NCBI GenBank assembly: GCA_950295325.1
Contig: OX485803.1
Span: forward strand, 1,304,001 to 1,368,000
Origin: Polytrichum commune
Taxonomy: Eukaryota; Streptophyta; Polytrichopsida; Polytrichales; Polytrichaceae
Direction: 5' to 3'
Length of the DNA: 64,000 nucleotides
Part shown: positions 1-64,000 of the stretch, one piece after another
How the letters are laid out: every line of letters begins with the position of its first letter
Numbering within the stretch: the first letter of the stretch is position 1
The notes under the pieces: model-generated
The model's database searches: none
Told to the model about the DNA's origin: nothing
What the model saw: the letters and a program-made list of their open reading frames with translations, nothing else
Made by a program: the position numbers and the translations under genes

Positions 1-751
1 TTACTTCATGTTCAAGTTGATTTAAGTCTATATGTAATCATGAAATGTGCATCATGAGACTTAAGAGGGTCCCAAAATACTACCATCTTACCTAGGTGGT
101 TTTGATTCTAAGAGTTTAATATTTCACTTATTTCTAGAAATAGAGGTTGACAAACTCAAATTGGAAATTTTTGAAAGTTCCAAGGTTAAAGAAGCTATTA
201 TCTTAAAATATTCATTTTGTATGTTTGATATTTTTAATGAAATACTATAATCTGCATCGAAGCCGACTAGGTAGCATGATAATGCTTGTTTTCATAGACG
301 ACCCCCTTGAATGGGCACGGACAAGTTGGTTGCACCTATCTCACCCAAATAAGTTTGTATGTAGGTTCCCACATAGTTGGTTGAAGATATTAATAATCCT
401 TATTATGATTAGGTGCATTGTAATGGTAGGGTGCACGAGAAATAAAATGCTAAAAGGTCACCCATCCATGTATTATTTTGGCCTTAGTCAACTTACCCTC
501 AGAGTCCCAATGGGATTAGGGTTAAGGCCTCGGGTACATGCCACCTTAAGATGATGTGAAGTATTTAAGAGTTAAGAATGAATAAAGTCTTCTACAAAAA
601 GTTTTTTTTGTCAATTGTAAGCATTCAATGGCTTAGCATGTATTTTGATGCAACGTTGAACCTCTAAATCCCTTAAGAAATTGCACTATGTACTTGTCAC
701 CAATATTATGAAATTTGAATTACGTTGAATTTCTCGTATGTTGGTGCATAG
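1..751. other. Intron or upstream part of the metallophosphoesterase gene, no exon recognised
   Basis: The next coding exon starts at 752 after a TAG acceptor and needs two bases from an upstream exon, so this stretch should be intronic. I looked for the expected preceding conserved segment of the family and saw none. The 109-codon frame at 225-554 resembles no family and looks like chance. AT-rich. Confidence 0.6.
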
Positions 752-3700
752 GACATCTGCCGACCTATTCAAGACCGCCTTTGACCTGTTGGTGTCGGTG
801 ACGTTATTCCTTGGCCGTTTTGACATGCGCACCATGCAAGTAATGTATTGGCACTACTCTTGTGTTAGAAGAAGTAGATAAAGAGAGGGCAATAAACTAA
901 TATTATATAAATCCCACCACGTTTAAACATTGCTAAGTCTTTTATCGATCATGCCTCATAATCTTGAAAATACATGGATTATAGTGTGACATTAGACATA
1001 ATGCGTGAATATCATAGTTATATTGCAGAATCTTGATGAATACTCTATTAACAATAAAATATGGAGTTTGTGATGCAAACTTTACACAACAAAGTGCCTT
1101 ATTGTTTTTCTTGACAAAATGAAACGATATGAAGAATAAAGTGGGGGAAGAGGGAGGGAGAGACTTCATCCTTGGGCATAGACAAATACATTTATGTGCC
1201 GGGTGTTATAACCTTTATGCATGACACAGTTTCTCGTAACATTACCAACTTCATTGATTTAGCCTTCTTTTTAAAGGGAGGAAGGTAGGCCTTAGTCTAC
1301 CTCACTAGCCTGCATTCGTGGCCATGAATCCCACCATTGTCGTCCTGCCTCGCAAATGCACCACCGCGTGCAGGACCTTGGCACTGGCCCAATTCATACA
1401 AAATATATACACAAGACCCTAAACCCCCAAGAATCCCATAAAACAAGCCCATTTACACACCGAACCCGGGTCCAATGTCCATTCAACGTGGCGAAATGAA
1501 AAAAATAGCGATGATGAGTACGTACTATTCATATTGTAACGGAAGCCGTAAAGGGGAATTACACCCATTGAATTCATGGTACACCGCCGTGCAGTTAAGT
1601 ATATCTTGTGCTTTTGCAAGCAATTGATGAGCACCCATTAATGAGCAGGCGGCCATGGCACACTCGCGAAACGGGAGGGAGGGCTCGTTGTACGTCCACT
1701 TGAGCAAGAGGAGCGAGTTGTGGCTCGATTTCATGGCCGACACGGGGGACGGCGGCAACTCCACGTATAGTATCGCCCGCCTGCTCGCGCAGCCCTCGCT
1801 TTGTGTGGTGGACGAGCATTGCCGTACGTATCATGAATTGCCCCGTAGAAACCTCCTCCTCGTGGGTGGCGACCTTGCGTTAGTTAGTCACCCTAACCCC
1901 TTCATGATTCGGCACCGTTTTGTTTGCTTGCTTGCATTCGCTCCGTCCGTCTTCATTGTTTCATAAATGCATCGTCGTCCGCGACTTGTCTTGAATGAAT
2001 CATGGTTGCCTCTTTGCAAGGCACAACACCTGTGGAATTGTTTTGTTCCATCGTCGTTAGAAGAAGGAAAAACGTTTTCCATTCCAACCATCGGCTGCAG
2101 TTAGTCCGTTGCAACTCATGACGAGATGATGCATCGAAAAACTGACAATCAATAGCCTTTGCTTGACAACCAACATGATTTGTTAATGCATTTTCTCGCT
2201 GTGGATTGCAATGGGTAAGTTGCAAGGCATGATTGGAGTGGGGCACGTTCTCTTCTAGTGCACTAGATATTGGCGATGTCGTATGTATCAAGTATTGACC
2301 TTTGACTTGTTAAGCCTATGTTTGTAATGTTTGACCATTTATTTCATACAATTCAAGCGGCACAACTACATTGGCCACAACTTTTAAATGGCCACAAAAA
2401 TCGTCCAAATTTGGAAAGCGAAGACATGTTCAATTGATTCACACCAAAAAAAATCGACTTTAGTAGTGCATATGGTCATGGCACTAACATCCTAATGTGA
2501 TCCTAGTAGGGGTAGAGTAACCATGGATGGGCCACAAATCTATAGAAAGTATCCCATAAACTCCCTTATCCAAGGAATGACATTGTGTGGTCAGTGGGAA
2601 GTTTACATGAAATTAGTGCGAGTTTGCAAGCATGTCATGGGTGTCCTATGAACAAGTCAACGTTACAATTGTCTTGACAATTTGTGCGGCCAAGGCAAGC
2701 CTCGTTAGGTGACTTTCTATGGAAAAGAGTAAGAAATCATACTTTCGTCAGTCATTGTGTACTAAAATCACAACACACATATAACATGAGTAGGTACAAG
2801 GGTTGTGTGCCTATGATGCTCATCTATTGGAAACTACTAGAATTCACAAGGCGGGTTTTGTTCATTGGATTGATGCACCACCTTGTTCATATGCAGGTAC
2901 CCCAACCCTTCGATATATTCTTACGAAAGGCGTTTATTTAGGCCCTTTGAGTATGCTTTACAACCCCCTCGGTGGTATAAACAAGAGCACATAGCTATCC
3001 AAAAACCCGAGTTACCCGAAGGAGTCGAATCCCTGGAGAAGCTCGAGGGACCGCAGTGCTTTGCAATACCCGGGAACCATGGTAACTAAATCTTTAACCC
3101 TAGGGTAGTCTTCTAGTTCGATTGCCGGACATGCTATTCAAACATACGAGCTCACGGTCATGATCAAGGTTGAGCATCTTTCATTCGTGTGAACTCCAAA
3201 AGATGACGTTGTTGTCCTTGTGTGTGTGATTCTATTTGTCGTAGAAATTATTGCAAAATTTATGAGGGCACGTCTCCCGTTTTGTGTTTAATTATGCCAA
3301 GTAGGTTGTGATTATCCCATGAAAGCATGTGTCCAACTTAAATAATGGTTGAAAACGACTTCTCTCTGTCATATGCCATAATTGTTTTGAGTGATGCTCA
3401 TCACGAGGGAACATTCAATAAAAGGAGTGTTAATTATTCGAAGGTGGCTTAAACCCAAGGCTTAAATCCATACCCTAGGGGACCACCGAGGCTGAACCAC
3501 ATCATACCATAATAGTGTTGGGATGGGTGAGCTTCATGTTACTTTTCGCATGGGCATTTATAAACCAAAAGAAATGTAATGTGCAAATTTTCCATGTGAA
3601 TGGAGTCAAACCACAATACCTAGAAGAGGTCCGCTTTGAATTCCTATGGAGCTTTATGCTTTGAAATTAAAACTAGCAGCACAAAGAAAGCTCCAAAAGA

Positions 3701-6700
3701 TGAGAGCATAAAGTTCTTCATTCTTCATTATTTTCCACCTTCATGTTGTTGCTCTCGAACCTCCTCTCTAGAACTCGTGATTGGGTGATTGATGCCAAAA
3801 CCACTTGTCTAGATGTACAAGTTGCTACCAAAACCCATAGCCATGCCCATAATTTCAAACAAAACATGACATGCACATGCCCTTGCAATCTCAAGTGAAA
3901 TGCACCCAATAGTAGTTCAAGCCCAACCTCCACATCTAATTTAAAATCTCATCTTATTCTTATGGAGCGCTTTTAACTATGAGTCAAATTGATGCACATG
4001 ATCAGTTTCACTATCATTGAATTGATATCCGACATGTTGTTTACCCAAAAACTCATAATGATATTTTCATCGATTCATCGATTGTTAGATTTATATATGG
4101 TCTCTCAAAATATTCTCTTAGTGGTAAAAACGATATGCATAATCTTATGACTAGCCGTTAAATTGATTATTGTGGTTGATTGATTGTTACAATCAACATA
4201 GAAATGTTCACATTGCATGATAGATTTGAGTAGGTCCAATGACCAAAAAAAGATGGATGCAGATTGGTTTGATGGTCTTCATACATTCATGAGATATATT
4301 TGCCATAGAAGTTGGCTAGGGGGTTGGATGCTACCACAACAAAAGAGCTACTTTGCGTTGAAATTACCACATGGTTGGTGGATTTTTGGCCTTGACCAAG
4401 CTCTTCACGGTGACATCGATGTCTTCCAATTCAAGTACTTTAGTGACATTGCAAAGCACGAGGTGAATATTGGCTTTCATTATTGTTTTTTTATTAACAA
4501 TTGGATATGGACATCCATTTTGTTCTGAGTTGTGGAAGGATGGTGACTTCTCTAGGTCAATTCAAAGTATAATGTAAGTTAATCAACCCTACCTAAGCAT
4601 ATTCAACCATCAAGTTCTAAAGAAACTTTGTTATTTAAGGGGCCACTTTTACATTGCAAATGTTACGATCCACACTAATATCAGGCACGTATGATGTTAC
4701 TATGATGTTTCCATTAGTTTTGTGGGACTGTGAATTGGAGAAATGATTCTTGAATAGCTCGATGGGATGCTCGAGAGTATACATCACAATTTCAAGGTGT
4801 CTTATGAGAGGATGGTTGTGAGTGTAGACCATATATGGCACTCATTATAAACATATGATTCACGTTGTGAGATTTGAGATTGATTCAACATTTACCAATT
4901 GTATGCTATAACCATAACGACATCGTTGCAATTGGGATGGATTGGGAGTAAAAAGAAAAAAGAAAGAGAATGCCCACAACATTGAGTAATGCTATGGAGG
5001 TCGTTGGGTGAACACACTACAAGCATATGCATCTTGGCAATTGACATGTGTAGCAGTGGGAAAACCCCAGTGAACTTAATATCCTCAACTAACCATGTGG
5101 GGACCCAAAAAGAGTTAGATATAAGTTGGTATGTAGACGCACCTCCAAGGTGTTGATGTTTCAAACGGAAGCAATAGTCTCCAATATCCCTCTAATTCTC
5201 ATGATTACAAATGGAGTAAGACCAACTCGAAGATGAAGTAACACCATGATTCATACTTGTGACAACATCAGAGTCATCTCTATGTGTCTTGAACCCCGTA
5301 TTAACTGTGACGATTGTTGTTTAGGTGGGTGCAAATGAATCTGTTATTGTGATGACCCATGAGCCCAATTGGCTATTGGATTGGTATTGGGGAAGTAGCA
5401 CGGGGCAAAACGTGACCCACCTCATCGAGGAGCACTTGAAAGGCCGATGCCGGCTTCGGTTGGCAGGTGACTTGCACAATTACATGCGCCACTCAAGCAT
5501 TCCCGGGAGCCACTCACTTGTGGAGCATTTGCTTGTAAATGGCCAAGGGGGCGCGTTTCTCCACCCAACCCACATATTTGAGGGCTTCAAGGAGTTTCAT
5601 GGAGGCCGCTATGAAAACCAAGCAACCTACCCTTCCATGCAAGATTCGCGGAGGGTACGCCATCACACATGTACTCCACTTATCCTCCTCAATGTTGCTC
5701 ATGCTTCCTATTCTTATTGAATAAAAGCATTTAAACTCAGGTTTAAATTTGTTGCTTGGTTTGACAAGGATATACTTGAGTTGTATGAAATTATTATTTT
5801 GAGGGATTTCAAAAATATTTTGTTCTTAAGGTATATGGATCGTAAATGGGTACTTTTTTTTACTAGCCCACTTCTGCTAGGTTATGAAATGCATAGTCTA
5901 CACAAGTTGATTAACATATCGAATGATGTCGTAGACAATTTTCTTGTATGTTTTGGAGTTCATGTCACTATGTCATTCATTATCAACGTGAGAAATTTTG
6001 TGCTCATTATAGAGTCATATAAGTCCCCACCTCCAATTACGTTGACTATTGTGTCTATAATGGTTAACATATTTGAAGCACGTAGTTCAATCTTTTTTTT
6101 GTTTATATGTATCTTATAGGATCCACACTTAAGCACACAACACTCAAAAATAGGTATGTGTTTGAGATAAGTGATTGAATGAGGCACACCTACCTCATAT
6201 TTTCTTTATTTCTTTTTGGGCATAGTGTTAGGATGACAACCATTGATGTTTTGTTTAGCCATACATTTCTACATTCCCAAAAAGACCGTATGGGACATAA
6301 ATTGTTCTTTGTTCACATAAATACATCATGGGCGTCCAAATTTGGCTTCACTTGTACTCATCACTACGAAGAGTTGCAATTGATAGTTGTATTGGATAAT
6401 ATTTGTATTGTGATTAGAAAATCACATGATGAGAGAAGCATATCAATTTGGACTCTTTGTAGCTCATACTACTCATTATTTTTATGTCCATTTATATTTA
6501 AGAAAATTTGAAACCAAACTTGGAATGCGAGTGCCCATGATATCAGAATTTTAGAGAACATATTCCATCAAAGTATTTCTATAGTGAGTGTGAGTGATCT
6601 ATGCACAAAGCCCTCGTCATAATGGGACATCAAATGGATCAAAGGTATAATTGTGACCACTTTCATTAAGGATGCAATGTTTGTGCAATGTTCATTTCGT

Positions 6701-9700
6701 CTTATCACGTATCATACATAAATATAGCGTAAGTTGAGATCACGATATTGGTTCCCTTTACAATTATTTACATTCATACAAAAATACTACATTCATAGAA
6801 TTTAAGCTGCAATACTTGATCCTCATATTTGTTGTTGTGCGTTGAAAATGTGCACACGATTCAACCAAGTATTTTTTTTCCACATCATAACTTGCATCAA
6901 TCTTGTGTAGATTGCATGGGGTAACATTGTAAAGTTCCGGAAGAAGAATTGGAGGTTTGATGTCATTGGTGGTGTCGTATACTTCATCCTTGTGTTCTCT
7001 ATGTTCCCTCAGGTACGGCAATCAAGGAAGTGCTTGGTTTACAATCTAATAGATTTACTACATGTGTCTTAAAGGAGCTTAAACCACCAACTTTCATTTA
7101 TTGGTGTATGGGTACTAAATGGTTGCGCTACTTTGCCTAATAAGGATTTGAACATTGCACCAATGGCTCCTTGTTCGTAGTTGTTGGACATTGATGTTTA
7201 AGTTGCATTCACTTTAAAGAGCTGAACCTTCACATCAAGAATGCTAGCCACTATCTAATTTAAGTTGCAGTGTTTCATCTCATAATTACATATATAAAGT
7301 ATTTATAGGCATATGACAATATCAATGTTTCTTTGCTTGTTCTTTAATCACAAGAGAAGAAACATAGGAGTTCACTGTTGTCACGGTTGTGACTTACGGT
7401 GCGTTCAAAGCATTACTAAGGCATATGCTCGAGTTCAGTTTCTATGTGTAGCATATGATAGGAGGCTCCACCCTCTCGCCTTCGTGGGAAGAAACTTAGA
7501 AAATGGGAAGAAATTGACACCAACATGAATAATGAATATTGCTAGTATGCATAATATGAACAATGTTGCTATGAGTAGTATTTAGAGTGAACAGTGTCAA
7601 AACGAACAATACTTTAAGTGAACATTTCCAAGAAGACACTCCACGCAAGTTTCCACTCATCATCATATGTTAGTAAGAAATAACTGAAGAATGCTACTTT
7701 GTTTATAGGGCCCACATAATGAAATAACCTTATTATACGGTCCAGTGAATTGACTAATAAGGTTGTGTGAAATTATTTTGCTTCATTCCTTAGTCGGTCT
7801 AATTTTAAATGCAACACCAACACAAGCATCACAAACATCAAATGAACCTCACAAAATATTGCATTTTCTCGAATGTGAACACTCTAATTATGTGCAAATG
7901 GAATGGCGTGCATAGATGAACATGATGTTCTCCCCCCATGTTCTTACAAGGTTGGTTGAAAATATCCAATTTATCTACACATGTCCACTATGAAAGAATG
8001 GACGAGAATGATAGGTTGTGCCAAAAATTGAATACTAGGAAGGTCACCCATAGGAATTCCAAGGTTAAAGTTCTGGAATTAAGCCTCCTCATTTGCACTC
8101 GTGCATTAAAGTAATACTTATGTATTAGGGAATTGGAGATTTCGAGGTTTAAGTCAAGACCTCCAATTCTTCAAAGGTGAGTGCACTCCCATGAGATGAT
8201 GGCATGCTTGTCCTTTCAATTATAATAAAACTTGCTCATTGTCCTCCAATAATTTTAAAGAGGCCATTTCTTTGGAGATCCTCGCCATGTAAATGTTTCA
8301 TGTTTTCCCCATCTAGAGGCTCCCAAAGAGGGGTCTTCTATAACATAATCATATGCAACTGAACTACTTCGATTCTAAATTGGAGAGACAAAGATGCCAT
8401 CATAGCTTTTAATAACTTCAAATGCAGATGGTAGCAAAAACACATGCCCGGGTCATGTGGACCTTCAACCTCCAACCTCCCCATGACATTGTTTTGGAGG
8501 CAGGTGATAAGTTGTATTTGGGTCAAGAGGATAACATTATTAAGCAATGTGTGTTTGCTCACTTGGACCCTGAGAAGATATTCCTGAGATGCTACAACTA
8601 GTGCATATTTAGTATGAATATGCATTTGGGGCCCACATGAACGAACACACACTGCTTAATCATGTTATGAGAGTCCCCAACTTCTAAACAATGTTGATAG
8701 AACATTATTCTCGTTCTCGTTAATTTTCCTATAGTTTATGAAATCATGATTGTCCCCATAAAGAGAGGTATTACTGTGAAGTTGGGAAAAAATGCAATCA
8801 ATGTATGGGGACTGACTCCCATTCATGTCGGTGAACAAAAATTGTTTTTTTCCATTCAGCATGTTCTTTACTGTCGATTTATCCTCACAAGGATAGTAAA
8901 AAAACTGCAGTGTGACCTTAACGAGGTGTTCCAACATGACAAAATCGGGCCCCTCACGAAGACATTTTGGAAGACCATTGGCCGAGCGTTCGTTCAAATG
9001 TTGGGCCATAGCTACGTCTCAGTGTCAGGCACACTCGTGTTGTTGCTACTAGCGGTGTCGTTTGTTCCCGTCAAGGTGTCCCGCAAGGCTCGAATTGCCA
9101 TCGGGTCGTTGCACGTCACCATTCACCTTATGGCCGCAATGGTCTTGATGCTCTTGCTCGAGATCGGTATAGAAACATGTGTGCGGCATAACCTCCTCGG
9201 CACCTCTGGTACAACATCAATCCCGTTTCTCTTTTAATGAAAAAGGAACATAATGTTAGTCGATAGTAAGGTGTTGCATTGTGAGGTTGGGGATTTTATG
9301 GGCATAATGCCACTTTTTATGTTGGGCCACCCTTATTGCGTATACCGAATGTTGTTCATCCTACAAGGGTGAAATTCTGTTTGCCTCACTAGTAAAGGTT
9401 TTCAGTGTTGTAAAATTATAAAACTTAACAAAGTGAGCATAGGACAATATACATGTCATACATCCATCATAAGTTTCCACATAAATTTGGAAATCTAAGG
9501 GTTTCTCAAAATTTTGATTTTGGTTTAATAGTATTCAATCCGCCATTGCTAGCTTTGGTACACGGGGAAAGCCAAACATTGAGTTTCCATAAATGATGTT
9601 TTCAACCGAAGGCAATGAAAAACCTTTAAAAACATTATGGGAGTCACACCCCCTTAGCCCCAATGCTCAGGGTTTGAAAGTGGGTCCACTTGGTTTCCAA

Positions 9701-12135
9701 TGCAAAAGGAGTGTTTTGAGCCTCTCTTTGAACCTACCACACTCCCCTCCCCTTGTGCACATCAATTTTAAGACATATGTCTTTCTCAAATTGTTTTCCT
9801 TTATAAGAACGAGTCTAAATAAGTTTCCTCCAACTCTTCTCCTCGAATTTTGACACACATGGTGAGTTTGAACATCCAAATATGCCAAAGTGACACCAAA
9901 CTCCCATTTTTGTACCTCCTTGACAGACTTTGCATGTACCCCTGATAGATAATGTCACATATTAAACATTGATAATGATGCATTCTTGTTCAAAATCAGG
10001 GTATCACTCATTATACGATTGGTATCATTCAAAGGAAGGAGAGCATTTTCCAGACCCAGCGGGGCTTCGAAGCCGCATTGAGCGGTGGACGTTTGGTCTT
10101 TACCCCGCTTGCATCAAGTATCTTATGGCGGCATTCGATGTTCCAGAGGTGAATAAAGCCATACTTATGATAAACAGTGATGTAAATTACATCATTTTCT
10201 CAACATTTCCAAGGATGTAAACCCAATAATCATAATCATAATCATAAATTTGTTTGATAAATTATGATGTTGGTGTACGTTTCATGTGTGTGTTATTCCC
10301 CCCAAAAATGTGAGCTCTTTTAAGAGGTCACCTTAGGTCATTGTATAAGCTTAGTTCTATAATTTTATTATGGTCTAAGAGCATAGCACATGCCCACGTG
10401 AGAAACATCTTCCACGCATGTCAACACATACATAACTAACGTTACCTCTATCTTTCAAAATGCAAAGGACCTCAATAGTTTGATTAATTCTAGGTCGAAG
10501 TGTAGCCACACTTCATTTTAATAAGGTGTGGATTACTGATTGAGAGTTACAAAATGCTATAACGTTTTGAAAATCCCCCCCCCTACAAATACATAACAAA
10601 TCAATGGGTTTTAATTGCAAGGAAATACAACAATATTCTCTCAATAAAAAGTTAATTTCTTTTGGGAAGTTATAGAATTGCTTAGTTTCACATAAGAACA
10701 CCGATTTGACATTGAGAAAATGTAGCATTTCCAAATGTATATCTATCTCAAAATTCAATATTCAATAACAATTACCAATCCCACTGTGACATTTGTCTAG
10801 GTGATGGCGGTAACAAGAAGCAACATTTGTGCCAAGGGCATCAACTCTCTCCCAAGACACTTTATATTGGTATACTACTCTACGGTGTTCTTGTACTACT
10901 GGGTGTTCTCATGTCCCATTGTCTCGCTTGTATTTGGGAGCTACTTGTACACATGTATCAATTGGTTCCACCTCCACTTTGATGAGGCCTTCTCATCCCT
11001 CCGTATCGCCAACTACAAGTCGTTCTCCCGGTGCCATATCACCACCCAAGGCGACTTGTATATTTACACGCTTGCTATTGACAAGGTACGACTCCTTGAC
11101 CACGACCTCTCGTGAAGTGAATTGTGCGTAATTGAGGTTTCCAATCATAAATAGTATACTCATGGTAATTACTGTGAACACATTCACATGTTCCGTAGTC
11201 TTCACCAACAATCTCTACCGTAAACAGTTACAGTACCTCAACGAAAGTTTGTTGTCATCTTTCACATGGTTGGTTCAATATTCCAAGTCGAGGTAAGTGA
11301 CTTCCCATGGATAAACTAGGTGCCGAAGCAATGGGCTCTCGACCCTCATTGGGAGGCAGAACAAGCGTGCCAACAAGAAGTGGCCTCCCATTGTCGCGAG
11401 TTTCCGAGCAAATGGACGCCGGTTGGTTTGTATCGAGACCGCAATTGCAATGTCCGAATCATTGACCACTTCAAGATCGAGCGACGGCCAGGCCAAACCA
11501 CAATTAGCACTGACGGTGATGGCATCACGGTCTCAGAAATTGTTGGCAACGTGGAAGCCGGGTGCAATGTTTCAATGGCACCCGGTGCTGGGCTCCACGA
11601 GCTAGGAGCGGTTGATTGTGTCGATTGCGATAAAATCAGATGCCCGGTAACTGCGTTGCCCCGTGATAGCCTTTGTAGCTTTGGCGAGGACATCAACATT
11701 GATGGTCGCTTGAAGGCTTGGCTTCGTGAAGATGACCGCGAGAGCTTGGAGACTGTCATCAACTGGACACTTCCGCAGTCGCCCTTAATTTCGTCGACGA
11801 ACTCAGCTGAAGTTGGCGGGGCACCTGGTTTTGAGGCGGGTGCATGGCCTAGTTCGACGATGAGAGCTGAAGCATCTACGATTGAGCGCCGATCTAAAGA
11901 CGATGCGGATTTTGCACACGAACCATCACTTTGGGAAAGTGACCTGAGTGTTGTGTTGTCACATATTCCTGTCGAAAGGTGTTTGGTTGAAGGGTGTGAA
12001 TGTGCAGGGGGGAAGGACGGCGTCACAAAGGAGGAGGTCCAGTTTCAATGCTCGAGTTGCTCGGAATCCGAGTTTGCCCCTGCTGAGGATCACTTACCAC
12101 CACCGCCTTGTGACACTTTGCACGATTTGGCGTAG
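752..12135 (+). CDS. Calcineurin-like metallophosphoesterase, multi-pass membrane protein (5' part outside the window)
   Basis: Ten exons join without a frame break: 752-839, 1649-1878, 2897-3081, 4263-4462, 5325-5654, 6911-7012, 8911-9208, 10000-10148, 10801-11085, 11320-12135; all introns are GT-AG and the stop is TAG at 12133. They encode about 893 residues. Metallophosphoesterase motifs are visible in order: DTGDGG (1739-1756), GGDLAYPNPS (1865-1878 joined to 2897), GNHD (3072-3081 joined to 4263), THEPNW (from 5355) and GDLH (5466-5477). Hydrophobic segments follow in the exons at 6911, 8911 (two) and 10801. The arrangement matches a conserved plant membrane protein with a cytosolic-type phosphoesterase domain between helices; its substrate is not known to me. 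The N-terminal helices are encoded left of the window. The last exon adds about 210 residues beyond the part I recognise. Introns of 0.2-1.9 kb are AT-rich, while exons are richer in G and C. No disruption is seen, so the gene looks functional. Confidence 0.93.
7470..7620. repeat. Dispersed repeat in a metallophosphoesterase intron
   Basis: The segment shares the run GAAGAAACTTAGAAAAT and the following degenerate GAATAATGAAT and GAACAATACT motifs with 24110-24300. It lies in the intron between the exons at 6911 and 8911. No terminal repeat or coding content is visible; the family is unknown. Confidence 0.45.
10575..10583. repeat. C9 homopolymer
   Basis: Nine C in a row in the intron before exon 10801. 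It is one of several G/C homopolymers in otherwise AT-rich DNA of this window. Confidence 0.9.
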
Positions 12136-13213
12136 GGAAATCAGTTGAGGTGATTGAGTGAAGAATGGAGTAATTGCGTTTGAATCTCAATCACATAGAG
12201 TTTCAAAAGTAGTATTTGTTTTTCACTCTTCTGTTACAGTAGTTTTATGAACACCATATTGAGGGTGCCACTAATTATCTTCGAAGCTCATTCATAGGTT
12301 GCGTACAATGGGTTGTTTGGTTTGAGTTTTAGGGTTCAAGGTTAAACTTATTTTGTTGAACATTGGTTGAGATGTGGTTACGGTTCATGGAACCATGATG
12401 TTGTCATAACCATCGCATGAAAATATGTCATTACACAAAGGAAGGATCGACTTATGGGGTGCAACTTTCGAACCTCTTATTTTGACTTTGCTTTACACAG
12501 AGTGTAAATTACACGTCGAATGGTGAGCTTAATTACCATGTGCATCAATGAACTTCCATTTGCAATTTTATTAGAATTGTTCTCTAGTGTACTAATAGCT
12601 TCCATGGGTGATTTAAGTTTAATGATTGATTGTGATTAGCCCTTTATCATCTGAGCTGGGATGAAGAGCTTGCTCTTGGGGAAACAAAGTTAATATTTGC
12701 AGTTTTGGGCTCTTCACTCATGACTCGACCCAACATGACTGCGACTTTGTCTTTTAATGCACACATGACTCTCACCACATGCTGATTTTAGGAGTTTTTT
12801 CTATTTATAGAAATACATATTATTGAAGTACCTACACAAGAGTTTGATATTAGCATAGCACCTACTTCATTCGAGAGCAAGCTGCGCATGAATATAGGGG
12901 TCTATTATGTTCTGCTTAGAATTTTTTGTTTTGTTGGTAAATATATACTTTTGTGGAAAGAAAGAATTTCAGTTCCACAATTTAATTCCACCTGCAGTAA
13001 AGTTTTCCATCACAAAGTGCATTTGGATATGTGGAATTGCTTGAAGTGACGAGAATAGTCAAAGTTACCTTAGATGTGCAGGAGAGGGCATGATATTCAG
13101 GTTGTGAAATTTGTAGGCGACTTGCACAACGAGTTCCACAGCAAGTTGTTAGTTGGAGAGTGAGGCGCCAGGGGAATCTTGCCTTATTATTAGTCTGTGA
13201 CTCTATTTGCTAA
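12136..13213. other. Downstream region of the metallophosphoesterase gene
   Basis: It presumably starts with the 3' UTR. I see no further exon, RNA gene or element; base composition is AT-rich. Confidence 0.6.
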
Positions 13214-13772
13214 GGGCCACTTCACACACAAGACTGAAGGCCTGTGACCATTGCAATCCAAGAGCTCTCATTGGTCGAAAGGGTGGAGACCGTCCAAGTT
13301 CACTTCACACACAAAGGTGAAGGCCCAAAGGCCTACAAGAAGACTTCATGGATGAAAAGCCTATAATGGAGTCCTACATGGCGGACTATGGATAAGGTTT
13401 CATGGTCTCCTGGAATTTTCATTAGGCCCACCTCCAAGAGGTGGGCCTGACACAAATTCCGGGAGACCATGACTTTTTAAAATAATTTTTCTAGCATGAC
13501 AAATTCCAGGACAGACAAACACCACCAAGTAATTTTCTTAGATTGATAGAGTTTGAGACATATTATATTACACCAAATCCTCCCCTCTTTTTCCACCAAC
13601 AAAATATGCAACGATCCCGCAACATGGTCCATTCTCACTTCACACTATGCTTGAGGACCCGTGACTACTTGAAACAACTTTCTCTAACACCCATGGTACG
13701 GCCTTTGGATGAGAGTCAAGAGTCCTCACCATGACAAGGTCAAGGCTTGTGGCTCATGTGCAAAGTCGCCCT
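13214..13772 (+). mobile_element. Harbinger-type MITE, family GGGCCACTTCAC, subfamily A
   Basis: A 559 bp element starts GGGCCACTTCACACACAAG and ends in a decayed inverted copy (AAAGTCGCCC). It is flanked on both sides by TAA (13211-13213 and 13773-13775), the 3 bp target duplication typical of PIF/Harbinger. The centre (about 13400-13485) can fold on itself because the phrase around GGTCTCCTGGAATT recurs inverted. It aligns along its length with 50664-51213. No coding capacity. Confidence 0.85.
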
Positions 13773-13775
13773 AAG

Positions 13776-14400
13776 TTGCACATAAATTTGGGACTGTGGG
13801 CCCTTCAATTCTGGGTTGGCTGCCTTCGAGTGGCAATGGACCATCCCCTTCCGCACATCACCTGGGCGATCTTTTGTGAGATTTCTATCAATGGATGCCT
13901 CGCATTGAAGCTGATGATCAGAAATTCGACAAGGTTCGTGAGGGTCTTGGAGATGCAGGCCTTGTTGAGACCCCCCCCCCCCCACTTCAATTTCCATTCA
14001 CTTTACTAGACTCAAGGCTTGTGGTGCTCACCAATGTCCGCCAAGAGCCTAAGGCTAGTGTAAATGCAGCCTACAAAATTTGTGACTTAGCCTATAAAAT
14101 TTTGAAAGTGTAGGACAAAGAGCCTATGGACAATTTTAAAACATAGGATATCAACCTATGTGATAAAAAACATGTAGGAAATTTTGCCTACAAAGTTTTT
14201 AAAAGAGAGGATTTTAGCCATTAATCCTTCTTCAATTTGGGAAATTAGTTGACCTAAGTACATATCTTTAGGCTAATACTTGGGGCTCTTGGGTGGCACA
14301 TAGATGGATATCAATAATAGCCCTAACTCCCTTCCCGCCAATCTTTACAAATACCATTCATCACAACTCCTCTCTCATCAGCTCCTCTCTCTCTGTGAAG
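13776..14400. other. Intergenic, repeat-like, with a C13 run
   Basis: It holds a 13-base C run at 13971-13983 and low-complexity text repeating phrases such as CCTACAAA and AGCCTATAAAA, echoed at 14750-14940. A short frame just before the C run (13888-13972) reads like a protein fragment but begins after a stop and has no partner exon. Confidence 0.5.
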
Positions 14401-14428
14401 CATCTCTCTCTCTCTCTCTCTCTCTCTC
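14401..14428. repeat. CT dinucleotide microsatellite
   Basis: An almost pure CT run sits inside a longer pyrimidine-rich stretch from about 14380. Such tracts are common in plant leaders, and an unidentified 57-codon open frame follows at 14443. Confidence 0.9.
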
Positions 14429-14442
14429 GCTCGCTGTGTTGA

Positions 14443-14616
14443 AATTCAAGTGTCGCATATCAAGGACCAACCAAAAATTTTGAGTTTATTTTGGAGGAAG
14501 CTATATCTTTATGGAAGGATTCAAGAAAGTTTCGATTCTTGTTTACTAATCCTGAGAAATATCTTGCAGGAAGAGTAGAGGTTGAATCAGAAGATGGTGA
14601 GGACTTTCACCCTTAA
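14443..14616 (+). other. Unidentified 57-codon open frame after the CT tract
   Basis: The frame runs from after a TGA (14440) to TAA (14614) and includes FEFILEEAISLWKDSRKF. It looks more protein-like than neighbouring frames and has an optional donor (G|GTGAGG) at about 14596. It has no in-frame ATG near its start and no family I recognise. It could be a relic exon or chance. Confidence 0.25.
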
Positions 14617-14677
14617 ACTCATTTGAATTTTAGCATCCTTTCATTATAATCAACTCTTTAAAAAAGAGTTGGTTAAT

Positions 14678-14731
14678 CCTTGGCCTTCAAACGTGGTGAA
14701 GGGCTTAGCCAGGTTCAATTCCTGCCAAGGA
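14678..14731 (+). repeat. tRNA-derived SINE-like relic
   Basis: TCCTTGG at 14678 pairs exactly with CCAAGGA at 14725, like an acceptor stem. A D-arm-like CCTT/AAGG pair and a B-box GGTTCAATTCC (14712) follow in tRNA order. The anticodon arm is missing and the total is only 54 nt, so this is not a functional tRNA. A tRNA-derived SINE head is the simplest explanation. Confidence 0.4.
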
Positions 14732-15191
14732 TACCACTTAGTACTCAAATTTTGAATTTAAAGCCTACAACATTAAAAGATATGAAGGATTTTAACCTAC
14801 TAAAAATTAGTTTTGAAGGCAATTGGCAGGTAACTTAAAAACTCAAAAGGTTTTCAACTTACAAAAATTTGATATTGTAGGATGCAACCTATGCCATGAG
14901 GGAAATAGCCTATGCCCTTTTAAAGAGGTAGGCAATTAACCTCAATAACTTCAATAACTTTTCGGACACTGGTGCTCACTCTAAGCCTTGTACAAGGCCG
15001 ATCCGAGTGGTCAATCTGCCATGATGGGCCACACTGCCATTGTTGGCACGGTTTTTCTTTGAAGCGCTGGTTGTTTCTTTTCGGCCATGTTCATGGCATT
15101 GGTGGAGCCCGTGCTCAATTTTTTTATAAAAATGGGCCTTCTCTTTCTGCCATGGCCATGCAAGTGGAAGTTTTGGCAGGGGTATGCAGCT
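14732..15191. other. Intergenic
   Basis: AT-rich text with CCTAC- and GGTTTTCAAC-like phrases related to 14030-14230. The frames at 14972-15259 on both strands show no family and overlap each other. No gene seen. Confidence 0.5.
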
Positions 15192-15199
15192 GGGCATGC

Positions 15200-15729
15200 C
15201 CCCGGGGTGGTAACTCAAAAGAAATAATTACAGGGGGCTCGTCCAAAAATTTCACATAGGCATAGATTATGTACACATAATCGTACATATAATCTAGATT
15301 ATGTTTCAAATAGTCTACAACTTTCAATTATTGAAGAGAGGTTGAAGAGCTTCATAAGAGAAGCGGGAGAGAAGCCATCGTGAGAAGTCGGGAAGAGAGT
15401 TAGAATTAGGACTTGCAATTCAAAATAATCTATATTATCTTCAAATTTTCGTAGATTATATAGATTATAATTAGGTGTGGTGGAGACTAGATTATGGACT
15501 AGCCACCTTGTCTAAGAGAAAGTACACATTATTGTCAAATTATTCATGTATTATAACACATAGACATGTTCTAATCCAAAAAATATTACATGTTATGGAC
15601 GATCTCAATGTGCACTACATCATTCCATTCTAAATTAATATGTAAAATTGTTCTTTGGTATGAATGTACACCGATAATATGGATGGATTATCTGGTACAA
15701 ATTATTCTACACTATAGTTGCCACCCCAG
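15200..15729. mobile_element. hAT-like non-autonomous element
   Basis: The left end reads CCCCGGGGTGGTAACT and the right end ATAGTTGCCACCCCAG; the inverted ends agree over about 15 bases. GGGCATGC flanks both sides (15192-15199 and 15730-15737), an exact 8 bp duplication as made by hAT transposases. The interior (530 bp) is AT-rich with repeated ATAATCTA words and no coding frame. The flank is nearly palindromic, which weakens the target-duplication argument a little. Confidence 0.6.
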
Positions 15730-16041
15730 GGGCATGCCATGCTACTACTTCCGTAGCCGATGTGTCTAGGCCTCCAACCGTTACAGCATACGACGGTGTG
15801 GGAGCACACAGTAACCCTAGACCAAGACACATAGTGTTTCCAATTCCCATCAGATGTTATTTATGCTTCTTTCCAAATGTGGCATACTGTATGCGCAAAA
15901 TGTTTGCGGCCCCAAAACTGAATTATGCCGTGCTGGTGCACAACTCTACCATGCCCGCATGTTTCTCAACTCTAGCTATGCGTAATGTCTTTTATCAGCA
16001 CATGTGTCTACATAATATACGGGTCTCCCTAACCCAAACTC

Positions 16042-16061
16042 GGGGGGGGGGGGGGGGGGGG
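16042..16061. repeat. G20 homopolymer
   Basis: Twenty consecutive G. Such a run could form G-quadruplex structure and is prone to length error in assembly. Confidence 0.9.
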
Positions 16062-16852
16062 CACTGGCGAAAAACGTAGGAACTACGTGCGATAAAATAT
16101 AGGGTCTTGTATAAAAATTTGGCGTAAAATTTGTAAAATTATTAGATGTAGTATAGGGTGCTCTGGGATTGTGAAACATGATTATATGTAATATAGCATT
16201 TGACAAAACATGATTGAATTACCTAAGTGGTACATATAAAATAGCATGGAGAAAAAATGATAGTTTCAAAAATTAAATACTTTGTCACCAAAATATAAAA
16301 CCAGCCCCACTTTAGACCTTTCGGAAATTGCATAAATGAAAAAAAAATGCTGGCTAATTGCCTAAATACATTAGGAAATGGGGGCTATCAACTGATAAAT
16401 TTTTCACTCTCTAGGCCCACTCTCGGGTAAAATTTGAAAAATCCGAACTACCTCCAGAAAGCTCGGCAATTAGCCGTTTCCTCTACAGAACTCCCCGGAC
16501 TCTGCTCCCGCCCTCTCTCGCCCCCGCCTCCGTCAACCCTAGTTGGCAGACCTCAACTTGGTGCAAGAGTGGCACTCTGCTTCTCCGAGGCCTTGGAACA
16601 ATCGGAGGATTCGGCTTCCAAACAATCGAAAACAATCAAGCAATCACCACCGGAAGCCTGGACATATAAGTAATATAGGGTACCATAAAATCAACCATCC
16701 AAGAATTTATAATTACCAATAGGGTGCAAATAATCACAACAATTTACCATTATTTCAAAAATTAGCATCCCTTATAATCCTTTCTCATAGGTAAATAGTC
16801 CCCATTTTAATAGGTCATTATCGCAGGTGTATGCAAAATATACAAGGGAGTG

Positions 16853-16866
16853 CCCCCCCCCCCCCC
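16853..16866. repeat. C14 homopolymer
   Basis: Fourteen consecutive C in AT-rich intergenic DNA. Confidence 0.9.
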
Positions 16867-18238
16867 GAGAACCCAAAGAACGGAGAAGTATGTGTAGATT
16901 GAGAGACCACCTTCAACCCTCCTTTGGTTGTGGTTGTGTTGCCGCCTTGCTTGATTCCCACTGGTGTGTGTCAAAACTTCCTGGCCAATTGCAATGTCAA
17001 CAACAACACATTCTAACCCTTAAACATCCAAGCCTTCACATTCCATTTTCGGGTATTTCCAGCACCATTTGCTAGACATTCATATTATGTAACAAAATCT
17101 ACTATGTTTTCTTGACATTTAAATGTATAGATGTGAACTAGACCACCATATATTGTTTTCATGAAATTTTGAAGTCAATCATACCACATTTACTATGTCA
17201 ACTTGGCATATGAACATAGCTTTCATAGGGGGGTAGCTAAAGAAAACTTCAATTTTTTTTCATTTCATGACCATTTCAGTCATGCCAAAAATTTTAGAAA
17301 GTTGGAAACTATGTCATAATATGTTATGTGGATGACAAATGAGGTACTCCCAGAAATTTGGGGTTTTGGGAACAAATGTAGATGAAGTTTGTCACCCTCA
17401 AAGTTGGAGGGCCACATGAGGGCATTTTTGGGAGATTTCCCCTTTTTCATGGAGTAAAACAACATGTGCATTAATTTTTTTCTTCCAAATCTATTAGGTC
17501 AAGTTGTGCACAATTGTCACCTTGCCTTAAGGGAGGGGGGGGGGGACCACCCACCCAAATTGGACATCATATGTGAAATATATTGGCTCCTAAATCAGGG
17601 ACGCTAAACCTCCTTCTATGAGCTTTCTGATGAGACAGATAAGGGTTGGGGTAGCCCCCCATGAATATTTTGATTTTGTTCATCCCGGCCAAAAAGTATT
17701 GCCCGCCCCGCTCGACTTCCAATAAAAACATTGCCCTTGCATTCTTGATGGCCACTTGTCCGCAAAACCCATATTGAGTGCCCTTCACTTTCAAAGGTCC
17801 AAAATCCAATGTGTATACATGTGCACTTCCAATTAATAAATAAACAATTGACTAGGATTTCATTCCCAAAATGAAATTGTCAATAAAACATGTAATTAAC
17901 TTAGAAGTCAAAAACATTACAAAATTGTCATTAGCATTGAGGTTACAATTTTTTGTGACTTACATTTTTTGTTAAAAGGGTCTTTGTCATTCTAAAATGA
18001 AACTTGAAATAGGTGACTTCAGTATGTATGTTTTATGATAATTTAGGTAACGCCTTCTACTTTCACAAGTATTCATACTCATTCAAAGTAATTGAGGGTG
18101 ATTGAATGTAATCAAGCATAAATAACCGGGACTTGTATCCATTGGGCTACTCAACGAATTCTAAAATTCAATCTTGCATGAGGCCAAATGCTTCGAGCGA
18201 CTCCCGCACAACTTCTGAGGTTTTGTTGAGCACAGTGT

Positions 18239-19560
18239 GATATCAGGGCCACACTGGGGGCCCCAGCCGGTCCAGCAGCTAAAAAGCCCAGCCCTGGTTT
18301 CCAGGCGGGGCCCCAGGGTCACTTTATCGGCGGGTTTAGAAGGCTGGGGTGGCTGGGGGAGGGGTATGGGGCTGCAACTAGCCACTATGCCCGGCTGGTG
18401 CTAGGGGGCAGCCCCATCAACTTACTTTTTGTTGCCCCTCCCAGTCATCGGGGAGATTTTAGGGCATAATTAATTGAGATCCTAGTGTTTGCAAGTCCAA
18501 CCGGTTACATGTTCATATCCTCCGGTTTTCCTTCATTAAATCGGGGTATATTCTATAAATTCCACTAAAATGATCGGTAATTTTCTTGCAATCTTGGACA
18601 TCAACCGGTTATTTCTCAAACTCAACTGGTTCATCTGTAACTAACTGCTGGTTCCTTCCCGATCATAGGCCTGCCCCTAGTATTTGAAACAATTGCAAAT
18701 GTTTATTTAATTATGTAACTCAACAACCAAGGTCAACATAAGTGATTATTTTGAAGTGTCCACATGGATTATTTCCACATTAATTTTTCACCCACACTAA
18801 CATGACATTAACATTGAATTGGACAAATCAGTGTAGTTATCATGAGAGAAAAATTACAGTAGTTGCAACAATCACTCAAATACTTGGTTCCCTCAATACC
18901 TGGTTCTCTCAAGGATGTGAACATGTAACCGCTTGGACTTGCAAACCCTACGATCTCAACCGGTTATGCCCAAAAATCTCCCCGATCACTCGGGCAGGCC
19001 CCTTTTTTTGCGACCCGGGCCAGACGGTTTTCCCGTCCACAAACAGGGTCACACTGGAGCATGGGAAAAGTCCAGCCTGCCTAGCTGGTCCTGCTGGCCG
19101 AACCGGGCTCCGGGCCTGGTGTGGCCCTGGTATCTGAGGCGGCATGCTCGAGCATGACCCCCGGAACTCCCTGGCTGCATCCACGTGGAAGGTAGGTCTG
19201 TCTAAAATGGCACTGATGTCTACAACGTTTTCGAGGACCCAAACAGAATTCCACAACACGACCTCGATTTCTTGATGCAGACGAAATTTGTGCAACCGCC
19301 TCCTTGTAAGAGGTGGTGTGTACCACTGTCCGGGGAGAACTGACAGTTATATAGTTACAGATGAACCGGTTGAGTTGGAGAAATAATAACCGATTGAAGT
19401 TGGAGACTTCAGCAGGAGAATTACTGATCATTTTAGAGGAATCTATAGAATATACCTTAAATGAATAGAGCAGCAAAACCGGAAGATGTTAACATGTAAC
19501 CGGGTGGATTTAGAATTACGAGGATCTTGACCGACTATACCCAAAAACTTCCTGGGTACT
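18239..19560. mobile_element. Fold-back inverted-repeat cluster
   Basis: GATATCAGGGCCACAC at 18239 is matched in inverse by GTGTGGCCCTGGTATC ending near 19135. Inside, CGGGGAGATTTTAGGGCAT (about 18449) pairs with the text ending CTCCCCGATC near 18990. A second inverted copy of 18470-18650 lies at about 19335-19550, carrying the same AACCGGTTA-type words. The outer arms are unusually GC-rich. No transposase frame and no clear target duplication were found. It is either a Foldback/MULE-like element with long terminal repeats or nested copies of one. Confidence 0.6.
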
Positions 19561-22500
19561 GCTGTGTACACAGTGGGTTCCAGACAATCATCTGAATGCA
19601 CATGGGCGACCACAACCTCTGGTAGATATGGCACCGACAATTGTGGTTTACTCGTGTGCACAGGAAGTTTGGCGAGCAACGTTGGTGGAGGCAATGCAGG
19701 TGCTAGAGGATATGCAACGTCCACGGGTTGCAGGATTGGGGCCGCACGTTTGTAGTACTACAACTTTAGCTTTGTGGGAGACCCAAACACATGAAGTTCA
19801 ATGGTCTGTACCACACTTGTGATAACTAGCAGCATTTTCCCTCCGTGCAATCTTGCATCACACCGAGGGTTTGTTGAGCGATGGCAGATGAGTGAGATGG
19901 GCAAGAGGTCTGTGGTCTTGCTCAATGGCATGGGAACCTGCTGTAGCCTACGACCATAATGCCGTGGCGCAAACACGGGAACAGCTGGTACACAATCACT
20001 CATGGGATGCAGTTGTTCTGCAGTCGGAAATGACCATCCCAGCATTCAACCGCATTTGCAAGCATGTGCAACGCGATGCTCTCAACCCTGACATATGCTA
20101 GTGTCATGCATCACCTCGACTCACTAGATTGTGTCCAACTTTGGGAAGTTGACAATGGGGTTCAACGTGGATCCCGGGGGAATGGGGGCATCCGTAGGCG
20201 ATTGGCCTTGAACGTTGCACATCCACTCAACGATGCAAAGAGAAGGTGTTTTCCCGAGCCTAGTTGAGCATGTGAGCACCGTCGACAATTTCGCGTTCAC
20301 CGGAGCACTTTTACCCTCGAGAACATTGCCCACACAAATCAAGTGCCTGGAGAGTACCATTAGCTCTCTAGCAGCTTGGGCACCTTTTCGCCTAAAAATT
20401 CATTAAAGTGCGAAAGTAAGTTAGGCAACCCAAAAAATAATATTTTAAAATTGGGTAGATTCATAAAGTAATTTAAAAGAAGTTAGACATTCATTCAAGT
20501 CATTCCTATAATTCATGGATGGCTTTCCTAATTTCATCTATGGCGGTTACGATTAATCTAAACACTTTCCTTAACCAACATTCCTTACCTTGAAGTTTGT
20601 CTGTTACTTGTATGTCAGGGTTTTGCTTTGTGTGAGAGTTATACGGAGTGGTCTTTGTGAGAGACTATGCCACTTGCATTGTTGTGATTTTAGGGTTTCT
20701 TTGAATGTCATTGCTTTTTTTGGACAATCAACGAAATCAATTTCCCATAAATTTAGGCACATTCAAAATTAATTTTTTCCTGCCCAAGCTGCTAGAGAGC
20801 TATGCTAGTAGGAGCCGCAATGGACACATGAGACGAGCAAGGGTTCAAAACATCCAAAAGTGTAGCACGAATCACATGAGCAAGATCGGCGTAAAACTGA
20901 GTTCATCCGTAACTTTACTAGGATTACATGATGGAAGTCAAAGTTAGAGACTTAGAGTTGGAGCGTCTAGAGGGTGGAGGGTGGAGGGTGGATGCCTTCA
21001 TGGAAAAAAATTATATTGCAAGATCGGATTGGTAATTTCATGGATTGCAGTGGTTGATTGGACAATAAAAGGGGTCAAGGGAGAGCAAGTCTCACATTGA
21101 GCAATTTTGGTTTGGAGACCTCGTGGCCCAAACCACCGGATCATCACCCCTGGCATGAAAGCATTATAGGCTATAGCCTCATCTCATTCACGAGCTTCCC
21201 AACAGGAATGACGATTGTTATATGTCCAAAGAATAGATCATTTGCATAGAATTTCTCTCTGATTTTAATGATATACATGCGTCATTAAACATATGTATTC
21301 ACGCTAAATTTATTCTGATGCATACAATTTATTTGTTATATGCATGTACGAATGTATTCATGCTATTTGTATGCATATATGAGTACATATGTATAATGAA
21401 GATTTGTAAATAAGGGTGTTGGACGGAAACACGTGGAAGGTTTTGATAACAAATGTATGCACGTGAGTGAAAAGGAACAAGAAGGTGGTGTCTTGAAAGA
21501 GGTAGCCCCACTTAAATCTTGGATATCTCTGTCATGGTTTGATGTGACCTCGTTCCTATAACATACTTGTGCCATTCGTCGTCGAACTTATGGGTGTGGG
21601 CTCATCTCAAGAAATCTTGCTTCTTGATGACTACCAAATTGTTCCCACACACACAGAACAACCCAAGAGGGTTCAAAAATGTAATTTAACTTGTGTGTTT
21701 CAACTCCTATTTTGAACATGATATTGATGGATACACTATATAAACCTATTAGTGTGGGCCATGACAATTCTTCATAACCCAAAACAATTTTCATTCCATG
21801 TCAAATCTATAAATATAATTAGTGTGGACCATGTTTATTACTCTTATAGAGAATTGATGTGAATGACTATTTTCGGTTATGTCATTTTTGTCCTTGAGCT
21901 TAATACTCAAGGTGTTGGTTGGAATTCATTGGGAAGAGTTAAAGATTGTCAGTCCACATATTTCCAACATGACTAGTGAAACCTACATTAACTAACCCCG
22001 GATTAATTTTCACCCATACAAATGAGACAAATAAGAGTTTTTGAGTCTACACTATGTATTATAGAGCGCTAATAATGTCACATCTACTTTGTTTCAAAAA
22101 CTGGGTGGCTATACTCAAAGTGAAGCATCCCTTAGTCACATCAGCCCCCCTCCCCATATTGGCATTGTCTCTTTCTTTTTCTCTCTAAAACCATAATCAT
22201 TAGAGCATTATCAAATGTTGGACACTAAACACAAACACAACAGGGTGTTAAGTCAAGGTGCATCACTTTAGAGGGGAGTATAACACAAACACAATGGGGT
22301 GCTACATCAAGGATCGCCACTTTAGAAGGGGAGTAGTCTTGTTATATGTCCCATACGTTCACTCTATTTGAGCTTCATGAATTATAGGTCCCATGATCAA
22401 AACTAATATTTGCACAGTACACAAAGCCTTTACATAAGAACAATTGTACCTTACATTCTATTTGGTCACAAAGATTGAGATATTGATAGTAGATTCCCAT

Positions 22501-23084
22501 ATAGAGGAGTTGGAACTCACACCTTCAAACATTTGAAGGAGCGAATGGCCTTAGACGGTTTGAGCACCCCTATATTGGTGATCATAGATTAATTTGTAAA
22601 GTCCCTCTTAGAGGAACAAAACCATGGATTTGACATTTCTTTGAGAAAACTTTTTACTAAGAGCTCATTATGTATCGGAGCCTATTTTGAAAGTTGGATG
22701 AAACTTTTGGGACCTCCTTTTTCCACCTCTCGAACTATTAATTTTGGAAATGCCTATGCAAGGCTAGCTTGGCCCACCCAGTCTAGTAAGACAACCAAAA
22801 CATGTTTTCAATAGCATGACATGACACTTTGTGTATGACCATTTAAGCATTAGAAAACTTGGGTGACTTGGTGTTAATTCTCATATTCTTAGGGTTTGGG
22901 ACTAACCACATGGCTTCATGTGCTTTACTTTACAAATAACTCTTATGACAAAGTGTGAAAACCTATTATGTTAAAATTCCCATTTAGTTAATATATTGTG
23001 TAGAATTTATTCTATAAATTGGCGGTAGGGGTTCTCAATGGCATTTATTGATACGCGTGACCATTCTCTTAAATTTCAAACTTA
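19561..23084. other. Intergenic, no supported gene
   Basis: 19600-20400 is less AT-rich and has overlapping frames on both strands, none of a known family. 20968-20992 repeats GGAGGGT units. 22215-22335 contains two imperfect tandem copies of an approximately 60 bp unit with ACACAAACACAA. Otherwise nothing is visible. Confidence 0.5.
22215..22335. repeat. Short tandem duplication
   Basis: Two imperfect adjacent units share ACACAAACACAA, GGGTG and ACTTTAGA(A/G)GGGGAGTA. No coding content. Confidence 0.55.
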
Positions 23085-23580
23085 GGGCCACTTCACACAC
23101 GAGACTGAGACCCCTTCACCATTACACATCAAGCACTCTCATTGGTGGAAAAGGCGGAGCCGGTCCAAGTTCCCTTCACACTATCATTGAGGGGCCAACG
23201 GAGTAGGTGAATGCAAGATGGATGTAAAGTCTACATGGATTCCTACGTGGCATCAAATGGATCATGTTTCATGGTCACTTGGGATTATTTTCGAAAATCA
23301 CCTCTTGGAGTAGGCTTAACACAAGACCGGGAGACGATGGCACTATGAACGCTCACAATCATTGATTTATTCTAATTTATCATGTGAGGACCCACATAAA
23401 TAGAGATTCGCTGAAATAGCATTTGATTAAGCCCCGGTCACATATGATTTCACACTACACTTGAAAGTCCATGACCACACTACATGAGTTTGGAGGTGTG
23501 TCGGGACGGCCTTTGGACACTTTCTTTTGGGCTCTCACAATTTCATGGTCACGGCTCTTGGCTCGTGCGTGAAGTGGCCC
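23085..23580 (+). mobile_element. Harbinger-type MITE, family GGGCCACTTCAC, subfamily B
   Basis: A 496 bp element has ends GGGCCACTTCACACACGAGA and GTGCGTGAAGTGGCCC and perfect TTA flanks (23082-23084, 23581-23583). The interior resembles 57971-58444 more than 13214-13772, which defines a second subfamily. Non-coding. Confidence 0.87.
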
Positions 23581-23583
23581 TTA

Positions 23584-26500
23584 GCAACTTAAGTCCCTGT
23601 CCAAGAATGAATTGCATCCTTTGCCATAGTAGGTATGTAAATTAGAATAAATTCTACACAAATCACCAATTAAGTATTTAATTAATAAAGAACTAAAATA
23701 CCAAGCATCTTCCATCCGCTCCAGACTGTTCCCCCTCGCCTCCCACGCTATCTACTACTATGCTGACGTGTTCGATAGAAACGTAGCCAAGTGGCAGGCA
23801 CCAAGTGGGCCAGGGCTTTCCCGGGCAATATTAACTAAATTATTAATCAAGGCCTCACTCTCTAGTACACGGCAATGGGGTGATTGGATTTAATTTCCGC
23901 TATTCGTGGCACTGCTGTACTCAGAGTCTCTGTTGACCTAAAACTAGGGCAATCTTTTTCTTTTACTATTTTTATTACTTGAAATAATATGTTTTCTGAA
24001 AGTTGGCACACTATATATGTCACAAACAATAAGTAAGTGTTTAGAAAGACAAAGGCATAACATTATTCAACTGCATGGTCGTGTTCATGTCTGTATTTAG
24101 CATCTCACATGGGCCTCCACTATCTTACCTTCATGAGAAGAAACTTAGAAAATAAATAGAAATTGACGCCAGTACGAATAATGAATAATACCGTTTTGAA
24201 TTCTAACAATATTGTGAATAGTGTCGGTATTTTCGATGATAGTGTTGTTACGAGTAGTAGTAAATTCATGGAACAATACTACGATGAACGATGTTTATCG
24301 TGAATATATTTGGGGTGAATAATAATGCTTGTGCATATTACCGGGGGTATAACTCCACCCAAATCTCCAAGTTCGGCATGAATGTATGAATAGCAAACAA
24401 ATGTTCCCATTTTGTTTAAGGGACCCGTGAAATATAATTTATATATTCCAAGGTCATGGAACCGACCCACATGGCTGAATAATGTTATGCATGGGGGGTT
24501 CATATCATCTTATGTAAGTTATTATTCTGTAGCATTACTCAATTTTAGAACGATGTACCAGGGGGCTAGAAATTCGCCATGCATTATGCCCCAATTTACT
24601 TTGGGTTTCTCTTACGAAATGAACAACAAACAACTTGATTTGTGTTCACAACTTCTCATTCTAACCAACACCTCACACTTCATAGGTGGGGGCTATGGAA
24701 GTTGTGGCACTTTATGGTGTAGAGTATTATCAGAAATAATTAGATTAGGTAAGCTTTGTTAGCATGTAGGTGGACCCAAAACATACATGCTTGCTCCACA
24801 CGACCTAGTTGTTGTCCCAAGAACATGCTAGCCAAGTCCGTTTTCTAAAATTTTAAAGTAGCATGCTTCCCGAAGCACGCTCAATTATTGTGAGCAAGAC
24901 AATTGGAATTGGTGATGCTAATTATCATATTTAGTCTAGTTTGGTCAATGTGATCCCGGTGGCCCGTTAATTCCCGCATGTGAATTAATGTCTCAGTCCA
25001 TTATGCAACTGCCGTAACCCTTTGACCTGTGCAAGTAAAATCCGTGTGTTGGACCATTCCCTCATTGACCTGCTTTTTTAGATTTTTTGAACGGTGATAA
25101 CATCAATGTCCATGTTCTAATTTGTATAGAAGACAGTGCATAACATTCCCTATTGAACCTTCCAACAACAGTCATTGATTTTGGATGTCAAAGTTGGAAC
25201 CAAAGCTTCGATTCAGGTCTTGCATTTTCCCATTCAGGTTTTGCATTGTATAGTACGCAGTTGTCATGCAGAGAGCATTGAAAAGTCCCAATTCACCTCG
25301 TATAGTGCCAAGCGAATAAAGAATCATCAAGTATATCGTTTATTGCCACGAGTGTCAACCTATAGGTTTATATCTAAAACTCCCAAAAGGTATGCGGGTG
25401 TTAGTCTGTTGCTTTTTTTCATTGGACATCTTCATTTAACTGGGTGTGTGGTCAGGCGAGGATCAAAGAACAAACACCACAAAGACACATGTTCCAACGA
25501 GATTAGACTGTATGCTCAAATTCTTTAAACTGCTCCACACTCAATAATGAACACAATCAAGAGGACTCATGTGTTAAATCAACAAATCAACAAACATGCA
25601 CTTTATAACAGTCATAACTAAATCATGAAAGCTTCGAATATCAATCCGAATTTCGTCGATGCTTCAACGTAGATATGCTAATGCAACACGAGTCTCTTGA
25701 TGTAAATCTAGTCAGTAGAAGTTGGAGAACATGAATACACAAACCGGAAAACACCCATGTACCATACGGGCCAGATGTATTGAATTCGATTTGAATGGGC
25801 CATGGACTCCAGACTAACTGATGGTCCACGAATCGAGGAAGTGATTGGTGCTCAGTGTTGATGGCTTTTCTGACAAATAACTACCCCCAGTTTTGGCATT
25901 CATGGACTTCTAAAGGGTAGGGGCCAACGATATGGATTTTCAGTTTACTCAATACACTTTTTTACAGTTGACGAAACGCCTATTGAATGTGACAGTGAAA
26001 TTTGATTGATTTTAGAGTCCGGGAAGCCAAAAGGCTAACGACTGAAAGTATGTCATGATGGTTTCAAACCGGCTAGTTTCTTAGAGTGGTGGAGTGCAGA
26101 AGCTTCCGTGAGATAGACCGGATCACCAACGTCAACTTGGTGATCCGGTTGAATGAAAGACTCACGAGGTTTTCCTAATACTACATTATCAAATAATGAT
26201 GAATTCTTATCCCTGTTGGGTAATATAGGGGACACCCCAACACAAGGTGTGCCCTGCATTCAACTACATTATAGGAGAAAAAGTGGCATAGTTTGTTATC
26301 TCTAGAGACAATGATGAGGTTGAGGCATCTATAACCGATAAATAATAATAAAGTTTGCATCTATTTAGGAGGAGTAATAGCGGGTATTGTTTTTTCTTGC
26401 AAAGAGTAACAAATTCTAAGATATTGCAATCATTTAAAAAATCATGAATATGGAGATTGCTACAAATTTTGAAATTTAGAATTTAGGGTTACACATAATC

Positions 26501-27287
26501 GATTTATAGGTTAACCCATAACTGCTCATCTCAATGCTACTCCTTGGCTACGACAATTATTGAAACTCTTATAAGGGTAATCAATCGCAAGCGGCCACTA
26601 CATAAAAACTTTAAGTTTATTCACCTAAAACATATAGATATCATCTATGTCGGCATTTCATGACCCTAGTGAGCGGTTAAATGGACTTGGTTGACTATGC
26701 ATGCCTTAGCCTTAGTCGAACACCAACCAATTTCGGTTGCAAGTCTATGGTTTGAGTGTGGCATGTATTGATGATCTTGCATTGTGGTGGTGTCAATGAT
26801 TGCTTCAAGTACAATTCACATTCACGTTTGAGAAAATCCTTGAGGTGGAGGTAATCTAGTTTCTTCCATGAGAGATGGAAAGAATCCCACTCTTTAGCAA
26901 GAAAAAACCTCCTTGATATCATCTAATGCAATTTTGGATGGTGTTGAATGGTCATGTGTTTCTTAATGAGATAGATTCCATGATGCCTTCCACATGGTTG
27001 TCGATTTATGGCGAGTGTCAAATCCTTGTTCAACCAGGTGTTGGGAAAGTGAGGATGGTTGAGTAACTAACCAAGAGGAGGTAGGTAGGCAATCTAGTAC
27101 TAAAAACCCATGGTGAGCTTAAGAGTGTGTAACTTTATGGAGAGTTATCCAAATTCAACCAACAAAATATGATAGTTTATCAAAGAATGCACTTTGACGC
27201 ATGCCATCATATGTATAGTGGATATTATACTTACTAGTAGGTTGCAAAAAGATGCAAAAACATCATTGGATTAGAATGATTGGGGAG
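23584..27287. other. Intergenic, no supported gene
   Basis: It contains the repeat shared with 7470-7620 at about 24110-24300 and the repeat shared with 46150 and 52430 at about 25640-25800. The frames at 24412-24762 and 25175-25528 are open but match nothing I know. No RNA gene seen. Confidence 0.5.
25640..25800 (+). repeat. Dispersed repeat, GAAGTTGGAGAACATGAA family
   Basis: It shares GAAGTTGGAGAACATGAA and surrounding text with about 46150-46250 (direct) and 52430-52570 (inverted). No ends or coding content were recognised. Confidence 0.5.
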
Positions 27288-27510
27288 CTACATTAAATAT
27301 GATATTTAGTGTCACTTACTATTCAGATTTGCACATAACTATATCTTTCTACTATTGATGTAATTTTGTATCAAGTAAAGTTGTTAATGTTCAATAATGT
27401 CCAAACTACCAATTTCATATTTGTTGGTAAAATATGAGATATACAGTAAATATATATAGCATTGTGGAATTCCAAATAGTAAGTAACACTAAATATCATA
27501 CTTAGTGTAG
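27288..27510. mobile_element. Short MITE with CTACA...TGTAG ends
   Basis: A 223 bp element has inverted ends that agree over about 36 bases: CTACATTAAATATGATATTT on the left, and the inverse ending ATATCATACTTAGTGTAG on the right. The inner TAGTGTCACTTACTATT is also repeated inverted. No target duplication was identified. Non-coding. Confidence 0.65.
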
Positions 27511-27525
27511 ATTTCTGAACATGTT

Positions 27526-28047
27526 TTGTATTGCCCATTTCATAGACCACTTCATATCGGACAAAGTCACAAGGGGCCATGTGGCAAATTTATAGCTGTC
27601 CGATGGATGTGTTGTGGATATCTGACTGACTTTTGCTCTTCTATTGCTTATTATTCTATTTTATTTAATATATATAACAGTGACTTGGTACTATGTATGT
27701 TAGAAGAAAATATAAGAATATGATTGTTTGATGGGTCATGGTATGAAAAACATCCATTAGATGCCCAAAGGTGTATAGGTAATACCCATGGGATTTGCAA
27801 TGGTAATGTGTGTAAATATCAAGTGGGCATCAATAAAAATATCGACGAATGTGATACCAATGGAGTCAGGTATTTTGCATCTCCGCATGTACCTCATTGG
27901 TACGGACAACCACGAACTACAATGAAAACATTGACGAGTTCTTTTCTAGGGAAAGGAACTCTTGTGTGGAGTTATTTAGTTCTTGGTTGCTTAGTTTGGT
28001 GGGTGTCAACTTTGAGCACAAGTATTCTATGTGATTTAGTGTCGTGA
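27526..28047 (+). other. Unidentified frame interrupted by one TGA
   Basis: One frame stays open from 27526 to 28047 except for a TGA at 27721. The second half is cysteine-rich at first, then hydrophobic. I recognise no family. It may be a relic exon or chance. Confidence 0.2.
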
Positions 28048-28613
28048 TTGTAAAACACATTTCTCAATGACATCCATATCATTCTACAATGACTTGTCAA
28101 CGTTCACTTGTTATTGGTAGTAAGTTAAGACAATCAAGCGAGTGGTGTTAGCGTTAGTTGTGTCCCATGTTCAGTGAAGCAAATCTTAGTAGTCATTCGC
28201 CTTAGCTGTTTTTTTTAAATTTTTATTTTATTTTTTATATCTCTACCCCCTAGTTTGGACAATTATTAGCTACGGTATGTAGTTCCAAAGCAACGTGTGA
28301 TCTTAAATGGTTTCTAGCACCTAAGTACATATTCAAGTCTAAAATGTACAACGCTAAAAGAAAAGCATAAAAAAATCTATGAGCACCACTGTAAAAATTC
28401 ATAAGATATTCGTTTTCATTCCAAAAATAACAAGACCAACTCTCGTGTTCCTCATTTGAACTTGCTAATGTGTTCATGTCAATTTTCATGGATTTTCAAA
28501 CTCCTGCATATGTTGGAAGTGTCCACTTTAGGCACACTGACCTTACACCGAAGGTTACGGGCCCCTCGCATAGGTGTTCCAGAGATCGAATAAATATCCT
28601 CGATAATATCGCA

Positions 28614-28622
28614 TATATAAAA
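28614..28622 (+). promoter_or_regulatory. TATA box of the tomosyn gene
   Basis: TATATAAAA is followed after about 30 bases by the start of a markedly more GC-balanced leader. The position fits transcription starting near 28650. Inferred from sequence only. Confidence 0.5.
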
Positions 28623-28649
28623 ACCCTCAGACTGGTCCACAGTCCACTT

Positions 28650-29840
28650 AGCGTATTATTCAATTAATTTGTAGTGGTGACAGAGTCACAGTCGCTGCAA
28701 ACATAAGAATGGACGAGGAGTTATGGGGAACGACGGCTGGGAACGCTCATTCCGCAGTTCCCAATCTCAGAGGGCTATAGTCCCTGTTAAGTTTCGGTTC
28801 ACTTGGAGACAGGTGGCGGATTGATGTACGTCCGATCTCAAGGGCGTTGATCCTGGTCGTCCGATCTCGGTTTTCCGCTCTTCTGTCCCTGTTACGCACC
28901 ACTGGCGATGGAGGACACCGGACATCGACGAGCTGCAAGTGACGACATTGAAGAGTTCTTTGCGAGTTATGGTGTGTAAGAGCTCGATACGTTGCTCTCT
29001 GATCATCGACAAGGAGATGAAGTTTCTTCAGAGCCTTTAAGTAGGAGAAACCGTGGACGGACGAGGCAATGGCGTTGGATTGAGGGAAGCGATCTCGGAG
29101 AAAGATTTGCGGTACAAGAGTATTCTGGTGTTGCGGGAGCCTTGCAGATTGTTCCACGATATTGGAGGCATTTCTCGGTGTGTCCATCTTTCTTAGTGCT
29201 GGAGTTCGGGAGACGCTAGCCGAGGGAGCTTGCGGATATTTGAGTTCTACATTCTGGAGAGTTTGAATTTTGAGGGGGAGCAGCTGAGAAAAGTGTGGTG
29301 CGCATTGTAAGTGTCTTGATTACAGCGTAGAACGAAGCAATTGTCTAACAGGTTGTAATGGTAAACCGGATCGATTATGGTGCTTCTATGACTTTTTCTT
29401 AAGCGTTGGTGTTAGTTAACGATTAGTAGATTAGAGGATTTCGAGTTGTACGCGATCCAGTCCAGCATTATAGGAGGAGTGCATATTGGAGGATCCATCC
29501 AGCTTGCTATTTCCTTATCTTGATTCTCGAGGCTCTAGTGACGAGGCTTGAGTGATCAGTAGCAATTGTGTTTGACTTTGTTCTCGAGAGTTAAATTGTT
29601 AGTGGTCGCTGTGGAACTGGAGTAATCAATACTTAGGGATTGGAATTGTATTGCTGGGAGGGTCATCACCGCAAAGGAGGTTACGAGTTCGATGGAGTGA
29701 TGAGACGAGCATTTCAATGTTCATGGTAGATGGCTAAATTTATAACAGTAGAAGTATTTTTGGTCTTTTAGGATATTGGAGAATTGTCTGGACGGTATTA
29801 CATGTTTTAAATGCGGTGAAACCTACGTGAAACTGCAGCA
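28650..29840 (+). promoter_or_regulatory. Long 5' leader of the tomosyn gene with upstream ORF
   Basis: About 1.2 kb of non-coding text separates the TATA box from the ATG at 29841. The first ATG (28709) opens a 23-codon upstream ORF, MDEELWGTTAGNAHSAVPN..., ending at TAG 28778. A donor-like ATT|GTAAGT near 29309 and an acceptor-like TTTTAG near 29771 suggest a leader intron. The minus-strand frame at 28747-29187 is a shadow of this leader. Confidence 0.5.
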
Positions 29841-32800
29841 ATGAAGAGTGGGAAGATGCTCAAGAACTTGATCCAGAAGGCAAAGCACCTTCCTGAGGTA
29901 AGTTTATGACCTCAGCTTCTCACGATCCATGTGCCTTAAATAAAATCCTCTGTTGCATTGTCATTGCTGTATTGTGTTGTAGCTTGAAATCAATTGGAAT
30001 TTAAGATCTCTGTTTGTAACAGTCCTTGGTCTATCAGTAGCACCGGAAAAAACACATCACGCTTGAGTATGTTCTGCTATTGTGTCTCTCTGTGTAAGTA
30101 CAATGGATTTGGCTTCTTGCTTCCAATTGGCATTGGCTTGTGTTGTCTGGTTGTTCTCCATCTTCCCATGGGCAATGGCTGATTGAATATTGTAGAATAT
30201 CCAGCCTTGTTCTTTCTTCAATTTATAATTGTCTCAAAATTTCGAAGTTTCTAATGATAAGAGTTGCTTCTGAGGATTATCGTGAAAAAATTCCTCCACA
30301 GACTGCTAAAAATCCAGCTCTGATTGTATTTCAAAGCTGCATCAAAACATTTCGTAAGGTTGTCATGGCCTGACTATTAATCAACTGAAAGGGTTTCCAT
30401 GTGAGGAATACTGCAAGTTTTTCATACTTTGAAAGGCTGGCTACTTAGTTGTTGTCTAGATGCAAACCACATGTCTGCCTATTTGAATTGCAATTCCATT
30501 TGAAATATTGCCTCCGGTCCTGTGATGATTATTTTAAAACGCACTTTTGAAATGCTAGCATGTGAAGTATTCAACTGACACACACAGACGCACATGCATA
30601 TGGTCATTCTCTCTACAGCTCCAGAGAAAATAGACATTTCAAAGTATGAGATTGTATTAAGCTACATGAATAGGGATTATACATGTATTGGCTAATTAAT
30701 ATTTCCTCTTGCAGCTTCAGGAACCCCTGCCTACAGGAACATTGACGGAGGAGCAGCTTAATTTGCGACTCTCTGCACACCATGGTCTACCGAGGACTGC
30801 ATCCATCTTGGCTTTCGACCCCATTCAAAGGCTCCTTGCCGTTGCCTCCTTGTACGTGTGGCTTTCTTTCCGAGTGTGCCATATAATCAGGCCACCCATC
30901 CTGTCTGGGCACTTGAATCCTCATGAACATCTATGAAAGAGAGTCAATCTTGTGATTTATGCTTTCTATGTTGATGGATCATGCCTGATGTTATTACATC
31001 ATGAAGCCTTCCTTAAAGTGTATAGAGTTCCTCTGCACATGTTTGAGAAATCCAACCAGTGTTGCTCTCTACTAGAAAGACCATTGTAGCCTTAGCGGTG
31101 TCTTTTTTCCTCTTCTCATGTTTTCCCACTGCAGGTCATGTGTTTTGTCAACATGAGAGTCAAGTTGTTTCATAAGCAATCATATGATTGATTGCAGTCC
31201 CACAGTTCCTGGTTGACGAGTTCTGCAGCTCCCCATGTCAACATGCAGAATACCCTCACACCTTGTTATGGTTACTTGTGTAGAGACGGATGCATCAAGG
31301 TTTTTGGAGTCGTTGGTGTTGAAGTACGATTCCAGTCACCATCAAATTCACCTTGTAATTTTTTGAAGGTGAGTTGATGGCAAGGTTCAAGGACTGCATC
31401 TGAATTCTATACTTCTCACTATAGCTGATAACTGCCAGGTGTTGGAACTAGTGGTGTCAGCATATAGGGCATTTTAAGATATGTTGGTTGATATTGGGGT
31501 TAATGACTGGCAATGATGCTCACTTACCTTATGAATCTTGTTGATGCTCTTCACATAATTCGCATTAGTTTGTTATTAGCATTTTACTGGCTTATAACGA
31601 CAATGTTTTCCATTCTGCAGTTTAACTCTGGAGGACAACTACTCCACATTACAGCTGATAATGACATTGAGGTGATTTTTTTAACAAGTGTGATGTTACA
31701 TCTTTTTTAGTTGTAGTTAAATATGAGGTCTACATGTTTGTCAAATTTTCTTCTCAGTGGCATGCCTTGCTTCCTAAGTCCCAAAGACTGGACAAGCCAA
31801 TGCTTTGTTGGGTATGAGACATTGTGGTGGTGTAATGGTTCAGGTATGGGATCTTGAACAACAAGAACTGGTGTCGTCGTTGAAATGGGGGAGCGACATT
31901 ACTGCTTGCACTGTCATTCCAGGCACTCCATTCTTGTAAGTGCTTTGGAGTCTGACCAGTATATGGGGCTGTTTAAGGCTTGATAATGCAGGTAGGACCT
32001 TGTGTAAAGTCAATCATACTTTCTATACTGTCTCTCTATTGGTTTTGACAATTAGTTGCACTGCAGGTACATTGGAGATGATTTTGGGACAGTGTCAGTG
32101 ATTCAATATGATGCAGAGCAACAACAATTAATTCAACCTCCATATGGCATCCCTGCCCATGTGACATTAGGTGACTTGAGCTGTTCTCATCGCTGGCTTG
32201 CACGTTTGGTACCAATCCCTCTGTTGGACTTTTGTGTTGAGTATAGTGTTTTGTGTAACTTCAGGTGGTTTAGTTCGAGCTGGAAGCACATCTGCACCTG
32301 CAGTTGTGAGTATTCTGCCACAGCTTGACGCAATCTACAGCAGGTACGATTGGGTTCTTAATGACATGCTGCATGTGTATTTCTGTCCCTTGTTTCAAGG
32401 ATAGATGGCGAAGTCATCTCACATACCATTACACAAGAGCATTATGTTGCTGCAGAAACCAACTTTCATGCTTAGTATTTTCTTGGCTATTCATAGAGCA
32501 AACTGCCATGGCATGCTTTTGGTTGTGCGTGCTATTGGTGGTGGTGGACCAAAAGCTTTCCTTGTATTCTAGTGTAGAATACACCACACATGTAACCCTG
32601 ACATGTTTTCTTGACCAGAAGTTTATATGTATTCTAGTGTTGTCCACCTTGCCACCTAGCTGCATGCGCATCCAATTCATCTGCATTTTGTGCTCACCTA
32701 CTATTACTGAACTTATCTCCAGGCTAGTTATTACCTATGCAAGTGGGCTGCTGATTCTCTGGGGTCTTCATGAGAACAAAGTTTTGGCCATGCGTGGTGG

Positions 32801-35800
32801 CACAAAGAGGCAACGTCAGCTGCTTGCAGAGCATGGAGCTCATTTACAGGATTCGGCTTGCACAGAAGTTCTTGGTGATCAGCTCCACTTTTCTCCACCC
32901 AAGGGCACTATAAATCTGGAGCTTGACGAAGAAGAGAAAGAGATCTGCACTGTGTGCTGGGCCTGTGGAAACACCTTAGTTGCAGGTTATGTAGATGGTG
33001 ATGTGTGGTTGTGGAGCTTTCCTCCTAATACAAAAGGGAGAAGTGAAACGGAATTTCCTTTCTCATCAGGAGAACCTTTGCGGAAATTAGATTTAGTGCC
33101 TGGCAAGTCATCACGAATGCCTGTAATTGTTTTGTCATGGTCTCCTAGTCGGAAAAGTAGCAAGAATGGAGCTGGGCAGCTCTATGTATTTGGTGGTGGT
33201 GAAGTGGGTTCTCCTGAAGTTCTCACTGTAAGTTATGTGCCTAACCTTTTGGTCTGTACGATGGTCGTATATTTTGTCTAGGGGGAGGAGGAGTTCAAAG
33301 TAGACCCTTTTGTGAAGAAACTAATATTCTCTCCATATGTGTATATCAGGTTGTCTCCTTGGAAGAAGCAAGCGAGAAGGTGTCTCGTCTAGAGCTTTTA
33401 TTGCATGGGCCATTTGCAGATTTGTTGTTAGTGCCATGCCCCAGTTCCACACAAATGGCAGCACTACTTCTTCTCACCTCACCTGGCCAACTGCATTTGT
33501 ATGATGAAGTTGGTATTGCTACATGCTTTTCTGCTGAGAACAGAGATACTTCCTCATCATCTTTACAACCAGTGGCTTGGCCAACCCCAATAGCTGAGGC
33601 AACTGCAGCCAAGTTTGAACTAATTCCACAGGATTCTGCTGTTGCTTCTACTTTGTGTCAGGTACTGCAAGACAATTTGTCACAAACTGTAAGTTTTGAT
33701 GCATCTACTTAGATAGACACGTCAGATTGTTGAGAGTGACATCCCTAATACTTGTTCTGTTAGCAAACCCATGCGTGCGCTCTATTCTTTGAATCATTGC
33801 ACGTGAAGAGTGTTGCTGAAGCTGCCTTATTGTCCATAGTTGTCTCAGGATTGCAAAGAAGATGTGTCTTCAGTGTTGCCAGGAGGGACAAAATGGCCGA
33901 TTACTGGAGGGAGGGTGGGCACAATATCTGCTTCTAGGCAAACATCATCGCTACAAAGCATTTTAGTCACTGCCCTGAAGAATGGGAGTGTCCAGATGTG
34001 GAACACATCAACACCAACTCTTCGACTTGTTCATCAGGTTGATGCGATAATTTATTCTTTCAATAGTTTTTTTTGCTGTTTTGCAACTCCCTGTATTCAG
34101 ATCACTGGTATGTTGTGCAATGGATTAATTTTGTAAAGTAGGGTGCATGACAAGTCAATTTCAGGACCTTCATTGCATTTCCAGTGCCTTAACTTATGCG
34201 TGGCCTTGTCCTTCTTCCAGCTCTTTGCTAACATAAAATCATTTGTGACCACAGAGCGACACAAATACATCTTCTATTTCTGCTTTGGACTTTTGTCCAG
34301 AATCTAAATACCTGGCGGTTGGGAGTGAGTTGGGCGAGGTACTTCTCTGTTTCCTTTTGAGTGTCCATTCTTGACCATTATTGGGTTTGCTCGGGATATT
34401 TCAAAGGATATCGAAATTTCAGGATGTAGTCCAGTTTCTATCATAGCCTGCTGTCTACCACAACTCTCATGTAAAATCCTTCAATGTTGCGTTCCTGTAG
34501 GTATCTGTACTTAGTCTGAATGCTGATCATCAGACAGTAAGCTGCCTCGTTATCAACAACATTGACGTTCCTAAAGGCACTGGTTAGTCGCCTCACCCAT
34601 TTCCAGCCCTGTAAGCAGATAAATAATGGGGTTCATAAGGGTTCAATGTTTTCATCCGAGGTTCAATTTCTGAATCTTCTCACATTTGAGTTCAACTCAC
34701 ATTTGTCATTGCAGATCTACTTTCTTGGTCTCGTTTACTGTCAGTGTTCCATCTTGAGAATGTGTCATCTTCCCGCAGATTCCAGTTCTAAGGTTTTGCC
34801 AGGACTACAATGTGTGGTTCTTTTACACATCCATAAAGCAGCAATTAAATGTGTGACTATTGCTAGCGGAATGCAGCGTCTTGCTGCTGGTGATGCAACT
34901 GGTTTGGTGAGCTGAAATTCATTTGACCAGACACCCTTTTTATGATCTTGTTTGACTGAATGAAAGTACAGAGTGCTGTGCACAGGCTTTAGTAATATTT
35001 GATGAGATGTAGTGCACGTGGATCAAGAAATGAACTTGGACGTCTTGGCCTGTACATCTTTCACTTGAAGAATTATCTGCAAACTACACATGAAAGGGTC
35101 ACTGAAATACTACTAGGTGATCTGATATCTACATTCTGATGTAAGGGATGCAATACTGACACTTTTTGTAAGACAGAGATTGAGTTTTGATTTGCTATGT
35201 GCAGATATCAGTACTAGATCTGGCCACTCGGTCACTTCTCTATGTAGGAAATCCTTTTGATAGCAAAGTTGACTCTAGCATATTGAGTCTTGGGTTTGCA
35301 ACTGCCAAGATTTGTGAGGGGGGCATCTCTCCTTCTCCACCGTCATCACCCTTCGGGTCCAGAAAACGACCCTCATCACCCTCAGTATCGACTTCAGTGA
35401 TATATGCAGCAAACACACAAGGATCAGTTACTGTAATTGATGCTGGCACGGTCCGTGGAGTCTTAAGCCCCGGTTCTGTAAATCTGAAGGATTCCTCTCC
35501 TGCAGTGTCCATGCACCTCCTGGGTGAGATCTTTTCATCCAACTGAGCCATTGTTCTCAGATGTCTTTTGTGATAGTGCTTTTACAGGAGCCTTCTTTCA
35601 CCATCCTACTTGGTAGGCTGCTTTCTCTAGTTAATAGACAAATGTTCTTTACTAGTACAAAGATGGTGATCCTCTCTCAAGGACTATCAACTGCTAGCTG
35701 TGTTTGTACTTTTCAAAAGCCCTAATGACAGGCATGAAGGTGGAAAGGAGTAGAAGCCTTTGTTTAGGAGCTGCTATGTCTTCATCCTATTGGTTCAGAT

Positions 35801-38800
35801 TTTCTTATTGGTTGATATTCCTCGATTATTGGACTACAGCCACTTGGACTCCCTGTGGCTTCTAAAATCCCGCATTGTTTCAGACTTTGTTTGAGCATAA
35901 TTGAAGCCACTGATCACAACCTGAGGTTATGCAGATGCATCTGGTGTGCCACTGAGAAAAATGTCAAACAAAATCATCAAGGAAGCAGCCACACATCAGC
36001 CATTTCCTCCAGCACCAGTATCAGATGCTTCTTTTGTGTTGCTGTGTTTGGAAAATAGTGTTCGACTTTACTCTGCGTCCTCTGTTATTCAGGTGGGGCT
36101 TGGTCTTATTCATCCAAAATAATATGATTTAAAGATATTTTTGGCTTTAATCTTCAAGTAACAATGATGGTTTTTAATATCTGCAGGGGTCCCGGAAGGC
36201 ATTGCGAAAAGTCAAACTCCATACTCCGTGTTTGCATGCTTGTCCATTTGAAAGTACTTCCACTCATTCTAGTGGCCTCTTCCTTCTGTATAGATCCGGA
36301 CAAGTTGAAGTTCGGTGAGTTAATTGTCCCTCTCGTGAGCAATTTTCAAACCGTGTCAATAACTGACTAAATTGTGATTGTGCTTTTCCATTCTATATGC
36401 AGTAGTCGTATTGGTCAATGTCATCCTTGGCTGGGACTTGCAAAACTGGCTTTCTATATGTAGATACGCAATGCATATATTATTTGTGTGATAATTATTG
36501 GGGCCATTACTCCAAAAGAGGCAAACAAATCATGAGTAGATGTATTTTGTTGCAGTCTGCATAACCTCTAACCAGGAGCTGCTGATTCTTCCAGGTCCCT
36601 GCCAGATCTGGGTCTTGTTCAGGAGAGAACGTTAAAAACATTCTTGAATTGCAAGCTTCAGCCCAATACACTCAAAAAATTCTCTTGGACCCCAACTGGG
36701 CAAATTGCAATGGTAGGCCATCCAACCACATAGAAGGAATCTCTATTGTTTTCCTGTCTTATACAAAGAATATGTATGGTCAGTGCCTTTCACTGGAATT
36801 GAGACTTTAGTACTAGTGTCTTCATTTCCTCATTATCGTTTGTCATCAATGCTTGAAACTGTTCAAAGATAAAGTTGGGTTGTCCAGATATTTGGAAGCT
36901 CGGAGCTTGTTCAACTCTCATTGCTGGCACATGAGAACATTGCAAGGTGATTCTTTTGCTTTTGGGTGAATTACCCAATGACTATTTCTTGTCTATTTCT
37001 GGAAGTGGCCTGCACCAATTTGTGGAGAGCAGATGAAACCTCTATTGTTGTCTTCACTCCACAATTCACCTAAAAAGTGCATTAAATTGCATTTGCTATT
37101 TCAAATAAATACTGTAACTCGCAAGTGCAGTTCCTTGCATTTTCAGAGAGTGCATGTGGTGTATTTATCTTGGTAAACTGAAAATTTCTTTCCAGGCCGT
37201 CAGATTCAACACCGCATTTGATTGATAAGGAACTTGTCATTGCGTCTGTAGCCGTAACAGATGCTCCTTTTCATGCACCAAAGAAAAAGGTATACACTGA
37301 CCACCATGATATGACTCCCTAATGTATACCATCCCTACTTGAGACAAATTAGTTGCAAGTCAAGACTCTGACTAATGGAGAATCCTATGTGGATTTGTTG
37401 TGACTGGTGCAGAGTATGATAGGTGGGATTATGAAGGACACCAAAAGTTCAGTTGAGCAGACAACAGCCATAGATTCTGCAGTCAAGTTGGAAAAACTTT
37501 TCTCCTCGCGTCCTTTCACCATCCCCTCCACCAATAGCCGTTCGAAGAGCTCAGCTGAATCTTCATCTTCTCACTTGGAAATTGGTACTATGGCATTAAT
37601 TTTGGTGGCCTCCGATTTCTTTTTAAGTATCAGATATTATCAAAATGGTGGCTTGTAGAAGTCGTGACATTTTATGACTCGAGATTGGGAGTTGCTGTTG
37701 TTTACATTGCTTATGTCTCATACTGACCTACACACATGCCAATGCAGATGATATTGACATTGATGAAGGAATGCCAAGTTCACCAAGGACGAGCATGACT
37801 AGAAAACAAAAACTTGTGTCCAGATTGAAGCGCCAGCTTAAAGGTTAAATATCAACCCCTAGCTTCAACATTTCAGACTTGCAATCTAACAAGGCGCAGC
37901 CTGCTTCCTTAAGTACTTCATTTTTCTAAATTAAAACCTGCCCTTGCAATGGTTCTTACAAATCCTTCTAGATTTGTCCCTGAATCTATATATTTATTAT
38001 TTTGCACTATTGCATATGTCTTAGTGTCTCATGCCTATCTATGTGTCAATGTGTAAGCAGGTAAGGATAGAAATAATGAAGCAGACAACAGAGCTCAACT
38101 CTTGGGTGAGCAACCTGCTGAGTTGTCACCCCAAGTCCGGTCTGCGGATTCAATTAAAGCTGCCTATGGCCACAAACCAACTGGGGTAAGAAGATTGGCC
38201 TGCTTATGATCACATATGTTACACATTGATGATGTTGAGCCACGTGAGTTCATTAATACACTGCATGGTCAAATGTTACGATATTGATGATAGAGCTACA
38301 AAATTTAAAAAATGTGTCCCATGGAGGATACTCATCTGCTTAGAAGAAATGTAGTTATTTTGATGGTAATGTACTACCCTGTGTCCTGTTTCATCAGTGC
38401 GTCTATGCAGTTACTTGGCACAAGTAATCTTCTCATTTATTTATTTGTATATTTATTTGGTCTGTCAAGTTGTTGTGCATTGATTTGTCAACGGTGCCCC
38501 CTTGGTTGCAGGATTCTGCGAGCATAGCTGCTATGTCAAGGGACAAGCTGATAGAACGCCAAGAAAAGCTCCAGGTGCCATGGAACTTTATCAATGTTTC
38601 TGTCAATCTAGTGTTGTCTGCATCCAAAGGATGAGTGGACCACTGTCCTTCCATGCAAGGGATTTCAAAATTTGACAGTCATTTCAACACCATTTGTACC
38701 AATGGTTGCTCAACTGTTATCCTCCGATTTGCATACGATCTGAGATTATTGATGGTAAATGTGCAGGCCATCAACAAGCAATCAGAAGAATTACAAGATG

Positions 38801-38874
38801 GAGCAGGTAATTTTGCATCCTTGGCAGAGGAGCTAGCCAAGAAGATAGAAAACAGGAAATGGTATGAATTTTAG
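29841..38874 (+). CDS. TYN: Tomosyn: WD40 protein with C-terminal R-SNARE-like coiled coil
   Basis: Twenty-four exons add up to 3354 nt and 1117 residues with every phase matching: 29841-29897, 30715-30851, 31284-31368, 31621-31671, 31844-31935, 32067-32170, 32265-32343, 32723-33227, 33350-33661, 33840-34037, 34255-34338, 34501-34582, 34779-34906, 35205-35523, 35935-36092, 36187-36314, 36595-36712, 36888-36946, 37196-37289, 37413-37584, 37748-37843, 38061-38185, 38512-38574, 38767-38874. The N-terminal half carries WD40 text (GLPRTASILAFDPIQRLLAV, VWDLEQQEL, YIGDDFGTVSVIQYD). The C-terminus is VAMP-like (LIERQEKLQAINKQSEEL... ending ENRKWYEF) with an arginine near residue 1077 at the expected zero layer and no membrane anchor. 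Tomosyns bind Qa/Qbc SNAREs through this motif and usually restrain vesicle fusion at the plasma membrane. Length and order fit plant tomosyns. No broken exon was found. Confidence 0.95.
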
Positions 38875-39350
38875 TATTGCCTAGCCCACCAGAATACCTT
38901 CATCATTGATCATTAAGTACAGTCTGCATCCAACCTATATTGTTGCTGTCCTGGCTATTGGGTTCATGACATTGAATATACAAAGGCCACTACCAGATAT
39001 ACCTTATATTCAGTGGTTCTGAATTCGAATTTATAGGATTTTATTATTTCTCAAAATCGACAGAGGTTGTTCTGTTGTTACCCACAATTATTCATTTGGA
39101 CAGGACAAGGGAGACCTTTTGCCTCTTGGACCTTTTGCCTTTTGAGTGGCAAAACTGTTTCATAGCTCAATGTCCTTGCGTAGTTGACATGGGGAGCCGA
39201 GGGGGTTTGTTAAGCGTGGTACCAAATCAATCTAGTGCACCGTTGGAAACACCATCATTTATAATGTCATATTACCCAGAGCCATGATTTCTGGAATTTT
39301 TACGAGTTTGAGTCTGAATTCAATGTACTTCTCTAAACTGACAACTTTTG
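38875..39350. other. Downstream region of tomosyn
   Basis: Probably includes the 3' UTR. A frame at 39075-39287 is open but unrecognised. Confidence 0.5.
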
Positions 39351-39760
39351 CGAAGATTTGCATCTGCTGTACAAAATGGATGTGGGGGGCCCTTTAATGT
39401 GGCTTCCTGCTAAAAGGTATGTAAGGTCCATACCTCTGCCTCTAATCACAGAAACAGTCAAGTTCAATTCAACCCAAATACCAATAATGCCTAGGAACCT
39501 GCATACTTAAATGCACGAGTTGGAGCTTTATGTTGTCCAAAATGTTTGTAAGGTGTTGAATATTTCTCAGTACTATGTAGTACAGAAGGAATCATGAATT
39601 TGGAACACAATTATTTTCACTGGACTGCATTACTGGGGAAGAATCGTATCCTGATGACACAGACCTCTGGGAGCTGTCCGAGTCAGATCCGGCTCCATAC
39701 TCATTATTGGGTGCAATTGCCACTCAAGGTACAGTTGTTCTCGGTCCAATACCAGAGTGA
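39351..39760 (+). other. Unidentified two-exon reading after tomosyn
   Basis: Text ending DVGGPLMWLPAK (to 39416, donor AG|GTATGT) joins in phase to a second exon after TACAG (39586). That exon includes ITGEESYPDDTDLWELSESD and runs to TGA at 39758. The composition is acidic and protein-like. I do not know the family and see no upstream start, so it may be the tail of an unrecognised gene, a relic, or part of a long tomosyn 3' UTR. Confidence 0.3.
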
Positions 39761-41753
39761 CATATTTGGAGCTTCGTGTTTAGGGGGTTTGGTGGCTGTT
39801 TGATTGCAGTCAAATGTGGCATCATATCAAGGTTGGTGGAATCTTTGCTGTTGCAGTAGAACCTTCATGAATTGTGGATTGGCAAGATTTTTATTGTCAT
39901 GGTGTCTGTGCTCCAATCAAAGTATGTCAAGTTTTTCATTGGCCTGATACCAAGTTCACACTGAAATTTCATTAGGTAATTAATATCTCGCCATGAATTG
40001 TTCATGCATATTTGCATGTTTAGATTCAAGTGCAAACAACATATGAGCATTGAAAAACGATTACCTCCAGTCATCTCACTTCCCCCCAAAAAAAATTTAC
40101 ATTGAAGTGTTAACATCTATGATTAGAGGGTGCTATTGTCATCCAATTATTCTGTATGAAAGTACCATGGCTGGTGAGGGATTTGTGTTGTCAACAAGAA
40201 CTAATTTGTTATGTAGGTGAAAACGCAACGAACTAATGAGGTTCACATTAGCCGCCATGAAGCCCAAGCCATCTTGGCTATGCAACTAGAAAGAAGCATA
40301 CTTAGTAACGTATTTACTCTTCTACCTATGTATTTTTCTGTTGGATTATTGAGGTGCTTATTGGGTATTGTTCTTAGTTGTCTTTTATTCTTGTAGGTGG
40401 CTTGAGCTCTATAGAGGAAACATGTGCAAGGATAAAGAAGTTTGTGATTGGGACCCAAAAGCAACTAGAGCCCACATTGGTCGCAAGGCTATTTTACTAG
40501 ATTTAATGTGGGCTTCATCTATTTTACTTCTCAGAATACGATTATTACATTCCTTTGGTGCTTAGTATCGGTTTTCCTTCACGTCAGTGACCACTCGAGG
40601 TGGTTACTTTGTGTTTCAAATCTTGGAGGGATGCAAGCTGACTCAATGAATCCCAACAAGATGTTGTTGTGTTGCCAACCTTGGTAGGTAGACACCAACT
40701 CAAAGCTCCCATAATTTCAACTTTTTAAAGCTTACCATCCAATAACTTGCTTTGGAAACATTGACACTTGGATGCTTTAAGTTCATTCTTTTTTTGCTTG
40801 AAATTATCTGATCAAATTTGATGTTCCACATTCTACCAAACACTTTTGTGACACAACAAGAAGGTCCTCTATATACACCTAAGCTTATAGGTCCTTTCCT
40901 TTCCTTTCCTTTTGGAAATAAATTACAACACCTAAGTTGAGTCCACTAACTTATGCAACGTTCCGTGTTGATTTTTTTTTACCAAACACCACAAATTCAC
41001 AATAACTCCACGACTAGGTGTAAGCCCAAAGGTGAGAGCTTTTCAAAAATCAAGGGCCCTGTCTCTAGGGTAGAGCCCGTTATTTCTGGAATACCCGACG
41101 TGAAGGCCGTTTCCTTGCTAAACAACATGAGAGTCTTGTGAGGCAAGGCCGGTGCATTTCAATCCACATATTGTCCTATTGCATAAAGTTCTTGTTTCGC
41201 CGTAATATTTTATCCTATAAAAATCCTATCCTTGTAATGTCTTATCCTAAAAAATAGACTTTTTTTTTCAATTAAAACAGCCGGCAAATTAACATGACAA
41301 AATTTGGTGGAATGTTTTTAACACCCAAGGAAACATTAGAGTTATTTTTTACGTAAAGCTAATGAAACCATGGGTTTAGTCCCAACCTTAAGTTTATAGA
41401 ATTAACACAAAGTTATTCAAGTTTTTTTAATGTTTAAATTTGCCATACAACAAGGTTGGTGTCGGGCTATTAGAAACCAGTTTTCTAGCTTGTCCTACTG
41501 AGATGAGTGGGCCAAACTAACCTTGTATAAGTCAATTCAGGGTTTAGAATAGCGGGTCTCATGTACATCACCTATTTTAGATTTTAAAATTCTCTCAAAG
41601 TTAGAGAGACAAAAAGAGAGTCTCAAAAGTTTCACCCAAATTCAAAATTGGCTCCGGAATACAATGAACTAACGACCTCGTAATAGAAGTCTCTTAAAGA
41701 AGGAATAAACTCTTGGTTTTGGCCCTCTTTGACGTACTGTATGAATAACTCTA
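39761..41753. other. Intergenic, no supported gene
   Basis: Exon-like scraps at 40217-40310 and 40397-40500 do not join in phase to anything. 40896-40914 repeats CCTTT units. The remainder is AT-rich. Confidence 0.5.
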
Positions 41754-41861
41754 TTGAGTGCTTCGACTTGTCATCCCAAGATTTTTCTTCCCCTACAACT
41801 TTTTCCGCTCTTGCCACAATCTTCCTACTCAAAAAGACAACTGTTCATCCGACATGCATCC

Positions 41862-41891
41862 ACGTGTCCGTCCGTCCGTCCGTCCGTCCGT
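41862..41891. repeat. CCGT tetranucleotide microsatellite
   Basis: GTCCGTCCGTCC repeats about seven times. The frames crossing it are serine/arginine/proline artefacts. Confidence 0.9.
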
Positions 41892-42599
41892 CATAATTCA
41901 TCCTTCCAAGTTTTCACCAATTCCGTTCGTAAAGCTGTTAACCCGTCTTCATCCAATAATGCCCTCAGTCATCCCAACATTACATCCATCCCTTCAGAGG
42001 CCTCCCAGCCTGTGAGTCTGTTAATTCATCCAGGAGGCATCTACAAACATGTTTTTTCATCCATCTCATAAATACTTGCCACTCATCCATTCCTTCCGTT
42101 GAGCTTCCGTCCGCCGCCTTCAACGGACTCCTGTCATCACAGTTCTTCATATCTCTCTCTCTCTGCCAGACCTTCACCGCACCTCAAAACTCCGGCTTCT
42201 TCTTCACACCGGCACTCGTCTCCCCTCCTCATCTCAATCCCTTCTCAGCAGTTTTTGAGAGGTTTTCTTCAGATCAAGTGAGGAATTGGAGTTCTCCCAC
42301 CTCGGAAGTCGCGCGCACAAGCTGCATGAGGTTGCACTTGCCGGGAATCACTGGGTGATTGTACAGTATATTGTATTCTTGCTGAGCACCCACCCGATTG
42401 ATTGAAAGTATTCCGAGTGATTAGCCGTGAGTGACATTGGGGAGAACTGGGTTGTAGTTTCAGAGAGGTTTGAGAGGTTTCGCTTCGAGGAGAAGTTTGG
42501 GCAGGAGTTTTGTGACTGCTGAGGTTCCTTCTCAGTCTTGCATTTCCGCAGTGCTGGATTGGGTTGATTTGGGGGTGATTTGTAGTTGTCGTAGTCAAA

Positions 42600-43230
42600 T
42601 TGGTGGAAACCAAGTAGAAAAAAGTATCCTTGGAGTTGGCCCGTTTGAAAGGTAGCAGTTTGAGTGGCTACATTCCACTGGAAGGGGTTAAGCTAATCTC
42701 TGCACTTAAAAAAATTCAGCGCACAAGAGTGGTTGGTGGGACCCCAGGCATCTTGTTGTTGTTGAAGGATCTGGTTGTAGCGACAACCAAGTGACCAGAA
42801 GCATGATTGTTGGAGTTGGCTCATTTGTAAGGTTATAGCAGTTTGCGTAGTGGTTACATTCATCGGGAATCGGGAGGGTTGAAGAGGCTTGAACCTAATG
42901 AATCACTAAACAATAAAATTTCACGTCAGAAGAGTGATTGATCCGAAGCTCAGTCGAATTAGTCCAAGACTCCCAGGCATCTTATTGTTGTTGAAGGATT
43001 TGGTTGTAGCAACAACCAAGTGACCAAAAGTATCGTTGCTGGAGTCGGCCCATTTGTAAGTTAGCAATTTGCAGCGTGGCTACATTCATCGGGATGGTTG
43101 CAGAGGGGTCGAAGCTAATCGCTAAACTCTAAAATCTCAGCTCACAAGGGGTACTTGATCCGAAGCTCAGTAGAATTAGTCCAAGACTCCCAGGCATCTT
43201 TTTGGAGAGTCCCAGAAGTATGATTGTTGG
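42600..43230 (+). repeat. Tandem repeats in the promoter/leader of the LysM gene
   Basis: Three imperfect units start near 42609 (ACCAAGTAG), 42786 (ACCAAGTGACCAGAAG) and 43015 (ACCAAGTGACCAAAAG), with a fourth partial unit near 43207 (CAGAAGTATGATTGTTGGAG). Each carries TTGGAGTTGGCCC-type text, GTGGCTACATTC, and a final CCAGGCATCTT. Period is about 180-230 bp. The last unit ends about 25 bp before the start codon at 43256. The repeats probably lie in the leader or proximal promoter. Confidence 0.8.
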
Positions 43231-43255
43231 AGAGAGTTTATAATAAGTCGCAGCT

Positions 43256-43558
43256 ATGTCGCGTGCCGTGGTGGTGCTATTGGCACTCGTTGTGCTCATG
43301 GCGGCTGCCTACACGAGCCCCGTGCACGCAGGGCGGCTCCTCCGAGGCTGCCCGTGCGGCGAAACTTACGTGGTGCACGAAGGGGAGACCCTGCAATCCA
43401 TCAGTCAAAAATGCAACGACCCTTTCGTCGTGGAAGGCAACCCGCAGCTGGAGCTGGAGGATGTTGTTCCGGGGCAGATACTAAGGATGCAGTGCTCGCA
43501 GCGCAAGATCAGCTTATGCGACATCGCTGGTGCGCTGCCCATCCGCTTCTGCAAGTGA
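43256..43558 (+). CDS. Small secreted LysM-domain protein
   Basis: This is a single intact exon of 100 codons, ATG at 43256 and TGA at 43556. Residues 1-25 form a signal peptide (MSRAVVVLLALVVLMAAAYT then SPVHA). Residues about 38-79 form one LysM domain (YVVHEGETLQSI, a central NPQLE, then VVPGQILRM). Six cysteines at 32, 34, 53, 80, 88 and 99 could make three disulfides, as in plant extracellular LysM proteins. LysM domains bind N-acetylglucosamine polymers such as chitin and peptidoglycan. With one LysM and no kinase or anchor, it is probably an apoplastic sugar-binding protein. The coding part is GC-rich compared with its surroundings. Binding and an immune role are inferred from the family. 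Confidence 0.92.
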   Translation: MSRAVVVLLALVVLMAAAYTSPVHAGRLLRGCPCGETYVVHEGETLQSISQKCNDPFVVEGNPQLELEDVVPGQILRMQCSQRKISLCDIAGALPIRFCK

Positions 43559-43589
43559 CACCGGATTACGAGAATCGTCTTGCGCCGTC

Positions 43590-44070
43590 GAGTGTCGGCT
43601 AGGCTGGTTTGCGATTGCAAACTTGGCTCCCGAACCTTGCTGATCTTGCGACAGAAGAGTTGTCAGAGTTGTTTCCACTTTCTTGGTGGTCAAATTCTTG
43701 CCTCTTTCCTGGAATTGCTAAATTGGGAAGCCGCCAGGGGCACCACCCTTGACATGTACATTACTCTCTTCTTACATACTTAATGTTGTGCTGCTTGAGG
43801 GCAACCTTGTGGATTAGGTCTGTGGACATGAATTTGTCAAACTCTTCGTTATAAATATGTAATTATGCAAACGCATGCACAAATGCGACCTTCATCTCCC
43901 GCCTCCGTTGAATGATTGCATTTGAGTGTGCGACAATACTCTTTGTTCTGAGTCTCTACTGAGGTTCGCAATTGCAAATTTGACATTTCCTTATGTTGCT
44001 TATTGTGCAAGAATAAGTTCACAGAAAACTTTATCCACTTTCTTGGTGGGCAAATATATTTTTCACTTCC
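43590..44070 (+). repeat. Partial duplication of the LysM 3' region
   Basis: GCGATTGCAAACTTG followed by TCCACTTTCTTGGTGGTCAAA (43610-43700) recurs as GCAATTGCAAATTTG and TCCACTTTCTTGGTGGGCAAA (43968-44055). The second copy has no LysM exon in front of it. Confidence 0.55.
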
Positions 44071-44477
44071 TCAAATTTGGATTTTTTTATAGTAATAATA
44101 ATGATTATTGAATGAACAATATAGGTAAGGAAACCAACTTCCAGACGTACCCATAAACAAAAACAAGGTTATGGATTCAGAAAATCCAAGCAGCCAATGC
44201 CATTTGCTGGCAGCGTTGTATTATTCCATGTGTAAAGCTCTGTTGGTGATGTTCATGGGCTAAAGCATGATGTGCGCTTCGTGCGCTCGCTCTTCTTAAT
44301 CGCACACATATATTTGTATGGTATTTCCTTGTTGTTAGATCACCTGTCAAAACTTGATTCATTAGCACTAAGTTAGCATCCCAAATAAAGAGATTTAGCA
44401 AAAGGGGGAAAAGAAGAAGGAGCGACTGATGTCATCACAAATGGGAAGTATTCCTCGGGCACATGGTTATGATCACA
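44071..44477. other. Intergenic
   Basis: Nothing recognised; AT-rich. Confidence 0.5.
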
Positions 44478-44886
44478 CTACACCCTTTTTGGTATTAAGT
44501 GTCATGTGTGCAATAGTGTCACTTACCATATCGTGAGGCATATGCTAGATTACACTAACTTAATGATCAACAATTTCGCCATTTGTTTCACCTCATGAAA
44601 CTTGGCGTTCAAGTGCACTTACTAATTTCTTGCCATGGGTATGTTCAATGGTGTTTTGAGGGTGTATGCCTATGTTACACAATGGTCTAAAAGTTCATTA
44701 AAAGTGTATAAAAATGACACTTGCCATTAGTACATCAAGAGTATATTCCTCATGCATACTAAAGTGCAAACACGTGACACTTGCCATTGGTATGCTCGAC
44801 GATACATTCCCCTTGCATACTAATAGGATGCAAAATTATCATCTCAAGTATGCCAATGTCTTACACTAAACAACATTAGGTAGATG
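44478..44886 (+). repeat. Dispersed repeat, CACTACACC family, copy 1
   Basis: It shares GTAATAGTGTCACTTACC-type text, GATCAACAA, ATGACACTTG and ATCTCAAGTATGCCAATG with 53236-54108 and 57451-57851. About 400 bp, non-coding; ends and class unknown. Confidence 0.65.
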
Positions 44887-45283
44887 GGTCTTACATGATT
44901 ACTTTTATGACTAGTCTATTTCTTCCTAGGATATGAAACGCGCGATTTAAATCGAGGTTGTAGCCACTTTCCTCGTAATTTTTGGAGCTCATATGAATAT
45001 TTAATTCATTGCTAAAGTGAGGATTCTTGTGCTCGTTAAATGGCTATACAAGTCCCCCAAATTATGTTGATTATTGAATTCGGAATATGGAATGGTTACA
45101 TTGTTTTGAGCACGCAATCCAATCTCTTGTGAACACATGTGTTTCTAATAACCGTTCTTGAAGCCACACCAAACCACATGCCATTCATATACATGTGTCC
45201 AAATAAGAAAAATAATTGAACTAGGGAGAGATTTTCCATACATGGTAGAAGCAAATGTCCATATATTCATTCAAGTTCACCCG
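44887..45283. other. Intergenic
   Basis: No gene seen. Some words resemble the metallophosphoesterase intron around 5880-6060 (TTATGAAATGC, TATACAAGTCCCC), which suggests a further old repeat. Confidence 0.4.
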
Positions 45284-45488
45284 CTACAATATTTTGTCTA
45301 ATTAGTGTGGGGTTACCATTTGGAGTTATGTGTTGCTATGATTTTTTATCCTAACAACTTAAGTAAGTAGTATGCACACCAAAGAATATGATGCAACTTA
45401 GTTGGTAATAAATGATAATGTTGGTAGAAAGTTTTAGCAACGCGTACCTCCAAATGGCAATCCACACTAGTTAGACAAAACAGTGTAG
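45284..45488. mobile_element. Short MITE with CTACA...TGTAG ends, TTTTGTCTAATTAGTGTGG type
   Basis: A 205 bp element has left end CTACAATATTTTGTCTAATT and right end inverse CTAGTTAGACAAAACAGTGTAG (last 22 bases). The agreement extends inward through the words CCATTTGGAG and CTCCAAATGG. Non-coding. Related to 49642-50181. Confidence 0.7.
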
Positions 45489-46436
45489 TGTGTGCTCTCC
45501 TTGATTTAAATGGGTTCATAAATCAAAGTCCACTATAAGATTCTCTTTCCCTCTCTTTCTTGATCCCCGCTTAGACACTATTCCATCTAACATTGGGAAC
45601 CCACAATGACAAAGCTTCAAGTTAAGAGTGGACGTATGCTACACCGAAATTGGACTAAGTTAGTAAATGCTTAAAACATTGACCTCGTTCTATGTTCAAA
45701 AGTCAACACACTTGAGAGGGTCTTTGTGATGGTTTCAAAAGAAACAAAATCTTCAATTAGATCGTTCTTATTATTTTGGCATCTCAACTTTGATACTGAA
45801 TCTTCAAATGATACTCTTCATGAATTGTAATTGTTGTCATTCCAAAGGACACCATTCTTGATGCAATATGATTTAACGGCCAAAATGGTAAGTTGTGCGG
45901 ATGTTAGTCAAATACTTTTTATTTTAAATCCCACATTTATCTTGTACTCAGTATTTGATTGGTGTTTGAAAAATCGAAGATCAAATTACAAAAATCACAA
46001 CTTTAAAACAAATTTCAGGACATCTTTAAAATTGATTTATTACTCTACAAACAATAATGAACTTACACGATCGAGAGGACCTTTGTATTTATTTGAGAGA
46101 TCAACAAACCTACACTTATGAAAACCGTAAGTAAATAAAGGGGAATGTAATATTCAATAAAAAAAATGTTGATTTTGTGTGAATCTAATTTGTAGAAGTG
46201 GAGAACATGAAATACGAATCAAATGACACCCAAATACCTTATGTGGAGATGGAAGTGCCAAATTCTACTTCCCATTGCATGAGACCACTTTAAAAAAAAA
46301 AATCTTTATAGAGCATAAAAGGCCCTTGACCACCAAGCTAGTTTTTTGGCAAGTAGAGAGAAGATTTTATGGCCGGAAATTAAACCACCAACCTCTTCAT
46401 TCAGTTTTGGGTACCTCTCCACTATCATTTAGCAAT
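45489..46436. other. Intergenic with dispersed repeat at about 46150-46250
   Basis: GAAGTGGAGAACATGAAATAC matches the 25640 family. The frame at 45831-46121 is unrecognised. No gene supported. Confidence 0.45.
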
Positions 46437-46699
46437 TTAGGGCCACTTCATACTTGAGCCAAGGGCACTAACCATGTAATGGTGAGGGCCCTTGACTCTC
46501 ATCCAAAAGCTGTATCACGTGTGTTGGAATAGCCATTTTGTATAGTCATGGGCCCTCAACCATAGTATGAAGTGAGAATGGTTCATGTTGAGGGAGCATT
46601 GCATATTTTATTGGTGGAAAAAGAGGGCAACCCTACCTCACTCGTTACATATCTTCATTCTTTTTGTTTTTCACTTTCATTTTCATTTTTACATTGTTG

Positions 46700-47795
46700 A
46701 GGAAAGAAAGAAGAGCATGAGGAATCATCTTCAGAGAAAAAGGAGGATTCTTGTTGTATTGGCTTTATATTGGTGTTTGCACATGGTTGTGCAACATGTG
46801 TTTGATATGCAAGCATTGATACTCAATGAAGAATGCCTTGATTTTTAGCATTTGCTTTGAGAGTATAAACATGAGCAATCGTAGTGGGCATTTAAGAGAA
46901 ATTTAAGGTTCATAGATAGATTACTACTGCATTCTTTCACCAAAAAAAGTTCAAGCAAAGAACTTGGGTATCTATTAATACACTCAAGTTACTTAATGAG
47001 AGGTTAGGTCAATATTTGCATAAGAAGAATATACATATGAAGAGGCAATTTCAATTGAGGCTAGAGTCGTAATGTATTACAAAGGTTTGAGCCTCGAAAT
47101 ACCTTGTGTACCATAGGAGAGGTATACAGGGTAGCCAAAAGTACACTTTTAAAAATTGTGAGAATTTTTATAGATTGATAGGATTTTTGTTTCCAACAAA
47201 CTTTTGTGCAAATCTTTCTCAGTTTAAGATTTAAGCACAAGATTTTGAGGCATTTCACGAGATTCCTCATATTTTTAAATCAATTGATGTATCTTAGATT
47301 CCAATTATTGCACTTAAAATTTGAAAAGAAAAATCTCATTTGTCACGAATCATTTTACCCAACTTTACTACAAGGTATTAATGATACAAAATTTGTGTTT
47401 TGGAATTATAAATTAGGATGAGCATGAAGTATGCACGACCGAACATTATTTCAACTAACAAAAATTGGAAAAGATTACATAAAAGGTAAATTCTACCTTA
47501 CAATCTAATTATATAATTATATAAATATATTTATATATATTTAGTTCAACCACGAACTTATAGTCCATTCAAAGGTATTTCATAGGATTTAGAAGGTTAT
47601 AACACTAATTGGAATTTTATTTAAAGTTTTAGTCGCATGTACATAAAACGTGCTTTCGTAATTCTGAAAGGAAGACGGAGAATTATTATGAAAAGGGTTG
47701 ATGTACCTTTACAACATATGCCTAATACAATTGCTTCATATATTATGCTACATATAATATATACAATTAGTAAGAACATATTTGATAGGGAATAG
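46700..47795 (+). pseudogene. PIF/Harbinger transposase pseudogene (DDE_Tnp_4 type)
   Basis: Several frames together keep the order of a plant Harbinger transposase. About 46720-46845 gives an N-terminal RKRRILVVLALYWCLHMVV. About 46945-47065 gives LLNERLGQYLHKKNIHMKRQ. About 47090-47180 gives a helix-turn-helix, CTIGEVYRVAKSTLLKIV. About 47245-47420 gives the first DDE block, FHEIPHIFKSIDVS, then LLQGINDTKFVFWNYKLG and SMHDRTLFQL. About 47634-47795 gives the C-terminal AFVILKGRRRIIMKRVDVPL and HMPNTIASYIM. In-frame stops and frame changes break it, and the composition has drifted strongly to A and T. It cannot make an active enzyme. Confidence 0.85.
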
Positions 47796-49138
47796 ATAGA
47801 AGAAATAGAATTATAACTATCTAAAACTAGAGAATATTTTCTAGAGAGAATGACAAGAAATGAGGGCTCAAATTGTAAATATAGGTAAAGAAAAAGGTAT
47901 CATTCACACTTAAAATAATATAAAATTTTACAAAGAAAATGACAAAGAAATTGAAAACTTCTCGATAAAAATACAATGAAAAAATTAAAGATGAATTGCT
48001 GGAGGCTATAGAAATGCATGAAGTAATAGCCAAATCATTCTAACAAATAAGACTTAAAAAATAATCAAACATAGAATCTGGGAATATAGACAATGAATTT
48101 GACATGGCTAAATGTTTACAAATTTGTACTGATGTTGTCATATGAGCATTCATATTCTTCAATAAAATTTGTTATAATATGAAAAGATGTTATTGAACTA
48201 GAAGAATTTTTGACTACCTATTCCAAGAATCCTTTCATCTTGTAATGATTTTCTTCTTCTTTTTGTGTAGTTTTTGAATGTGAATAACCCCATGTGAATA
48301 TTATTGCATGTTTTAACCACCTTTGTGTTGATCATCCTCTTGAGCAATTGTTGGCATTTGATCAATCGCACTTGTACATTTTTTGTTTTACATATCCAAA
48401 TGCTCATAGTACTAACATTCAAGTGTATGATGACATGAAATTTCATTTGAACATTTATCATTTTATATTCAATCATAATTACTTGTTATTTCTTCTTATA
48501 AGCCAAACATGTTCTTCCAAAACTGTGCAAACTTAAAACCATACAAGGATGAAGCTTTGTACAAGCGTTCATTTCTACTCATGTATAAGAACTGCAATTT
48601 AGAATAGGCTAACATTGGATTAAATACAATATCTTCCAAACTCTATCAACTTGAGAGAAATGAGGCAGTGGTCTAATCCGTCATGGTTGCATCTACATTA
48701 TTTTTGATATTTGGTGGCATTTGTGATCCAATCACTCTAACTTTCTATCAAGAAACAACTAAAAATTGCTAAAATTCTTACTTGCTAATAAGTGTTCATA
48801 CAATCTAAATTGTGATTGATTCTATATCATGCAAGGAGAACTTTAGCTCCATTATTGGATTTCATAACCACTATCATCTTGCGAGAATTTGCCATTAAGA
48901 AGAAACAATTATAAAAAAAACAAATGAATCATAAAAATTCTCTACAACAAACACACATATTAGCAAGCTCCCAAAACTTGGAGTTTTGGACAATTGGGAG
49001 AGGCAACGCTTTGTCATGTCATTAACTATCTATCTTGGAAAAGTTACAGTCGGACAAAAATATCTAAATAACCACGACAACCAATGACAGTTATTTCATT
49101 GTTACGACTTATCGGACTTTGTATTCGGCCTACCTGAA
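47796..49138. other. Interior of the Harbinger relic after the transposase
   Basis: AT-rich. A minus-strand frame at 48198-48476 with basic residues could be a remnant of the Myb-like second protein of Harbinger elements, but I see no motif to support that. Confidence 0.35.
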
Positions 49139-49641
49139 AGATGTGGACTTGACGCAAATTCCAGCATACCATAGAACATTATCCATAGTCTGCCATGTAA
49201 AACTCCACGTCAACTTTTCATCCATGAAATTTTCTTTGGGCCTTTAGCCGTTCACCTTCTATTGTGAAGTGAACTTGAACGGTTTCTACCTTTTTGTCCA
49301 ATGAGAGTTTTAAAATCGCAATGGTCACGGGCCTTCAATCTTGAGTGTGAAGTGGCCCTTAGGGTCATCTCGGGCCAAATGACACCTCTAGAACCATGAT
49401 TGCGGTGGATAAGAACCGGAGAAGACCTTATGATTGTCAATGGTCAACGATAAGTTTTTTTCCAATTCATCTTTTTGGAGTAAGTTAAAGGAGGACGCAC
49501 GCATGCTCATTGATGACAAGAATGTTTGTTACCGCCTCATCTTCAACCTTTTGCCGTGACTTGTGGCTCCTTGATGGATTAAAAAACATCCCACATTTAT
49601 GCGTATCTTATTGTCCATCTCATCATCGATTGTGTACATTA

Positions 49642-50181
49642 CTACACAGTTTTGTCTAATTAGTGTGGATTACCATTCGGAGTTACATGTTGCTATAACG
49701 TTTTACCAACACCATCATTTTTTATCATCTAAGTTGTATCATATTTTTCGTTGTGCAAACCAACCACACTAAATAGGATATTTAGTGTTTGATTATATTT
49801 AATGTTGTTACCACCCTACCTTGGTCAACACTAATTTTCAATTCGTTGATGATTAGTGTTAGAAGATTTGCTAGAAGATATGGTGAAATTCTCCTTTTAT
49901 CATTGGTTTTTTTTCATATCTTTCCTAACACCGAATTCAAACATGTAACTTCCACGTATTACCATAGTTGATATTTAGTGTTTGAGTTTACATTTAATGT
50001 TACTTACTTTCATAGGGTTATTAATATTTAGTGTATGCGTTCGTATTTAGTTTATCAAACACTAAATATCCTATTTAATGTACTTATCTTACTTGGGTAA
50101 AACATGATACTCTAAACAAAATGTCATAGCAATGCGTAATCCCAACCGGTAAACCCACGCTAATTAGACAAAATCGTGCAG
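49642..50181. mobile_element. MITE with CTACA-type ends, 540 bp
   Basis: The left end CTACACAGTTTTGTCTAATT and the inverse of the right end (CTGCACGATTTTGTCTAATT) agree, and the match continues about 55 bp inward. The interior repeats ACTAAATATCCTATTTA-like words also seen in 27288-27510. It is a longer relative of 45284-45488. Non-coding. Confidence 0.7.
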
Positions 50182-50660
50182 CAATTCGTTGTTTAGCAGG
50201 GTTCTTGTTGAGATCCTTAATCATCCATCAGGCCCGGTAATTGTTTACCTACTTAATTAGCCTGCATGAAATCATATCTATAGAAACGGATGTAGTATTT
50301 TAGTTTATACTAGTCTATGGACATTCTTGATGAGTGCAGCTAGTGGTGCATGCACCAATTGCAGGTGTTGGTATTCTATAATATCCGAACAACCAATTAC
50401 GGCCTTTTTCGTGAAAAGAAGGAAAAGAATATCTATAGTATATAGAGTTATAGCATTGCGCAGTTACAAATAGTAAGTGACACGAAGTATCGGAAATGGT
50501 GTACTCCAGTATTGTGTCCAATGTCTAGTCATGGTCGCCTACCACACCATCCCCTCTTTAGTTATCTTATTAAATGTGATGAGGATGGTTAATGGATCAA
50601 CGACACGTCCGATGAACTAAAATTCTTCTCCCTTTTTCTTCGTACTAATCCAAGACGATT
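50182..50660. other. Intergenic
   Basis: A small patch at 50449-50500 resembles the inner part of the CTACA-type elements. No gene. Confidence 0.45.
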
Positions 50661-50663
50661 TTA

Positions 50664-51213
50664 GGGCCGCTTCACACACAAGACTGAAGGCCCGTGACCA
50701 TCGCAATCTAAGAGCTCTCATTGGTCGAAAGGGCGCAGATCGTCCAAGTTCACTTCACACACGAAGGTGAAGGCCTAAAGGCCCAAAGGAGACTTCATGG
50801 ATGAAAAGTCTACATGGAGTCTTACATGGTGGATTATGGATAAGGTTACAGAGGTGGGCTTGACGCAAATTCCAGGAGACCATGACTTTCTTTTTTTTAA
50901 ATCAAAAAATCTAGCATGACAAATTTCAAGACATATTGCAGGGCAAATTCCAAGACGGTCAAACACCACCAAGTAATTCTCTTAAATTGATAGAGTTTGA
51001 GACATATTATATTGAACCAAATTCTCCCCTCTTTTCTGTGAACAAAATATGCAATGATCTCGCAACATGGTCCATTCTCACTTCACACTATGCTTGAGGG
51101 CCCATGACTACATAAAACGGCTTTCCCAACACCCATGCTACGGCATTTGGATGAGAGTCAAGGGTCCTCACCATTACATGGTCACGGCTCTTGGCTCATG
51201 TGTGAAGTGGCCC
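50664..51213 (+). mobile_element. Harbinger-type MITE, family GGGCCACTTCAC, subfamily A (reference copy)
   Basis: A 550 bp element has ends GGGCCGCTTCACACACAAGA and CATGTGTGAAGTGGCCC. Flanks are TTA on the left and TTC on the right, one substitution from a perfect 3 bp duplication. It aligns along its length with 13214-13772. Non-coding. Confidence 0.85.
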
Positions 51214-51216
51214 TTC

Positions 51217-53235
51217 GTGAAGCTGCCAACAAACTTTTAGCATGATGAATTTTGGGAAGGCACCACACTGACTTCCAGGCATATTGTGAGTCATGGCTCA
51301 TGAGTGCCCAAGTCCCAATTCTATGTATTTGGAATATTAGTCATTTGTGTTTTTCGGGGTTTATGTAATCGCTCTTATCTAAAGCTCGTAACTGGCCATG
51401 GTGAGAACTTATGAAATAATTGGTGCATGTTGAAACTCTAGACAAATTGATCATCTACTAAGACGAAAGTCTTGAATCCAACTTAAACATTGAAGAAAAC
51501 CCAAGGCAAATCACCAATTAACCCCTAAGTGCCCAAGCCTTTCGGAATGCACTTTTCCTAAGAAATATGTGCATGGCTTTAATACAATCCCCAATGGAGG
51601 AATTTGTCTTTTATCCAAAATCCAACCGTATAGATGTTTAAAGAACTTGTTTATTAGTATGCATACCAATTTTGAGACCGAGATTGCATAAGAGTTGTGA
51701 GATACAAACAGGAGAAATGTATACATTCTTTTTTTTGTATGCCGCCCCTCCCCACAATGTTGGTATGATTTGCTCATAAGTGTTTTTAGGAGTTTGAGGT
51801 GACATGAACAACTCCAACATGTGAAAGAATACGAAAATGTGATTCCAAAGACCCTATGTATGCATATAGAGCTATCCCAATCATTTCGCAATCCTCCTTG
51901 CAATTCTTGAAATGCATTTTCTTTATTTTAACACTTGACGATTTGATATTGCAAATTACTTCACATTGGTAATTGTGAATACTAATATTCAACGGTCAAA
52001 AATACGGAATTTTTTTACTCTTTCCACTACGACACTTTTCAAAAGAAATGAATAATGAGAACTCTTTGGATGTCAAAAACAAGTACAATAGTCCAATTAG
52101 CTGAAACATTGAGGAAATAGTAAAGCACTTTCTCCACCCATTCCCTACATCACGGACACATATGCCTTTGCGACCCTCTCTAAAATTGAATATTTACTCT
52201 TTTTGGTCAAAAATGCCTCAATCCAAAAGTTGCCCTTCCATACTGCCCGCCAAAAAAATTTACGCGGTCAAAGGAATTTTACCTGCCCACACACAAACGA
52301 GCCGAAATTTTTGATCAACCATATATGGTTGCTCGGGCACTTAGGGGTTAAGCGACTCGTCTTGGAAAAACTTCTTGTATGCGACCGGTTTTGCATGAAT
52401 CATCTTCAACCACAACTACATAAGGTACGTGGGTGTTATTCAGTTTGGTTTTCATGTTCTCCAACTTCTACCAACTAGATGTACACAACAAAACTTGTGT
52501 TGCATTAGGAAATCGACAATGGAGTATCAACAAAACTTGAATTAAACATCGAACCTCCCCTGATTTAGTTACAGTTATTGGAAGTGCAAGTTTGTTGATT
52601 CCTTAAGTGAATACATAAGTTGTCAAATCATGTTCACTATTGATGTAGGATAATAATTTTTTTGAAGAAGACGTAATCCAATCTCGTTTAAGCATGTGTG
52701 TTTTAAAGTGTTTGTCTTTATTTATTCTCACCTACCGACATGCCAATCAAACATAGGGGACTATACGAGCAAGAAAAGTAAGTGAATAACAACCACACAA
52801 CTTACTTGTAAGTGGAGTTATCCACATTGATCACAAGAAGTTTATTGGAGATTCATGCGCTTAAAATTGATGTGGGCCACACCAACGCCAATAAATGGTA
52901 TTTATACCATGGGGTGTACTAGGTTACCATTTACAAACCTGCTCCTACAAGTTCGTGGTTGAGAAAAGAATATCGGTTGATTCCCCACTAAGCGGAGATT
53001 CAATCAAAATCTTGAATTCTCATTCCATTGTCAATAATCTCCTTGAATAACAATTTATGCATCATGCAAGTTCCTATCATAACATTATTCAAGTCTAATG
53101 TGGGAAATAACAAGGAATATTTTGTATAATATTATCAATCCCACATAACATTGTTATGGATTTGAATAATGTTATGTTGTGTCTATGATTTTACCTCCCC
53201 TCATTATAGTAGATATCAGACAACAAGTTTTATCA
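51217..53235. other. Intergenic
   Basis: It contains an inverted copy of the 25640 repeat at about 52430-52570. The frames at 51511-51903 (minus) and 52203-52478 (plus) are unrecognised. No gene supported. Confidence 0.5.
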
Positions 53236-54108
53236 TTACACCGTTTATGGTGTTTCATGTCACATGTGTAATAGTGTCGCTTACCCTATTTTGAGGCGTT
53301 AGCTAGGTCTACACTACCATAGGTTACTAGCTGTCCCGACACAAAACGTAATTCTAAATATGTTTTTTGGATTTTCTGGAAAAGATATACATATTTTGTC
53401 AAATTTTTAGTAAATTATCGTACATGCTTGATAGAATATGGTAAAATTCGCACTCCACGCAAGACTATGTAATGATGATAATCCATTATAAGATAGTAGG
53501 TGGGGAAGGGGTTCACATTATAATTCAAGGTCATCTTAAGTCATTGCAAAGAATATGGGTTAAAATAAAATAGCAAGGTGATGTACTATACTAAATACTC
53601 GGTGTATGTCTTCAACTGTTTCTCTCGAGTTTATATATGCCACATGGATTGTGCCACCTAATATACGAAATGTGACTTATGTACTAAATCTCACAAATGG
53701 TGTGCACTTTGTGAACACCTTTTGCCAATCCATTGGGTATTAGTGACCAAGATCAAACTGAGATAAGGCTTGTAAGGAAAGCGTCAAAACTATCATTTTA
53801 GAGTGTCGGGCTGACTTTTGGCACTTCAAATAAATATCCAATAGAGGTATGTCGGATCGGCTATTTGCATGCGGTAATGATCAAGAACTTCACCGTTATT
53901 GTCACCTCGTGACACTTGGCATAAGTATGTTCAATAAAGTTATGAGGTGTGTACCTATGTCACACAATGGTCTACAAGTTGCCTAAAGTGTACACAAATG
54001 ACACTTGGGCATCACTATGATCAAGGATATCTTCCGCTTGGATACTAAAATGCAAAACCATCATCTCAAGTATCCCAATGTGCTACGCCAAATACCATAA
54101 TGTAGATA
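53236..54108 (+). repeat. Dispersed repeat, CACTACACC family, copy 2, with insertion
   Basis: The left part (53236-53335) and the right part (from about 53875) align with copies 1 and 3. About 540 bp between them have no counterpart there and look inserted. No terminal repeats are evident on the insert. Confidence 0.6.
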
Positions 54109-55658
54109 AAAATTTTTTTATCTAAAATTGTTAATTGGTTTAATGACAAGGTTATGGTAAATATTGGGGGGCCACATCAAAATCAATGGGAGGTAATAAT
54201 GTGTCTGCACGTTATAATTTCACCCACATTATTTGGAAAATGTGGAGAGTAATATGAAGCTTGTATGTGGAGCACAGTTCTTAAGATATGCACCAAAATA
54301 TGCTATGTTGTACTAAAACTATAATTTGTTTTGGTCAAATGTTCAAAAGTAATAGCAAAGTGTTGTTTAAATTGGATTTTTTTTTCATGGTAAATTTCGT
54401 TGTTGTGTTAGATACTCAAAACAAAATACCAAGATGAGATCTTTAGGCCTTATCATTAAAGGACATATTGATAAACATATGGCTAATTTGTATTTTGGAT
54501 GTATATTTCATGACCTTAAATATTTTAAAGTTGATTGTTTATTTTTGCATATTCCTAGAACTCGTCATGAATTTGACGACATCACCAACATTTTTTTGGC
54601 AGGGAACCATCAATTTAATGCAATTTTATCGTTTTAAGGCAAAATGTAGACAATCACTTGTTCAATATCGCCTACTTGCACACCACTTGCACGATCTTCT
54701 AAATGTGAAGACTTTTCTTGAAATTACTTTTTTGGGAACATAAATTGATTGGATTTGCAATGAATACTTTTTTAAATGTTTATTATACTTTTATTCACAA
54801 AGTCTAAAGTTAGTATATAATTTTGAATCGCTTTTAGTTGAATCAAGAGTTGTCCACTTTATTGTGCTTGCACCCATGAGCTAGAGTTGGATACTATTAG
54901 CATGCAAATGTGATATGATATGGGGTTGGCTTTGAACTCACATGGTAAACTCCCTTGTAGACATGCCCATATTATTTGTGGTTTCAATACAAGTTGTGTC
55001 AATGTTAATGTGGATAGTGTATATGTGTGTGTGTCATATGATATAGTGGGTATCAATATTAGTGCAAGTTTCAAATTACACGTTTTGATATCCACACCAA
55101 TCTTGGGTAATCTTTCATGACATCTACGATGGAGGAGACAAGGGAGGGTGAAAATGCAAAGAAATGTTATATTTCGTGTTGGTTTTTAGTTCAATCCGAA
55201 TTGAAACCCTAGTATCAGACTGAGACCTCATTCTAGTACGCATAAACCCATTCAAAATATATCAATAACAATCGTGGGAGGAAGCTCGGGAAGGTTACTT
55301 TGTGCACATTAAGAAACTATGCGTGGTCAAAGTTTGCTACCCGTATATCATATGCTATAAATCATTTCGAAAATCATGATTTTTGGCTATACATATAAAA
55401 CCTACTTGGGGAGGGAGGGAGAAACGGTTTCACAAGTCCTCCACCCTTTCCCCCGGTCGATTTTGTGAATTGAAATCCACCACTCCTCCAAAATTATGTA
55501 GTGTAACTACCATGAATTTGCAACCTTAGTGGCCTTTTTATTCAAATACAATGCTTAACGGCACAATAAGCATGTGCATTTCATCCAATTATCAGCTAAT
55601 CAATGTTGTAGAAATTTACAAGCACGTGCTTGACACCCACACTAATTCCCCTAATTTA
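54109..55658. other. Intergenic
   Basis: The frame at 54434-54743 is open but unrecognised. AT-rich; no RNA or element ends seen. Confidence 0.5.
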
Positions 55659-56029
55659 GGGTTGGTTCACACGGGGTGCCAAGTCCCAAGTCCGAAGTCA
55701 CCTGAGGTGAATCCATGCAATGTTGACCATTGAGATCATGGAAGTTGGGACTTGCCACTTCACACAGGGTCCCAAGTCCCAAGTCCCAACTATGACATGG
55801 ATGCCTACATGGCAACACTTTTTGGAGGCGAGGCTTGGGACTTGTGTTGAGAGTTGGGTCGAATAAAAAGTTAGATCCACCTCTCAACCCAAGTCCCATG
55901 AATATTTTTGCATTAAATAATCAAGATATGATTTCAATGATATTTAACCATATTTTAATGATCGCTTAAGGCTCACAAGTTGGGGCCTTGCCTCCATGTT
56001 GGGACTTAGGACCCCGTGTCAACCGGCCC
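55659..56029. mobile_element. Second Harbinger-type MITE family, GGGTTGGTTCACACGGGG
   Basis: A 371 bp element has left end GGGTTGGTTCACACGGGGTG and, inverted from the right, GGGCCGGTTGACACGGGGTC. The inverted match runs on into AAGTCCC. TTA flanks both sides exactly (55656-55658, 56030-56032). The interior repeats CAAGTCCCAAGTCC. Its ends differ from the GGGCCACTTCAC family. Confidence 0.8.
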
Positions 56030-56032
56030 TTA

Positions 56033-57450
56033 TTGTTAACATCTCATGCGAACATAGCTACTAGGTCGTTGCAACCTATGTGGACTCTTCGTATTACAAT
56101 CTAGTGCAAATTTGTAACTATAGCATTTGCATGTCATCCAAGCTTGGTTACACTTCAACAAAGAATTGGAAAGCTCATGACAATGTATGACGCCAAGGCT
56201 AATTGCTCCCCCAAAATCATTGGGGCTCACACTAAATAGAGAATCAATGTATCTTCATCCAACTATGACTCTAGTTGGACCCCTATTTAAGTTTAGTGCA
56301 TGTCAGTGAATATCTATATAGATGCATGTGAATGTCATACAAAGATTGGTTGGTCAGCTTTAGAGCACCCTTACAACACCCTCACTAACTACACCCACTA
56401 GACTAGTGTGACCGACACTAACGGCCATAACCGATGTAAGTTGGGTACCATGAAATTGCGGTCCAACTAGAGGACACGACAAAACACAACGACCATGTGT
56501 TGGACACCTGCAAACACTAATTTAATAGACGGGTTGTCTACTTTGTTAAAATTCATCTTTGAATTGACAAGATGGGTTTAGACTCTAGAGTGTCGGTAAT
56601 GGGAATGTGGGGTCATGTTCTTACCACATGTAACATTTGATAACAAGAGCACTCCCTCCCCAAATGACCCACATTAATTTACAAAGGTGGGTCCATGCGA
56701 AGGTGAATTCTAGTTGGATGCTCATTCAAATTTAGGGCAAGCATGTGAGAATAGGCATGCAAATACCATTTGATGATTTGTCGGTCAACCTTCAAGCAAC
56801 TAAACAACACCTTTGGAACAACCACAATTGACTTCCCCCCCTATTGATGAATAGTGTGGGTCACATGAAATCAAATATGTAGTGTAATGTATTCAAGAAG
56901 GCATGATGATAAATCAACACCATATTCAAAGCCCAAGAATAAGAGTACCTGCAATTCCCATGCCACGAATTGGGTCGAGAGTTCTATTTGTCACATGATA
57001 TGAATGTACCTCCCAATGACATCCATCCAACATACAAAACTTGATCCTTGTACTTTTTCTTAAACGTTTTCACTAGACTAATCCATACTATCTATAGACA
57101 ATACCGATGTCAAGTCAACTAAAACAAGTAATGTATAGACTACATACTATAGAAGGATTTTATGTTGGATGAATTATGAGAGGTACACTCGTATGTGATC
57201 ATCCCCTCTTGCCTAAAATCGGCATCTAAATGTAATCCAAGTCTTAGGACTAGTTGGTCAACCTTGGGCAACTAAAAAAAATACTTATACAAACTTCACA
57301 CTAGTCCCCCCCCCCACTCCCTAAACTAAGTTGGCCAAGGCTAGACACCCACCCTTTGAGTTGGGCCCCACCAACATCACCCAAGGTGAGAACACAATCA
57401 TTCATATTACAACACGACCCATGAATTAGCATTAGGGACCCCAAATTATT
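56033..57450. other. Intergenic
   Basis: A C10 run lies at 57306-57315. No gene or element recognised. Confidence 0.5.
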
Positions 57451-57851
57451 CTACACCGTTTATGGAGTTTAGAGTCACATATGTAATAGTGTCACTTACC
57501 CTATCTTGAGGTGTATGTTAAGTTACACTAATGATCAACAACTTCACCATTAGTGTCACCTCATGACATTGGGTGTTCAAGTGCGCTTACTAATATCTTG
57601 GCATGAGTATGTTCAACAATGTTATGATATGTATGGATGTGTCACATTATGGTCTACAAGTTGACCAAGAAGTGTACACAAATGACACTTGGCATTGGTA
57701 TCCTCAAGACCATCTTCCTCTTGCATACCAAAACGTAAACACATGACACTTGCCATTATTATACTCAAGAATATCCTCCCCTTTGCATACTGAAACACAA
57801 AACTTTCATCTCAAGTATCCCAACGTGCTACACTAAATGGACAACGTGGAT
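57451..57851 (+). repeat. Dispersed repeat, CACTACACC family, copy 3
   Basis: An uninterrupted copy, close to 44478-44886 and to the two outer parts of 53236-54108. Confidence 0.65.
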
Positions 57852-57970
57852 ATTTTTTCACTTAAAAAAGTTACTTGTGTTGATGACTAGGATCATATTG
57901 ACAATGAGTGGACATGACACTTTGAGACCATCTAGTTTAGGCCCTTCGCAAATACTGTACATGACACTAA

Positions 57971-58444
57971 GGGCCACTTCACACACAAGCTGAGGGTCCG
58001 TGACCAATTCACTTCAAGCACTCTCATTGGTGGAAAAGGTCGGAGCTGGTCCATGTTCACTTCACACTATGATTAAGGGACCAACAAAGTAAGTGAATGC
58101 AAGATGGATGTGAAGTCTACATGGATTCCTACATGGCATCAAATGGATCGTGTTTCAAGATCACTTGGATTATTTTCAAAAACCACCTCTTGGAGATAGG
58201 TCTAACACAAGACTGAGAGACCCTTTCACTCCGAAATCTCACAATTGTTGATTTATTATATTTTATCATATGTGAGGACCCTGCATGAATAGAAATTTAT
58301 CGAAATATTAGTTGGTTGAGGGCCCGGTCACATATGGAGGGCCCGTGACCACCCTGCATGATTTCGGCAGTGATTTGGGACGGCCTTTGGACACTTCTTT
58401 TGGGCTCTCGTAGTTTCTTGGTCACGGCGCTTGGCTTGTGGCCC
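57971..58444 (+). mobile_element. Harbinger-type MITE, family GGGCCACTTCAC, subfamily B
   Basis: A 474 bp element has an intact left end GGGCCACTTCACACACAAGC and a right end shortened to GGCTTGTGGCCC. Flanks are TAA on both sides (57968-57970, 58445-58447). It is closest to 23085-23580. It sits about 0.5 kb before the inferred leader of the U-box gene. Confidence 0.83.
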
Positions 58445-58630
58445 TAAATCCCATAAGCGCTGTAACTTAGTGGGACTCAGCAAAACACGGTGGCAAGTGA
58501 TGACGAACATTACTTACCATATTCAACACCGGGGAATGCGTGTGCAATTCTGACGCCAGGAATAAGGTTAGGGGAATTGCGGAGGCGAATCTAATTTGGA
58601 GCGATGAATGATGACAGCTACATTGACATG

Positions 58631-58861
58631 TTAGCACACAACAGATATCTCCAAACAACATAAGTTAGTCGGAGACTGCAGGCTACTGACTCGGTGCAGG
58701 AATCCCAAAAATTCGGTGATTCCAAAATACCTCACCCCACCCCACTCCACCACACCCAAAGTCCAAGTGCTGCCGCTTGCGCGCGCGTTGTCGATGTGGA
58801 CCTGGACTTCGGAACATGACAGTGCGGCTTCAGCCAGCTTTCTGCATCCTTCCCCCGCCAT
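58631..58861 (-). other. Possible divergent first exon or chance frame
   Basis: On the minus strand an ATG at 58861 opens MAGEGCRKLAEAALSCSEVQ. A plausible donor (GGTGAG|GTATTT) lies about 130 bp downstream, and a strong-looking donor (ATATG|GTAAGT) appears near 58512. It is more GC-rich than its surroundings and divergent to the U-box leader. I recognise no family. Confidence 0.28.
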
Positions 58862-58899
58862 AACTTAGCTCTCTATTTACCTCCTTAACGCAACTTTCC

Positions 58900-59550
58900 C
58901 ACTTTCCATCCCCTCCCTCCCGCCCCTGATCCAAGTCCCAGCTCGGACCTCGCTGGCAGTGATTCACTTCCAGCGATGTAACATAAGGTCGGATTATTGT
59001 TCGCTGCTGCTTCTGTAGATTCGTCGGATGTGGGTTAATTGTAGGAATAAAGTGGGTTAACTGGGGGAATTTTACTGCTGTTCAGGTCTTGATCTTCCAC
59101 GGCTCATCGGAGGGTAGTCGAGGAGAGAATCTCTAAGAAGTTGCACTGCTCAACAACTACGAGGAACTATTATTATTACTAATGTCGGTGTTGATCGGTG
59201 AAGGAGCACTCCACGTGATTTTGCATCTTGCTGGGCGGTGATTCAGAGATGGAAGATGTGAGTTTTGGAAGATGTGAGTAGACTTTGCGGGTTGAGGTGT
59301 GGGAGGGATTGTTATTTTTTATTATGTGATTTTGATCGATGGAAAGAAGGAGGAGGATCAGGATGAGGAGTTGAATAATGGAGTTTATGTAGGAAGGAAC
59401 AGCAGGTCGCCTGCGGTACCTAAACATTTTTGTTGGTGAATCATACAGCAGTTTAAGGGGCAACAGGAATAATATGTTGTGGAGGGTAGCTGGGTTTGCT
59501 TAAAGGACGATCTTAGTATACGAACATCATCATCATCATCATCTTCGTAG
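58900..59550 (+). promoter_or_regulatory. Probable promoter and first leader exon of the U-box gene
   Basis: The stretch is pyrimidine-rich, then more GC-balanced than the flanks. It ends in a CAT repeat (59525-59542) and a donor-like TAG|GTATCT at 59550. No clear TATA box. The assignment rests on position and composition only. Confidence 0.4.
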
Positions 59551-62500
59551 GTATCTTCAACCTTCTAAGAACTGCCATCTGTTTCTCCATTTTAAGATTT
59601 TTAAGTAGCCATTGTAGGGATTATTTTAAATGATAATCTCAAAATCTAGGAGTCGTGACTTTACACAAGTGAAGAACAATTGAGTGTTGACAGGATTTGG
59701 TGGTAAAATCAAAGTTCCTGAGTGAAATGTTTGGTCTTTGAGCGATTTGAGCACGACTGATTGTGTGAGTAGGACTGCTAGAAGTGAGTCTCACTTCCAC
59801 TCTGGTAATGGCGCTGTGAGCGCAAAACCCAGAACCACTTTCATTTTTTCAAAACCCTCCAACACCACCGCTAATGTAAACCCAAACCTTAGAAACCTCA
59901 TGAACATATACTGTCATCCAATATTGAGGTTTTGAGGTTGGGGTTGAGATTTGGGGTGGGCTTGCTCATAGGGAAGTGATTTAAGTTTCTTCAAATGTTT
60001 GAATCCTCAGTTGCTCGTTCTCTTTGCATTCATGATCACCGACTATAGTAGGATCCTCTGATCCTCTTAACTACCACAAAAACCTTTGAGATCTTGTGCA
60101 TTGTGGGGGTTACAGACGTACAAAATTGAGTTTCTATTAAGATTGGCCTTGCCCTCAAACCCCAAAATTCCCAGCCTAACTAGTCCAGTGCCTCTGGGTT
60201 ACTGAGCAGATAATCCGTGTATAAGACTCTGGAGCTATGATTTTGGGGAGAGGGCAATATTAGGAACTCGTTTCTGGTTCATAGAATACCAGCTTTTGAC
60301 GACGCAATCCATCCCTTTGGAAGTCACCATTGCATTTTGAGACAAGCTCAAGGAATTACACAAGGGCTGAAGATGATGATGGGGGGATGAATAGCAGAGA
60401 TATTAATTGCTAGCAAGGGGCTAGACAGTTTCCTTGCATGATTAAAATTGACTGTACAGTGATCCTCTTACGGTAGGGTGCTCTCTGAATTCAACGCTTG
60501 GGATCTAGGTGATTACAAAAACCGCTGTGAAATGATTCTGGAAGCCCTTAGGGTAGCTGGAAATGTTCACTAGCCATGGGCATTCTGCGCAATTTTCTCT
60601 GGGTAGAGTTGCCCTTAGTGTCTTGAGGTAGGTCACTGGTAACCTAGCATGCGAATTCTACGGTATGGAGCGAGTAGGGTTTGCAAAGGCCAAACGGTTT
60701 CCCTCAATTCTGAAACCATAGTAAAATCAAATTAATGAAAGGTTAGGTTAAGAAATTGCAGATTGGCAGCTAAGGAAGAATTAGGGCATTCTGGAGTAGT
60801 TTGAGTTTAGTATCAGGTCCATCGATCACCCAAAACATTATTACCATGCTATATATTGTTATAGCCTAGATCAGCACGGGTGGTAAACAGGACAAGGGAG
60901 GTATTGTTGAGTACAAGCCAACAAAGCTGGAAAGACTTTGCATAATGTTTTTTGCCATTTGGCGAATTGCTGAAAATCATCAGTGGGAGATATTTTGATG
61001 CACGATGTCATAGGTGTTCTGTATAAATCGGAGGAATTATTCTTCGTCTCCTTATTGACGAGCCTGCATGACCTGTGGTGAATTTAAAACTAGTGCATGT
61101 AGTGTCCTCTGGATTCTGTGTGCATCTTGTTTATTTCTCACCTGCTAGAAATCTGACTCCTATGTGGTGCATTCAGAGCGCATAGGCCGCTGGAACCATG
61201 GTCATGGCCGAACTACCTGCAATGATATTGGGCTTTAAGGGTGTGTTTTTAGTGACCTGCTCAAGATGCCTTGAGGGAGTCTGGAGGTGCTGGCTCTGAA
61301 GGGTGATCTCATATTGAGGATTCGGCCTTCATAGGTGCAAATCCTCCTTTCCAAGATCATTGCCATTGCAGGTGAATGGCAGAGCCTGGATGATTTCAGA
61401 TCTCCACTCTTGTTTTGGGATGAGTTCAGTGAAGTGGACATTTCTCCTGTCCTTGAGCATGTGATTTGGAGTTCATATTTCGTAAGCATTGTGTATTACA
61501 AAGATTCAAAGGGTTCCAATATCTGAGTGATCAACATAAGACTGTCAATCTGGATCTGAGACAACACAACCATGATTACCTACGACCTGAAATTTTGCAA
61601 GTAGCCCCCTGAAAATTGTTACTCATCTACGAGCCTTTTTAGCTCTTCAGCTGGCCATTAAAATTTCACCCCAACCATCATGATTGCCACACACTAAAAT
61701 TAATTTCAAACTTGACATTATGCCAGGTGGCGCTCATCAACTCAATTCCCCCGTCCTTGATATCTGCACATTCTGGATTTAGTGTTCCAAGTGTCTAATT
61801 AGAGACAACTATGGCTGATAAAGCAATGATGTTAACAAGTTTTTTAAAGAATGTTGGAGGTTGGAAGAGTGCTTTTAAGCAAGTTTGATTGGGGAGGTTT
61901 GTTATCAAGTGAACTGGTGATACACAATATCAATCGCAAGTTTCTAGTTTTTTGGAGGCTAGGATTATTACATTATATGATTTATCAGCTATTGTAGTGT
62001 GATCATTAGTTATTTGGCGAGAATCAAAACCAGTATGTCAAACACTTGTCCAATTGTCAAATTGTAACGATTTGACGTTAGCCCAAATGACGTCAACAAC
62101 AATTGAGATAACGACCTTCAAGAATTTGTTATCAGAGTCAATAACTATTTTGTGAAGTGTTTCTGATTCTACGAGGGAGGCTCTATACTAAAAGCACATA
62201 GGTGGAACGAAAGTGAATTGATTTTTGTGAAGTGATGCACATATCAACTATGACATCAACCAACAAATAAGTCAAGCTTGCTAGACGTATTTGATAGCTA
62301 GTTGTTTTCATTAGTGATTTTACCTAATAAAGTTCGTATAAAACTTGCTGTGCTATGGAACAAATTGTAGCATGGCTTACTACCATGCTTGATTTATGAA
62401 AGCCGTGGTGAAAGGTTTGAAGGACATTGGAATGGCACTAGTACGTTCTGTTTGGTCCAACCCAATCATCTAAATCTGTTATTCAGTGCAACAGTCATAG

Positions 62501-62977
62501 CTACAACAGTCATATCAAATATCTGATGAGCTCAGCCTTTAATACAATTATCTAGTACAAGGAATACTTCATCCTCTCTAGTACCATTTCTCTTGACAGT
62601 GAGATTTAAATTTGGATTACCATGGTGTTTGTTGTATCGCTTGAGGAAGTGTCATTGCTCACCTGCACTTGCGATACATCGAATTTAAAGCCCAGTAGTT
62701 GTGCACAGTACAATACACTTGTGTGCTTGCATGTGGTTGGTTTTTCTTAAGCATGTGCACGAGGAGTGACATGAAAAAATCACGGATGCTATTGTATATG
62801 TATGGCGTTGGAATGTTTTCAATGCAGCAACCTGCATCTGAGTCTTGAACTGCCATACTTCATAGTGTTGCCAAAGAGAGAATATATCTACGCAGTTAGG
62901 CTGTTGGGGTACTGGTTGAAGGTTTTATCCTTGAGATTTTGAATACTAAAAGAATCAAGCTTCCTACTGTTTTGCAG
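59551..62977 (+). other. Probable leader intron of the U-box gene
   Basis: About 3.4 kb with no recognised coding exon, ending in TTTTGCAG at 62977. Short frames at 59738, 61235 (minus) and 61335 are unremarkable. Further leader exons inside it cannot be excluded. Confidence 0.4.
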
Positions 62978-63117
62978 ACGGTGGTGCCACAAAAGCTTGA
63001 GTAGATTTGCCAAACCGAGCCGTTGTATCATGCCAATGGCTGAACAAAGGACACATAATTTCTTCATCTCTGATCTACTAGCGTAGTTTCCACAGGCTAG
63101 TATATTATAACATCAGG

Positions 63118-63276
63118 ATGGATGCTGCACAGGCAGCTGGAGCAGATGTAGACTCCTCTCCAAATCCCACGATCGACCTGTCCAAAATTGAAAACAACTC
63201 CGGCTTCCTAAGTGACATACAGGATGGAGTAGAGCCTTATGACTTGCACATGGTGGATTTTACTGGAAGCATCAGC

Positions 63277-63307
<31 letters not shown>

Positions 63308-63894
63308 GCGGCAGCAGCAGCAGCAAGTATACTTCATACTCTGCAAATGGTCAGCCTAGCCCCTCCGACCCTGAAGGTAATAGTAATTCGACCATTCCCA
63401 GTCACTGGAGTTACCGAAGACTGGAGCCTCTGTACGAAGCATTTATGTGTCCCTTGACTAAGCAGCTCATGCGGGACCCTGTAACCCTAGAGAGTGGCCA
63501 AACGTTTGAGAGGTCAGCCATCGAGCGGTACTTGAAAGAGTGCGAGGATGCAGGGAAAGACAAAACTTGCCCAATTACGGGGCAGCTGGTGACTAGTCCC
63601 CCGAAGCCTAGCATTGCCCTTCGCAACACCATTGAGGAGTGGATCTCCCGCAATGAGCAGGCGAGGATTGACATTGCACTCACCCTTCTGAGTGCGGAGG
63701 CGTCCGAGAATGATGTGTTGTATGGTCTGAAGGATCTGCAGGTGCTCAGCCGGAGGAGTAGGGTGCTTAAGTGTAAGATCCGGAATGCAGGTCTCATTCC
63801 TCTCATTGTGGATCGGCTGAAGAATGGGAAGGAGGCCCGGCTTCGTGCACTTGTCACATTGCGCACCCTTGCTGAAGATGATGAAGACAACAAG
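63118..63894 (+). CDS. U-box/ARM E3 ubiquitin ligase, PUB43/44 (SAUL1)-like, first coding exon
   Basis: The ATG at 63118 opens 259 codons up to a phase-0 donor (AACAAG|GTGATC) at 63894; the rest lies beyond the window. Without splicing the frame would stop at 63924 after a nonsense tail, so an intron is expected. Residues 54-63 are ten asparagines (AAC repeat), followed by a serine tract. The U-box spans about 104-178 (EPLYEAFMCPLTKQLMRDPV, then SGQTFERSAIE, TCPITG, and SIALRNTIEEW). Residues about 180-259 begin helical ARM-type repeats (NAGLIPLIVDRLK, ARLRALVTLRTLAED). The U-box recruits E2 and the ARM part selects substrates; relatives act in immunity and senescence, often at the plasma membrane. 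The whole protein should be near 800 residues. Subfamily assignment comes from the U-box/ARM text. Confidence 0.93.
63277..63327 (+). repeat. In-frame AAC and AGC microsatellites
   Basis: Ten AAC codons (63277-63306) are followed by AGC/GGC codons, giving poly-Asn then Ser-rich residues in the disordered N-terminus of the U-box protein. Confidence 0.92.
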
Positions 63895-64000
63895 GTGATC
63901 TTTGGATTCACAAGTTTACCTTAGATTCCGTTTCCTAGTGTCTCCAACTTGTGGGTAATTATTGTGGCTTTCTTGAAATTTTTATTAAAGAATTAATGGC

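Follow-up and report, generated by a model that had tools for sequence, protein, structure and literature searches.

The closest described counterparts of the element family reported here are transposons with two genes and the miniature inverted-repeat elements (MITEs) related to them. As described in the available part of one source (PMC4482050), NuwaII elements of the PHIS superfamily have the target C|TNA|G, two genes, tips beginning with GG and 13-46 bp long, and an average length of ~4.7 kb, and the duplication of PIF/Harbinger elements is given as TWA. PIF/Harbinger elements and Tourist-like MITEs, in the parts of two further sources at hand (PMC2213677, PMC2836001), are associated with a DDE transposase, a Myb-like second gene and a 3-bp duplication that is mostly TTA or TAA, and the MITEs arise via internal deletion. 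In rice, mPing is an internal deletion derivative of the two-gene element Ping, its known active parent (PMC2836001 and PMC6850418, in part), and for mJing a full-length relative with diverged ends, Jing, is described and a borrowed transposase proposed (PMC6850418, in part). The Myb-like protein and the transposase are described as acting jointly on the ends, so that short copies with these ends can be moved in trans (PMC2836001, in part). A literature search that included moss MITEs found no paper on the family treated below, which is not a claim that it is absent from print.

In this study, a stretch of 64,000 nucleotides of Polytrichum commune (contig OX485803.1, positions 1,304,001 to 1,368,000; the window) was analysed, and the genome (408 Mb, 64 contigs) was searched. 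A preliminary description had placed an inserted element with TTA on both sides at 46440-49358, and these coordinates proved exact. The element, called W below, is 2919 bp long, with the left tip GGGCCACTTCAT (46440-46451) and the right tip GGGCCACTTCAC (49347-49358, minus strand). Its inverted repeat measures ~15-16 nt and is 94% complementary, the 16-nt form taking in one base of the duplication. With at most one mismatch, 8 occurrences of the tip were counted in the window where 0.22 would be expected, and none of 100 shuffles reached 8. When the flanks of W were joined, all 39 other matches listed (best 40 of 1728 candidates) crossed the junction by 8-37 bases. The eight paralogous empty sites fetched all read ...TTTA|GGGTCATCTC with one TTA, indicating that W is a real insertion with a 3-bp duplication. 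Its own site reads T|TTA|G and lies within another repeat (46303-46439 plus 49362-49377), ~16 bp from the apparent end of that repeat. The features of W and of the window MITEs are collected in Table 1; the subterminal palindrome is better preserved in relatives and is absent from the palindrome listing of W itself.

Table 1. Positions in the window of W, its parts and the related MITE copies
Feature	Position	Strand	Evidence
MITE B copy	23085-23580	-	TTA both sides; 92.9% to B consensus, 62.2% to A
MITE B copy, one shortened tip	57971-58444	-	TAA both sides; 88.6% to B, 59.8% to A
MITE A copy	13214-13771	-	TAA both sides; 5.9% from consensus
MITE A copy	50664-51213	-	7.1% from consensus; flanks TTA and TTC
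Left target-site duplication TTA	46437-46439		single TTA in 8/8 empty sites fetched
Left end common to MITE A (element 1-188)	46440-46627	+	85.6% to MITE A consensus
Remains of a DDE_Tnp_4 transposase gene, broken by stops and frameshifts	46717-48106	+	tblastn pieces, E 8e-52 and 1e-45
Decayed Myb/SANT gene	48124-48887	-	tblastn E 1.6e-18 and 1.2e-10
Intron piece kept inside MITE A (element 2175-2220)	48614-48659	+	80% over 46 bp
Gap where W lacks DNA present in siblings, including the SANT exon	48679-48684		sibling spacing
Decayed subterminal palindrome (element 2671-2733)	49110-49172		matches relatives in both orientations
Right end common to MITE A (element 2717-2919)	49156-49358	+	83.7% over 203 bp
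Right target-site duplication TTA	49359-49361		single TTA in 8/8 empty sites fetched

W carries the remains of two genes, and the longest stop-to-stop frame listed in or around it was 95 aa. The decayed DDE transposase named in the preliminary description was borne out by tblastn and by a relative: the 518-aa transposase frame of a young copy matched Pfam DDE_Tnp_4 (2.3e-22, 79.8 bits against a cut-off of 24.8), and a Plant_tran match was also obtained in the profile search. Two short open pieces of W gave no match in Pfam, and NCBIfam gave nothing useful. In the alignment of the W transposase, two of the residues that we take to form the catalytic triad, the second D and the E, are not preserved. 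The Myb/SANT gene on the minus strand had been missed. It aligns with the relative's protein at residues 4-74 and 159-299, with 75-158 missing. Two Myb exons of a young copy, when joined at a guessed splice, matched Myb_DNA-bind_4 (1.1e-10); one exon alone gave 1.4e-4, below the cut-off, and the other alone no match. At the gap in W, decayed siblings (see below) were longer by ~340-460 bp in 16 of the 17 aligned on both sides and by ~165 bp in L081. In the sibling consensus, this stretch codes for residues 66-155 (E 4.5e-31), and the exon was matched in 16 of 18 siblings; W therefore lacks the SANT exon. In the locus L015 (~2323-2650), a unit of ~77 bp is repeated several times between the two Myb exons, in a number that seems variable between copies.

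The full-length search with W as the query scored the best 40 of 2777 candidates. Nine of the relatives fetched form a young group, 97% identical to each other and 1.2-1.8% from their own consensus, and the others belong to older groups. Sixteen full-length copies compared were 72-74% identical to W and 2.75-4.1 kb long. A transposase frame of 518-560 aa is still open in three copies, openness here referring to the transposase gene only and not to the gene pair; a far younger subfamily retains open transposase frames. The preliminary description had named an interior occurring elsewhere with different terminal repeats and duplication as evidence against its reading. Close relatives of the W interior bear the same tips as W, and differences are confined to distant relatives: the element in L054 (~391-3769 on the minus strand; transposase with an open frame and 47% identity) has the tips GGGCCGGTTCAC, and L052, L053, L059 and L060 (59-64% transposase identity) showed no W-type tip within the stretch fetched.

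Identical duplications were present in 46 of the 61 elements counted (15 had unequal flanks), and all 46 were TNA, namely 22 TAA, 20 TTA, 3 TGA and 1 TCA. C stood before 29 of them and G after 32, and both (CTNAG) occurred in 19, versus 3.1% of the TNA sites in the window. By group, CTNAG was found in 5/17 of the other full-length elements (F), 7/16 of MITE A, 6/10 of MITE B and 1/3 of the W lineage, a lineage that three sites are too few to judge by itself. This count leaves out L020, L024-L026, L046, L048, L051-L062, L073, L079-L082, L084, L086, L088, L090-L096 and the window copy 57971-58444. An exact 28-nt tip, that of MITE B and the young copies rather than of the MITE A consensus, occurred 1337 times in the genome, 1131 times after TNA, and 628 of those after CTNA; among 100 such tips listed, 45 followed TAA, 45 TTA, 7 TGA and 3 TCA, as counted by eye.

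The PHIS features, a DDE_Tnp_4-type transposase and a second gene with a Myb/SANT domain, are both present, and tips of the W family start with GGGCCACTTCACACA... (~15-16 nt in W). The family fits NuwaII by these described features (TNA duplication in C|TNA|G, the two genes, GG tips), rather than by placement in a transposase clade; the sixteen full-length copies are shorter than the NuwaII average (PMC4482050, in part). In comparison with PIF/Harbinger elements and Tourist-like MITEs, the DDE transposase, the Myb-like second gene, the MITEs via internal deletion and the mostly TTA or TAA duplication are alike, whereas TGA or TCA on both sides in 4/46 (TWA in the other 42) and the preference for flanking C and G are different, and the G(N)5GTT motif of Medicago elements is missing from the tips (PMC2213677, PMC2836001, in part). 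The 3-bp duplication and the DDE transposase noted for W at the outset are supported; the Harbinger label is loose, the target being that given for NuwaII (PMC4482050, in part). As the case shows, a C|TNA|G target can go unnoticed behind a TTA duplication, so elements of this sort that were labelled Harbinger automatically should be looked at again.

The ends of W had been described as the two halves of the local MITE. This holds for two of the four other window MITEs, which form family A, and fails for the other two, which form family B. In a sample of 21 MITE A copies (two in the window and nineteen from among the best matches), the consensus was 549 bp long and the copies were 5-10% from it. 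From left to right it consists of left end 1-189, ~49 bp of sequence from the Myb-gene intron, a repeat with a 12-bp unit, and the right end. The outer 188 and 203 bp of W correspond to the two ends. The intron piece scored 47 in W, with a maximum of 26 in 60 shuffles; against the sibling consensus it was 42/49 identical and scored 63 (maximum 28 in 200 shuffles), and BLAST detected it at 13 of the 18 sibling loci. The piece thus has its best fit in W and the siblings, which are just as decayed. That siblings share it is in part an effect of selection, because the stretch used to find them contained it. In L055, although it belongs to the W clade by its interior (see below), the piece was at the shuffle level (22; 19/60 shuffles as high).

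The junctions expected from internal deletion had been named as a check, and they were found for MITE A, with its GGGCCACTTCAC ends. Junction 1 was present in 21/21 copies (L037 and L038 are identical) and at 757 places in the genome with at most 3 mismatches, and a reversed control gave 0; one founder is the simplest reading. Just ahead of the right palindrome, MITE A has ~45 bp that are similar to the W lineage at an equal offset, but only 2 of 8 elements exceeded all shuffles, and the consensus (39; 2/300 shuffles higher) did not. Ends shared with a coding element, a fixed junction and a high copy number are the marks of MITEs formed by internal deletion (Tourist type), and together they support MITE A as a two-deletion derivative of the element type of W.

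Siblings of W were sought with the stretch 48460-48680 of W alone, because equally decayed copies would rank under well-kept ones; 40/40 candidates were scored and 18 of the 43 other matches fetched. The longest plus-strand frame in these 18 was 171 aa, which means that an open transposase is preserved in none of them. A tree of the interior, built without the ends and the intron stretch, united W, seven siblings and L055 in a star-like clade (100/100) with end branches of 0.19-0.23, and the end branches in the young group were 0.0085-0.021. This star with long end branches reads as an old burst. The base composition of W was flagged as deviant in the tree. L055, which had been filed with the other full-length lineage, was moved by the tree into the W clade. 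Left out were L081, L083, L086 and L089-L096 of the W lineage, as well as L020, L024-L026, L048, L052-L054 and L057-L060.

Trees of the ends bear on whether W is a parent or a cousin of MITE A. In the second ends tree (54 rows, bootstrap not settled), ten W-lineage rows formed their own group (93/96). This tree, of the kind proposed at the outset (MITE ends against full elements), sets MITE A nearer the W lineage (stem 0.025) than the others (0.032 + 0.056), between the two groups, and not inside the W lineage; four MITE A copies sit on the branch leading to the other full-length clade. AU tests rejected none of three groupings in the second tree (p 0.20, 0.46, 0.26), and gave 0.20 and 0.13 in the first. 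The first tree leaves out L017 and the second L017 and L038; both leave out L020, L024-L026, L046, L048, L051-L062, L080, L082 and L090-L096 (loci with an incomplete pair of ends or outside the set then compared) and, among the 16 MITE B copies, 9 or 10, and L079 is represented by its left end only and L081, L086 and L088 by their right ends only.

Twenty-seven end sites separate MITE A from the other full-length elements, a count that leaves out 26 columns without a clear state. At 17 of these sites the sibling consensus has the state of MITE A and at 9 that of the others, and it is undecided at 1; W shares the MITE A state at 16 sites, that of the others at 10 and neither at 1. Just 3 columns are peculiar to the W lineage. 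The ends of the W lineage look near to ancestral, with 9-10 changes of MITE A's own, which makes W a fossil near the parental lineage and not demonstrably the parent copy. W also looks older than MITE A, judged from end branches of 0.11-0.16 in W and mostly 0.02-0.075 in the MITE copies, which were ranked by similarity and are hence biased to well-kept ones.

These data can be set against three other origins. In favour of W itself as the direct template, the pieces of MITE A are still found in W, and among the 19 elements tested no other reached its intron score (next 28). In the first ends tree, built without the siblings, W was also placed beside MITE A copies; once siblings were added, W grouped with them and kept a sister position only. 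Together with an end branch ~2-3 times the usual one of MITE A, and with the 10 of 27 sites (9 in the sibling consensus) that side with other elements, this makes a direct template very improbable. The parentage suggested in the preliminary description is accordingly retained for the element type of W and not supported for the W copy, in view of the sibling star and the sites against it. Somewhat less improbable, but still unlikely, is an origin from the other, surviving full-length lineage (the young group and its relatives). MITE A is 87-88% identical on the left and 89-91% on the right to the nine young copies, above the decayed W, the grouping of MITE A with F has an AU p of 0.46, and weak intron matches occur at the corresponding place in L014, L017 and L050 (27, 28, 27). 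Against it, the intron piece in L008, the one young copy tested, scored at the shuffle level (21; 17/60 shuffles as high), and the ends of the 18 other full-length elements formed a clade (100/99, stem 0.056) without any of the 20 MITE A rows.

It is least credible of all that MITE A gained its ends by convergence or capture rather than by deletion. The stretch 245-323 of MITE A (~75 bp) had no clear source among the 19 elements first tested, which would suit such an origin, but the aligned copies explain it as the 12-bp repeat, whose number varies between copies, and ~390 bp of ends plus the intron piece are in the right order and orientation. We therefore favour, with a probability of roughly 0.84, the reading that W is an old, dead two-gene PHIS copy and that a close relative of the W lineage, twice internally deleted, founded MITE A.

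Under this favoured reading, a transposon encoding a transposase and a Myb/SANT protein inserted into another repeat, duplicated TTA and decayed to become W. Its lineage amplified in an old burst, of which only decayed copies are present among those examined. A close relative would have lost two large internal stretches, the founder keeping the right end along with ~189 bp of the left end and ~50 bp of intron from the Myb gene, with expansion of the 12-bp repeat within it, and this single founder would have multiplied to at least several hundred copies. Of these steps, the data show the insertion, the common ends, the retained intron piece, one junction common to the copies and the star-like clade of siblings. 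Because the end branch of W is longer than those of MITE A, we infer that the spread came after the W lineage had mostly died, and that proteins of a related lineage moved MITE A in trans.

The case resembles Ping/mPing, where the MITE likewise comes from a two-gene element by internal deletion; the parent Ping is known to be active, whereas for MITE A the nearest parental lineage found is dead and two large deletions have to be assumed (PMC2836001, PMC6850418, in part). As with Jing/mJing, a full-length relative has diverged ends and a borrowed transposase is proposed, the difference being that fossil relatives of the parent lineage were also found here (PMC6850418, in part). W is a clear example of a known process, not a new kind of element. 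With fossil relatives at hand, the founding deletions of a MITE can be read off instead of being deduced only from its ends, and hundreds of small elements are tied to one founding event. With a little less than even odds, we suggest that one genome holds a datable series: an old full-length burst now dead, then a MITE from near that lineage with one founder and two deletions, another MITE family derived from a sister lineage, and a recent burst of elements with open transposase frames, the first MITE having spread after the death of its parental lineage via a related lineage with ends ~87-91% alike, and C|TNA|G being common to both MITE families and the full-length elements.

W had also been put forward as the parent of all local MITEs, but the copies at 23085-23580 and 57971-58444 fall outside. 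These belong to MITE B, which had a parent other than the element type of W. The leftmost 51 bp of its consensus are 92-96% identical to the young copies and its right ~270 bp only about 66-75% like full-length elements; its middle had no match among the full-length elements tested, and its parent was not found among those compared.

Several minor observations were made on the loci scanned. The left end of L017 is interrupted (~282-776) by an insert of ~495 bp with inverted tips CCCAGGGAGTGCACTATTCA and what seems to be an 8-bp duplication, TACCATGG; we take this insert to be hAT-like. In five loci, neighbouring elements of the family abut with a single TTA or TAA (L017 ~197-200, L026 ~3475-3478, L042 ~612-615, L046 ~628-631 and L085 ~314-317), as if the duplication of one were the target of the next. 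At G000 C1, left tips at 5137951, 5138173, 5138395 and 5138623 are spaced by 222, 222 and 228 bp and thus resemble a short tandem array built from the end of this element.
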